NCBI GenBank assembly: GCA_001692895.1
Contig: KV748216.1
Span: 1,426,001-1,490,000, forward strand
Direction: 5' to 3'
Length of the DNA stretch: 64,000 bases
From: Cenococcum geophilum 1.58
Lineage: Eukaryota; Ascomycota; Dothideomycetes; Gloniales; Gloniaceae
The notes beneath the pieces were generated by a model that saw nothing but the letters and a program-made list of their open reading frames with translations, was not told the DNA's origin and ran no database searches. Position 1 is the stretch's first letter. Every line of letters begins with the position of its first letter. The translations under genes were made by a program, and so were the position numbers. This document shows, in pieces, positions 1-64,000 of this stretch.

Positions 1-544
1 ACATATCGCACCGGCGGCGTGCGTAGATGTTTTCTGGTCCTGGAAAAGGAGATGTGGGATTGGAGTGTGAGCGGGCTTGGAGCTTCATGTATATGTTTTA
101 TGGAGAACGAATTCATGATTTTGCGTCAGGCTGCTCTGTGCCTGCGTGAGAGGTGTGACGTGCTCTACAGCTTTGTGATTTGATGTGAGAGACCGGGGGA
201 TTGCCGTGCAACACCTGAGATTAGGGGGATGAAGGAGTGGTTTGAGGTTGTTTGAGAAAAGAATGGTACGATGCGACGTGAGATGAGAAGAACTAGGGTT
301 AAAATAAGAATATTCCCCTTGTGCTAAGTAAGGTTATGTTAAGATATTATAGACAAGACCTCTTCTTAATCTTACGTATGTATGCATGTATATTCTATTA
401 TGGCCATGCACTTCTTAATCTTGCAAGGGTGTGGCCGGTATGGGTCGGCCACCTTCCCTACTTGTGGTGGCAATATCTAGTGCAAAATCGTTTTTATTAC
501 TGTTAGATATTATTTATAAGCATGCTTACGCAGCTCAACCCCGT
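1..544. other. Gene-free left edge
   Basis: No supportable gene. The only open frame (321-506, +) is short, has no recognisable motif and lies in TA-rich sequence. The stretch may hold the 3' flank of the NLR gene that ends at 545 and flank of a gene beyond the window. Confidence 0.4.
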
Positions 545-2947
545 TTATATATTCTCTATTTGCCACTCATTTAGAGCTTTAAGCGAAGACTTTATATTAG
601 GATGGTGAGTGCCAAAGATCTGTTTCCCTAACTGCAGGCATATTTTCATTAGTAAGATAGCCTCCTCACTGCGGCCTTGAGACTTCAGCGTGAATGCAAG
701 GTTATTCATGCTGGCCAGCGTGTCTGGATGCTCCTCCCCAAGCACCCTCTTTCTCGTCTCCATCACTTGCACCTCTAGCTCCTCGGCCTCCTTCCACCGC
801 CCTTGTTTCATGTACGTCAACGCCAGGTTAGATATGCTGGTCAGCGTGTCTGGATGCTCCTCCCCAAGCACCCTCGAGCATATCTTTAGTTCTCTGGTTT
901 GAAGCTCTTCAGCCTCCTTCCACCACCCTTGATTCCTGTACGCCGACGCCAGGTTAGCCATGCTGGTCAGCGTGGAGGGATGCTCCTCCCCAAGCACCCT
1001 CTTTCTCGTCTCCATTACTTGCACCTCTAGCTCTTTAGCCTCCTTCCACCGCCCTTGATCGATGTACGTCGACGCTAGGTTGCCCATGCTGGCTAGCGTG
1101 TCTGGATGCTCCTCCCCAAGCACCCTCTTTCTCGTCTCCATCACTTGCACAAACAGCTTTTCGGCCTCCTTCCATAGCCCCTTAAGATTGTATACTAACC
1201 CAACCATCGCCATACTTCTTAGCGTTTCCTGATGCTTTTGACCCAGTACTTCCCCCCTCACTTGCATCGACTTAATAGCCATCGTCTCCGCATCTGTTAC
1301 GCTTCCCTTTCTCCACGCATACCATGCTGCCTTATACAGTAGTGAAGCCCACTCGCACAATGAACTTTTCCCCTCAGGTTGCTGCTCCAACGCCGACTTT
1401 ACGTGGGGAAACAGCGCCTGACATTTACCCCAATTCTCGTGCTCTCCTGTAGGGAACTCCAAGTAAAGAGTCTTGATATACTGCTACCTCCATCTCTAGA
1501 GCTACCCGTTGGCCCCTAGCCACTTCCGCATTGCCAGCTGTACTAGCACGTGCATTTCAAAGGTTATTTAATCCTCAGCGACAGAAACGAATGAATAGTC
1601 TCGTAGGGTTAGCAAATCATCTTCGAACCCATCCTCGTGTTTACTATGTCTATCGTGCCCTTCCTGGTCTCTGCGGCTGTTTCTATTGCGATTAAAAAGA
1701 CGTCTAAGATGCCTGATTGCTCGAGACTCCTTTCTATGCGGATGTTGGCTATATTCTCCGAGTCTTACTCGATTTCGAACTAAAGCTTCAGGAATCCCTT
1801 GCCGGTCAAAGAAGCTCATAAATGACAGTAGATTAGCGGCCGACGGCTTCGTCCGGCATATATAATCAAACGATATCTGCCACGTAATGATAATGGAATT
1901 CTTAGCCTCTCGGTCTCTACGAAGTTGTCCCGCTTCCTTATATAGGAGACTTGTCTTCTCGCGGTCGCTCTTCTGGAACTCTAAGAGATACTGGCGCACC
2001 GAACAACGCGGCACTCGTTGGGTAATATATGCTGCTGCCTGAACAATAGCAAGCGGCATGAACTCAAGTGCCGCCACCAATTCGCTGGTGCCATCGCTGG
2101 TACCCTGTATCCCTAACTTCTTCTCGAGCAATGCCAGCGCGTGCAACTCTTCCATTGGCAGCACAGCAATTATATCGCTCTCTTCCATCAGCTTTAGTGC
2201 CGCCGCCCTAGTCCGTGTCGTGACGAGAATCGACCCGTTCTGGCTCTGGGGCAGATACGCCAGCAGAGGCCGCAAATTCCGGCTGTCTCCATCGTTCCCC
2301 TGGTCTTCTTTGCCTGTACTTTGAGCTATGAGGAGGAAGCTAGCGTCATCAACATTGTCGAGGACAAGGATCCACTTCCCCTTCTTCTCATCACACAGCC
2401 AGTCGTGGACAAGCTTAAATATATTCACCCTCGGATTGCGCCGGCCGGAAATCTTGAGGTGGTCTGCGATATCCCAGTAGCTCTGCTCGAAGCGGGCGGC
2501 GTTGCTCGCATGCACCCAGAAAACCCACGTCTCTGCCGACTGCTCTCGAATTCGGTAGCAGTGTTCGATTGCAAGCTGCGACTTCCTGCCCGAAAGTCAG
2601 CTTTGGTTTTGACGCATCGCGCCTACTCACCCGACGCCGCCTAGGCCGACAAGCGCTGTCCAAGACCCGGGCGCCGCGCATTTTTGGTGGAGTTGGTGAA
2701 GTATTGTTCCGCGGTCGACAAAATCTGGGTCGCGGCGGAAAGGGACGAATAACGAAGGGCTTGGCGGAGTCTCCGGGCGTTCTGTATAAACAGAGCGTGG
2801 TTAGCATGGCGCTGGACGAGGCGGCGGAAGCTAGCACTTGCCGACCGGAGGGTGAAAGTGGGCCTCGACGGTGCCAGAGCTGTACCCGACTTGTAGGCCC
2901 CGGTTCTCCGGGCCCGTAAACGTGGTCGTAGCGCTGGGGTAGGCCAT
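545..2947 (-). pseudogene. NB-ARC/TPR NLR with N-terminal PP (RHIM-like) amyloid motif, interrupted by nonsense codons
   Basis: A STAND-class immune-type receptor. Exons: 2947-2842, 2781-2631 and 2585 onward. Exon 1 (35 codons) holds a glycine-rich motif, NRGLQVGYSSG, close to the fungal PP consensus NxGxQxGxNxG. Exon 2 reads into the linker that precedes NB-ARC in fungal NLRs and ends at GLGGVG. Exon 3 resumes with KSQLAIEHC, so an intron splits the P-loop; WILVLDNVDD (Walker B) follows. From 1462 to 545 come about five kinesin-light-chain-type TPRs of 42 residues (LGEEHPDTL, GRWKEAEEL). Intron 1 (2782-2841) has a GC donor (GCAAGT), CTAAC branch point and ACAG acceptor; intron 2 (2586-2630) is GT-AG. 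Between 1570 and 1463 the frame continues through the conserved FEMH..LVQLA region but contains one TAA and three TAG codons, so no full-length product is expected. It is divergent from the HeLo gene at 3227. NB-ARC/TPR identity is firm; pseudogene status assumes the assembly is correct. Confidence 0.85.
690..1200 (-). repeat. Tandem about 126-bp TPR-coding repeats
   Basis: Near-identical 126-bp units each encode one 42-residue tetratricopeptide repeat of the NLR. The string GVQVMETRKRVLGEEHP-like core (VQVMETRKRVLGEEHP) occurs three to four times with few substitutions, and the nucleotide repeats are visible on the plus strand (for example gcatgctcctccccaagcac-type blocks recurring). High identity between neighbouring TPRs is known in fungal NLRs and reflects recent unit shuffling or conversion. 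Confidence 0.8.
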
Positions 2948-3226
2948 TGTAGGGCACGGCGATCTGGGTTGTCTATCGTCTGGAGCTTTGAGCAGAGAGA
3001 TAGCTGCTCTTGCACATCAGGCTGGCTTTCGCCTCAGCTAGTCGGCATGTTCTAATTATAGCGCTATGCCGCATCGCGGCGTACGATGCGCCCGGCCCTC
3101 TTCTGTTGCCGCTCTGCACAACGAGCTTATAAGGGCGTAGTTCCTAGGGTCACACACGTATTAAAATTCCGTTCTTCACCTTGTCGCTCTAACTTCTTAT
3201 CGTTTTCTATACTTCAGCTGAACGAC
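2948..3226. promoter_or_regulatory. Shared intergenic promoter of the NLR and HeLo genes
   Basis: A 279-bp gap between divergent start codons. It must contain both promoters. No specific transcription-factor site was recognised. The arrangement resembles other fungal NLR/effector pairs in which both genes sit head to head. Confidence 0.5.
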
Positions 3227-4021
3227 ATGGTAGAGCCTGCTGGTCTTACTATTGGCGTTGTAGCCCTTGCTAGTCTCTTCAATAATGCTGTCGAATGCTT
3301 CGAATTTGTCCAACTTGGCCGGAAATTTGGAAAGAACTTCCAAACGAGTCAGCTTAAGCTTGACAATGCAAGACTTCGTCTGTCGCGGTGGGGGAAGTCC
3401 CTAGGTCTGGGCGATAATATTGAACATACGGTGTCGCTTGAGGAGCGCTTTGGGTCTGACCCAACCGTCAAACAGGCCGAGGCTTTACTTGGCCAGATTC
3501 TCGAGTTGTTCGCTGAAGCTGAAGGCGTGTCGAATAAATACAAGAGTCGGACAACGACCGAGGACAGTAGCCTTGTAACATGCAACCCGCAAACTGATCT
3601 AGATCCGGCAATGGCAGAGCTCCATCACAAAATGCGGCAGCTAGCAATCGAGCGCCAGAACCGATCTAGCGTACGGCAGAAGGCAAAGTGGGCATTGTAC
3701 GAGGAGAAGCAGTTTAGACGACTAATCGAGGACATCACCGAATTGGTCGACAGCCTGGTAGAGCTTTTCCCGACTAGTCAGCAGTCTCAACGCAGCCTGT
3801 GCGAGATAGAGGTATCTACGATTAACGGAAATGAGGGCATCTCGGTGTTGAGAGAAATCGCCGCTGCACAAGACAAATATCTAGCGGATGCGTTCACAAA
3901 GGCGATGGGTAATACCGGAGGGTCATACCATATTGTGTTTTCAGGCAGCAACAATAATGGCCTTCAGGTTGGTCACAATTCTGGCACAATGAAGGGGTTC
4001 ACATTTGGGAAAGGGAGTTAA
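3227..4021 (+). CDS. HET-S-like HeLo-domain effector with C-terminal PP motif
   Basis: 264-aa single-exon protein. The open frame extends to 3086, but the ATG at 3227 begins MVEPAGLTIGVVALASLF, matching the start of HET-S family HeLo domains. Typical HeLo signatures follow: FNNAVECFEFVQLGRKFG, then QLKLDNARLRLSRWG (residues about 20-60). The HeLo domain fills about residues 1-225; in HET-S it forms a membrane-inserting cell-death module. The C-terminal tail carries NNNGLQVGHNSG (about residues 242-253), an exact match to NxGxQxGxNxG, the PP motif related to mammalian RHIM. In known systems this tail is templated into amyloid by an activated NLR with the same motif. The divergent NLR upstream carries that motif, so they look like an effector/receptor pair. 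Domain call is firm; function is inferred from family. Confidence 0.9.
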   Translation: MVEPAGLTIGVVALASLFNNAVECFEFVQLGRKFGKNFQTSQLKLDNARLRLSRWGKSLGLGDNIEHTVSLEERFGSDPTVKQAEALLGQILELFAEAEGVSNKYKSRTTTEDSSLVTCNPQTDLDPAMAELHHKMRQLAIERQNRSSVRQKAKWALYEEKQFRRLIEDITELVDSLVELFPTSQQSQRSLCEIEVSTINGNEGISVLREIAAAQDKYLADAFTKAMGNTGGSYHIVFSGSNNNGLQVGHNSGTMKGFTFGKGS

Positions 4022-4555
4022 GGTAAGCAAAGTTAAGGTAGATATTATGTCTACTAATTTACGTTTACTCTTTTGTATTCCTTTTTGCCAGCAAATTTAT
4101 AGATGGTGTTCTCGGGCAGGAAGTCATAGCTTATTCCGAACACCGCTACCGGATCTGACAGAGTTTAATACGTCCTAGTTGTTATGTAGAAGGATTTTCG
4201 TTAATAGATCTAGCAAGGAGTCTAGCAAATCAGTCCGTACTTAAAGCGGCGGGCTGAAGGTAAAGAAAAGTCGAGCTATAAGAGCGCTTACGAATGAAAT
4301 CTAACAGTAATGTTAGTGATTTGGCAGTTAAAGTCGCCACCGCTAGCAGGGAAGTGGCCGACCCGCTCCGGCCATAGGGCTGAACGCCTCTTAGCCTATT
4401 TATAAGAGGAAAAGAATGCCGAGTGCTAATTGCCCGCTCTACGACGCGGCCGACCTTCCAGCCATCCGCACGCAACTGAACGGGGACGGAGAACAGCCTT
4501 TATCTGCTGCATCAATCACCCCCAATAGCTGAGCCGCACAACGGCTCCTTCAGCA
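4022..4555. other. Intergenic, no gene seen
   Basis: 3' flank of the HeLo gene followed by unremarkable sequence. The minus-strand open frame at 4230-4475 shows no family features and is not called. Confidence 0.4.
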
Positions 4556-4566
4556 CCACTCAACGT

Positions 4567-5131
4567 GCGAATCGTGTAAGCACTTTCGGGCGAACAAGCG
4601 AGCAGGGGAAACAGTACTATTGCATTGATTCAACATTGAATGCGGAAAGGCAGAAATCGAATTTCTACCACTGTAGCGTAGCTCGGTATCGGTACAAAGT
4701 CTCAATATTCTCATCATATAAGCGGAAACTTTTCGAAAATTGATGTCTTCGACCGGTTAATACTTTAGAGAAGGTGTTTGCGTTTCAGAAAACGCCTTTG
4801 AGCAGAACGTTTGACCACCTTAGGTTTAGCGCCAAGACAGTCGTTCGAAGTGCGGAATAAATTTCAGGAGCGCACTTTAGGGGGAAGCCGGTTTTACAAG
4901 CGACTGTACTGCAAGAAAGGGTAGTACCGCTTGCGGGTGTTCGAATGCGATACCTGCGACCGATCATTTGCTAACCAGCAAGCTCTCCAGCAACACTTGA
5001 ACTCTCCTGCACACGCTCCTTTATACGCTTACGGTGATTGCAACCGGTCCTTTGGTAGCGAGCAAGTTCTCCAGCAGCACTCATCCATGCACGGAGACAC
5101 TACACAAGTATGCTCTGAACTGGAGAGTTAA
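4567..5131 (+). pseudogene. Relic of a C2H2 zinc-finger array
   Basis: At 4931-5131 the frame reads CDTCDRSFANQQALQQHLNS, a good C-x2-C-x12-H-x5-H finger, followed by a decayed second finger (GDCNRSFGSEQVLQQH). At about 4567 another finger start is legible (CESCKHFRANKRA) in a separate frame that soon stops. The fingers resemble fungal proteins built from tandem 'CDRSFGSEQALQQHLNSPAH' units. Frames between them are broken, so this looks like a degraded gene rather than an expressed one. DNA-binding role would be expected of the ancestor only. Confidence 0.45.
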
Positions 5132-5356
5132 TCTTGAAAGTCTGCGGTAACTATTCTTTGCCAGCCATGCCCTTCTCCAGGGAGTCTCAGAAGCTTAACC
5201 CGAAGAACTCCTTTGCTATGCCGCGCAAAATGAACCAAAAACCCACATATGCTCATGTCTATCCCGTATATACCCGCTCCAAATCATAAACATTGTCATA
5301 AAGTCGTGACTACCGTGTCGAATTCCCACATCCTTCACCACCAACCACCCGACCGC

Positions 5357-6659
5357 TTACGGCCATCGACTCATATCCTCCTCCATCTGGTCCACCAGAC
5401 ACACCCCCTGCTCGCCTACCACCGCCTTTAGCCACGCCAACGTGCCCGCATCCTCGGTGTAAAACCCCGGATGCCTCACCCCACACGCAATATTCGGCGT
5501 GCCCTTCAAAGTCTACCTCTACAGCCTGCCCTAGGCATCAATACCTGCCCCCTCCGCCACCGCCACCTCGTTCTCATCCACATTCGTGATCTCGCTCGGC
5601 GCCTCGATATGGTGGAACAGCTCGGGATTGACTGTGTAGCAGCGCCAGTCGTGGTCGCGACACGCCTCCAGAACCCGCACATCGAAGGCCTGGCAGCCGC
5701 CGTCGCCTCGTTGCTGTACTCGTCGAGGATGCGGCGGGCCGAGGCGCGCGTCACGCCGTACGCGAACGTGCACAGCGGCCAGTGGCTGCGGTGCGCGAGC
5801 CGCACGTGCTCAGGCATGCCGAGCCGGCGCAGGAACGCCGCCGTCTTGGTGTGCAGGCGCGCCGCCGGCATCAGCGAGTCGTCGGCGTAGGCGAGGAACG
5901 CCGATTCTTGCAGCTGCGACTCCGGGAAGATGTCGCCGCAGTGGCCCAGGAATAGCAGCTCCCAGTCCAGCGGGCCCCAGTAGGTGGAGCGGGCGCCGCG
6001 GCGGGCGGGCGTCTTCGTTGGCGGGTGTGTGGTGAGGAGCTGTTGCATGGCGGCGGCGGCGAGCGGGACTTGGGAGGTGCGGAGGTGGATGTCCCAGTCG
6101 ACGTCATCTTCGAGGATTATGGCGGTTTCGAGGTCCGTGGAGAGGAACCTGGGTGACGGCAGCGTGTTAGCTTTTTGAGGACATGTGGTGGCTTGGGTTC
6201 GTGGGGATGCGAGGAGGTGGAGTGAGGGTGTCGTAGTACCATTTTAGAGCGCTTAGATGCCCCATCCAGGCCAGTGCTGAGCCTTTCTTTATTCGAGAAC
6301 CCTTGGGGGAGTGGAAGGCCTCGAGATCAGCGTCGGTCCATACTGGTTGATCCGGGATGGTGAGATCGATGCTCGTCATGTTGGCGGCAAAGACAAGGGC
6401 ACTTCGGCGGGGAGAGGTGGCATGAGACACAGCAACGACGGCTCCAAACTGTAGATACTGTGTGAGCTCAACATATCCAATTTCGTGCAGTATGCAATTG
6501 TAAAAAGGTGAGATATACTCCCAGAGTGGCATTTGCAGGCGGAAGACCCCTTGACTTGCGGGGACTCGAAGAGTTCCAGCCTCCATTGGAGAAAAAGTAG
6601 ATGATAGGAGCTATACACAGCGCGAGTAACAGTAACAAGCACCTTGAGGAACGGTCCAT
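5357..6659 (-). pseudogene. GT25-family glycosyltransferase, C-terminal half broken
   Basis: Exon 1 (6659-6519) gives a type II membrane anchor (MDRSSRCLLLLLALCIAPII). Intron 6449-6518 leads to exon 2 (6448-6240, AANMTSIDLTIPDQP and GSALAWMGHLSALKW). Intron 6149-6239 (CTAAC branch point) leads to exon 3, which holds the ILEDDVDWD metal-binding motif and WELLFLGHCGDIF. Fungal GT25 proteins are Golgi sugar transferases related to procollagen galactosyltransferases. Near 5700 the frame slips by one base: FDVRVLEACRDHDWRCY lies in the neighbouring frame. In that frame three TAG codons occur within about 25 bp near 5535-5510, after which the conserved end resumes (GVRHPGFYTEDAG, EEDMSRWP) to a TAA at 5357. 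A frameshift plus stops argue for a pseudogene. The first two exons look intact and could still be transcribed. Confidence 0.75.
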
Positions 6660-6953
6660 TATGAGGTGGTGGAGGAAGAGAGGAAACATAGCGCCTCAGC
6701 GCCTCAGCGCCTCTAAGGCGAGGGCAGTGGTGTTGGGGTTGGTTTGTCACTATTCAGCCTCGTATCCCAAGAGCTTAGCTGCCGTTAGCCTTCCCCCCTA
6801 AGGGCGATCTAGCCGCCCCCCGATGTGCCCTGTGTGCTGCATATGTGGACTCTGCATATCCATCCCACCGCGACGCCCAATTCCCTTCCTAGACATTCCT
6901 GAACACCACAGGAACGCGAAAACAAATATCCCCGGAATTCACTCCCCAAAACA

Positions 6954-9900
6954 ATGGCTGCCGACACTGTGCCTGCGCTGGACTCCCACAAGTTCTCGCG
7001 CTACCGTTCGGTGCGACGAGCTCAGGAGCTGGAGCTGCAGTCCAGTGCGCAAACACCACTACCCTCAGCTATGCCCTCTCCGCTCGGGTCCCAGAAGGAC
7101 CAGCAGGTCAGCAGGAGCATGTCGCGATACCACCGCCAGCGGCCGACGGCTTCGGGCGCGAATGCACAGAAACCACCGCCGCTGCCTCCGGCGGGTGCGC
7201 TGCGACAGGCTGGAGTTGAAAAGCTGCCCCAACTACCCCTAAACCGCCCCAGCCCTACGCACGCGACATCGACTCCGCACATGCGAGCTGCGAGCACCGC
7301 TGCGGCCCCGCGCCCACGCACATCGCACAATGGCAGCGGGTCGCAAAGTCCTACCAAGTCGCCTCCGTCGTCCAGAGCGCCTGCAGACCCGGTGCCATCG
7401 GTGAAACAGGGGGGGAGGGAGCCACCGCCGGCAGCTCGCGATGAAGCTAGGCAGTTAATTCAAGAAGAAGCAGAGCGTCAGAGATGGATGCAAGCAAAAT
7501 TGAGGGCAGAGAAGCAGGCAAAATTCGAAGCTGAGCAGGCAGAACGGGAGAGGTTGGACAGAGAGGCCGAGGAAGCTGAGCGTGCTAGGGCTCAGAAGGA
7601 AGCTGAACAGGCCGACCGCGCGCGTTTGCAGAAAGAGGCAGAAGTGGCAGAGCGGCGGGAGAGGCGATCGAAGGCGAAGGAGCAGGGGGAGAGGGAGCAC
7701 CACGAGTCCTCACGAAAATTGCGCAAACCGCCGCAGCTGAAAGAAGAGCCGAATGGGTCGAGACTGAAGACTCCACCGGAGCCATCGCCCAATCCACACT
7801 CATCGTCAAAACAGGGAACCAAGTTTAGCTTCTTGAAAAGACGAAAGGAAGATGAATCCCCCAAGTCGCCAAACAATCCTGCCAACATTTCCAAACCGAG
7901 ACAGGTCAGCAACGGTAATGGACCCCCTGTAAGCAACGCGCTTCTCGGAGGTAATGGACCTCCTGCAAGTATTAAGCCTGGAGGTGGAGGTGTTGTTCCG
8001 GGAATTGATGCCCCAATATCTGCTGTCAATGCTGGAGACCGAGTAAGTCTTGCCCCGTGATCAAATCAAAAGTGTATGCAGCTCTAATGGACGCATAGCG
8101 TGTTTTGGTCGAACGCAACAGATCTTCTATTCTCCTTCCTGTCACTCCCACAACAACTCCTTTAGATCTCATCCGCTCCGCTTCTACGTGCTTATCCGAG
8201 CCCATTGATGCAAAAGCTTCGGTTTTACTAGAATCTTTTAGTAAAGTTGGCGTGCAGAGACCGCTTCGGCACTATGAGCATGTGAGAGATGTGATGAATT
8301 CTTGGGACGACGACAGACAGAACATCCTTGTACTCGTCGATTCGGCCTCTGGCGGTGTTGACGATGAGTTGAGCGCCTCGCAAGTACCCGAGTCAAGGCC
8401 TGAAGGGATGTCCTGCTACATCTACTACTCCCAGAAGCCCGGTAAATGGGCGAAGCGGTTCGTTTCCCTCCGCCCCGATGGGCAGATGGTGCTCGCAAAG
8501 AACGAGACAGCGAAAGATTCTATCAACGTTTGCCATTTGTCTGATTTTGACATCTACTCCCCTACTCCTCGAAAGATTGCGAAGTCGGTTAAGCCTCCGA
8601 AAAAGATCTGTTTCGCAATTAAGAGTCAGCAAAAATCATCTATGTTCGAGAATGAGACAAGTTTTGTTCATTTTTTCGCCATTGGCGACAAACAGACTGG
8701 AACTAAATTCTACAAAGCTGTTCAAGGGTGGCGGAGTTGGTATCTCGTAAACGTCATGGGCGAAGGTCAGAAAAAATCAAAGCCAGCCGACACATCTCCT
8801 CCCCGTGCATTCTTGGGAACTCGGGAGGTTGCTGGAAGTAAAGCACTAGGAAACAGCTCGTCACTTCATGGAAGAAGCATTTCCGTGGATTCGCATTACC
8901 AATTAGGGTCTTTCAAGCCACTACTAGACCTCAACCAATTCAACAAACCCGCTAATCAAGATGCTGTCCCTGAACCATCCTTCGCAGACGATACCTTCGC
9001 AGGGTTAGATACCAGGACGATGCACAGCCGCAAAATGTCCACGCGAGTGAAAGGTCCACCTCCGGTTTCATGGAACCCAAGCCACTCCACTAAAGATAGC
9101 ACCGGACGCAGCTCCAACCGCCTCAACTCCCTAACCCAGAGTACATCCTCACAATCTGGCGCAGAAGACGCCTTCGCCCCTACTGGCCTCCTCGGCCGTA
9201 ACTACTCCCAACGCCAACGTGCTCAACAAGAGCGCGAGCAAGTAGCCAAAATAACTGGCCCTTTTACAGATGGTCCTTCCCTCCTCAACAATATGAACAC
9301 TACGTACATTACCCATGCCTCGATTGAATCAGGTGGCCTGGGCCGCAAAGTATCCGTCCGCAGTACACGTGGTCGTGAGTCCAATGAGTTACACCGGGGT
9401 ACTTCAACCCGCAATAAGCCGAAACCGCTCGTTGATCTGACGCCTCAATACCGCGAACCGCCACAGCACGCTCGAAAAGGCAAAGGGTTCGTACCCGACG
9501 CCCTCAGCGGTGAGCCTCTGATCTCCAACGCCACAACTCCCGAGGAAGCCATCAAGATCCCTCCCTCAACCGACTGGCGTGCGCGACCCACAACCGCAGG
9601 CAACCAATCATATGGCACGTACGGCGTAGCCGGCCACGAACGCACGCGTTCTCTCAAGGGCGGAATGCCTACGAATAACCTCGCGGCCTATGCGGTGAAC
9701 AACCACACCAACGTCCCCGAAGACGAAACGGACGCTTTCACCGGGCGTGGTTTGCTTGCAAATACTGGGTTCAGCCAGGGCAGCGTCCCGGTCGGGCATG
9801 GCGTCATGGATGGGTCGAAAGCGAAGGGTCCGATGCTGGATGTAGGTGATCGGAGCAGATTCGTACCCGGGAGTCTGCTTGCGGGAGTGGAGAGAGTGCA

Positions 9901-9973
9901 GGGACCTGCGGGCCCGATCATCGATAGAGAGAGGAGGAGGAGTATGGAGCTTGCCGTTGGAGAGGGCCTATAA
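6954..9973 (+). CDS. RA- and PH-domain signalling/scaffold protein
   Basis: Two exons, 6954-8042 and 8099-9973, joined over a 56-nt intron (GTAAGT, CTAAT branch, TAG); 987 aa. Residues 1-160 are low-complexity and proline-rich. Residues about 160-260 are a highly charged Glu/Arg/Ala coiled coil. After the splice comes a Ras-association-like segment (about 364-445, beginning RVLVERNRSSILLPV), then a PH domain (about 462-575: SCYIYYSQKPGKWAKRFVSL ... FKAVQGWRSWYLVN-like end). The rest is disordered with short repeated motifs (GLLGRNY, GRGLLAN, FVPGSLLAG). RA-PH tandem proteins of the MRL/Grb7 type link small GTPases to membranes and actin; the fungal member is uncharacterised as far as I know. 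Start chosen because MAADTVPALDSHKFSRYRSV looks like a conserved N-terminus. Domain calls are from pattern recognition. Confidence 0.8.
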
Positions 9974-11017
9974 CGCTTGAGGCTGATATGTCTGTGACGA
10001 AGATGAATGTTATGAAGAGGCGCGTATTGGCCCATAGAATGTGGACAGGATATGAAGTCGGCACCCAGCACTGGAATTGGATACGGAAAGGTGGGCCGAC
10101 TCTGGGGTGATAATGGTCTCTGGTGGTACGGCTAAATCGGCGTTGTAATAATGCCTTGGGGATATCCCATTTAATCAGTCGGTTTTCTTACTCGCTCTGC
10201 ATTGAATTGCGCCTTTCATTTGTTTCTGGGCATTTCATGTGTTCTGCACGGTATGGAGGGGGGGCAGTCATCTTACTTTCCGGTGAGCATATTTCTTATC
10301 TCCTCCCCCTGCTTGGGGGCGGTGCTTTCTCGCTTCTCGTCATGCCCGCGCTGAGCTGGCAGCAAGGCTTTTTTCGTCTGTTCTCATATGGCCTTTGGCG
10401 GGATGGTCACGACCCTCGTGTTTTGGTTTCCTCCCATATATGTTACCCAGTTCTTTCTTCAAGATACATACCAGCAAGCTGGCGATGCGACGCGATACCC
10501 GCGTTCTAGTACTAGGGTTTGGCATTACCTTCCAGAAGTCCAATGCTCAAGTGGTTTGCTTACGTAGACATAGAGCTTTTTTGGCGTGCAAAAGGCTATG
10601 CTCGTAACGGAATCATCTTTCTATGGCTTTTACAGCTTTAAGTCCAATCAGTTGCAACTCTGCAGCCGTATCTTATCCTGTTTTTGCCTCGTAATTGCTG
10701 GAGCCAATTGTATGTGTAAAAAGGGGCCTGTAGCGTACATGAAGGAAATTCTGCAATTGACTTCTATGAAGCTAGGTCGCTTAAAGAAAATCCTTGACGT
10801 GGCCCTCTAGGGCGCGGCAGGATTCTTTCACGAGCTCTCTTCTTCATGCAAGGCTGGCGAATGAGATTGAGGTGGCATTGTCGCGGGGCTCGGAGAACAA
10901 CTCATAAGAACCGTCATTACTCATGGGATCAGCAAGGATTTTTACATTCAAATTCCCACTAGAAAAAAGCAGGCATTAACGCACCGTGGACTGTTTTACT
11001 AATGAGCGAAGTCTGAG
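9974..11017. other. Intergenic, no gene seen
   Basis: About 1 kb downstream of the RA-PH gene. Several open frames (10123-10810) have no conserved motif or plausible intron structure. Presumably a 3' untranslated region plus the promoter of the next gene. Confidence 0.4.
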
Positions 11018-12766
11018 ATGGACCCACTCTCTGTCGCAGCCTCAGTGATCGCCCTTCTTGGAGCCGGCGGCAAGATCGTTTCCCTACTTTCGAAGGTGAC
11101 TACTATTGCAGATGCGCCGGCCTTAGCAACAGACACATTGATGGGGATGACTGATATCTCTACGGCACTTCGACAGATTGGAGATTTTGTGAATGGAGCT
11201 ATCAAGGTCCCTGCGGAGCGTCAAAAATACATTCGGCTAGACTATCTCCTCGCAACCCTTACTGGATGTCTAACCACGTATTCCGAACTTGAGGCAATTA
11301 TCGACAGCCTAAAAATCGGATTATCAGGGATTAGCGTCTTCGATCGCGTCAAATGGTCCGTAAAGGAAGCCAGTATCAAGACTATTGTGCAGCGGCTAGA
11401 GATCTACAAGAGTTCACTCAATCTCATGCTCTCCATCATGCAATCGACGTCAATCGTCGAGACACACCAAACCGTGGCGAGTCTTCATAGCATTATAGAA
11501 CAATTGCTGGGCAGTGACGATGATCTATGTAGGCGATTTAGTCGCTGCAAAAGAGCCCGTACTCTTTCATCCGGCACTTCGAACATGGAAACGCTCACCA
11601 ACAACAGTGCGGATGATAATGCCGATAATGGTATCATCCGTCCTGCAATAGTGGCAAACAGAAATACCACGGAGATGGGCTTCACCGTTGACGGCGTGTC
11701 AGCCGATTCCCGTGGTTATCCAGGGTTCAAACATTCCCGGCCCAAAACTCATCCCCAGACCCGTTCGACCCGCAGGAAAACGGCAACTCCAGTCTTCTCA
11801 GCGATAAGCCTAGCCGAGATACCCAATATATCCGCACAACCATTGCCAATATGTGTGCATGAAGTTGGCAATTCCAGCTGGTACGCTGTTGCACAGGCTC
11901 CGACAGTACCTTTCTCGCCTACGCGTGCCTTTGAAGGAATGGTGCAAGATCTCAAAAAGATATTGAGTTTCAAGATGCCGACAAAGAAAGAAAGGGTAGC
12001 CAGCGACCTCGCCCCCGAGCAAGCACCAATCTCTCGGCCACAGGCACGAAACAGACAGTTGTTGTCAGGGACCAGGCCGCCGTCAGAGACCAAGCCACCT
12101 TCAAGGACGAAGCCGCCGTCAGGGAGCAAGCCATATTCAGGAACGAGGGTGCCGTCAGGGAACAAGCCACCTTCAAGGACGAGACTATCGTCAGGAAACA
12201 GGCCACCGTCAAGGATTAGGCAGCCACTAGGGGCTAGGCCGCCGCCAGGGACAAGGTCTTTGCCGCGAGTTAGCGAGGGCGAGCCCGAAGGCAAAGATAT
12301 AATACACGGAATAACCGTCCTCTGTACACTTATAGATCAGCATGCCGAGCAATTTCATGGGAGTGAATATACCAATTATGCTCGCCAGATTATTGGAGAA
12401 ACATTCGGCCGGTGGATTTTTTCTGGCGATAATGATGGTATGATTCTACGTATATTCTCCAACTCATTTTATCTAAGCTTGGTAATAGCGGATACTATAT
12501 TAAAGTATCTATCGAAGACCCTTGCGGTCTACCGCCACGATCCTACGGATGAAGGATATCAAGACCATCTCGCGCAAATATACAAAATAGCCGATAAGCA
12601 AAAACGGATGATACAGAGGCATCCGTCGAAGTGGAGGCTTGGGTCCTTTAAAGATAAGATGCTTCGCCCGAGCGTAAGTCAGGACGGAGTTATAGTTCTG
12701 GACGCTGAGTATACAGGCATGTCGACAAATCTTTCAAGCCTTCCGAAGGGGTCGTTCTGGAATTGA
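11018..12766 (+). CDS. HeLo-like-N (fungal NLR N-terminal type) protein with hexapeptide repeat linker
   Basis: 582-aa single-exon protein. The first about 170 residues (MDPLSVAASVIALLGAGGK ... SIVETHQTVASLHSIIEQLL) match the helical N-terminal domain that precedes NACHT or ankyrin modules in fungal STAND proteins. No NTPase follows. Residues about 349-413 are a Ser/Pro/Arg repeat of roughly six residues (variants of SGTRPP, SRTKPP, SGNKPP) coded by an 18-bp tandem repeat. A globular C-terminal region follows (HGITVLCTLIDQHAEQFHG ... AEYTGMSTNLSSLPKG). Free-standing domains of this type can act as cell-death effectors or as fragments of NLRs; neither is proven here. No frame breaks are seen. 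Confidence 0.75.
   Translation: MDPLSVAASVIALLGAGGKIVSLLSKVTTIADAPALATDTLMGMTDISTALRQIGDFVNGAIKVPAERQKYIRLDYLLATLTGCLTTYSELEAIIDSLKIGLSGISVFDRVKWSVKEASIKTIVQRLEIYKSSLNLMLSIMQSTSIVETHQTVASLHSIIEQLLGSDDDLCRRFSRCKRARTLSSGTSNMETLTNNSADDNADNGIIRPAIVANRNTTEMGFTVDGVSADSRGYPGFKHSRPKTHPQTRSTRRKTATPVFSAISLAEIPNISAQPLPICVHEVGNSSWYAVAQAPTVPFSPTRAFEGMVQDLKKILSFKMPTKKERVASDLAPEQAPISRPQARNRQLLSGTRPPSETKPPSRTKPPSGSKPYSGTRVPSGNKPPSRTRLSSGNRPPSRIRQPLGARPPPGTRSLPRVSEGEPEGKDIIHGITVLCTLIDQHAEQFHGSEYTNYARQIIGETFGRWIFSGDNDGMILRIFSNSFYLSLVIADTILKYLSKTLAVYRHDPTDEGYQDHLAQIYKIADKQKRMIQRHPSKWRLGSFKDKMLRPSVSQDGVIVLDAEYTGMSTNLSSLPKGSFWN
12064..12258 (+). repeat. 18-bp tandem repeat coding for a Pro/Ser/Arg hexapeptide array
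   Basis: About ten imperfect 18-bp units with the pattern tcagggaccaggccgccg. They give the SGTRPP/SRTKPP-like linker of the HeLo-like-N protein. Such arrays commonly vary in copy number between strains. Confidence 0.75.
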
Positions 12767-14151
12767 TTTGCTTAGCGCCCGATTCGCCCGATTTAATTTG
12801 ACTCTGAGCTAGTTCAGGAGGACCTGCTGGGATTCAACTTGCAATATTAATTAGTAAGGGTATATAGACTTTAGGGGAAAATATGTCTTAGTATAATATA
12901 ATTAGCCTAGGACTTTATAGGACTTTATAGGATTAGGGTATAGTAATTTAATTAGCTTAGGACTTTATGGGAGTCTATAAGTGTAGCACTAGATCCTTAG
13001 CGTCACGCCGTAGCGGGATTTCTCCCCAGGGGTCTGATTTATGAGATAATGCACAGCAATACTTGTTGATCGTATGATGTCAAGTCAGCTGCTTAGAAGA
13101 TCAACAACACGGAGATTACCGATCTTTAATTGCTCGTAACACTATACAGTAGCTGTAAGTATTCGTTGGGCAGGTTGGCTAGTTACTTATCCCTTCCCGT
13201 TCGTCATACTGTTATCGATAAGGGCTGGCCAATAGAATCAATAGGATTAAGGCTCTGTGACCATACTCGTACTTTTGATTCTATTGGCCAGCCCTTATCG
13301 ATAACAGTATGATGAAATGCCCCAGGGGAAGGGGATGATACGGAAATAAAATTCTTCTAGGCTTTTGTGCAATGCAGGCTTGCGCGTTTCCTATATCAAC
13401 TTCCACTATATTACGTCATGGATGGTGTCTGGCTGCCATGGACTGGATCTGTAATATACGAATAGAAGTTCCTAATAGACAGACCCTAGGTACGTTACCT
13501 TGTAGCTAAGGGGTCGTTCGGTTGCAATATGGAGGCCTCAGATTCCATTTCATAATGTGTTGATTCGGAGTGATTTTGTCTGCACAGCCTCAAAAATTTG
13601 ATGTTCCTCTCACCGCTCGCAAAACGCCAGAATAGCACGCTAAAATATTGGCAACTTTACCGTATACAGCTTCTGAAATAGAGCTCTTGGCGTCATTTCA
13701 ATATGGAGCTCGAAGGTCCTGTTACAGATTCCAGTTCAATATGGAGGCTTCATATTTGCACACGTCCGTGCAACCCGTAGAGCCACAGACGCGTGTTAAA
13801 TCGGGAAGGAACGCGTTCTTTCTGCCGGACTTTCAGTTCATATTCAATCTGACGGTTTTGCAACCGAACAATCCCTAAGCTGCATATACGAAGTAATATT
13901 ATTCCGCAATTTGTCCTACAAGCGGCGAAGGTATCTAAAGAGGTGGTAGAATGAATAAAACTTAGTGCAGTATTAATTACATAAAGTGGTTATATTATAT
14001 ATTTACAAAATATAAAATGCCTGGCAGCGATAAGTTTTATGTGTAAGTTAATTTGCTTATAGTCCCGGCCTTGAATACCAATTCTAGGTAGTCTTAAAAC
14101 AGCTGCCACAAACGCATGAGGATCAGAGCAGAGAATATACCTAGCGGGGAC
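12767..14151. other. TA-rich intergenic region with a foldback element
   Basis: Gene-free. 12840-12990 is TA-rich with direct repeats of ggactttatag. 13204-13312 is a perfect foldback (listed separately). The rest shows no supportable coding sequence and probably consists of decayed repeat DNA between two convergent genes. Confidence 0.5.
13204..13312. mobile_element. Foldback/MITE-like element with 38-bp perfect inverted repeats
   Basis: Arms 13204-13241 and 13275-13312 are perfect reverse complements with a 33-bp loop. Within each arm a TA dinucleotide precedes CTGTTATCGATAAGGGCTGG, as expected for the TA target site and terminal repeat of a Tc1/mariner- or pogo-type transposon. No transposase is present. 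Related single ends occur at about 34918-34965 and 61761-61814. Confidence 0.65.
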
Positions 14152-17100
14152 TTAGAAAATTGCGGGTCTAAAACGTCGAATAATAAACTCACCAAAGGCA
14201 AATATAATCGGTGGACTTTGTATGCTCAAGTTAACTACTCGTCTGGGGTTGTTTTGGCTATTGTCTGCTTTGACTTGCGGTCCAGCGTACTCCTCTGGCT
14301 GTAGTTTAGGAACGGCGTCGGAAGAAGGCTCTGAAGGTCCAATCTTATCAGGGCCCATGTGTGGTTCTATTTTGAGGGGTTGACCTTTTCTTTGGAGCTC
14401 CCGCTCTGAGCCCAATGCAAATAAATCCGCTATACCAAAATCTGCTGTCTCTGGGTCCAATATCGCCCAGTCTAATGTCTCCAGCTTTGGGGCGATTTTA
14501 CAATTAATTAGCTTCTTTAATGTCTCAGCATTTTCAAGACGCCAGAAATCGACTAGCTCGTAGAGTGTGACTCCTGCTCCCTGGCCCTCTTCCATGATAT
14601 ACTCCCATGTTGTTTTGCCGGCAGCCCTGGTAAGGACCCATGCTCTATTCGGAACCCCACCAAATCTGAATTCCACCTCACCACTGGCACTACTACTAGC
14701 CTGGACTCTTAAACCCAGATCGGCATTGGCTTTCAAGAACATCTCCAGTAGTTCTCCGTAAAGCCGCTTTTCTCCCGGTTGGTAACCAGGCAGCAAGCAT
14801 ACCGCATGGGCGAAGGTTTGTACCCAGATGCTCTCTCTAGGGACTTCAAATGGCTGCCTCTGGGGAATATTTACATGCGTGTTTAGAGGCGTGCCGCTTC
14901 TCAAGCATGAAAGTAGAAATTCGGTTCCTGCGAAATCGTCTTTCTTCACATTTCCAGAATTAATAGCACCGAAAAGTCTGGCAAACTGAACCGTGTCGCT
15001 GACCAAGGTAAGATCTTGGGTAATCTTCCACGAGACATAGTCTATATAACCCAGATTCGCCGCCATGTGGAAGACAGACACAACCTCGCTGCGATAGAAA
15101 TTAACACTCGTGGGATGAAATGATAAACGCGACCCTCTGAGGTCATTCTGACTCTTTTGTTGGATATGAAGGCAAGCGGAATGAAGAATCTCCAGGAAGC
15201 GGAATGGAGCCACATCCTTTTTGCTTGCTTTTCGAAGGCGAAGAATCTCTAGAATTTCAAGGGTCAAAAATTTGAGACTTTCTGAGCTTTGTCCGCAAAA
15301 TTTAAATTCAGCGAGAAGTGATTGACACACGGCCTCAACAATGTCGAAGTTCTTGCAATAGCCTTCCATGACTCCCAGAATTGCTTTCCCCGTGACAAAA
15401 TCGAAAATCGAGCGATGGGCGAAAGTTATTGACTGAGGACAAAAATGCTGGCTCCATGATTTGCTGTCATGTCGGAATTCAAGAAGGCCTTTCAATTGGC
15501 CATTGAGCCTCGCCGGTGCCCATTCTGTACGGGAAGAGATTTCGGCCTGACCAGTGTCAGAATCTTTAAAACCTGCATCCATGGCGAAATTGGCGTTCTT
15601 CTCGTAATCCTCTAGAAAAGTATATCTGAATAAGGACATATCAGGACATTCGTATTCTCTTAGCTTCGTCACAACGGCGAGCGTTCGATACGCTGTCCTA
15701 CGGTCCGTTGGATTGATCGACTCAAGGAGATACCTAAAGAGAGGTTCCATGCCCTGAGGCATATCTTTGAGTCTTTGTAAAAGACTAGAAAGCCGGTTGT
15801 CATAGTATATTCCTTCTCTTAGTGACTTTAGAACTAAAGCGACCCATAGAAAAATACCATCGGCTCTATTGACAATTTCTTCCACCAGGCTTTCACTGTT
15901 TTCGACGCTGGTTTCATTGTCTTTTAATATTTGGAAGCCCTTCAATCTTTCTCTTACGAAATTTCTAATGTCTTCTCTAGTGAGATCCTGAACCCTGAGC
16001 CTCTTATCTTCACCGAAAGCTTTGCGAAAGACTTCGTATTCTCTACTGGAGACGCAGAGCTTCACGTCCGGGAGAGCAGACTCAGTCCAACTGACGAGCT
16101 GGTTAACCATATCACTATAGTCTTCAGAGCATGTTTCTTCGTATTCGTCCAGGCCGTCGATGAAAAAGCACACCCGGTGGTTCTTATACACCTGTCGATT
16201 CCGGACAAGTTGCTCAAACGCTTGGAAGATCTCTTGTTTTGACAGGTTTAGCTTGGCTGGAAGTCGACCGTCTAAAGAGGTCATCTTTTGCCATTGTTTT
16301 GGAAACACGGAGGGTATCAGGTCGGGACATTGCTCAAGAGTGTCATACAAGAGAGACCGACGTAAGCCACTCAGGGATTTTTGATTCTCCTCACCAGCTC
16401 TCCAAAGGAAAAATTGGGCAAACACTAGCTTCTTATTCGTCCCCGCCCACTCGTTCAAAAGCTCCATTGTGCGGTCGTGCTCGCATAGGTATTTCATTAA
16501 TGTAGACTTTCCAGACCCAAGTTTCCCAGCAATGTGGAAAATACCACTTCCATTACTTAGCCAGTTGACAAATGAAACTCCGCTTTGGTGATCATTAACT
16601 TTAGCATAAGACAGATCCTCGAAAATCCATCGAAAAGTTTTGTAATGGGCTTCGTTAACATTATCGAACCTAGAGCGCATTTTCTCAAATGCCAGGGCTT
16701 GCAAAATATGATGTTCCGCAATTATTCGATGAGGGCCACCTAGGAAGCTTCGCAATAACTCTTGAACATCTGGGCTGGCGGACTTGATATTGACTCCGCA
16801 TTGAAACTCCTCAACCTTTTTTTGCAGTGAGATTAGCTCGGCTGAGTTGGATTTCGCTGACTCAGCTATGATCCTAAGATGGTCTTTTATTTTCGATCTA
16901 TCACTATTGTTAATATGTATTTAGTGACGCAAGTTTGGGGTATGAACCTGTCCAGAGCTGCAAGCCGCATATTTAGCTGGTTTCCGCACTCGTTCAGCCG
17001 TTTCTGTAGTTGAAGTTTATCATCTTCGTGTAGCTTGCCTATCATTGCCGCAAAAATAACTTGAGTTTTAGATTTCTGATTCTTTGGCTTCGTTTTTTCA

Positions 17101-17372
17101 ATGAGCTCCAGGATCTTATCCGACAACTTTTGGCATTCCGCTGCAAGACTATGAATGGCCTTCTCTTCTTCACTCTGAGCGGAAGGACCATAGTATTGTA
17201 GTTTTGAAGACCAGGCCTTCATCTCCGTAACAACGAGCTCCAAACTCGCATTTTCCTCAGTTGTGCCAGTCGTAGAATAATAGATCTCGCGAGCGCCACA
17301 GATGAGTTTAGTGCTGAAGTCCACGAACTGGACTATAGACGATGCGAGGCTGATGGCTGTAAATGGATCCAT
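14152..17372 (-). CDS. NACHT-domain NLR (SesA-like N-terminus)
   Basis: Two exons, 17372-16948 and 16903-14152, joined across a 44-nt intron; 1058 aa. The N-terminal about 150 residues (MDPFTAISLASSIVQFVDFS ... ELVVTEMKAWSSKLQYYG) are the helical SesA-like module seen before fungal NACHT domains. The P-loop GKLGSGKSTLMK sits near residues 267-278 and Walker B at FFIDGLDEYEE. Downstream are the helical lid and winged-helix parts (LFRYLLESINPTDRRTAYRTL) and a long C-terminal region without ankyrin, WD40 or TPR repeats. Fungal proteins of this shape act in or resemble vegetative incompatibility and programmed cell death. Reading frame is open throughout, unlike the NLR at 545-2947. Its start is divergent from the mitochondrial uL1 gene, 304 bp away. 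Confidence 0.85.
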
Positions 17373-17676
17373 TCGGGAGCTGATAGTCTTTGCATATCAG
17401 ATTTGGGAGAGGCTACGACACTCGCAGGCATGTGGGGCTTGGACTGCTACGTGACAAGACAAAGAGAAGTGTGTGGTTCTTTTCACGTGATTTCCCAATT
17501 TTGTATGCAGTGTATTCTTGGTACTACAGCCGAGCCCCTAGATAGGTCAGGAACCAACGCTTGGCACCACATTCCTTTCACTCGTTCGTCCCGTGACAGG
17601 CTTGCACGGGCCCGTCTCTCACCTCCGAAACCTTCAACTCCTTCAGGGCTCTCGGCGATCCGCCAGAAAAATCGCC
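17373..17676. promoter_or_regulatory. Shared promoter region of the NACHT NLR and mitochondrial uL1
   Basis: 304-bp gap between divergent starts. Contains no gene; open frames here are shadows. No specific element recognised. Confidence 0.4.
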
Positions 17677-18569
17677 ATGGCCTCCACAAAGACAAGCATT
17701 ACTCAATTAAGCAAATCCACCTTCGCATCATTTCTCCGGCCGCAAGCTCGACTGCCGCAAGCAATCTCCCTCCCCTCCCAGCAGTTCAGATGCGCGGCTA
17801 CGGGCACCAGCGCCAACGCCGCAAAGTACAAGAGAAAAGACCAGTCGGGCACGCAGAAGAAGAAGAAGGCAAGGTCGACGTTCATTCAGTATGATATGCG
17901 GGATGCGGAGCAGTTTTCACTATGTGATGCGATGCAGTATGTGTTCGCCATCTGGGAGGGTGTGTGCGGAACTAATTGGATCACCCGTTCAGGTACATCC
18001 GCGCCTTCGAAGTCGGTCGGGCGCCCACCTCGTCGAAGTACGAAATGCACATTAAATTACGCACGCTGAAGAACGGACCTGCGGTGCGGAATCGCTTACG
18101 GCTCCCCCATCCTGTCAAGACGGACTTGCGGATCTGTGCCATCTGCCCTCCGAGCTCGAAGGCTGCGGAGGCGGCGAAGGAGGCTGGTGCAGCGGTTGTA
18201 GGAGAAGATGAGGTGTTCGCTTCAATCAAGGAGGGGAAGATCGACTTCGATAGGTGCATATGCCACGTCGACTCGCTGCAGAAGCTTAACAAAGCCGGGC
18301 TGGGAAGAATACTAGGTCCGCGGGGATTGATGCCCAGTGCAAAATTGGGTACTGTTGTGAAGGATGTTGCTTTGACGGTCAAGGATATGGTTGGTGGGAG
18401 CGAGTATAGGGAGAGGTTGGGTGTGATACGGATGGCAGTGGGACAGTTGGGATTTACACCAACGGAGATGCAGAGCAACATTCGCGTAGTTATGGAGAAT
18501 GTGAAGAAGGATATCGCACAATTGAGCGATCGTATTTCGAAGGAGATTCACGAAGTAGTAGGTTTTTAA
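17677..18569 (+). CDS. MRPL1: Mitochondrial large-subunit ribosomal protein uL1m
   Basis: Exons 17677-17936 and 17993-18569 across a 56-nt intron (GTATGT, ACTAAT branch, TTCAG); 278 aa. The N-terminus (MASTKTSITQLSKSTFASFL) is basic, Ser/Thr-rich and lacks acids, as in a mitochondrial presequence. The mature part carries L1 signatures: ICAICPPSSKAAEAAKEAGA, then GRILGPRGLMPSAKLGTV, the family's most conserved loop, and a closing NIRVVMENVKKDIAQLSDRI-type helix. uL1 forms the mobile stalk that guides deacylated tRNA from the E site. The start at 17677 is chosen over 17593 because it begins the presequence. Convergent with COG2. Confidence 0.95.
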
Positions 18570-18795
18570 TTTCCCGCTGCCGGCACCACAATCTAATTCA
18601 GCAGTAGGTGTTGAGCTCGACAAATTCCCCAGGGTTTAGTTTGAATGGCGAGTTCAGGAGTCCGGATTCGGTACTACTAGAAGACTTATCGGCACGATAG
18701 AATATGTAAACTTATTGTACAGGCACTGTAACACCATGGATATCTTTCCAACGCCTTCGCTATGCTTGCATCGCATCTTGATTCCCATAAATGCG

Positions 18796-19712
18796 TCAAT
18801 TTCGCAGCGATTTCAAAACTTTTACGGCTTCGGTAGCCTCGTCCATGTGACGATAAATGCCCATAATCTTCATAGTCCGATCCAGCCCAGCTGCGCCGGC
18901 TCCTTTCGCCTGCTTGATCGCCGTGCTAAGATCCAATAATAACGTGTTCCGAAGCTTGATCAATCTTGGTTCCTGCGCAACCAGAAAGGGATGGTCTGTG
19001 CCGATTCCCTCTGATAATTTCCTAATGAGGAGATACTGGTGGACATGCTTCCGCAATTTGGATATCGACATGAACTGTCTAGTCTCATCTTCATCCTCAT
19101 CACTCGTCTCTTCACTGTCGGATATATCGACAGCATCACCATTCGAAGCGGCCTCAGATTTCCCCGCAGACTCCACCATAAGCCGTTCTTCAAGCACGGA
19201 CAGTCTAGCTTCGACATCTAGCAATTGCCTACCGAAAGCAATTTGTTTTCTGACGTCCACCCTTTCATCCACTAACTTCTGAACCTCCTCTTCCTTCCCC
19301 AAAACGCTCTTCCTAACACCCTCAACCTCCTTCTGGAAGCCTAATAAGCCCACCCGCACCTCCTCAACCTTCTCATCACCACCTTTTAAACTACTCCCTA
19401 AGCTGAGGAAATCCTGGTAATTGGAATTGACGAGATCCAGTAGCTCTTTCGTGAGCAGCTGACTCCGCGCACGCAACTCAGATCTGAGATCTTCGAGAGT
19501 CTGGTGGCGATTGTGCAAAGAGCTAAGGTAGGCGGAGGGAGAGAAGTCGGCAGTGAGGAAATCGGAGCGCTGGAGGGGGGTTGGGTAAGGGAGAGATTCG
19601 GAGTCGGAATCGGAGGCGTCGGAGGCGGACGATGAACCCCCGAACTAGAAAAAGAGCGGTCAGTATAGCGTCTGCAGTATATACGTGGACAACGTACGTA
19701 GAATCGACTCAT
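18796..19712 (-). CDS. COG2: Conserved oligomeric Golgi complex subunit 2
   Basis: Exons 19712-19698 (five codons) and 19644-18796, across a 53-nt intron (GTACGT ... TTCTAG); 287 aa. After an acidic Ser/Asp stretch comes the COG2 N-terminal signature RSDFLTADFSPSAYLSSLHN and a long coiled coil (HQTLEDLRSELRARSQLLTK ... RVGLLGFQKEVEGVRKSVLG). Fungal Cog2 proteins are short like this one. COG tethers vesicles for retrograde transport within the Golgi and keeps glycosylation enzymes in place. The tiny first exon is supported by a good splice site and by the frame, which would otherwise have no start. Confidence 0.88.
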
Positions 19713-20021
19713 GGCGGAGGAGAGGGTGATATATGGATGTTTGGGCTTTTGGTGAAGGGTTCAAACAAGCTTGACAGGGGTATGGTATCGATAAGGTTTA
19801 ATGATCGGAGCCGAGGTGACTCACTGGAGGGGACTGACTTGCATTGGTAATAAGGTGCAGGCCCCTCTGTGGGGAACTCACTAGCTTTCCGTGTAAGAAA
19901 TCAATTAATTACTCTGGTCTTCTTCTTTTCTTTCTTCCTCCCCCTCCTCCTCACTTTCCTTTCATTTCTTAATACAATACCTCTACTTCCTCTCTATCTT
20001 CTGTCTTTTTGTATCGCTGTA
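19713..20021. promoter_or_regulatory. Bidirectional promoter with CT-rich tract (COG2/NPY1)
   Basis: 309-bp divergent gap. 19917-20010 is an almost pure pyrimidine tract on the plus strand, just upstream of the NPY1 start. CT-rich tracts near transcription starts are common in strongly transcribed filamentous-fungal genes. Confidence 0.5.
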
Positions 20022-21392
20022 ATGTCTGCGCCTCAGCCCGATCTTCCGGAGCCCGTTCACGCGGAATTGGACTCGATGTTGAGCCGTAAATTTGGCAAGG
20101 AGGTTGCGAATTACTTCTCTGGTGCATACAACCCAAATCTATTCAAATATGCACCTAACAAATCTCTAGGGTCACCATTAAATAGAGTATCATTCCTTCG
20201 AACAGACCATCTTTTCCTCTCGCTAGCCCTGAAGCACCCGTCCACTTCATTTCTGCTCTTCAAGAACCTAGAACCCTTGGTTAAATCCCCTACGCAGCTG
20301 GCATATGCCTCGTACAAAGATGTCCAACCAATCATCGAGGATGATCCGTACTGGGAGTCTGAGGAAGAGCTTATCAAAAGGTATAATTCCACGACCTATA
20401 CACCGCAACTGATCTTCCTTGGCCTCGACGACCGGGACAGGGAGGGCTTCGAATACAAAAACCACTACAAAGGCGCGCCGTTCTTCGCGCTAGACATCAC
20501 GCCAAAAGAACCCATCGCCTCCGCCGCGGAGAGCCTAATATCGAGAATGGAATCCGACGGCCTCTCCTTCTCCAAAGGCCGGATGCACCTCTCCCTCCCC
20601 GCACATGAAGGTACTTACCCCTTGTTTCCCTTCCTTCCTTCTGCCCTTTTCCTCCCTCCCTACCCTACGTAAATATCCCTAACTCACTCACTTCCTTCCA
20701 CAGCCGCCATCTACGCCACCTCGCGCCACCTCCTCGACTGGAACGCACGCAACCCCTTCTGCGCCACCTGCGGGCAACCAACCCTCTCCATAAACGCCGG
20801 CTTCAAGCGAGCCTGCCCACCCATCGACCTCGCGCCCGCGCTCTGGCCCCCATCCAGACCCCCCTGCGCAACCCGCACGGGAATCTCGAACGTCTCCTTC
20901 CCGCGCACCGACCCAACCGTCATCATGGCCGTCGTCTCGTCGTGCGGCACGAAGCTGCTGCTGGGCCGCCAGAAGCGGTGGCCCGCGTTCTGGTACAGCA
21001 CGCTCGCGGGCTTCCTCGAGCCCGCCGAAAGCGTCGAGGAGGCCGTGCGGCGCGAGGTGTGGGAGGAGTCCGGGATCCAAGTCGGCCGCGTCGTCATCCA
21101 TTCTACGCAGCCGTGGCCGTACCCAGCGAACCTGATGATCGGGGCTATCGGGCAGGCGGTGCCGGGCGGGGAGGAGATCAACCTGGGCCATGATGCCGAG
21201 CTGGAGGACGCGCGGTGGTTTGGGGTTGAGGAGGTGCGGGAGGCGTTGCGGGTGGGCACGAGCGGGTTGGGGGAGGCGGCTGGGCCTGAGTATAAGGAGG
21301 GCGGGTTGAGGGTGCCGCCGAAGACGGCCATCGCGTATCAGTTGATGAGTGCGGTTGTGGGGGGATTTTTGGGGGGCGAGGCGAAGATGTAG
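20022..21392 (+). CDS. NPY1: NADH pyrophosphatase (Nudix hydrolase), probably peroxisomal
   Basis: Exons 20022-20610 and 20704-21392 across a 93-nt intron; 425 aa. Domains in order: an N-terminal NADH-pyrophosphatase-like region (FLRTDHLFLSLALKHPSTSF), a zinc-ribbon start (FCATCGQPT), and the Nudix hydrolase domain. The Nudix box GFLEPAESVEEAVRREVWEE SGI-type (about residues 298-320) has all catalytic Glu residues in place, followed by the family's SQPWPYP-like element (STQPWPYPANLMIG). The enzyme cleaves NADH or NAD+ to nicotinamide mononucleotide and AMP. The C-terminus AKM fits the relaxed peroxisomal PTS1 consensus, matching the peroxisomal location of yeast Npy1. The start at 20022 is used because upstream codons encode only hydrophobic CT-tract sequence. 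Confidence 0.95.
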
Positions 21393-22279
21393 GGGCCGCT
21401 TTGGTTTTTTTAGGAGTGCGGGAATGCGGTGTTTAGGTCGCGGATTTGGGGGAGTTGCGCGTGCAGGGTTCTTCGCTATAGAGAAGATGAGAGCCAGGGA
21501 TCATGTGGGGGTGGAATCTATAGACAGATTCGAAATGACGCTATATAGAATATCATCATATATAATTAGTAGAATACCAAGTTGGTAAATCTAACTGTGT
21601 GTATGTCAGGTTCAGGATTTCCCCAACATATTTATCTCAGTTAACCCAACACCGGAAGATGCTGAATAGCCTCACCACTCACAGGCCAACGGACAGAAGT
21701 GTAAAGGGTGTTGGCTCCTACAGGCATTTCAAGAGTGAGTCGCCAGGTCTAGGAACACCCTCAACCGAACGTCTTCTGCTTGACTTGTGATAAAGCCGTC
21801 TTCCGATTGACCAAGCTTACTTCTAAATCAAATTAAGAGTTCGGCTCCATCCGAAGGGGGCCTAAAAATTATTGACTATTTCACCCCAAAAGTGGTCCAG
21901 TGAACTCATTCCCCTAAAGAATGGTTTTGGAGAGTGAAAGAGTATACACCGGTATGCTATATGTACCGAGCCGTATCTACATGAAAAAGGAAAGCAGGAC
22001 AGAGAAGAGCCTGTCAACTGCCCAGACACAGATATCTATTCCATCCATCCAAGCTCCAACAAATTTACCCCCTTCCCTCTTGTTCTTTTTCTTTTTCTTT
22101 TTCTGCCTCTGAAGAGCCTCACCTCGGCCTTCCTCATTTTCTTATTCTACTTCACTTTTATCCATATTCATTACGAGCACTACGACACCATCTGTTCTTT
22201 ACATCTCGAGCTGCTTTTGCTGCACTGGCATGTGGGCGGTTTTTTTTGGCGTTCAAAAATACGAAGGGTCGGAAGGCTA
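21393..22279. other. Intergenic, no gene seen
   Basis: Gap between the 3' ends of NPY1 and the Trk gene. Short open frames lack any motif. A pyrimidine run (tctttttcttt type) lies at about 22080-22106. Confidence 0.45.
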
Positions 22280-25240
22280 TCAAGCCGCCTTCTTCTCCCT
22301 GTGTAGCGTCGGCCCGGCGCTCAAAACCCCACTCAATAGTTTGGTAAGTCCTGGACCTCTGTCTCTGCCACCACCTGTCTGTGTCGCATTACTGCCTCTT
22401 CTTGCCGTGTTTGTCCTCATCAGGGCTTCCCTGTCCGGAAGTTCGCTAGCGTGGGAACCTCTCCTAGCCCTCTTCATCGCATCTTCATCTTCCCTGCGAT
22501 GCAGGCTCTCACTCGGAAGCAAGATGGCGCGATCAAGTGCGTATGGGAGACCACGGTGGCGGCCACGGATCTGCATCGATATCATGATGAGTTTAGATAG
22601 CACTTTGAACTCTGCAGAGAAGGAGGCGTTGATGCCTGGGTAGCCAAGGCTAAGACCCACTGTCCCGTACGCAGAGACAATTTCAAAGAGGACGGAAAAC
22701 AGCGTGAAGGCGTAGTCGTTTCTATTTTCCAGGCGGTTTCCTTCGATAATAGCGATGAGGAAGAACCCCAAGAAGACGAACCACAAGTCAAACGACAGTT
22801 GGCGACGCAAGTGAGCACCAAGATAGCTGCTAGGCTTATCATCATCTTCTGAACCCCATACGCCAAGTGACTTCTCTTCATAGACGTTCGTTTGGCGCAT
22901 GCTGATAGCAATGGGATAGACGGAAATGTACATCATAATGAGATATGATACCTGAATTGCAGGATGAAGAGCAGCAATACTTACGACTGAAAAGCCGGCG
23001 GTACGCGTGGAGGCGGCCTGGAAAAGGCCATCAAGGAAACGAATGCCTGGCTTGAGAGAGGTAACAGTTGAGTCGTTGAGCTGGGTAAAAATTAGAATTA
23101 CTATCGAAAGGCATAATGCGCTTTGATGGAGACTTACGTCGAGAATAATGAAGAAAATCAGATCAATTCCGTTGAGAAGGACAAGAACCCAAAAGAGCCA
23201 CCAGTTCGCGTTGCTTGGAAACAGAAGCGTAAAGCATCTTCTAGGGTGGTCAAGCAAGAATCGCAACTCTTCCCAGACACCGCTGCCCTCGGGAACAAGC
23301 TTCTCGGCGACCCAGATGACGAGGCGTAGTAAACAGGGAAAGCCGGTATTGCCAGCAATGATAAGGAAAACCCCTAGTAAAAGAGGAAAAACTGCAGTCT
23401 GAAAGGATATCATTGAGTCAGGATTAAGTGTAAAACCTAGATCATTGAACATCGAAGCCGGAGTAAAAAATCCCCTATTTCCATCAGCAAAGTGCAAGTA
23501 CGCTGTTATGGGAAACGCACCACCATACAGTGCTGACTCCCACTGATTTTAACATTTCGGCATACTGCTGCTCTCTGACGATCCACGGAAGTAAGCACAA
23601 CATCCCGAGAAGATGAAGCCCAACAAAATAACCTAATTATAGTGGTCAACACAAGGGTTAGGAAGGGAGATCTTATAGCCTTACAAACAAGAATAACGGC
23701 TAAAGTCTTTAAGGCGCGATACTCAATACCTCCCAATTCCTCTCTTTGTTCTTCTGTCAGGTCTATGAAGGCAGAATTCCTACCGACAGTAGGGGTCCAA
23801 CTCAAGTACGGCATGGGATCCCGCTCCTCAGTTCGCGACGATATAATACTGCCCAAGGTTCTTGAGCGGGGCCGCTGGCGAAGATGCATCGATTCCTTTT
23901 CCTGATCAGTTGCTTTGCTGCGCCTACCGAAACTAAATGCTGAAAGACCCGTTGTTGGACGGTCTGGTTCATCAATGGTGATGATTCGCTTGAGAGGGTA
24001 ATCATCCGAATTCAGTTCTACAGGCACACCCGTATCAGAGGCTTTCGGTTTCTCTCGTCCATATCCGTAGTCCTTGGTGACTTTCTTGTTCAACGGTCCT
24101 CCCTCATCTTCATCCTCAACTCTTTGGGGTACATCACCACGATCGAAATCTCTAGGCCCTGGAATGCGTAGTGCGGCCTTGTCTTTTGGGTTTCGTTGAT
24201 TTTCGACAAACCCAATGTGCTGTTCCTTAGGAAGTTGCTCCGGTATGCGCTCCAGGTTTGAGAGTCGCCGCGAATGATGTGGCTTAACCTCATCCGCAAA
24301 TACAATGTCTCTGTGAAAAGGAGAGGCTACTTCTGACTCTATAGAATCTGGGGAGCCAGGTGATGCCTCTTGCGGAGATCCTACAGTCTCCCCTTTTGTA
24401 TGGCTCAAAGTTTCTCCGTTGGTATCCTCATCCTTCGTATCTTTCTCCTTGGTGTCCTTGAAATCAGATATTGCGTCCTCAATCTTTTCGCCCTGAGCTT
24501 GGCCATCCACACCGCGTAAAACCCTGATTTCACGACCCCCAACCCCACGCTCCTCTCTTTCAATATCTCGATCTGTTTTTCCTTCGCTTCTTGTCCGTGA
24601 TCGAGACCGGGTGCGTCGGAGATTTCGAGCTTCACGTACGACATTCTGAAAGCGCTTTTCAAACCAATAAAGTCGAACAAAGACAACAAATGTATTAATA
24701 AAGATCGGATTGCAGACACAGGCCATGAAAAATATGACCACCTGCGAAGTGGTTGAGTTAATCCTTGCTCTGCAGGGAAAGTGGATATTGTGCTAAGGCC
24801 ATACTTGCTGGTACGTATAGATTTTATTGATATCAATCCTAGGTATCCATTAGGAGAGTTCCAGTTTGTTCACTCCTCTATGAGCGCTTACGGATTCAGC
24901 CCACTCTGAGTGGCAGCGCCACTTGCGAAATATAGAGCATCTATGTAGGCCATGCCGCCGGCCGGATACATGAGAATAGAACCAATGATGGCCCAACCGA
25001 GTATATATAAATCTGTTGGATGCGAAATTCCAAAGTAAGCAAAGCAGTCTTTAGCTGGCGTCAAGAAAAAAGCTACTGCTCACAATGTATGATAATGAAA
25101 TTGAAGTGAAGCTTCAGAGAGGACATTCGTTTTGGAAAGTGTCCCTTGATCCACCCGAAGGCGATCAACCATGGTGAAGCTTCAGAGAGGACATTCGTTT
25201 TGGAAAGTGTCCCTTGATCCACCCGAAGGCGATCAACCAT
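22280..25240 (-). CDS. TRK1: Trk-type potassium transporter
   Basis: Seven exons: 25240-25084, 25012-24892, 24838-24805, 24741-23685, 23632-23521, 23474-23138, 23080-22280; 872 aa. Trk/Ktr architecture is clear: first pore region with GSILMYPAGGMAYIDALYF and ATQSGLNPIDINKIYTYQQV, then VVIFFMACVCNPIFINTFVV. A long hydrophilic loop of about 300 residues typical of fungal Trk follows. Later come GFFTPASMFNDLGFTLNPDS, a pore with AGNTGFPCLLR, then STRTAGFSVV and AYGTVGLSLGYPG filter-like motifs, ending in QIRGRHRGLPYALDRAILLP. It mediates plasma-membrane K+ uptake. The 5' end is unusual: a 68-bp tandem duplication (25106-25241) moves the frame. The ATG at 25251 now leads to a stop, whereas the ATG at 25240 reads in frame into the conserved part, so it is chosen. 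Intron 23081-23137 is 57 nt with no in-frame stop. Confidence 0.93.
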
Positions 25241-25241
25241 G
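25106..25241. repeat. Perfect 68-bp tandem duplication in Trk exon 1
   Basis: 25106-25173 and 25174-25241 are identical. The unit is not a multiple of three and includes the start region of the transporter gene. Recent duplication or an assembly artefact; see the finding. Confidence 0.9.
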
Positions 25242-25251
25242 GCCCGAACAT

Positions 25252-26103
25252 TGTGACTTGCTGCGAGGTTGACTGACGTTGTCAGGGAGATCCGGTGGGT
25301 GGTAGCAATAAGGCGAGAAAGTCGCGACCACGACGAGTCTTATCGAGTGTCGGGGTTATGAATCGAGCTTGGGGTGATTGTGGTAGGTTATGTTCTGCTC
25401 ATGCAAGTAGCTGAAAGCTGGCTTAGGTATGAATTTACTAAGTTGTCATGGCCAGCATATTAACGAACAGCGTCGGAAGCTCGCAGGTAGAGGGTGGACC
25501 GGATCTGGCGGAAGGACATAGTACAATTCTGATGAGAATGCGAATGTATAGAGAAGTCAATTGGGCATCAAGTGAGGGTGGCGGCAGCTTGGGTCAGTAG
25601 GAAAAGGAAAAGTACGAACAGCGAAAGCGGCGTTATGCGTTAAGGTCGACCCCAGGGAATGTGCCAAGCCCCTTACAAAAATTTGGGCTTTCCCCCGGGC
25701 ACACGTCACGTCAAGTTTCAAACCCACTCGTCACCTCTTCACCGAAAACGAAATAAGTGTTTCGTCCTACGCGTATTTGGTCCTGCGAATCATTTCCTGT
25801 TTCTTGACTGGTGCGAAAACATTCTTCGCCAAGCTAATTCTACGGCATACTCCCTCTTGGCCTCCTCTCTCCTGGCCTCCACTCTCTTGGCCTCCTCCCC
25901 AAGAAACCCCAAGCGCTCCGCCTCATTTTTGCTGCTTAGGGTGAGATTTTTTGATAGCATCATGTGGATGATGCATGAACTTCACTTCACAGAATGGTCA
26001 GCACACACCGGGATTGCGAACTGTCTCCACCAAGGACCACAACGTACATAATATATCGTCTCCTGTATTTTCAGCTCAACGGCCTTTGCGTAACTCGAAA
26101 TGA
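25252..26103. other. Intergenic (Trk promoter and CorA-like 3' flank)
   Basis: No supportable gene. Open frames around 25659-26051 have no conserved features. 25850-25905 contains an imperfect repeat of cctcctctcttggcctccactc type. Confidence 0.45.
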
Positions 26104-27850
26104 CTATACGAGATCCTTCGCCTCGAGTCTGCTTCTCTTGCGCTTCAGATTTCTTCGATTGTTTGTATAGAGGCACCACCCTCCTACCGTGAGTATTGTT
26201 AAGGGTATTGTGATAACGATGAAGATCCAGAACTGCGCAGATACTTGGAAGCCGGATCCCTGTATCGTCTGAAAAACGAAAAGGTTGGTACCAAGAAGTG
26301 ACTATTACACGTTTAGATTCGTCGCTCAGCTGCGGAGTTAAATTTGAGAGCACTTCTCACCGCCACGAAGCTAGCAGGAAGATATACTAGGGTGACAACC
26401 GTGACTACACGAACTGTTGCACTGTCATCCACAGCATCCTGTGTCAGGCTCAACATGTTGTTATTTATCCCTAATGCCGTTGCTTGAATTCGAAGACTCA
26501 ATGCGACTCCCAGCTGTAACCCGATGATTGAGAAGTTGGTAAAACCCCAATTATGAAGCCGACTTACCATTTTCAATGTTTCTTGGGACCTTTTCTGCAG
26601 TAGTTCAAGGCTAACAAGATGCCCAGTCACTTGCGTCTCATAAATCTTGATTTCGCCACCAAAACTCTCCACGTCTTGCTTGTCGGATGCTGGAGCAAAA
26701 CTTGAGTCATTGACTTCCTTCAAGGTGGATAGGGTGGTTTTTGTGGCTTTTAACCTTGCTGATACTTGCAACACCTTGTCTTGCAAATGCTGCAACTTGG
26801 ATAGGAGGGCCGAACCATGAGTATAGTGCTCGGGCTTTGTAAAGTCCAGCGTCAGAGCTATATCAACCTGAGATGGATCAATAATGAAGGCGCTAGATTT
26901 GGAAGATTTTACTCACAATGGTCTCCAAATCGTTACCAAGATCATTCAGGTACCAACGCCAATTCTCAAAGTAAGCCGATAGGATTGTCAAGTGTATGTG
27001 ACGAAAGCCTGAACAATTTTCGATCATGGTCTCCAAGCGTTTTTGAACCACAGAATTTGGCCGATTGAAGAGAAGGATCCAGAGGCTTTTGTCCTCGGCG
27101 GATGAATAGCGATGATATACTCCAATTTGTCTCATTGTCCACTTGATTGAACCATGCCGGCGAACCTCTTCAACATAGCTCAAGACATATTGCATTTCTG
27201 AACCCGGTGGACAGTCAGGTTCCGGAAACAATAAGTAAGACCACTTACGCACCATATATCCCACCCAACACCCCAGCTACAGTCATGCATCCTAATCCAG
27301 CTTCAGCATTCCGCGGTTTACTACCAAAAGCGAACAAAATATCCAGAAATCGAGGATGCACATGGTAATAAGTAAGTAGCTGACGCATTACTTTGTCAGT
27401 CAATCCGATTGAACTTATCGAATCTAGAGAACATATCAAACTTCTCAGTAGTCAGCTCTGTCAGCTTCCTGTTGTGTGAAATTATAACAAGCCCTTACAT
27501 GAATCTTCTTTTAGGTGATGGTTTAGAAAAGAGAAGATGTTCAATTTTCCCACCCTCAGACAACCTCTTGAAGACGACTTTTTGGCCTTGGTGCCGCTCA
27601 CCTACGAGTTATCAGCGTAATGTCACTCTACCCATAACATAGAAATGGCATTGCCTGAGACATCAATGACCACCGCTGTTCCTGATTCTAACGAAGTCGA
27701 AAGAATGTTTGAGCCAGTCCGTTGGATATGAGTTATATAGGGTTGGGGATTAATTGGGAAGATATGATAGTCTTGAGATGCCTTGAAAAGCTCATTCCAG
27801 CTTTGCTCTCTTTGCACGGTAATTGGATATTCTCCGGAGGCTCCATTCAT
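26104..27850 (-). CDS. CorA-like two-TM membrane protein (fungal Mg2+ transporter-like family)
   Basis: Proposed exons 27850-27632, 27596-27499, 27443-27253, 27197-26917, 26867-26361, 26301-26104; 497 aa. Family landmarks are spread across them: RRFISLICSLDS, a PRFLDILFAFG segment, WTMRQIGVYHRYSS, then the helical CorA-type stalk, DDSATVRVVTVVTLVYLPAS (first TM) and SLLGTNLFVFQT plus WIFIVITIPLTILTVGGWCL (second TM). Bacterial CorA has GMN after TM1; here it is GTN, as variants are common in these fungal proteins, so Mg2+ transport is not assured. Five introns show good signals. The first (27597-27631) would be only 35 nt, below the usual minimum, so the N-terminal join is doubtful. Confidence 0.75.
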
Positions 27851-28347
27851 GGCTTACTGATATACTATTATGATGGTTTTTGGTATGTTTGTCCTAAAAA
27901 GGCACTGAGACGATATCAGTGAAGCTCCCGCCGTTTGGCAGGAACTTGAAATACTACTTTTGCGATGAGGCTCCAGCCTGCTCCGCCCCAGGCGCCTTTT
28001 CCCGAGCAGCGCATTACAAAATCGGCTCAGGCAAAACGGTAAGTAACCCAAGGCTTTTTAATGGACCCCGTATCTCACGTGTGAAGCTATTATTTACATG
28101 AACCGGCTGACTGTACGGTAAACGTGCCGTTGAATTGAGAAACATAGCATCGTTTGCGTGGTAGATGCTTGTCGCTCAAATTCTACGAAACTTTGATCTT
28201 AGCATCCCGAAGAGTCTCGACGGTCGCTTCCGCTTGTTGTCCAAACCCACCAATGCTAGTCATCGCCGCCGTTCATCCTTTTGGAGAGGTCTTGAATTTC
28301 ACTGCAGAGAGAGTCACAATTGATCCGTAAACTGGTAACTTCAACAT

Positions 28348-28836
28348 TTACTTCACTTCTTCCTGCAATAAGTTAGATTTCAGCACGAGCGTACGGCTAT
28401 CGGAATTTATCTACCTCAGTGAGTTCCCTAGGGGCGTCAAAAGTCCATCGGTCGACTATGAGCTAAGTTTGTGATTACCACGCTGCTTCATTGCCATGTC
28501 CAGGCATTTCACGTTGAATCATAGCGGAGGGATACATACCTGGACTGGAATATCCATGTTAGGCCACGCCTGCTTCAACCACTGCTGCAAGGCTTTTTCC
28601 TTCACATATCCAGACTGGCTTTCACCAATAACGTTTCGCACAAGCTGCGCCATGTTGCCCTTTAAGACAATTCTGCGATAAGTTGAGGAGTTGCGCCATT
28701 TTTTTACGGGTGCCGCGGTCAAGTGACGTTGGAAGGTTGGGGAGAAACATCGTTTAGGCTGAAAATGCACAGAACACGGAAAGTGAAAGCATGCGAGCTT
28801 AGTGGCTTGACCGGTGAGGCAGTGAGCGTAGTCCAA
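28348..28836 (-). CDS. Candidate small spliced gene, unidentified
   Basis: Three exons, 28836-28540, 28462-28415 and 28362-28348, across introns of 77 and 52 nt with GTATGT and GTAGAT donors and, in the second, a CTAAC branch point. The product would be 119 aa, or 58 aa if the internal Met at 28653 is used. The conserved-looking part reads LQQWLKQAWPNMDIPVQ then IVDRWTFDAPRELTEEEVK, with an amphipathic and acidic end. I do not recognise the family. The three frames join without a stop and splice signals are good, but evidence is limited to that. Confidence 0.35.
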
Positions 28837-29007
28837 CCGGTGAACTCTTAATAATGATATTCATGGACAAGACTGAATTCTTCGACAGCCTAGGAGAAAC
28901 GGTTACGCGTTTGGTAATAATCCTTAGCATAGTATACTTGTTTCACGCCTGATAAGCATGCTAAGCCCGTCAAGCCGGTGTTTGCTTTCTCCTGACCTTA
29001 TCCGAAC

Positions 29008-29475
29008 ATGGAAAACTCGTCCCTGTTGAAATTGACTCTTCATTTCCCCGCGCCTCCTGTTGGTACCACTCCAGTTCAATTACCGTGGGCTAGTGACTCG
29101 CCACCTCAGCAAAATGGCCATGGTTTTCCAACGTGTTCAATTCACCCTGCAACTCCTCCATCAGGAGATCCCTGTCAAAAGGCATCCAGAATATTGAACC
29201 AAGCAATGCAGACCACATCCCAGCCAGACGGTAGACACTGGATTTCCTCTCACATGTTGAGCGAAGCTTGGGATGATATTGGATTGAAATACTTTATTGA
29301 TGGCGTGGGCATGGACCTCGAAGACTGTGAAATAAGAAAACTCAAACCCGACTTTCTTATCACCATTTCCATCCTGGTATCAATCAGATGGTCTGCTTGG
29401 AGTACATTCCGAGACAACTTCCTGCTAAATGCAGATGAAAATAGTTTGAGGGATAGGAATCTTCCCGTCTCTTGA
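29008..29475 (+). CDS. Short hypothetical protein, perhaps the N-terminal fragment of a larger fungal family
   Basis: 155-aa open frame. The first 60 residues are Pro-rich; the second half is well structured (HMLSEAWDDIGLKYFIDGVG, PDFLITISILVSIRWSAWST, SLRDRNLPVS). The phrase pattern 'ILVSIRW..W..F.D.FL...RDRNLP' resembles regions ahead of kinase-like domains in filamentous-fungal proteins, but no kinase domain follows. It could be a truncated gene. Low certainty on function. Confidence 0.35.
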   Translation: MENSSLLKLTLHFPAPPVGTTPVQLPWASDSPPQQNGHGFPTCSIHPATPPSGDPCQKASRILNQAMQTTSQPDGRHWISSHMLSEAWDDIGLKYFIDGVGMDLEDCEIRKLKPDFLITISILVSIRWSAWSTFRDNFLLNADENSLRDRNLPVS

Positions 29476-30679
29476 TTCACACTACCAGCGCTAGCTCATT
29501 CTTCAAATTAACTTTCTGGATAACTGCCTTCCCTTGCATTTGAACATCCACATACTTGAAGGCGGCCACGTGACGGCACAGTACGTCTTCCGAGTCCCCC
29601 AAAGTTACAAGGGGACGGTAGTGGTTATAACTGGATCACATCGATATTAAGGGAAACCACCCGAGTAATATCGCTTAAAAGTTTATGACAGTAAGCGTAG
29701 TGCAGATGTGGTGCTATTTTTCAAGATTATTGACCGCTAACTGGCACCAAAAGGACCGGTCCTATTAGCAACGCCAACTGGGACAATATATAGCCTCAAA
29801 TTCCGGTCGACAAAGATCCACGATTAAGGCGACACATCACGAACTTTGAACGAGCGGCGGGCGTCGTGAGAAAAAGCCGTGGGACTGCAACATAAAATTA
29901 TGCTTTAAATGAGATAGAAAGGAAGCTGTTGGCTCTATCGACGGAGCTGGCTGCAAAGGCTACAGGGAAGGGTATGAAACACAAGAAGAAATAAGCTAGG
30001 TTAAGAAATAGGCATGTGTATAACTAGGAGGTAATTTTTGATTTGAATGGAGTAGAAAATTATGCTGCTTTTACTAATTGTTTGGTGCAAGGACTCTTTG
30101 AACGTTGAATTGTGACGGTTGCTTCGGCCTACGGCTCGATTTCAATTCGTCCCCGAGGATCGGTGCAAAAAGTCGTGGCCGTTTTTGGGAGAAGCGCTAC
30201 TACGTCGTAGTGGCAGAACTCCTTATCTATCCACGCGATATTTGTTGGTAAAGATATTACTAATTGGCACGCTCTTTGAGTTTTATACACAAAATTTATT
30301 TCCTCGGGCTCGTGTTATAGGTATATTCGTGATCAAGCAGCCAAAATTTCATCTTGGCCCTCGTGGGCAATTTCATCTCCACCTCAATAGAGGAAGATAG
30401 CACGTGGTAGTCTAAGTCATCAATTCAAATGGCTATGCAACTCCATCCGGATGAGTCCGAGTCCACAAGACCGTGTGGGGAAAGACAAGTCGAGCAAGAT
30501 AAGATACAAACGAAAGGAAAACGACTAAATGCAAACATTGTACAAGATATACACAGTCAATGTAGCATTCACGCTATGCAGAAGAAGCAGAATCCCCAAC
30601 TCAATCCTCCGTCACAGCAGTTCTCTTGTCGCGATTAATAGATGCAATTTGGGACCGTCTACTGCTTCGTCTCCCACTT
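29476..30679. other. Intergenic, no gene seen
   Basis: About 1.2 kb between the hypothetical frame and the 3' end of glycogen synthase. The open frames at 30119-30638 show no motif or gene structure. Confidence 0.4.
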
Positions 30680-33052
30680 CTACCCAGTCCCGTTAATTGC
30701 TAGAATTGCCGGTGATGCAGTTCCCGATCCGTTTGGCTTTTTTGTCTTGAGGGTCAACGGGAAGGGGTAGTCATCCGCATCTTCTTCCTCACTGTAGCAC
30801 TGTTACTACATATCGAGTAGAGTATTCAGGATAAGACTTACGGTAGCTTCCATGCAATGTAATCCTCCGTGCTGAGTCCTTCACGGCCTTCTTGAAGGGA
30901 TGCGAAATCGCCAGGAGTCATCATGCCGGACCTATCGCGCGGCGAACCAGGCTCGGACAGCGGCCGAGAGATCTTTATATCTTGCGAGCCGAAGAAGTCG
31001 GGTCCGATGTCGTCCTCGAACGCACTAGGATATGCTGTCATTGAAATTAGTGGTGTCAACAGAAAAACAGCTAAATATACTAACCCCTTCTAAGCGCCAA
31101 TTGCCGTGCCTTGACGTATTCCATGCCCATCCGCTTCCAATCTAATAAATCGCTCAACCTCTCTGTCCGGTTGCGCTGATTGATCCTCTGTCGTTTGCTC
31201 TTCTTCGTGAAGTCGAACATGTAATTCGTAAGCTGATTAACAGAATCATCAACGCCCTTCATTCGTCGGTCCACAATATAGATTCCGTAGTCTTGTGCGT
31301 TTTCGATCAGTTCCTCCATGTAGCATCCGAATCCAGACAAGTTGGTTGTGATGCTTGGAACACCCATTACCGTGCACTCTGCTGGCGTATAACCCCACGG
31401 CTCATAATACGAGGAAAATATACCGAGATGTGTACCACGGACAAAGTCATCGTAATCCATAGGAAGAACTGGGTTAGAAGAATTAAGGAATTCGGGGTGG
31501 AAGACGACCTTGACTCTGTCCGAAGGATGGTTGAATAATTGACAACGCCGGATTTGGTTGAGAACTGGATCGTCGGCATCATTGACCATGTTATGCGTGA
31601 CAATAGGTGGTAGGCTGTGTCGCTTCATGGCAAACAGACGCCGCCGTAGCATGATCTTGTCTGCAGGAGAAATAAGATCTTTGTCTTCTGGTAGTTCTTG
31701 TCCTTCATGCCAAGCAATAGACCTTTCGAAGAGCTTTTTGCCTACATTCTGCTCGATGATTTTGATGGTATCGTGGAGGGACTTGATGACCGCCTGTCCT
31801 TTCAGCGCCTCAACTGTCAGCGACTGTGTTTGAGCGGGCATGATAATAAAGGCAACAACGGTCATGTTTGATCCCGAGCTCTTCATCCTGTGGTTCAGAC
31901 GTGCTAGTGACTCGATGAACATGTCAACACCCTTATTTCGGTATTCATATCTTCCGGAGGTGAAGAAATATAGCGTGCTCTCAGGATCGAAGTCGTTATG
32001 GCCATAGAAATGGCCTCGTACGAAATCATTTATCTTGACTTTCGCTTGTTGATGCAAGTTCTGGAATTCGTGCGTAGCCGAAAACTTCTTCACATTCAGG
32101 CCATTTGGTAAGACACCGTCCGGTTTCCTCTTGAGGAGATGCTCGCTTTCATATGCTGTGATGTGCGAGACGGTGGTGAAGACATCTGCTGAATGCGCAG
32201 CGCCTCGCTCAATGCAGTACCTATGGTAGATACCGCGTTTACCAGCCTCAGCATCTACATCAAAGTATTGAAGATTATTATAAAAGTCGACGGAGCCAGC
32301 GCAGAGATAGCGCCCGAGAAGGGTTGCGTGTGTTGTGAAAATTGTCGTGACATCAATTCGCCTCTTCTTGCATAGCGGAAGAGCCACACCTGCGAGCCAT
32401 TCATGAAACTGCGCTACTACGGCCTTGCGCTTTTCATGAAAGACGTACTAATTGAAATTAGCCAGGGTTTTATCACAAGACTGAGCGCTATTTACCTCGC
32501 CCAAGAACCAAGCAATCAGGTAGCCGAATACTATGGCCTCGTTCGTCTCAGCGTCGCTAGGAGGTGAGGGAATGCCTGCTGTAGACCATAGATCGCCTTT
32601 CCATTCATCGAGATAGCCATAAGCGGTGCCGGTGTCGAACAAGAGTACTCTTGGCGCGCCATCAATGAGCCATCTACCGTATAACGTCTTAATTCCTCGT
32701 TCGTTCATAGATTTAATTGTCTCAACCAAAGCAAGATCCTTAGGAGTCAGTTCCTCGACTTCAACAGCGGCCTGGGAATGACATGAGCAGTTATTCTATT
32801 AATACGAGGCGTGTTAAGACGTACGGAAGCCCTGTTGAGAGGGCCGAGTAGTGTGTATGACGACCCATACTCGGCCGTGGTAACCTGGGCCTTGGACTTT
32901 AGGACAGAGTAGATTCCTCCCACTGAATAGCGTCAGTATCAAGCGAGCTGTAGGAAGAGGTAGTCTTTGCGCATACCTCGATTTGCAACCTCCGTCGCGA
33001 CTTCGAAAAGAACGTGATTAGTGACATCTCGTGTTGGTGCTGGGTCGGACAT
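30680..33052 (-). CDS. GSY1: Glycogen synthase (GT3 family)
   Basis: Six exons: 33052-32977, 32922-32825, 32771-32496, 32447-31085, 31034-30842, 30791-30680; 705 aa, the usual length. GT3 landmarks are present: [17 protein letters not shown] near the N-terminus (UDP-glucose site KVGGIY type), [54 protein letters not shown], and [20 protein letters not shown] around the catalytic Glu pair. The C-terminus carries Ser/Pro-rich text ([23 protein letters not shown]) where glycogen synthases are inhibited by phosphorylation. It elongates alpha-1,4-glucan from UDP-glucose in the cytosol. Start has a clear conserved N-terminus ([17 protein letters not shown]). Confidence 0.97.
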
Positions 33053-36000
33053 GGCGTCGGAAAATCAAAGCGAGATAACGATTGGTGGCTGAAATAGAGA
33101 GATTGAAGAATTAAACGGGTTGTCACGAGGATTTCGACAAGTCTGCTCAGCCGTCAGTGGTTAGAGTATGAAGAATTGAGTAAGCTCAGAGCTCTGGCAG
33201 GGATTTTCCCCACACCTGATTGTCGAGTTTTTGTCTGGATTGGAAGGCAAGAGGAGCGATTGAAGTTGAAGTAGGCGGCACAATTGGCTGCGCCGTCCTT
33301 CCGTTGCGGCGTGGAGAGGCCTAAATATAGGGAAAGGAAGAAGTTTCGAAGATCGACGGGAGGATTTCTGGCAGTGCAGCGAGAGATGAAACGGAGCTGT
33401 GCCGTTGAGGGAGGTGGAGATGGTTGGACGCTAAGCGCAGGATAAAGATCTCCAATCCTTGCTCAAATTACATCACAGCCGTCTTGTGATTGCGCCTTGC
33501 AGCTTGTCACTGCACCGGAAAGCTCTTTATGTGTGAGCTCCGCCGATCGTATCGTTAACTACAACTTGCTCGAGGCCAACGGGACCAGCTATCCGCCACC
33601 ACAAAGGGCCTAACCACCCTTGCCGGGATAGCTAGACAAAAATGCTGGGTCAACAAAAATTGCCCTCTACGAGATATTCCGCTCGAAATCTTCCACTCCT
33701 CGACAAAATCGATCTTCAGTATTCTTTGACGCCCCTCTCTAGATCTACGCTTTGCGTCATTGCAGCAGGATAGCTTTTAAGGTCTGCGGTGGAAATGCGG
33801 GGTGTGCTTCGCATGGAAAGTCGGAGCGACTGCAACAAAGCCGTTGGCAAACCTCAAAATTCCGAGTTCCCAACTAAGCCAAGCGGATAAGCCTCCGCTG
33901 CCCACCTAATACTTTTGTATCCCAGATAGGCAAGCCGTCGCTGCATCGGCAGGCGTCACGTCTGCAAAAGCTTGCTTGAGGCCCAACACTCGCTGCATTG
34001 AAAATATTTTCTGAGCTGAAGCCGGCGAACAGGTGCGGACGAGTCCATGGCAACGGCTGCAGGTGGCTTTCGTTTATGTGGCCAGTAATCGGCTTGCACA
34101 ACGTTCGCTTCGACGGAAGAGGCCACCACTAAGGCTTATCTAAGTACTTATCAAATAAATCTAAGGCGTGATAGTCAAAGGGGGTCGCTTTATAGGGGCA
34201 TATACAGCGGATCAGTAGGGGACAATTTCATCATCTGTGTCACTCTGCATGATCAAATTTTTCTGTCTCACGCGCCAAGCTTTATATCCCCTATCCCAAC
34301 ACTCCCAAATTTAGCTGCCAAAGTCTCAGATCCTCTCACATTACTATGTCAGGGCTCTATATCATGTACGTAAAGGATGGAGGATTCCTACAATGATTAT
34401 TTGCATTGATCCTATTTTAGCGCTTACTCAACTGCCTCACCGCTCTCATGTATTTAATTCAATCAGATCTCTCCGATCAAAAGCGAGTAGCTGACTTGCT
34501 GAGCTAGAACGTGCCATGAAAATCTCGGCGCCCAATCTACTGTCGTAGGCCAGGGTGCAGCACTTCAGTCGCTATGTTTTGATTGAATCTTTCTAAGAGT
34601 TTATTAGATTCCGAACCTTGTAGATCTCCTGCAACTCGCTAGTAGAATACCCCATTTTTCCTTGTTTGCACCTCCGCCTCCTCTGCGTCTCCTTTTTATT
34701 AGCGGCTTCCTCTGGCTTCTACGTTAAGGAAATGCTCGCTAGGCATGCTAGCGCGTAAAGCTTGTAACCAAGGCGCGAGCCGTTCAATTGTCACCACAAC
34801 ATATACACTTGCGGCGAGCTGTCAAAGACTTCACAACCGGATATGGTAAGTAGCCTTTGCAAGTTGCTTAATAAAGTCTTGACTTATTCAAGGTTCTATC
34901 CCTTCCCACGCTGGTTTACGTCCACGCATATCGATAAGGGTTTGACCAATCACAGGCTCTCGTTCAACTGAAAGCTTGGCTCTGATGTTCATAGGCTTGG
35001 CGCCAAGCTGTGGACGACAGCGCGGGAAGGATAATCCACGATCCTATGCGTTTCTAAGAAAGAAATCTGCATATCGGGTTGTTTACCAAGTTATCGCCAT
35101 ACCATGAGTTGTGGATAATGAAACCTTTACAACTTAATATATAGGAGACTTTTACAATTCCCTAAGGTATCTGAAGCCATTCATAAGGACCTCCTAGACC
35201 ACCAAAATCCAAGTGGGCGCCTAATCAGAATTTGTCTACGGTAGTGTATGTATACCAACGCTAACTCCTCCAAGGTCAGATCCTGACACCAACAACGCCT
35301 TAATCTTACGCTTATCTATGAAGCATAGCAGAAACCGTTACGATTCAATTAACTCTTCACGAAAAACGTGTAGCCTGCGCTCCCTTCACCACGGTTCTCC
35401 ACGGACTTTGTAGTATATTCATACACCTAGTCTTCGGACCAAAAATACTATAACTGCTTCTTGGCTTCCTCTCGCGGTACAGCTCTGCGCACTTGATCCT
35501 TCGCCATTGATGATGTTCGTTCTTATCCAAATAGATTGCGATAGTGTCGTCTGTCTTGGCGCCTTTCTCCCCACAATTGAATTTGGGTTTGTAGTTCTTC
35601 CCGTTGTTAGCTCTAGGATTATTCCATTCCCTGCCATTGCCATTATCCGGTAACTTGTTTGGGACATGAAAATCGATGCCTTGATTCGCTACTTTGTATG
35701 GGGCTCTCGGTTTGAACTTTTTAGGGTTAATGACGATGTTGTTCGACTCACTGAGACAGGTCGGCCAGGGGGCTAAGAGACCATAGGACTCGATTTTCGA
35801 GTGTTTCCACGCGAAGATAGACTCATGCACATGGCTGTATGACCGGCTTCCACCCCCCCTCTGGCAAAACTTTATTTCGCTACGGTATGCGGGCTCGCTC
35901 AATCGCCACCAACTGTACATAGTAATTGTAGCGAACGCCTATGGTTGTACGCACGGGCTATTTTGGTTGCCCTGGAGAATTATTCTGGTTGCCCTAAGGA

Positions 36001-36728
36001 ATTGTCCTAGTTGGCTAGGGGATTCGAACTAAAGCAATTTAGAACTTACCTGACGTACGCTTCCTCTTTCTTCCCTTTTTACCCGCGCCTCTGGAACGCG
36101 AATACAACGCTGTCTCTGCAGAGAGGTTGATGAAATTTGGCAATATCGTACGGGTGGAAACCTCACGATATTTGACAAAGATCACGACGCTGCGGAGGAA
36201 GGCCGATCGCAAACAGGGGCGTTTACTACGGTTGCCATGTGCGGCTGGTGGCAGTCGGGCGAAGTTGAATGTGTACCGAATTCGAAACCTGCGGAGGGGG
36301 TAGAAGCTGGTCATGCACATGGCTGTAGTCAGATTTCTTGTTGGCAAGATGAGTGATGTAATTGGTCTGGTTGGAGCCAAGTTAAGTAAGGTTTTATCAA
36401 ATCTTTATATAAAATGATCCAAGACCTGGCGAACTTCAACATTTTAAGCCCGTTTATATGGTAATATTTTTTCCCCGGCCGATATTGCAAAAATAGCTCC
36501 ATAGAATTGTAGAAGACCCCTCCCCTGCGCTGTGCATCTACTTTGTAGCCTCGAGCGAGCTATCGTCGCGGAGGAGTAGCGATTGCAAGCTCTGGAGCTT
36601 TGCGAGAGCTCTGCGGAACTGTCGACTTGGTGCCGATCACTACTATATTAGGGTTAGATCAGGGGTGACTGTGACTTATCCACCGTGTATATAAGTCTCT
36701 TTTCTTCGTAGACCAATCTACACAATTA
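33053..36728. other. Gene-poor 3.7-kb region
   Basis: Upstream region of glycogen synthase, then sequence without a recognisable gene. A single transposon-end-like sequence lies at about 34918-34965. A minus-strand frame at 35357-35920 is long (187 codons) but has no recognisable motif. TA-rich sequence and scattered LTR-like text (TATATAAG at about 36690) precede the Copia fragments. Confidence 0.4.
34918..34965 (+). repeat. Solo transposon-end-like sequence related to the 13204 foldback
   Basis: Reads tatcgataagggtttgacca followed by atcacaggctctcg, matching the terminal repeat at 13209 (tatcgataagggctggccaa) over about 25 bp. No partner end was found nearby. Confidence 0.45.
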
Positions 36729-36922
36729 TAGAGAAGGTTCGGTGCATGAGAATAGAGGCTCACCTACCAGAGGAGCTCTGGCACGAAGCCTACAGAGCAG
36801 CGGCATACCTGCTCAATCGAATGCCTAGCAGAAGGATTGAGTGGCAGACACCGTTTGAGAAGATCCAATCAGCAATGAATATATCATCACCGAAGCCCAA
36901 TATAGCTCACCTACGAGCTTAT
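36729..36922 (+). mobile_element. Ty1/Copia integrase-region fragment (plus-strand copy)
   Basis: 36746-36955 encodes LPEELWHEAYRAAAYLLNRM, PSRRIEWQTPFEKIQ and KPNIAHLRAYW, the conserved end of Copia integrase where 'LP..LW.EA...A.YL.NR.P' and 'KP...HLR.YG' occur. Only about 65 codons remain. It is paired with a reverse copy at 36971-37160. Confidence 0.75.
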
Positions 36923-36970
36923 TGGAGCGATGGGATGTTATATTTAAGCGGATAGGCCCTGCAACCATAG

Positions 36971-37160
36971 ACTCGTAGGTGACCTATATTGGGCTTCGGT
37001 GGTGATATACTCATTGCTGATTGGATCTTCTCAAACGGTGTCTGCCACCCAAGTCTTCTGCTGGACATTCGATTGAGCAGGTATGCTGCTGCTTTGTAGG
37101 CTTCGGGCCAGAGCTCCTCTGGTAGGTGGGCCTCTATTCTCGTGCATCGAGCCTTCTCTA
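36971..37160 (-). mobile_element. Ty1/Copia integrase-region fragment (inverted copy)
   Basis: Reverse complement reads the same integrase segment (LPEELWPEAYKAAAYLLNRM, GHLRVYGC), about 90% identical to the plus-strand copy. With it, it forms a palindrome with arms of about 190 bp and a spacer of about 48 bp. Confidence 0.75.
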
Positions 37161-39174
37161 TGTCAGCCGGAGTTTGAGGCTATATATTGTCCTAATTGGC
37201 GCTGCTAATAGGACCGATTCTTTTGGTGCCCAGTTGGGGTCAACGGGGACGAACCTCAGGGGGGAGCCATGCACGGAGCTCTATCGAGGCTCTGCGAAAG
37301 CTCTACACGAAGCTCCGCGAAAGCTCTACCACAGTGTGGTCAAGAGCAAGCGGTCAGCGCGCTAGCTGTGAAACCGATAGCTCGCTGACCCAATCAGAGG
37401 TGCTCGCTGTACTCGCTAGCAGAATTAAGGTTGACGCTGAGCAAGCTGTCACCGCCTTCAGTATCGTTATTTTCAATACTCTCTAACCCTTGAGATGCGG
37501 TATGTACAGTACGTTCAACCTTTTCTTGGTTGAAGCTTTGAGCGTGTTCAACTTCACTAGATAGATATTCGCGTTCGCGCGCCACTACTAGGCTTCGATT
37601 GCATTCTAAACCGTTGGAGAGCACTTCAGGCTAGTTGTGGGCTACGCGGATGATCCCTGTCGGCTGAATGGAGTCACGATCTGGATCCGTTGTAGTAAGG
37701 GTGTATCCGCGGCCTCCGAGCATACCTGGAATACCGGAGTCTCCTGAGGTGAAGGACCGACTTCTGCATCTTCAACACTCGGAAGTATTCTATCAGGCAC
37801 TCCTGGCATTGCTTTTTCAACGGGCGATCAAAGCCTAGCTCTCGAAGAAGCTAAATTTGGATAGAATTAAGGGTCAAAGAGAGTAAAAATATTGGGTAAA
37901 GACAGCTTGTATAAATATTTGTAGCGCAGTGGGGTTATGATCTGGTAAAAGCTAAGTGGTGTCACTCAGTACCTTCCAGGCTTCCGCGAGCTTTACTTGA
38001 AAATTTAAAAATCTCTGATTTGATTTAAAGCCTCCGGTTGGCTCGCCTACCGGGACGCCTATCATGCCAGCGCATGAGGTAAGGCTGAAGCAGCCTGATA
38101 GGGGCTTGCCAGCCTGTGTTTTTGTTGTCAATGACCTAACAGCCTAGTTAGCTGTTTTGTGCACCCTACCACTTTATGGACGCGTCAGCCTTATAGGAGT
38201 CGGGGCATCTAGACTGTCTATCCCGTTACAAGATATTATTCAACTTTGATAGAAAAGACGCTTGATTTTTTTAAAAATAGGGAATATTATACACATGGGC
38301 ATAGCTTTAAAGGTAGTTAACTTAGACTTAGTATAACTTTTTGAAATAAAGGTAAAATTAAAGGAAGAGAATAGTAATTTTTTTGTAAACAACAGTGAGG
38401 TTAGCGGATGCCTAAGCGGGAAGTAACATCTAAAAACAAATGGAGGTCGACTAAACTTAGAGAGGCAGCGCACCTTGACGGTTGGCTTGCGCCGTCAAGT
38501 CCTGCCAATGTTCATAGCGACTGGGTCGCAGGGGCGATCTGGTCCTAGACCAGGAGTTTCTAGAGGGGGAAATACGCCAGGACAAAGTTCAAGACATGAA
38601 GCCTGAGGAGACTGTTGCATTTTTTGTAGAGGCCGGAGTGTGATAAATATGAGAGACTTTGTAGCTAAGAAAAGTTCACGGGGCTCTGAAGAAATGTTAT
38701 TCGTCCTGTGCTGCAATAAACATATAGCCTGACAATTAAGCTAGGCTCATACATGGCCTGGTAAAATGAATTTATAGCAGCATAGTTTGAAGGAAACCTG
38801 CAGCTGTCCAGTGATGTTGGCTTATTAAGAAGTGGAAGTAAGACAGGAGGTTGAGTGGAGATATTTAAAGTAAGATGGAATCTCGATATATTAAGTCGAA
38901 GACATGGCGGTGTGCGCCATGAAACTTGAACTTTTGGCGGTGAGTGAGCGGGTCATAACCAATATCACATAGCGAATAGCTATGGGCTGCGGAGAAGCGG
39001 TCTCAACTCTGCGAATCGACGTCATCTGTCCTGGGCTTCGGATATCATATCTATCTCTTTAGTAAGTATACACGGCAGAGATAAATCGTCCCTCTATCAT
39101 ATAGGCATATTATACAGACCTATCCAACGCCATGACGATCCACTATGCATTTTATCGTTGATCCCTTTGGAATC
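37161..39174. other. Gene-poor TA-rich region
   Basis: No supportable gene. Contains short repeated phrases (ctctgcgaaagctctac/ctccgcgaaagctctacc at 37293-37332) and TA-rich sequence (38240-38400). Likely decayed repeat DNA. Confidence 0.45.
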
Positions 39175-40085
39175 TCATTTCCTGCCCCTCTTGGTATTAT
39201 TCTTCTTAGCCGCATCCTTGCTCTTACTGCCTCCCGTCCCCAGCGCAGCCCTCTTGCGTTGATACTGCCGCACGATATTCTCGACCGATCCCATATCGTG
39301 CTTAGGTTTCCTGCAAGCGTAATTAGCAGAAAGTCCCAAAAACCCGACACAAACCCCCAACGCATCCTTCCCCGACCCCAAGCTCTCTCCAAACGCAACT
39401 CCCTCCGCTTCTTCACCCTCCAGTTGAAGGAAAACGACCCACCTCATATAATACAGCCTCGCCCTCCTCACCCTCTTCTCCCTCCTCTGCACAACCTCAA
39501 TCCCCTCCACATTCGGACTATAAACCTTATACCACATCTCGACCCCCACCCTAGTCAGCTGCCCCCTAAGCAAAACCCCGGTATCGATCCCGCGCCTCCT
39601 GATATTCAAGCAGACGCCGGCGAAGGGATCGCCGTTCCTCAGCCTGACGAGCAAGATATCGCCCACGCGCGCCGCCTCGGGGTTCTTCTTCGAGAAGAGC
39701 CGCGTGCGGGCTCCCGCCGGGTCGAGGAGGGCGAGCTGCGACGACGTGACGGCGGCGATGGGGTCGCTGCAGGTTTTGCGCGCCGACGGCGGCGGCTGGA
39801 AGGTCGGGATTTCCTTGACGGGTTGGCGGGGCTTGGCTGTTTCGCGATACGTGTTAGCACCGTGCTGGTGTGTAGTGTGCTCGGGAGCTGGAGGGAGGGC
39901 TGGTGTGATCAATTGGGCTGAAGGGGGGTGGGGTACGGACTCAGGGCTGCGGGTGTGGGTGTCCAGGCCTGTACGGGCTCGGCGACGGTGGAGAGGAGCC
40001 GCTGCTGCTGCTTGTAGGCGCGTGAGAGACGGAAGAGCGGTTTTAGCCGTGTGAGCGGCCGCATTGTCGCGTGTGGTGCTGCCAT
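39175..40085 (-). CDS. IMG1: Mitochondrial large-subunit ribosomal protein bL19m
   Basis: Proposed exons 40085-39941, 39836-39443 and 39310-39175; 224 aa. The N-terminus (MAAPHATMRPLTRLKPLFRL, rich in Arg and free of acids) is a mitochondrial presequence. The L19 core is unmistakable: LLDPAGARTRLFSKKNPEAA, RVGDILLVRLRNGDPFAGVC, LNIRRRGIDTGVLLRGQLTR, VGVEMWYKVYSPNVEGIEVV. A basic tail (KKNNTKRGRK) ends the protein. Intron 2 (39311-39442) is 132 nt, a multiple of three and stop-free, so retention would insert 44 residues in the conserved YMR-KPKHD junction. Intron 1 (39837-39940) uses a weak GTCCGT donor with a GCTAAC branch point; that boundary is less certain. bL19 sits near the subunit interface of the mitoribosome. 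Confidence 0.9.
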
Positions 40086-40752
40086 GATGTTGAAGATCTA
40101 ATGTTGCATGGTTGGAATTGGTGTTGGTTGGTTTTCTGGATGACTAAGCCACGTAATGAAAGTGCTGCTTTGGGATATGATATCCTGCTCGAAATGTATT
40201 CTGTAATACTCATGAATTTTTATGAACGCTCTAAGTGACGCATGAAGCCGTCCCTGCATTAGGGAGCTCTAGTAAGAATTACTGAAATAGGTTAAGATTT
40301 TCCAAAATGTGCCTATGAAAATGCTTTTGACGAGTAGAGTGCACAATGACATCAGGAGGGTAAATCAATATGGATAAATTAATTTCAAGTATATAATAAT
40401 GACACGTTGAGTCCGACCGTGGCACTCAAATCACTCCATAATGCCTTATGCTTCTCTGAGAGCCGAATGCCTTTCTTTGACCGCATGCCATTGCCCTCAA
40501 CACCGTGTTTTGACGCACGCAGTTGGAAGAAACACCAAAGATAATCCCTCCTAGTCTCTCGCCTCTGGAATGTGCATATAAGCGGAGGCGCCGAGCCGTC
40601 TACTTGAGAACCCCCTGGTAACTTATACTCTCTTCCAAGACGCCGTCATGCCCCGAGCCGAATGCGATGAACTTTTTTTGTTAAGAGACCAAACGCCATC
40701 GCAATGCTTATTGAATCTGTACTAGCCCGGCCGGAAAAAGTTTCCAGCCTTA
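40086..40752. other. Intergenic, no gene seen
   Basis: Promoter of the bL19m gene and 3' flank of the NmrA-like gene. Nothing further recognised. Confidence 0.45.
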
Positions 40753-41862
40753 TTAGCAACTTCCCTGGAAGTCCAAATCCACCTCCCGCTGCGGCGTCTC
40801 CACCTCCTCCATCCACGTCAAACCATTCGCTGCTTCCTCAACTGGGAAAACCTCGCGCGCGTACTCTTCAATGTCGCGATAACCTTCCCAGAGCTCTAGG
40901 GCCACCTTAGGGCAATCTTTCTCTAGATCGGGGCCAAAATAAGGCGCGCATTTCCGACTAAGCGTCTCTTCGAGCGCTTCAAGATGCTGTCGGTAACCAG
41001 CCGGCACAGGAACGGCAATTTCAATCGGGCCAAGCCGGTAGCGGACAGGTCGGGAGAGCCCGCGGCTGAATGCTTTGCAGACTTGTTTCGGGGTGAGCTG
41101 AGAGAAGGCAAGAGGGACGCTAAAGGGTTGAGGTTAGCAAAAGCTTATCATGAATCCTTCGCTTGAAGTGTAATAAAAGCGCTAGGAAGCGTGATCTAAA
41201 AGAGCGGCGAATGATGAATAATACGCGTACCGTTTGCCGGCCCACTCTCTTGGACCCTCCTTGAATATCTGCAGTACGGCCGGACCGACATCGTGCTCCG
41301 CGTCTAACCAGGGCAAAGGAATGTCCGGGTGAAAGGGCGCTTGCCATATAAAACTCCTATCCGGTTGGAGTTCGATGCGAAAGAGGGGGTAATTGAGGCT
41401 GGTGAAGTTATTGTGGTAGATGCCACAATAGATGAAGGTAGCAGGCAATCCAATTTGGCGGATGTAGTTCTCGATCGTGAATTTTTGCGCCCAGAGCGGC
41501 AGAGGCCTCCAGCCTCTTCCGTAGATGGAATGGTCGGGCATGCTGCTGTAGATGTAATGGTGCACACCAGCTTTCTTCGCGGCATCGGCCAGCGCCCGTC
41601 CCATTGCGACCTCATCCCCCCAGTGAGTCGTGTTTATAAAGGCTAGCTGAGCGTTTTTGAAAAGATCGTCTAGGAACTTGGGCTCCTGCAGGTTTCCAAC
41701 GAAGACGGTGACATTGGGTAGGCTTGATAGCTCTTCCGCTACGATGCCATTCTTGTCACGCATCTGAGCGCGCACATGCCATCCTACAGCGGAGGCGACA
41801 CGAACGAAGCTTGCTGACTGGCGCCCATTGCTGTTAATGGTGACTACCGTCTTGCGGGGCAT
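40753..41862 (-). CDS. NmrA-like NAD(P)-binding regulator/reductase
   Basis: Exons 41862-41231 and 41119-40753 across a 111-nt intron; 332 aa. The Rossmann start MPRKTVVTINSNGRQSASFV matches the NmrA pattern (VxxxNGRQG/AxS). Conserved family text follows: NVTVFVGNLQEPKFLDDLF, INTTHWGDEVAMGRALADA, HHYIYSSMPDHSIYGRGWRP, PLWAQKFTIENYIRQIGLPA and HPDIPLPWLDAEHDVGPAVL. Members are short-chain-dehydrogenase-like proteins that sense NAD(P) and often regulate rather than catalyse; the founder, NmrA, restrains the nitrogen regulator AreA. This member's target is unknown. The longer open frame to 42078 is rejected because the residues before MPRKTV are low-complexity. Confidence 0.88.
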
Positions 41863-43524
41863 GCGGATGGAAAAATTCTGACGACGTGTGAATTGCGAAG
41901 AAGACGGGGTGACAGGGGGGGGAGGCGTGCTTATAAGTAAGGGAGGTGCGGCAAAGACAGGGTCAGAGTATCTCGCGACGACGAATTGTCGAGAGTGGTG
42001 TGACGCTGAAATGCTCAGGATTGGAAGATGCCAGCGGTGTCGGTGTGCTCCTGCAGCGGTCCGCGTAGAATAATGCACGTGTTTGGCTGGTGGGGCTCCA
42101 AAAAGCAGTCATTGAATACGGAAAGCGCAGATGACAAGGGAAACACGTGAGCTCAGAAAGGAAGCCTGGAAAGGAAACCTGGAACGGAGGGTAGGTGACG
42201 CGAAGGCGGGCTAGCCTGAGGCAAATCGGTGCAATAGTGCAGGGTATTTAGATGACAGGCGCAAAAGGCTAGTAAAGTGTGTGAGCGTCTCGGTAGTGAG
42301 GTAGTAGGGCGGGGAGGCAGTATTACGGTTGCGCCATTTGCAGAGCCCAGAAACAACGACTTGGGGAAGATGAGTGGAGAGTTAAAAAGTAGAGGGCCTA
42401 ATAATAACGAGAGCGGAGATGAAGGAGAAAGCAGACTCATGGACCGCCATCACGGCCAACTGTATGGGTTCTGCTCCAGCACGTCAAGGCAAAACCTCCT
42501 CAAAATTACCTAATAGCTGCCAGGCCGGGACGAATTGGAGGGGCCTTCCAATCCGTTCGTTCATTCCAGCATCTTCCGACGCGCCATCTCGTCAAAGGCC
42601 GCAAGGCCTCTTTCATGATGGCCGCCGCTGAGGCAGCGAGATGGTGGAGCTTCGGCGAGAGTCACAATGGGTGCTGCTTCTCGTGACGCAGCCGCAGGCT
42701 GGGATAGGTTCATTGGTAATGCGGGGAAATGCAAGGCCGGGAAGGGGAAATTTAACAGCCAGCGCTTCCGCTCGAGTGCAGCGAGGAATCAACCCCGGGA
42801 AGGCTGCTGCCGCTCGAGATTATCGGACAATCCCATGCTGGCATTGGAAAATGATGGATAGAACCGTCATTAGATGGCGGGGAGAAGATGAGCGGTCGCA
42901 GGCTGCACCCGACGTTCCTCGATGAGCGCCACACAGCTGAAGCGAGAAAATAAGCTTCGACGCCTGCAATGCAAACCAGGACGGAAATTCTGTGCACAAT
43001 CGAAGAAATCGAAGATCTGCCCTTGACCCTTCAGAACGCACCCCAGTCACCTTAATTGGCTTAATAGGCCTAATTGGCTTAATAGGCCTAATTGGCTTGA
43101 TCGGCCTAAATGGCAGCCTAGAGATGCAGTCTGCTCTGAATCAGACCTCTATTGCATAACATTGGGCAACAATTGTTCGATGCAGCTACGGAACCATCTC
43201 CACCAGAAAAAAACCGCTGATAACGGACTCCAATCCCATCTAAACCACGCGCAAGCACAACCTAGAACGCCTGCAGCCCTAGGCTGAAACGGATAAAGTC
43301 TAATATACAAGGGTTTTAGCTGCATTCAGCTGCATTCAGCGCGCAGGGCCAGAAAACCCGCCAGTGAATTCCCCCTTGTAGTCCGTCATTGACCCTATCC
43401 CAGCCATTCAAACTGCACTCTACACGCCCTTCTCCAATTTTTTTCCTCCTTTGAGGGTCTCAGTGCATATTCATCAGAGCCACAATTACCCGGTGACGCC
43501 TGCCTCGGCCCGTCTCAGCCCGTC
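41863..43524. other. Intergenic with an 18-bp tandem repeat
   Basis: About 1.7 kb. Promoter of the NmrA-like gene, then no supportable gene. Contains the 18-bp repeat at 43053-43108 and a doubled gctgcattca at about 43319. Confidence 0.45.
43053..43108. repeat. Minisatellite, 18-bp unit, about three copies
   Basis: Units of the form taattggcttaataggcc repeat from about 43053, the last copy degenerate (ttgatcggcc). Intergenic; no coding meaning. Confidence 0.75.
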
Positions 43525-45668
43525 TCAGCCAGTCCCGACACCCGCGAGTTCCCACACAGCCCCGTCCGCGTCCGATGAGGCATGCAGCCTTGCGGCGGCC
43601 ATCTCATCCGAATGCAGATGGGCGCCAGCTTCTATCAAAGTCTGCACCTGATCGCTCAACCCCGCTTGCGCTGCCAAGAAGAGCGGGGTGTTGCCCTCGC
43701 GATTGCGCAGGTGGACTGATCCACCCTGGGCGAGGAAGTCTTGTAAAATTTCGACGTTCGGTCCGCTTGCCGCGAGATGCTTTTGTACGAGAGTATGTCA
43801 GCAATGTGCCCCAAAAGCAAGTCCTTTTCCATGCCAACGGGACTATTGTTTTTCCGATAATTCTTCCGTCGGTGAGGGGATTGATAAAGCCGGCAGGGTG
43901 CCATATGGCTTTGCTGGGTCTGAATGGAGCCGCATCGCGCTCACGCCGCCGGCTTTGCCCTCTGACATGGAATTTCAGAGATATCGCTGACCTACAGTTT
44001 TCGTTTGAAGGCTCGTTTTTTCGTCAATGGTAGGACGAGTTCCATCCGATACCAGCCCACCGGACAATTTCGCCTTCCAAGACTGCACGTCCATTCGCGC
44101 TGAATGGCGAAATAGTCGCAATACGGACTCCAGAAGCCGTGGCGGTCGGTTCGTATGGCAGCATTCGCTAACGATGTTTTTCAAAAGATAGGAAATTTTA
44201 CGCACCATGGGAGTAGAGCCAGCGTAGTCAGCATCGTTCAACAGCCACCTTGATTCTCCTCGAATTACGTCTCGCGTGCCTTGCAAATCGCCTGCCTGTA
44301 TCGAGTAGGCAAGGGCAGTCAAGGCTGACAATTCTGGAGTCAGAGTACCGCACTTGGGATGCTCGAAGTGCGTGCGAGTGGTTTCGGTCAGCTCACCACG
44401 TAGCGAGATCGACATGCGCTTGGATACCTCATCGGGCGTCGAATCGGGCAGAGCGAGAAGATATGCTAATTTGGTGAGCGCAGCTTCAGTTGTCAAGTCC
44501 TGCCCAAATACCACTCCAGCCCGACCTAAAACCGTGGCGGGAGCATAAAGCGGGCTGACGCTGCCGCTGAGGCATTGCGTCACGTTCACTATAACAATTC
44601 CTCTTCTAACAGCATCAGCGAGAATCTTGGTCATGGCGGAATCTGGGCCCCCGGGGGTGTTTCCGGCTCCAAAAGTTTCCAGCACGAGTCCTTTGAGACC
44701 TTCAAGCCGGAGGACGGCATCAACCATTTCCGGTTTCATTCCTGGAAAGACTCTGAGACACGCCACGTGCGCCGTGTTTAGTTTTGTCTGGATACTGAAT
44801 GCATTTACCGACGTAGGCCGGTAGACAAGGCCCCACTGGACGTTCGTCCTGAGAGAGGAAATTGTAGCCAACGGCGGGAGGTTTGGACTAGCAAAGGCTG
44901 CAAAATCATCTGTAGATACCTTCTTTGTCCGGTTCCCTCTAAAGAGCCGGAAGTTGAAGAAGAGGCATACCTCCGGAATCATGAAATGACCTGCGATAAT
45001 GAGGGAGCTCAACAAGTTATCCTGGGCATCATTCTGCAGTTCCATCATTGGCGCTTGAGAACCCGTAAGGATAACTGGCTTGCCCAGATTTTGTAGCATG
45101 AAGCTTAGTGCAGAGCACGTGTAGGCTAGAGAGTCCGTCCCATGGAGTACTACAAATCCGTCGAATAGCTGGTAGTTCCGGAAGATTGATTTAGCTATGT
45201 GGTCCCATCCTGCTGCATCAATAGAGCTGCTGTCTAGAAGCTCGTCAAATTCTAGAACAGAGTACCTGACGCGACGATCGTATGTGCTGATGGGAGTCCT
45301 CAAGCTTTGGACGGCTTTACGACTGCCATTGTCATCTGTAACTATTTCTAATGGCTCGGGGTAAGAACCATCATTGAAAGGGGGCCGAGGCGCCAATCCT
45401 GCTTTCAGAAAACCTTTGGCCTTTTGTCGCGAGTTAGAAAATATGCTAGCGTGTTGATTTCAGACAAAGAAGTTGTCGATTGTTGAGTCACAGGTATCAT
45501 TTCTTACTGGAATAAGCCCGTCCTCTGATCGTCTCATGCATATCGTGCCTCCTGTTTGAAGATGAGTGAGCTCAGCGCTTGGATGGATTGCTGAGACGGG
45601 AATTCCGTACCAGTAATAATGATTAGCACCCGCGATTCGGGAAACTGCAACTCAGGAAACGGGTCCAT
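43525..45668 (-). CDS. L-asparaginase (type I-like) with C-terminal ankyrin repeats
   Basis: Exons 45668-45611, 45551-45508, 45420-44206 and 43779-43525; 523 aa. The active-site Thr is at TGGTI (about residues 19-23, split by intron 1). The second motif is FVVLHGTDSLAYTCSALSFM with catalytic Thr-Asp, followed by GKPVILTGSQAPM and LETFGAGNTPGGPDSAM. After about residue 400 an ankyrin module begins (YSIQAGDLQGTRDVIRGESR) and continues in the last exon (HLAASGPNVEILQDFLAQGG, RNREGNTPLFLAAQAG). It hydrolyses asparagine to aspartate and ammonia, probably in the cytosol, since no signal peptide is seen. Asparaginase-ankyrin fusion occurs also in animal 60-kDa lysophospholipase/asparaginase. The last intron (43780-44205, 426 nt) is far longer than others here. 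Confidence 0.92.
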
Positions 45669-46399
45669 CTCAGACGCAAAACGGCAAAGCGCAAAGTAAT
45701 GGAATGTTTATCTAAAAGCGCAGGGAATTTGGAGGAGAACGATATCGGATCGGAAAGGGGAGAGATATGGTCGAAAAGCAAGCAGTGAGACAGGTCGTTC
45801 ACGCTCTAGAACGACGCCAGCTAAATAAGAAACGACCTACCGTCAGAGTGCGAGTGTACTTGATTTAGGTTTTCCTTTGTTGCACATTGAAAGGCAGCGC
45901 TCTGATGGCCATCTAGTTAAGTTTTCCAGCACCATGGTCTGTGATCTCATCGGCCCGGTGCGAGCTAGTTTTATCGTGCGATTCCGGCTTGTGATCCACT
46001 TCTTTAATTCACATTACCCCTTCAAAACTGAAAACTCTGCCATCTGGCGGAAATTGCTTGTCAACAAGAGAAATCTTCCCCGTCGCGCATCACGCTTCGA
46101 CTGTCGTTGAGTCAGAGAAGCCTCGCTTATCCTGGTTTGCTTCGAATTTCTTCGTTTCCTTCGTCAATCACAGTTTCATTCCTAATCGTATCAACAAGTT
46201 TCCTCACGTTGCGTTCGCGATAGAACGAAATCGCGCCATTCAAGCAAATCATCAAAACGGGAAGTGCAATTATCTGAAATGGGTATCTTTTACATTTCTA
46301 CGCGACGGCATCTTCTCGAAACCATCACAGGGTTAGGTGACTGCACGTCTGCATTAGAACTGCCAACGCTCTCTTCACCACCTAAACCTACACGCCCTA
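45669..46399. other. Intergenic, no gene seen
   Basis: Promoter of the asparaginase gene followed by sequence with open frames but no motif. Confidence 0.45.
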
Positions 46400-48720
46400 G
46401 CTAAAGACCATCCAAACCCAGGAAACTGAAGCTGTCCTCCGACTGCTACGTCACAATCCGGCCTCCCCGATTGGCTGATTTCTATGTAGGGTCTGCATTC
46501 GTCGGGTGCGTTCGGGCCAATCCTTAGTGCCCTTCTCCAGCAACCCGGAATGTCGTCTACCAACGCTCTCCAATCCAACCTGTTCACCGCTGAATATTTT
46601 TCCTAGGCTCAAGCTGCAATTGCTGCCACTGGAATCCGGAGAAGCCAATGACAGTACTAAACGCCTCGTCTCTCCACTTCATTGCCTCCACCTGATCTAC
46701 ACTACCGCCGGCAAATTTTAACTCCAGGCATTTCTCCTTCTAAGTTCGCCAATTTTGGACTTGTGATCTTGCGTATCTCTACAAGCTCGCCGAGCGACCT
46801 CCGCCACATCTCTTTCTTCGGAAAACTACGGATGATCCGTATGCCGTCAGCGAAGACAGCGAATTGGCCAACGACCCTGTGCCACCGGCAGCGAAAGCAA
46901 ATCAAATCAATTCTGTCACAAGTTCATTGGTGAACTTGCGGAGATCTAACTATTATCATTGCCATCATCCGACTCATCCGGTTTAGACCAAATGGCTTTA
47001 GGGACCCGATAGTTGCTTTGGTCAGCTGCGATTGCGGCGTCTCGCACTTCAACGTCATACTTCTCATGGGATATTATGCTCGATGATGCTTTATCGAGTC
47101 TCTTAGGCGTGCCGCCGCAGATACGAAAATGATCATTCGGCTGTAATTCTGTCGGCTTCAACCCGGAGATTTGGTTAGTCCTCCACCGTGTGTCGGAATA
47201 TCCAAGAATATATATTTCACCGGAGCGACTAGATGCCTGCAATCGGTCAGCGCATGCTTAGTAATTGCCACATGTTCTCTGGCCTGCATTTTGGACTGGA
47301 AGTCACCAGTGGCCTACCTAAGAAGAACCACCTTATGAAAGCCGTTTAGCCTGAATGCCCATTACCGACTGATTCCAAGTCACTTACAGGTTAGAATCAT
47401 CATGACAATCTTCAACGCGAAGCCCGCGGAGGTAAAAGCACCGATAGCGATACATATGCAAATGAAAAATAGCGTGGCTGCAGTCTTCTCTGGATATTTC
47501 CATTCATAAAAGCTGATTAAAACCTCCAAAAGCCTACGACGTCGCTGAGCTGCATCTAGGTTACCGGACCAACATCCTCAATCAACGGAACTATCCAATT
47601 AGCACTACCATGCCGTTTGATAAGTTCTCCAAATTTAAGTGCGGTTGTGCCTCGGTCGAGAGCCCTTTCATGGGATTCTCGAAGGGAATCAATGAAATGA
47701 GATTGGAGCCGATTTTGAACGACAATGAAGATGACATAGCATAGCTAAATGCACCCTTAGATACTTTCAGGACACTCTAGGTGGGGAACTGATCATGAAA
47801 GATATCATGCAGTTTAAGTGCCATATAAGCATCCATAAAGCAAACCACCTCGCAGTGAGCATTGGATCTTCCCACCGATATATCTTACGGAGTCTGAAAA
47901 ACCACGCCTGCTAGGGAGCGGATAACATAATGATGCGCTCCAAGTTCTATGTCAGTACATCTTGGTTGAAGGGCAGCTCCGCAGAGTCGTCGATGCAACG
48001 TGTTCCCGTGTCCTAGATAATGTAGAGCAGTAACTACAAGCCTAAAATATTAGCTGTCATAACGGATAGTAGCAAGATATCAATCAGAGCTTACATGACC
48101 AACCCACTTTTCCCATTGAAACCTGACAAAATTTCCACCTTGATTAACTTCCCTCCTTAGGAAATCTGACTGAGGTTTGGGCATAACCCTCACTCTATGC
48201 GCGAATCGACTTATGGTCCAGGAAACTCTCATGCCTCCCTATGCGCCTCAATATCATCCACGACCTTCTGCAGTCTCTGAACACTCTCCCTCTCCTCGGA
48301 CATGGAACTGATAGACGACTGTGCCCTACTCAGCTCCCCTTGAGCATTCAGCGAAGCTCTATCGGCCTCCAAGGAAAGGTATGGTTGCTCCGTAGTTGCT
48401 AATGTTGAGGCAGTCTTCCTTTTGGCGTAGAGCTTCAGATGTAAAACTCCACTTCCAGCGACATTGTGGTTGGACTCAATCTCATTCTTGATGTCGTCGA
48501 TCCGCAAAATCTTCTTAGTCTTGGATCTTGTCTTGCAACCTAAACTTCTAAGGCGCTCTTGTTGGAAGGAGAGATGCACTCAGTGTCGTCAGATGTGTCC
48601 GGCTCGTCAGCGTGTAGATCAGTGTCTACCGAACTGAGTGTATTTGAGGCGGACAAAAGTGCATCCCAAAAGATATCAGGACTTTCGCCAGAGGTCTTGA
48701 GTAACGCTCACTCGAGGATG
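46400..48720 (-). pseudogene. Decayed GRAM-domain multi-pass membrane protein gene
   Basis: Segments of one fungal protein family appear in the right order on the minus strand but in shifting frames. They are an acidic start (SPDIFWDALLSASNTLSSVD, about 48700-48600); KTRSKTKKILRIDDIKNEIE ... EQPYLSLEADRASLNAQGEL (48579-48235); after a one-base slip, VSWTISRFAHRVRVMPKP and RFQWEKWVGH (48235-48110). Next is a stretch with WFFRLRKIYRWEDPMLTARW containing several stops, two of them TAG (about 48010-47750); FGELIKRHGSANWIVPLIED (about 47650); a hydrophobic helix AATLFFICICIAIGAFTSAG (about 47480); HLVAPVKYIFLDIPTH (about 47230-47180); and a GRAM-domain-like block, FADGIRIIRSFPKKEMWRR (about 46850-46780). 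GRAM domains bind membrane lipids. One stop sits where SAPWQAW is expected, a TGG-to-TAG change. Splicing alone cannot repair these breaks. Family recognition is from memory and unchecked. Confidence 0.65.
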
Positions 48721-49065
48721 CCATAGGGTGTCCTGTCGCCGCCTAACATATAGCAATAAATGACTGCTATACCATTTGATGCCAATTGAAGCTCACAGGC
48801 GATAGGTGGGAGATCGGACTATCGCGAAAGCGTATTGTTCTAGATGTATCCAGGCTGTTGTCGAGAATGGAGTGATGTTCAATTGTAGGATATCCTGTAG
48901 AGAAGGCCAAGCAGTCGCCTGGCCACGAAAGCCTAGCCATAATCGAGAGCTCGTGGGAATTAGCGCGTTGATAGGCAATCTCAAATGGTGCCTAGTCCTA
49001 GCGCAGGCTGGGCGGTTGGTTTGGGGAACGATGAAAATGTGTGGCGCAGTGATCCACGATCGGTA
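48721..49065. other. Intergenic, no gene seen
   Basis: Short stretch between the decayed GRAM gene and the MITE. The plus-strand frame 48806-49216 runs into the MITE and is not credible. Confidence 0.4.
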
Positions 49066-49279
49066 CGGAGGTGCGTTGCAAAAGTCTTTGCCGGCCCTAC
49101 CTAGGTTGAGCCTAAAGAGCCCGCATATAGCCGAAAATTGGGCGCATTCTAAGACGGTTCTGGGGGACCTTAGGCGCCATTGGGCGGCTTCTAACCCGTT
49201 GCCCTACCAACCTTAAGGCAGCCACCGCCCATAAGACCGCCTAATAAGGGGCGGCGAAGACTTTTGCAACGCACCTCCG
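49066..49279. mobile_element. MITE, 214 bp, TA target duplication
   Basis: Terminal inverted repeats begin cggaggtgcgttgcaaaagt at 49066 and, on the opposite strand, at 49279; about 33 bp match with two mismatches. TA flanks both ends (49064-49065, 49280-49281), as for Tc1/mariner-type elements. The interior has no coding capacity. Confidence 0.8.
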
Positions 49280-49281
49280 TA

Positions 49282-49620
49282 AACACCTCAGACATGATTT
49301 TCGGGAGATTCTAATTAGACAAGATCAACTTGTGATGCTAATATCTTCTCCCACAACCACTCTACCCAGAGGCGGAAACCAGATCAGCTTGGAGCTCATC
49401 CCGAAAATCGTCAAAAGGGTTCGTCCAACCAGCAGCGACAACCATACCAACCAAAGCTTCTCAAAACCTTCCATCACATGAGCATGTCCGCTCATGTGGA
49501 AAGTCCCCAACTCAGTGACCCAGTACGCGTACCAAATTAGAGCGCGGAGAACAGATGCACTTCCAGTAAATCCTTGTGTACGCCAATAAAAAAGCGGACT
49601 TTGCAACGAATATATTCATC
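49282..49620. other. Intergenic with an unexplained minus-strand open frame
   Basis: A minus-strand frame (49606-49325) has membrane-protein-like composition (ALIWYAYWVTELGTF, LWLVWLSLLVGRTLLTIFG) but no ATG start and directly abuts the stop of the 416-aa gene. It could be a relic; not called as a gene. Confidence 0.3.
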
Positions 49621-50871
49621 CTAGCCTCCCCTTTCGACCCCTGACATTTCATTCGCGGGCTCTTCAGCAGTGAGATTCGATTCTAAGCATTTCTTCTTAA
49701 CCCCACGCTCCCGTTTTTCATCACCAACTCTCCCCTTTTCCAGTGCCTTAGCTTCTTCCCAATGCGCTTCAACCCATTCTAGGATGCGTGCCTCGTCGTC
49801 CTTCCCACTATTATCCTTTACGCCTTCATTCGGCGTACTCTTGCCTCTGTGCATTTCCACGGACCAAATCAGTCGGCCCTCATGGCCCAGTTGCGCCTCA
49901 GACCTCAGTACTGGGTGGCCGTCGTCAAATCGAACCCATCTCTTAAGAGCTCTCAGAGCCACGCCAAGTGGAGAGTCCTCCAGCGGCAGGCATTTAGCAA
50001 TATGCTTCCACAAGGTAGCTTCATTCTCTTGGATGCGGAAATTATGCATTATTGCATCGTACTCATCATGCTTTCCAAAAGTAGTGAGAGCTTCTAAGAG
50101 AACTTCTTCCCTTGTCCACGTTTGATCTCCTGCGCCTACATCAGGATGAGTAGGCACCCACTCGTGTAGGAACCGTCTATACATGCCTCGCATAGCCGTA
50201 CGACGTCTGTCATTGGCCTTTTCCGTCCTCTCCTCTATTATATTGCGATTGAAGAAACGTCCTTGGGCAACCCAGGCGAACAATTCGTCTTCATTTCGAA
50301 AACCTGAATTGTACTTTGCGTCGTCCAACCCCAGGAACTGCATTGTGCGGGCAGGGTCGTCTGTCAAGAATAGCATGCTTGCTTTTCGATTGATACCCTC
50401 TAGCTCCTGAACACGAACATTTAGTCCTTTATCGTTGCCAGTGATTCCCAGCGATCTATGAGCCACGCCAATGATTTGCCAGAGGTCTGAGTATGAGTTC
50501 ATAAAGAAGTCCCATTTTAGGTGTCCGTCGTGACAAATGTGGATATCTACCTGGACATATGAATCTTCCTGGTGAGGAAGAGGAACAGCATAACTCCGAG
50601 TGGGGCCGTTTCTTATATGGCGTTTTGCGTTGAGATGTTTAGCCACATCATCATTAGTCAGATCGTCTCGAGGTCCCTCGACGAGGAAGTCGATGTCCCC
50701 ATGGTCTAGTTTTCCGGGCGCCTCGTGGGAGACAGCCACTACGCGATAAATCTGCTGGAGGAGAGAGGTATACTCGGCTTTGAGTTTGTTGTAGACATCT
50801 GTTGTAAGGCGTGGCACGAGGAGAGGTGGGGCTCCGTTTGGGCCTGGAGTTGAAAATGCGAGGCCTCCCAT
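49621..50871 (-). CDS. Uncharacterised fungal protein with nucleotidyltransferase-like motif
   Basis: 416-aa single-exon protein starting at a well-placed ATG (50871). Early residues hold a motif reminiscent of the nucleotidyltransferase fold: YRVVAVSHEAPGKLDHGDID followed by FLVEGP, where DxD-type acids in GDIDFLV could bind metal. Later segments are conserved-looking (SYVQVDIHICHDGHLKWDFF with a further Asp on a strand, DLWQIIGVAHRSLGITGNDK, FLGLDDAKYNSGF). The third catalytic-type Asp in VQVDIH fits an NTase fold. The C-terminal 60 residues are charged and low in complexity. Substrate is unknown; the fold assignment is inference. Confidence 0.7.
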   Translation of the reverse strand: MGGLAFSTPGPNGAPPLLVPRLTTDVYNKLKAEYTSLLQQIYRVVAVSHEAPGKLDHGDIDFLVEGPRDDLTNDDVAKHLNAKRHIRNGPTRSYAVPLPHQEDSYVQVDIHICHDGHLKWDFFMNSYSDLWQIIGVAHRSLGITGNDKGLNVRVQELEGINRKASMLFLTDDPARTMQFLGLDDAKYNSGFRNEDELFAWVAQGRFFNRNIIEERTEKANDRRRTAMRGMYRRFLHEWVPTHPDVGAGDQTWTREEVLLEALTTFGKHDEYDAIMHNFRIQENEATLWKHIAKCLPLEDSPLGVALRALKRWVRFDDGHPVLRSEAQLGHEGRLIWSVEMHRGKSTPNEGVKDNSGKDDEARILEWVEAHWEEAKALEKGRVGDEKRERGVKKKCLESNLTAEEPANEMSGVERGG

Positions 50872-51367
50872 TGCAGCTGAAGGGTTCTATGAAGGAGGAT
50901 CGAAAAAGAGACTGAAAAATCTCGATAGAAGACCTCTAGCAGCTGAAATCCTCACGAGCTTCACAGCACAGCGGAGATTTCTAGAGCCTGCGCTCGTGAC
51001 ATGAATATAGGGAGTGAAGGAAGTTACATCAAGAAGCTACAGGATACAGAAGGGAGACCATCAAATAAATAATCATTGTGGCCTGTTTGCCTATGGTTTG
51101 ATTTTTTCTATGACTGGGACAAGTCATCACGAGGGTGACTGTTGCAAGAGCAGCACAGGAATCACTCAGCCCTACAGGCCAACCGGTGCGGAAGCTTACT
51201 TGGCGTCACCAGTCGGGTGTGAAATAGCTTCCATCCCTGCACCCAAAATTCTGGACTCCCAACAAATAATTTGACTTTGTTATATTTGCCTTCTACCCGA
51301 GTGCTTTCTTTTTCGCTAGTTCTCCCCTTACCTCAATATCTCACTATCTTTGCACACCCGCCATATA
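50872..51367. other. Divergent intergenic region
   Basis: About 500 bp between divergent starts. CT-rich text precedes the NAP start (51290-51360). No gene seen. Confidence 0.45.
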
Positions 51368-52493
51368 ATGGCTGAAAACTCAGAAGAAATCCTCGCCCGG
51401 TTCGAGGAGCTAACCGTGCTTGAAGACGAGTTCGACGACGCCGAGCTTCAGATCTGTAAGACAACCTCGGCTCCAACATCAACAGTTACGGGCTGCGGTT
51501 ATTCTTCATTCTAACCTAGAATGTTTACCCAGTGCGACAGCAGAATGCCGTCACCTCTCCTCTCTACGCAAAACGAGCCACCCTTGCAGCCAAAATCCCG
51601 CATTTCTGGGCCTTGGTGTTCGAGCAATGCCCGCCGGAAGTAGACCAGCATATCCAACCATCAGACTCAAAAGTCTTCTCAGAATGTCTCGAGACACTTG
51701 AAGTTTCACGTTTCGAGATTGACGACCCCAAAGGTTCACCGCGCAGCTTCTCCGTCAAGTTCGGATTTGGCCCCAACGAATACTTCGAGGACAAGGTGCT
51801 GGAGAAGAAATTCTGGTTTCGACGTGCACATGAAGGATGGATGGGGCTGGTTTCTGAACCCGTCAAGATCCACTGGAAGAAAGGCAAAGATCTAACTGGA
51901 GGTCTCACAGATGCTGCAGTCAAGCTGTGGGATGCAAAGAAGGTTGCCAGCACAGCGAACGGTAATGCGAAAGCAAAGGACAGCAATTTGCCAGAGTACC
52001 AGGCATTGACGAAGAAGATTGAACTAAATGAGGAGACTTCACTGAGCTTCTTTGCCTGGTTTGGATTCGTGTCAAGCTGGCGTTATGTCAGTGCTGAGGA
52101 GTCAGAAGCAGCCACTGCAGCTGAATCAGAACGACGGGAGAAGCGAAGGAAGGGACAAAAAGTGGATGAGGAGCCCGAGGAATCAGGTGATGACCATCAG
52201 CAAACGGAAGTTTATCCCCCTGGAGAGGAGATCGCTACCATTATCGCCGAGGACCTATGGCCGCAAGCAATCAAGTATTACAGTACGTTTATAACTTCTA
52301 TATCCTATGGACCTAGCTAATTCTCCGAATAGAGTCAGCTCACGAGGTGGATGACGAGGAATTGTCCGACTTGGAAGTCGAGGACTATGACGATGAGAGT
52401 GACGAGGAGCTTGATATCAGAGGTCTGGTTCAGGGCAAGGGTAAAAATAGCAAAGGAGGAGAATCTCCTCCAGCTAAAAAGCGAAAGACTTAA
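51368..52493 (+). CDS. SET/NAP-family histone chaperone (Vps75-like)
   Basis: Exons 51368-51455, 51533-52282 and 52333-52493 across introns of 77 and 50 nt; 332 aa. The N-terminal dimerisation helix starts MAENSEEILARFEELTVLED. The NAP core follows: LYAKRATLAAKIPHFWALVF, then SFSVKFGFGPNEYFEDKVLE and KKFWFR, and SLSFFAWFGFVSS near the end. The tail is strongly acidic (DDEELSDLEVEDYDDESDEE) and ends with a basic nuclear-signal-like AKKRKT. NAP/SET proteins bind H3-H4 or H2A-H2B and hand them to DNA or to acetyltransferases (Vps75 with Rtt109 in yeast). Splice phases all agree. Confidence 0.92.
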
Positions 52494-53481
52494 TCATGAA
52501 GATCTAGAGAGTCACATCGCCTCATGAATCGGATGTTCTCGAATAGATAGTTTTGGGTCCGAGGTCTAATAGATATTACTTTACGCTGCCCTACGAATCT
52601 AATCATATATCCTAATCTTATTTGTCTCATCCGTCATGTCTTCCCTGGCTAAATGCAGGTGTTCATTAACTGGATGCTCGCTTGTACTACTCCATAATCA
52701 CACTTAAAGACTGGATAAAATGTCAAACTACAGACATATTACACTTTCTTTACTACAACTTAAGAATTTGCAATATGAATTTCTACACTCCTGCAACCCC
52801 ACCCATAGGAACGACTCCAGTTGTACGGCTGTGCCTGGCCACATTTCATTTGCGGAAATTTGTGAGGGTCCTAGCTCCTCGCTCCTTGAAGAGAGGCACA
52901 GCATCGGAACCCCACCAATACAATTTGATATACCACGATCACGAATGCACTTATGTGATCAAGTCAGCCGATCTTTAGCGGAAATTAGGAGCAGTTTATG
53001 CAGGTCGCGGAATGAACCTGGGAAGAATTGCTACATACATCTGTTCCTGGCCTACTAGAATCGGCCTTTGCCCGAAACTAGCACGGAAGCATGGGCTTTT
53101 GCTCCGTTGGTGAGACACCGTTTAGCCGCAGATATTTTCTACTTGCACGGAGATTTTCGTCATTGCAAGTCATTTCCTCTTTACTCTGTTTCCCTGTACA
53201 GATCGTGCTCCACCTTAGTTCAATATATTCGACCTATTACTACCCTGGACTTCTAGCCTCCCTTGCAGCTATCCCGTTTCTTTTGTATCTTCATCCCCGT
53301 GTCTCTCATGCTACGTAGAGTGCGGCGATGGTAATCCCGGGGAAGAGAGTATGACATAATGGTCAATGCACAAATTGCAGGTTTAGACCTCATATAGTTA
53401 GAGATGGCCCAGCAGATCTGAATTGTCCTTCTTTTCCATCTTAGTCTATCTTCGGTTCTTTCCTTTCATGAGGATTTCAAG
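52494..53481. other. Intergenic, no gene seen
   Basis: About 1 kb before the beta-glucosidase. Short frames without motifs. Confidence 0.45.
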
Positions 53482-55627
53482 ATGGCTTCGGTTGCTTCTT
53501 GGATCCTAAATGCGTTCTTTATATCTGGTCTCCTGGTCACATTAGCACCTACTGTTTTTGCTGTATCAAACGCAGGTGCTCTGATGTTCAAAAGTCCTCC
53601 TGGGTATTCATCGAAATCCTACAATGCGTCAGCCACCCCCACAGCCTCTATGGCCAACAAGGACTTCTCAGATCAGGCATTGGCATTTCTATGGGACCAA
53701 GTTGGCCCAGTAGCTACTGGGCCAGTCACCACGACCGTCAGCCCAACTCCGGAACCATCATCCTACCCAAAGCCAGGTGTCTTGCACCCTCTCATACCAA
53801 GCTACGACACCAAGTTAGCTGGCATACAGCTGCCAAAGAACTTCAAATGGGGTGTAGCATCATCAGCTTTTCAAGTTGAAGGAGCGGCAAAAGACGAGGG
53901 TAAAGGACCGTCAATCTGGGATCTGCTATCGCACCGAGTACCCAACCTAGTTGCTGATAATACCACTGGGGATGTGGTGGCGGAACACTATTACCTATAC
54001 AAACAAGACTTTGCTAGGCTAAAAAGCTTAGGCATTCCCTCGTTCAGTCCCAGCATAAGCTGGCCTAGGATATTTCCTTTTGGAAAAGGCCCCGTGAATG
54101 AAGCTGGAGTCAAGCATTACGACGATGTGATTGCTGAGTTGGTCAAGAACGGCATAACCCCCGTCGTCACGCTCTTCCACTGGGATACCCCACTCGCACT
54201 CTTCAACGAATATGGTGCTTGGACGGATCGCCAGATTGTCGATGATTACTTTAACTACGCCAAATTCGTGATCGAGCGGTATGATCAATACGTCGACACC
54301 TGGTTCACCATCAATGAACCACAGTACTGCAATTGGCAATACTCCTACTATCCAGCCGGAAAGTACTATCCCGCATACAATGGAGTCACTGGAGGCGTCA
54401 AAGCGCGATTTCTCTGTGGCCACTACACTCTCCTCGCGCACGCCAAAGTAGCTAAATGGTATCATGAAGAGTTCAAAGGAAGGGGACGCATTTCGTTCAA
54501 GAATTCTGGGAATTATTTCGAGCCGAATACCACTTCTCAAGCTGATCAAGTTGCGGCACAGCGAAATTACGATTTTTCTATAGGATGGTTTGGAGGTCCT
54601 TGGACAGATGGGGATTACCCACAGTCATTGAAAGACACTTTGGGAGATCTGCTTCCTCAGTACACGCCAGCAGAGAAGGCCTTGATCAAAGGATCCTGCG
54701 ATTTTTATGCAATTGATGGGTAAGTTGTCAAAGAAAGAGAAAGGATCTTCTTAGATCATCGGCAGGTGCTACCGCGTCTGCAGAATTGCTTCACAAGCCT
54801 GCGTAGTGTCACCAGCTGGACCGCAGGATTACAAACTCCGGGAGATCTTTTTTCTTCAGAAAATTTTAAGATTTTGGCAAACTGACCGATGCCTTACAGG
54901 TACTCTTCCTTTTATGCTTTTGAGGTCAGCGGCGGAGTGGAAGCCTGCGCATCAAACCGCTCCAACACCAATTTTCCCGAATGTGCAGGCAGCACATCAA
55001 CAGATCCCGATGGATTCCCTATTGGTCCAGCTTCTGATCCTGCCATGTCCTGGCTTTACGATACTCCCACTGGCATCCGCAGGTTCTTGAAGCACATTAC
55101 AACGGTGCTATTTCCAAGCGTTCCCGACATCATGGTTAGCGAATTTGGGTTTGCAGAACCGTTTGAGTCGCAGCTGACGAGCAAGAACGAGATTCTGTGG
55201 GACCTTCGCCGGGCTGTGAGTCTTTGAAGTAACATGAGTGGCTAGAAATATTAATATGTCTTAGAACTACTACCAGTATTACCTAGATAATATCCTTGCA
55301 TCGATTGTTTATGACAAGGTTAATGTAACTGGTGCCTGGGCTTGGGCAATCTGTGAGTATAACAACTGCAGCCAAAAATAACGTCTGAAGACTGGTTTTA
55401 ACAATTGGGTAGTTGATAACATAGAATGGAGCTCTGGCCTAACGGTTAGATTTGGGTTGCAGTATGTTAATTATACAGACCTGACCAGGACTCCGAAGGC
55501 CAGCATGTTTCAACTTCTGAACTGGTTTGAGTGAGTGAAAAGGCTGTCTACTTGATCACAGAACCCTGCTAATATAAACAACAGGGAGCACACTGAATCC
55601 GGAAACTCAACGATGAAACTACTCTAA
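53482..55627 (+). CDS. Secreted GH1 beta-glucosidase
   Basis: Exons 53482-54719, 54900-55215, 55265-55352, 55413-55530 and 55585-55627; 600 aa. A signal peptide is clear (ASWILNAFFISGLLVTLAPT). An N-terminal extension of about 95 residues, rich in Ser/Thr/Pro, precedes the (beta/alpha)8 barrel, which opens LPKNFKWGVASSAFQVEGAA. The acid/base Glu is in TWFTINEPQ (about residue 278) and the nucleophile in MVSEFGFAEP (about residue 494), where bacterial enzymes have ENG. Other GH1 landmarks: PSISWPRIFPFGKGPVNEAG and TLFHWDTPLALF. It removes glucose from cello-oligosaccharides or glycosides outside the cell. Exon 5 is short, ending MKLL. Confidence 0.95.
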
Positions 55628-56742
55628 AGATATTTAGTCTACTCAAAACGGAGCCTAACAGGTTTTATTGTATAATAGGCAGATATTAATAGACAAACAC
55701 CTGTACCGAGCGGTTCGCCTTCGAGGCTTACCTTCAGCAGTAATTCTCATATCAGTGTTCGCAATCAGCGCCCAAAGTTCCTCTGGGCAAATAAGAGCTC
55801 ATATGCACTTACCCGCAGATGCCCCTCCAGATTCCCGAGAGGAAGAGGTGACTGTCTGGAGCAACTGAAGTGTCGGAGCGACGCTGCACGAGAATGACTA
55901 CCTGAACGGCGACTTGCTTTAGTATTACGTCTAGAAACAACTTGTTGAGGAACTAATGGCAAGTTGGCGACGGCGTGCATGTTTCAAATGGGCTGCAGGG
56001 CTTGCCCCCTGTTTCCGAGTCAGATGCAAGCAGGCGAAGCTACGTGAGCTTCCCCTGTTGTGGCTGGACAGCACAGCTGAGTTGTATGAATGGAAGCAAA
56101 TAGAAGCTGGGCGGGCTGGTGACGGTGGTAGGCTCGCTCATGACAGATCAGACGCAGGTGCTTCGGGGTCAGTGTGGTGAAATGTGGTGGTATACTACTA
56201 GCTCCCTGTTTCTTATCACCGCGGCCCCGCTAGTGTGCACTTGCCGGCCGTCAGTGATAGTGTACCTCGCAGAAGTCGTCGGCCATAGAAATAGTCAGAT
56301 GATGAACACCTGTGAACCTGTAAACCTGTGAGAAACACGGGCACAACCTCCTGTCCGTGCCATCTTTGTAAACGCTTTGGAAGGTCGTGCCTGTATTAGG
56401 TGCGTTGTCAGCGTGTGTTGAGTCCCAGTTTATCGCTTCCAGCCAAGCAGACCAGCCTCTCCCATCAACCCTCCGCAAGCTTGTGACGGGCTTACAACAC
56501 CAGCTTCCTCACTCTCCCGACGTATCCTAAGACTTCACCACGCCCGCTACGAAACTTAAAGACTGCTGGAGTTTCGCCAGAGCTCTACTTACCAAGACCC
56601 GAAGCACAACTTTGTCCGCGGATCCTTGACTACCGCTCCTTGCTGGCGACATCGCAGAGCCCTTCCGACTACTCTACTCCACCACTTCCTATTTTCGACG
56701 TGTCGAACACTGCTCTAAACAACACTCTGCACTTCGCTGCAG
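55628..56742. other. Intergenic, no gene seen
   Basis: About 1.1 kb. May contain a 5' non-coding exon of GID7, since that gene lacks an ATG at its 5' end. No other gene. Confidence 0.4.
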
Positions 56743-59323
56743 CTCCAAAAGCATCAATCACTCGCGGATGCTGTTGCTTTGAGCCGGGATCGAAGCCATC
56801 AAAGCGACATCCCGTCTCCAAGTAATCAGTCCCGCAACAGCGCGGATTACTCCCATCAACCGTTCGTCCTGGCAGACGAAACCCCCCAGAACCTACCCAC
56901 CCCATTCACCTCCGACCACCCAGCCACCTCGAATTCCCGATCTTCTAATACCCGATCAATCTCTGCCCATTTACCCCTCGGAATACTTTCCCAAAGCCCC
57001 TCAGGTCCGTCAGGCACCACTATTACAAACACAACAATACCTGCATCATCAAACAAGCGCAGGCGTAGTCTCTCTGGGAGTCCGGAAGACTCGGAAAGTT
57101 CAGAATACATAAACACCAGAGGCCGGCCCTCACACCACAGATCGAAGCGTAGGCGCGGAGCAGACGGGACAATGCGCCTTGATACCGAGGCTTCACAACG
57201 GTCCCAGTCACCCTCACAAAACTACTCAAACGGTTCATCTCGCTCGCCGGGCCCTCGAGCGAGTCTCGGAAAGATTGCGAACGGTAATTCACACATCAAG
57301 ACGGAGAGTAATGGCTCGGCAGCATCATACACCAACGGAAACTCGGTACCTAACGGACGGTCTTTACCCCCAACATTTTTTGGACACGATCGGGAGGAAG
57401 TTACGCGAATATTAATACAAAGTTTAACGGATTTGGGGTATCACGGTGCTGCTGGAGCGTTATGCCAGGAGAGCGGATATGAGCTAGAAGGGCCAACGGT
57501 AGCCGCATTTCGAAGTGCAGTTCTTCAAGGGGATTGGGCCGAGGCGGAGGTGTTGTTGTTTGGAACACGTTCTTATGACGATGGGGGTGGCATCGGTCTG
57601 GCTGATGGTGATGGGGGCTACAGCAAATCTCATGGGAAATCAATTAAAAACTCCTGGTCACCAGCACGACACATTGGAGGCCTGACACTTGCGGAAGGCG
57701 CGAATGAAAATGAGATGAAATTCTGGATGAGACAGCAGAAGTATCTAGAGCTTCTTGAAGGAAGGGATCTTGGAACTGCTCTCATGGTACTAAGACAAGA
57801 GTTGACACCTTTACATCAGGACGTTGGAAGGCTTCACGCATTATCAAGGTAAATTTTATCAGGGTTTCTGCACCTGGTATATTTTCACTGTACTTCGACT
57901 AACGGTCCCCAGTCTCATGATGTGCCAATCCGCGGAAGATTTAAAATATCAAGCGCACTGGGATGGTGCAACAGGACAGTCTCGAATGCTTTTACTTTCT
58001 GAATTATCGAGTAGGCCTATTCCAAGTCCCAATTATTGTTTCAGGTTCTAACCTCTATAAAGAATCAATATCTCCCAGCGTTATGATTCCCGAGCATCGA
58101 CTTGCAGTACTATTGGATCAGGTAAAAGAAGGCTGGATTTCGAACTGCCTATACCATAACACAGCGGCTTCTCCGTCACTGTATGTTGACCATGGCTGTG
58201 ACCGCGACGATTTTCCATCGAAAGCCGTGCTTGAGTTGCGTCATCACACTGATGAAGTGTGGTTCCTGCGATTCTCGCATGATGGCACCAAATTAGCCAC
58301 AACAAGCAAGGATGCCACAGTCGTTATCTACGATACAACCACATTCAATGTTCTGCACACGCTTGCCACCGATAACGGGAGCGGAGTTTGCTATGTCGCT
58401 TGGAGTCCAGATGACACCAGGTTAATTAGCTGTGCTCAGGCGCAAGAGAACTCTGCTCGTGTATGGGATACCAAGGTGAGCATTTTACTAAGTCCTGTTG
58501 GTTCACTTTCCTGACAATTGGAATAGACTGGCCGATGCCTTTTCACAATCAGCGAGTTCAATTATGCGGTCTCATCAGCAGCATGGGCACCTAACGGCCA
58601 GACTTTCGTGATCGGTTCTCAGGATATACTAGGACTTGGCTTGTGGACTCTGGATGGCGAAAAGATTCACGAGTGGAAAGAAGAAAGCCTTCGAGTACAC
58701 GACCTTGCCATTTCACCAGACGGACAGCGGCTTGTCGTACTACTAGAACAGCGCATCCTCGTCTATGACTTCGTCACGCGGGAGAAATTATGCGAGTGGG
58801 TCTTAGAAGACGTCAAACTGACCTCCATAAACATCAGCCGGAATTCACATCACATGCTTATTAGTATGAACGACAACAAGATACGCCTCATGGACATTGA
58901 TACCGGGGAAGTTATACAGAGCTTTAGTGGCCAAAAGCAAACCGAGTTCATTATCCGAAGCGCGTTCGGTGGAGCAGATGAGAATTTCGTTGTCAGCGGA
59001 AGCGAAGGTAACCCCATATTTCGATATCACTCTCATGTCAGTTCGTATTGACTTATTATTTTTAGATTCTAAGGTGTACATTTGGCGGACGAACGGTCAT
59101 CTTGTTGAAGCTCTGGATGCTCATCATGGTTGCGTGAATGCGGTTGCTTGGCATCCTAAAGACCCACGAGTGTTCGCTTCTGCAGGGGACGATCACAAGG
59201 TTCGAATGTACGAAATTTCAAATTTTCCATATATGATCCTAGCCCCTAGTCATCTAACAAGACGACAGATGGAAACCTTCCCCTCAAATGATCCCGAGTT
59301 CGAACGGGTACGGCGGCCGATAG
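56743..59323 (+). CDS. GID7: GID/CTLH ubiquitin ligase subunit Gid7 (WDR26-like), 5' end unresolved
   Basis: Exons: (56743)-57848, 57913-58010, 58063-58475, 58527-59007, 59066-59207, 59269-59323. A disordered Ser-rich N-terminus precedes LisH-CTLH helices (VTRILIQSLTDLGYHGAAGA, LLEGRDLGTALMVLRQELTP). WD40 blades follow: HHTDEVWFLRFSHDGTKLAT, VAWSPDDTRLISCAQ, ARVWDTK, and DDHKVRI then W at the last splice. Gid7 helps the GID E3 complex assemble into a ring that degrades gluconeogenic enzymes. The open frame has no ATG before residue about 130 and a stop at 56716, so the start must lie on an upstream exon; CTGCAG before 56743 is a candidate acceptor. Every internal splice phase agrees. Confidence 0.88.
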
Positions 59324-60435
59324 CCTTCCGATGTGAATAATTGCCCGGATCTCTCTACAGACTTCCATTCCCACTAGCCCAAGTCTGTTAATTTTTTTTC
59401 TGTATCCCTGCTCCTTTATTGAATACGAAGCATTTGCACGGCGATACGGTCCAGCCATCATATCACATCATGTTTTGGAGTCTTGGTTTCTGGTACGTTT
59501 TGAGCAGCTCCATCATCCATCCGCACGACCGTTTAGATTTCCTTTTCTTCCCCTCTCTGTACCCATCGTTTCTTTCAAATGCCCTCTCAGGCAACAGGTT
59601 CGACTACTTGGAATGGAATATGATAGACGACTACGATTCTTCGGAGGGGGGGTGGCCTGGGCTTGAGGCGTTTCTTGTGGGTTGGGAGGCCAGGTCTGGG
59701 ACGACGTCGGGGGACAGGCATTCGGGGAGGGCATTCGGCTTGCGGCTGGAAGGCCTTTGGAAGCTGTGCATACAAAGTATTGAGGGCTGGCTGTATGTAG
59801 AATAGTTTGCAATCCCTTCAGCACAATTTCGCTTTTCGTAGCGTTGCTCAGGCTTTTAGATTCTAACACCAGACACTATGTTGTTGAACCTAACGTTCGT
59901 AAATCAAGCCTCCTGTTACTCTCGTCTAATCTTTCAAAAGTCCACAAACATAGTAGTAAAGGAGCCCTACCTATATTATAACAGTTACCTTATAGTCTTC
60001 TTTTATATTAATAATATTATAGCTGTTTATAGGAAGAAATACCTATTTAAACTCTAAGTCTTTAAGAAGCGCCTTATAAAAAAGTATAAAATTAAGGATC
60101 TAAGTAAGCTTACCTAGTTCTTAAATTTTTAAGCAGATGGCAGTGAGTCTTTTAATCAAGCCCGAATTGACTTGAATTGATTACAATGCTTCACGAAGCG
60201 AGGTTGGGCGGCTATTCTAGCGCACCGTTGCTAAGCTCGCCAAAGTCCCGCCAAAGGTCCTAAAATTTATTATTTATCCATCAATCAACACCATTATCTA
60301 TTTCCATCTGTATGGACGTAGAAACTGCTTTATCTAGTTACTGTCCGGATCCTGACCGCCTATAAGACACTTAAAAGCAGCCACCGTTCCATACAAGACG
60401 GATCCAACGACCAAATTCCACCCGCCACACGTCAG
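59324..60435. other. Intergenic with a TA-rich island
   Basis: 3' flank of GID7, then a very TA-rich stretch (about 59940-60130) with only short stops-filled frames. Probably decayed repeat. Confidence 0.5.
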
Positions 60436-61509
60436 CTATGTATTGCGCTGGGCTTGTGCCTTTCTTTGAGCTTCCTCAGCCTCTATCCGCTCTTTTTCCT
60501 TCCTTGCGAGACGATCAGCCTCCCTATTTTTAGCGTGAACTTCCTGTTTGGCCTTTAAAATAGCCTCTTCTGCTTTCTCGACTTCAGTTCATAAAAAGGT
60601 CAGTAGTCTATCAAAGCGACGGCAGGCATATAGCAACTAAGGCGTTCGAAATACTCACCGGGACTCCGGTGGTTAGAACCAAACAGGCCACCAATTATCC
60701 TTTGGACTTTCCCCCCGGATGGAAAGAGCATATTAAAATTTGTTGTCATGAATTCTTTGCCTAGCACAAAGTCGTACCAGCCGTTGAGCGCCTCGCTGAC
60801 GAAGAAGTCTCTACAGAAGATCTCCCTAGATCCTTTCAATCTGAATTGCATGCCACGAACGACGCCTTGGATAGACAATTCAGAGCCACCTAGCGCTCTA
60901 ACACATGGGTGTTCAAACTCCGTGTCCATCTCCAACACTCTCCCATGTTCTTTGAGCCATCGCATTGACACACCGAACGCCAGGTCAGATCCACTGTCCA
61001 GGATTGCAAAGGCTAAAGCTGTGGAAGAGTCTCCTTTGCCCAGAACAACACATTCTCTATCGAAAAAATCCTAGCAAACGACTTAGTCATATCCATAGAG
61101 GTTAACAGATATAAGTTTTAATTACTTGATCTGACCCCTCAGTAAGCCCGCTTGCGCCGACACGATGTTCCTTGGAAGCTAGACGGGCTGAAGCGTCGGC
61201 GCTGTTAATACCCTCCTGCTGTTCCATAAACTGCGCAGTGCTTGCCTCGCCGGTGCTTCGATGAGTAAAACACGGACAACCCTCAGGGCAGGAGCATTCC
61301 GTGTGCCGATCTTTCAGTGAATCAAGCGCTAAGAAGTCTGCTGTGCGCAATCGCCTCGGAGACAAGGTCGTCAGGGATTGTAGTTCCGTGTCTCCTGTGT
61401 GTTGGCCTGATTTGTTTAGAGGAAGACTGGCTGGAGGTTGGGCGTTGAGAATTGGTGCTTCTTTGGATTCCTCGCAACCCGTTTTCTCCTTCGAGATACC
61501 ACAACCCAT
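60436..61509 (-). CDS. Retropepsin-like aspartic protease-fold protein with predicted N-myristoylation
   Basis: Exons 61509-61126, 61070-60659 and 60581-60436; 313 aa. The N-terminus MGCGIS fits the N-myristoylation pattern with an adjacent Cys for palmitoylation, so membrane attachment is likely. Residues up to about 125 are low-complexity with a CSCPEGCPCF cysteine cluster. Exon 2 holds AFAILDSGSDLAFGVSM: the D-S-G-S/T core of single-domain retropepsins, followed by ALGGSELSIQGVVRGMQFRL and YDFVLGKEFM, the usual second half of such domains in fungal proteins. The last exon is a coiled coil rich in Glu/Ala/Lys (KAEEAILKAKQEVHAKNREA). It could be an active protease or a ligand-binding relative; there is no integrase or RT nearby, so it does not look like part of a retrotransposon. 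Confidence 0.75.
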
Positions 61510-61760
61510 AATTAGAGAAAAACCAACGAGTCTGTACCGTGCAAAGAAGTCGGAGAGAAGCCAGCCTTTTTAGGGAAAATAAGATATGTTTAGGTAAATA
61601 AAGGCTTTATAGGGTTAAAATTTTAAACGCATAAAAGAGTTCGTAAAGTTGTCACTTGCCCTGTTATTCCTTGCCCCGTTGGGTTCCTGGGAGAGTTCGT
61701 ACCGAATCGACCGGTCCATCATCTTCCCTACCAATAGGTGATCCGTGCTCACGCACAATT

Positions 61761-61814
61761 GTGACCCTTGACTTAGCCGTATTAGTTCTATTGGTGAGAC
61801 TCTTATCGATAACC
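61761..61814 (-). repeat. Solo transposon-end-like sequence related to the 13204 foldback
   Basis: The reverse strand reads cggttatcgataagagtctc, then accaatagaac, matching the 13209 terminal repeat over about 45 bp with one small gap. Flanked by TA on the outside. No partner end identified. Confidence 0.5.
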
Positions 61815-62636
61815 GTAGGACGAATTGTACCATTGGAAGGGATAAACCCGGGGTGCTCGTGGCAGAAAATGTGAGCGCAGGCCGAAAATGCGAGGCAGAA
61901 AATGCGAGGCCAGGCAGCACGTACTGTTCACCGGGGCGTGCAACGGCTGAACGCCATTGTTAATTATGGATTAACTGCAGAAGCCGGCCACAGTTAGAAA
62001 GAATTTATATTAATATAAGCCACCACCGTTTGCACGCCACTACTGCTCTTGTTTTGTTTTTAAATTTTTTTAATCCCATACTCATTGTACCATACTACGT
62101 ACAATACTGCGCATGCAGCCTCTAGGCTACGGCGCTATAGTTCTATATACACGAATCCTTTCTAGGCAGTTTAACATATACTAGTAGCTATGTCCTAGTA
62201 GTTTATAAACCTCTAAGCTAGGGGTTTACCGCTCCTTAGTGGAATACTAGGTTACTAGCAACTATTAGGTAGTAAGAAAACAGAAGAAAAGACTATAAGA
62301 AACCCTAACGTCTATCTCTGTACTATTTATGATTTGCTTCCGTCCTTTTACTTTCTCCTATCTATCTACTAGGGGGGAGACTGTGTCATGGATCACTTGA
62401 TCAAGAACATGCTATAGTGAAACCCCGACTCTCCCAATATCGAATCGGCCTAAAGACCCAGTCGAGCAGATACCGACTGGGGACAATGTCACGCCAGACA
62501 GCTATTGTCATATCCGGATGTATGAACTCAACGAAATGAGAATGGCGGTCAAACTCACAAAACGAGAAGGGCCGACCCTCCGACTACCCATAGCCAGATC
62601 GTTGACCAGAATACCACCAGATAGCCCCAAAGCAGC

Positions 62637-62666
62637 CACCATCACCATCACCATCACCATCACCAC
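62637..62666. repeat. (accatc)n microsatellite
   Basis: About five copies of the hexamer accatc in intergenic DNA. Confidence 0.85.
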
Positions 62667-62925
62667 AGTACTGTCATCACCATAGACACCTCCCAACAGA
62701 CTCAATCCAGCCCAATCTCAATCTCGGAGATTCAAATCTCCGATTTCACATCCCTTCACCAATTCCTACAGGAAATTCTTTACTGAGCAGAAAATGTGTG
62801 AATATCTTAGAGCTACGTTGACGCAGTGAAACAGTCTCTCTGCCACGACGAATAAAAAAAACCCTCCATCAACACCACCATCGCCTACTCCCCAACTTCA
62901 CGCCAAGCGGCTCAATCACCACGCA

Positions 62926-63936
62926 ATGGGCTCTGAATCCAACCCAGACCCCGAGCCGATCCCACCATCTCCCCTCAAAGGCCTCACCCTGAAACTGCAC
63001 ACCGCGACGACGAAAAAGGAAAACGCGGCGACAGGACCAACGACAACAGAATCAGCGACAGGAGAACCCCAGCAGCCCTCCACGCCCTCCAGAGACAGCG
63101 ACGTCGAAGCGATCGAGACACCCTACCTGGCAAGCCCTTTCACTTTCACTCCCAACCCCACGGTGCGACCCCCCGACCGCACCACACGCAACCAGCCCTC
63201 CCGCAGGCCAGACGAAGAAGACAGCTACAACAAACCGGCCGCTGGCCTGAGCCGCGACCGCTCGCGCAATCACGCTGATGCCGACCCCCCCGCCGTCCTC
63301 GAAGCGCGCGACGGCGCCCTGCCAAATGCCGCGGTGCCGACGCCCCTGAATCGGCGCCTAAGGGACGCCGCGTCGCGCCAAGGTGCTGGATGGATTGACT
63401 TGCGCGGCATCGATGCGGCGTACGTGCGCGGGCGAGTCGCGGCTCTGCGCGGAGCCAGCCGAAGCGACAGCGTTGACGCGTGCGATGAGGAGCCCCGTCA
63501 GCGGCGTGCGGCTGGTCAGGCAGCTCGTGGCGATTCTCGCGGCGGGGCGGTCGGCCTCGATGCGGTGGTCGTGGATGAGGACCGCGATGTCGATACGGAT
63601 GCTGTGGCGGGGACTGCTGCGGAGGGGGGAGAGAAGGTCGAGGATGGTGGGCAGCATCAGAGCCGGTATCAGGTTGACCCGGAAGACTTTACGGTCTTCA
63701 GCAAGATGCTGGCGCATGTGCCCGAGGACGCGAACTCCGTTTATGTGCCCAGTGACGCGGAGTTTGCTTCGATGCTCCTCAACGCGCCGGTGTCCATCGA
63801 TGTCGACGGCAAGCCCAGGGCGTTGGACGAACCTAGCTGGTCCGAGGAGAGGGCGGAGGTCGAGTACCTTGCCGATTACTTCGAAGCTAAATACCAAACA
63901 GATCCCAATGCCCTCAAGAAGCCTATGGCAGAATAG
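62926..63936 (+). CDS. Hypothetical fungal protein
   Basis: 336-aa open frame with a good start (MGSESNPDPEPIPPSPLKGL). The first half is Pro/Ser/Thr-rich and disordered. The second half is charged with a short ordered-looking end: RYQVDPEDFTVFSKMLAHVP, DANSVYVPSDAEFASMLLNA and ERAEVEYLADYFEAKYQTDP. I do not recognise the family. Codon use is GC-rich, as in the NPY1 gene, which supports real coding. The stop at 63934-63936 is close to the window edge and an intron or further exon cannot be excluded. Confidence 0.6.
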   Translation: MGSESNPDPEPIPPSPLKGLTLKLHTATTKKENAATGPTTTESATGEPQQPSTPSRDSDVEAIETPYLASPFTFTPNPTVRPPDRTTRNQPSRRPDEEDSYNKPAAGLSRDRSRNHADADPPAVLEARDGALPNAAVPTPLNRRLRDAASRQGAGWIDLRGIDAAYVRGRVAALRGASRSDSVDACDEEPRQRRAAGQAARGDSRGGAVGLDAVVVDEDRDVDTDAVAGTAAEGGEKVEDGGQHQSRYQVDPEDFTVFSKMLAHVPEDANSVYVPSDAEFASMLLNAPVSIDVDGKPRALDEPSWSEERAEVEYLADYFEAKYQTDPNALKKPMAE

Positions 63937-64000
63937 CAGCAGGCGGTCAGCAGCCCCAGTCCGGTGGTCCTGCTACGACTTCAAGATATCGGAAGCGTAA

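Follow-up and report, generated by a model that had tools for sequence, protein, structure and literature searches.

The name PP dates from 2012 and was given to a motif in a group of genes that included HeLo genes of Arthroderma next to NB-ARC/TPR genes (Daskalov et al., PMC3321046), and a 2015 survey of 579 HeLo proteins, in the portion cited here, lists PP among the motifs already known from these proteins (PMC4518210). In Arthroderma otae and A. gypseum a HeLo protein with a C-terminal PP motif is encoded adjacent to a STAND gene whose product combines NB-ARC and TPR with PP at its N-terminus, an arrangement shared by the Cenococcum geophilum locus described below, albeit the Cenococcum receptor gene is broken by stop codons. 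PP likewise sits on the effector tail and at the head of an NB-ARC/TPR receptor in HELLP/PNT1 of Podospora anserina and HELLP/SBP/PNT1 of Chaetomium globosum, and in these systems the PP regions are prion-forming and turn the effector on (sections of PMC7885112). They have a HeLo-like effector, an intact receptor and a demonstrated function (same sections), whereas Cenococcum has a canonical HeLo effector and a broken receptor, and its function is argued from analogy. The RHIM of RIP1/RIP3 has the GxQxG core in common with PP, and PP and RHIM prions cross-seed in part (same sections of PMC7885112). PF17046, the Pfam profile used below, is called PP, "misnamed SesB", in a passage of a 2025 paper (PMC12261475).

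Another close system is HET-S/NWD2 of Podospora, which shares with the Cenococcum locus the effector domain family, the divergent gene pair and, in het-s strains, a receptor pseudogene beside a kept effector (PMC3321046, PMC4344463, PMC3531502, each in part). HET-S/NWD2 has HET-s motif repeats and a NACHT/WD receptor, whereas Cenococcum has a single PP motif and an NB-ARC/TPR receptor. In the portions of these papers drawn on here, every wild het-s isolate has nwd2 as a pseudogene and retains the HeLo-prion gene (PMC3321046, PMC4344463), and the [Het-s] prion haplotype is apparently specific to Podospora anserina (PMC3321046, PMC4344463, PMC3531502). As outlined in parts of the same literature, the death switch proceeds from ligand-driven oligomerisation of the NLR through amyloid formation by the receptor head, which then templates the tail of the effector, to release of the HeLo N-terminus and membrane damage (PMC3531502, PMC4344463, PMC7885112). 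Among the titles listed for the literature on Cenococcum HeLo/NLR genes none concerned the gene pair considered here, a weak negative.

The window, by which we mean the whole stretch of 64,000 nucleotides from C. geophilum 1.58 that was analysed, is part of contig C41 in a genome of 177 Mb and 162 contigs. It contains two neighbouring, divergently oriented genes with PP at the C-terminus of the effector and at the N-terminus of the receptor, the frame of the latter being interrupted. Their features are the following, the borders and introns of the NLR gene being manual predictions.

3227..4021, plus strand: intact single-exon gene of the HeLo-PP effector, 264 aa (open frame, PF14479 and PF17046, 345 homologues at E<=1e-5)
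3242..3832, plus strand: HeLo domain (PF14479, E 4.9e-55 in the genome search)
3914..3997, plus strand: PP motif of the effector tail (PF17046, E 2.7e-9 genome-wide)
2948..3226, no strand: divergent intergenic region shared by both genes, 279 bp, between start codons at 2947 and 3227
2842..2947, minus strand: predicted NLR exon 1, carrying the PP head
2864..2938, minus strand: PP motif of the receptor head (PF17046, E 2.7e-5 genome-wide, exceeding the cut-off)
2782..2841, minus strand: predicted GC-AG intron, 60 nt
2631..2781, minus strand: predicted NLR exon 2, encoding the linker and the first half of the P-loop
2586..2630, minus strand: predicted GT-AG intron within the P-loop, 45 nt
545..2585, minus strand: predicted NLR exon 3, with NB-ARC region, stop cluster and TPR region
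1484..1570, minus strand: four in-frame stops on an MHD-like segment (TAA at 1570-1568; TAG at 1504-1502, 1498-1496 and 1486-1484)
545..1483, minus strand: TPR region in open frame beyond the stops (PF13374, E 1.7e-72; PF13424, E 2.6e-59)

The effector gene runs from an ATG at 3227 to a stop codon at 4019-4021. Its assignment as a canonical HET-S-type HeLo protein, made in the first-pass annotation, holds, as the Pfam search of the protein gives PF14479 at E 1.1e-56 and the solved relatives are the three HET-s/HET-S HeLo structures 2wvn, 2wvo and 2wvq. An AlphaFold2 prediction for the HeLo fold, built on 47 sequences, reached a mean pLDDT of 43.7. The tail motif NNNGLQVGHNSG occupies residues 242-253 (nt 3950-3985) of the 264 residues and is matched by PF17046 at E 1.3e-10 in the search of the protein; the RHIM family gave no match to this protein in Pfam at E up to 1. 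On the minus strand the divergent NLR gene spans 2947-545 with a predicted ATG at 2947, and its head NRGLQVGYSSG corresponds to residues 15-25, with Ser replacing one core Asn. Taken by itself, the NB piece of exon 3 reaches 15.6 bits, below the Pfam threshold of 23.5 for NB-ARC; the NB-ARC type of this receptor is assigned mainly through its homologues. With this reading, sequence supports the NB-ARC/TPR type proposed earlier.

Are the two motifs genuine PP motifs? A six-frame search of the whole genome with PF17046 returned 11 matches, six of which exceed the curated cut-off, and the effector tail ranks first (45 bits) and the receptor head fourth (32.3 bits, cut-off 23.2). Both motifs are located where the first-pass annotation had placed them, and the profile search that it had proposed for the two ends is positive for both. 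All 120 HeLo homologues listed among the 345 carry PF14479, and 112 of them also PF17046. GxQxG is present in 107 of these 120 and absent from 13, beginning exactly 20 residues from the C-terminus in 87 of the 107, and the full pattern NxGxQxGxNxG is fitted anywhere in the protein by 99. For the receptor, searched with residues 1-100 as query, 102 of the 120 homologues listed among 494 have a usable GxQxG core within their first 70 residues, and 31 of the 120 carry a precomputed PF17046 match. Homologues lacking the motif at these positions had been named as the finding that would speak against the pairing; checked on the homologues listed, the pairing was not refuted. At least 14 contigs among the matches listed, four of them shorter than 70 kb, hold a HeLo hit together with an NLR hit, a count obtained by pairing the two tables by eye, and in Puttea exsequens the locus tags of the two genes are consecutive. 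The pair of a HeLo-PP protein with an NB-ARC/TPR protein is, as a sequence type, known and common in the proteins searched. The suggestion that a HeLo domain with PP and a TPR-type receptor is a less usual combination therefore fails, since HeLo and PF17046 occur together in 112 of the 120 homologues listed and the paper that first described PP already includes the Arthroderma pairs (PMC3321046). As a module the locus is ordinary, the pair type having been published since 2012.

What may set the locus apart is its state. Because of the four premature stops the NLR gene is not intact across the interval 545..4021 for which the module had been proposed. Over 339 residues the NB-ARC stretch of the window shares 99.7% identity with P0326 (K441DRAFT_225382), a C. 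geophilum 1.58 database protein that terminates at the first stop; the cluster of P0326 on record has three member sequences on two contigs, the longest 27.6 Mb. In the relatives P0241 and P0242 (ENA proteins), one of them 96% and the other 92% identical to the window's NB part over 315 residues, the same stretch is open and the frame runs through into the TPRs, so that open receptor copies exist in close relatives. The stops are all TAA or TAG, of the type produced by RIP, and the ratio of TA to AT is 1.44 in the 161-bp stop stretch, consistent with a possible RIP-like origin. RIP as their sole cause was rejected, as the ratio is just 0.94 over the whole NLR gene and also raised in nearby non-coding sequence (1.27 in the intergenic region, 1.24 in 4022-5200). 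In the 6 kb to the left of the window, no match to the HeLo, NLR or C46 receptor protein (see below) was found at E 0.01.

Taken together, we consider it very probable that the window holds a PP-type divergent pair, an intact HeLo gene and a four-stop NB-ARC/TPR gene with one PP motif each, whose relatives with an open receptor likely possess a receptor-triggered amyloid death switch and whose effector is here probably orphaned. The sequences themselves show the motifs, the architectures, a pairing that recurs, the stops and two more broken sister loci. In the working form a ligand would be sensed by the TPR region, leading to oligomerisation of the receptor; the clustered PP heads would adopt an amyloid fold that templates the effector's PP tail, and the HeLo N-terminus, once released, would cause damage to the plasma membrane. 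Amyloid folding, templating and toxicity are here carried over from HET-S/NWD2 and HELLP/PNT1. Since the receptor gene is truncated by stops, the HeLo protein is probably deprived of its own trigger. The receptor/effector cell-death module of the first-pass annotation can accordingly be retained as a known type whose pair recurs across fungi, and given up as a working unit at this locus, which probably lacks one because its receptor gene is broken; a known module appears, most probably, to have lost its local receptor.

If the receptor is gone, is the effector still of use? The whole genome contains 18 HeLo matches, and the neighbours of those in the window and on contigs C39, C11 and C65 were checked. 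C39 carries an intact HeLo-PP gene, 69% identical to the window HeLo, separated by 287 bp from the start codon of a divergent NLR, of which just 33-37 head residues match in the 9.5 kb examined, the receptor body being gone. A weak additional NLR match of 45 residues (E 0.043) on C39 was left uncounted. On C11 the match to HeLo is confined to residues 2-87, the gene being cut. The NLR divergent from it shares 42-45% identity with relatives; its frame is open for 674 codons at the NB part, and its PP core contains an in-frame TAA. No NLR match was found within the 9.5 kb fetched around the C65 HeLo match. The interest of the locus may lie in the finding that, among the three divergent HeLo/NLR loci found, none is an intact pair, while two retain a conserved HeLo-PP effector. 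That every such pair is broken, and that the HeLo gene on C11 is itself cut, would fit a relic in which both genes decay and the HeLo gene is unused. The conservation of the effectors argues against this. At 109 columns that are the same in >=90% of 47 aligned sequences (the window protein and 46 of the 120 listed homologues), the window HeLo departs twice and the C39 HeLo not at all, with a range of 0-9, despite the lost receptor body on C39. The C39 HeLo copy, identical to P0074 (K441DRAFT_664799, C. geophilum 1.58), is moreover on record from 34 contigs. The mean majority is as high in the PP segment (0.81) as in the HeLo body (0.79), the linker reaching 0.57, and dN/dS between the window and C39 copies is 0.12, though with a dS of 1.6, near saturation. 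Few departures, low dN/dS and a retained PP segment suggest that both effectors remain in use or have fallen out of use not long ago, albeit the conservation may reflect no more than a recent loss of the receptor. Decay of the whole pair is therefore a reading that we regard as rather unlikely.

An orphaned effector may also have found another role. In the window, as far as the sequence tells, a receptor pseudogene lies beside an intact HeLo-prion gene, the state that marks the [Het-s] prion haplotype in Podospora, where het-s strains combine an nwd2 pseudogene with a kept HeLo-prion gene (PMC3321046, PMC4344463, in the portions used). The receptor, open in relatives and broken here, could likewise have become dispensable and the HeLo-PP protein have turned into a prion or allorecognition element, a prospect in keeping with the conserved effectors. 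In HET-s, however, the HeLo domain is inactivated, whereas no inactivating change was identified in the window HeLo. Its residue E23 agrees with most of the family (91 of 101 scored homologues), and its K33, found in 2 of the 101, is shared with P0001 and P0002. We regard a het-s-like haplotype as improbable. The further idea of an independent second origin, in which the Cenococcum PP-HeLo protein outlived its receptor as a natural prion or allorecognition element, broken and open receptor haplotypes differ by lineage and the C39 head serves as a stand-alone PP seed, we hold to be equally doubtful.

The orphaned-effector reading presupposes that the stops are real interruptions. All four fall within 29 of the 765 codons of the NLR frame, a clustering reached in about 2 of 10000 draws with random placement, and the frame is otherwise open on either side, as an unrecognised intron or a bypassed stretch in an ordinary functional module would have it. 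Yet the stop stretch is homologous to the coding sequence that is open in P0241 and P0242, and it covers the MHD-like segment, for which the search pattern matches 70 and misses 50 of the 120 NLR homologues listed among 494. None of the three GT sites within the 70 nt that precede the first stop fits a fungal donor consensus. The database model P0326 also ends at the first stop. On the sequence an intron was rejected, and a receptor that works here is very unlikely. Coincidental resemblance of the two motifs without a common role, for which their shortness and the Ser in the head could be adduced, is effectively refuted by the genome-wide PF17046 values and by homologues of both proteins that hold the motif at the same ends, and its probability is negligible.

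Head and tail could in principle be matched pair by pair. This was rejected, as a head-tail score as high as that observed is reached in 6911 of 20000 shuffles of 13 same-contig pairs, a set that excludes the Alternaria burnsii contig with its HeLo tail cut inside the motif, and in 3 of 24 permutations of four modules of the Cenococcum genome itself. By sequence comparison, the likeness of head and tail is one of motif type. The PNP_UDP module on C10 has a different motif subtype (QAG...IHG), and the hydrolase-type tail on C10 scores 36 with the window head and 35 with the head of its neighbour. By PF17046 further PP receptors are found on C46, as heads of the QAG subtype on C10 and C37, and in a second pair on C10. 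In the C46 receptor model P0150 an N-terminal stretch matches alpha/beta-hydrolase weakly, at a score under the cut-off, and the model also has NB-ARC and a PP motif that lies internally; the C46 TPR region is partly N in the fetched stretch. To return to the orphaned effector, the least supported part of our proposal is that it remains in use, most simply triggered in trans by another PP receptor, for which C46 is the best candidate. For the window HeLo tail the best-scoring partner is the head at its own locus (61, against 55 for C46), and for the C39 HeLo tail it is the internal motif of the C46 receptor (62).

Features of the same genome that resemble the window HeLo/NLR pair in whole or in part, together with two further NLR-like frames, are as follows.

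C39:1423417-1423524 (L020:3417-3524), NLR PP head of 33-37 residues
C11:911186-914155 (L026:4686-7655), third divergent HeLo/NLR locus
C10:417563-420903 (L022), PNP_UDP-type protein and nearby NLR head
C10:465761-466362 (L023), PF17046-ending frame of 204 codons
C46:414117-415422, receptor with internal PP motif (protein P0150)
L020:6621-7836 (on the C39 stretch), PP-like head and NPHP3_N/NACHT frame
Window 14155-16920, minus strand, NLR-like gene, 922-codon frame with matches to NPHP3_N, NACHT and DUF7791

In the C39 sister locus 287 bp separate the NLR PP head from an intact HeLo-PP gene, and no NLR body was found behind the head within the 9.5 kb examined. In the C11 sister the HeLo gene is truncated past about residue 87 and the PP core of the NLR is interrupted by an in-frame TAA. 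Across the genome, many NB-ARC and HeLo-like (PF17111) matches contain several in-frame stops, almost all TAG or TAA, which is a RIP-like pattern.

PP-like motifs are also found with other partners. On C10, a PNP_UDP-type protein (399-codon frame) carries a PP-like tail of the QAG...IHG subtype, which is common to the nearby NLR head. Elsewhere on C10, the 204-codon frame has PF17046 at its C-terminus and contains no other Pfam domain; after it comes an NLR whose head is PP-like. In P0150 a weakly alpha/beta-hydrolase-like N-terminus precedes the internal motif and NB-ARC.

The metagenomic protein P0084 (421 aa) combines HeLo, PP and TPR matches in a single chain, possibly through a fusion, possibly as an artefact. 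The window itself holds another NLR-like gene, listed last, and in the PP-like head on L020, NYGLEVGINLGNIN, upstream of the NPHP3_N/NACHT frame, the central Gln is replaced by Glu.
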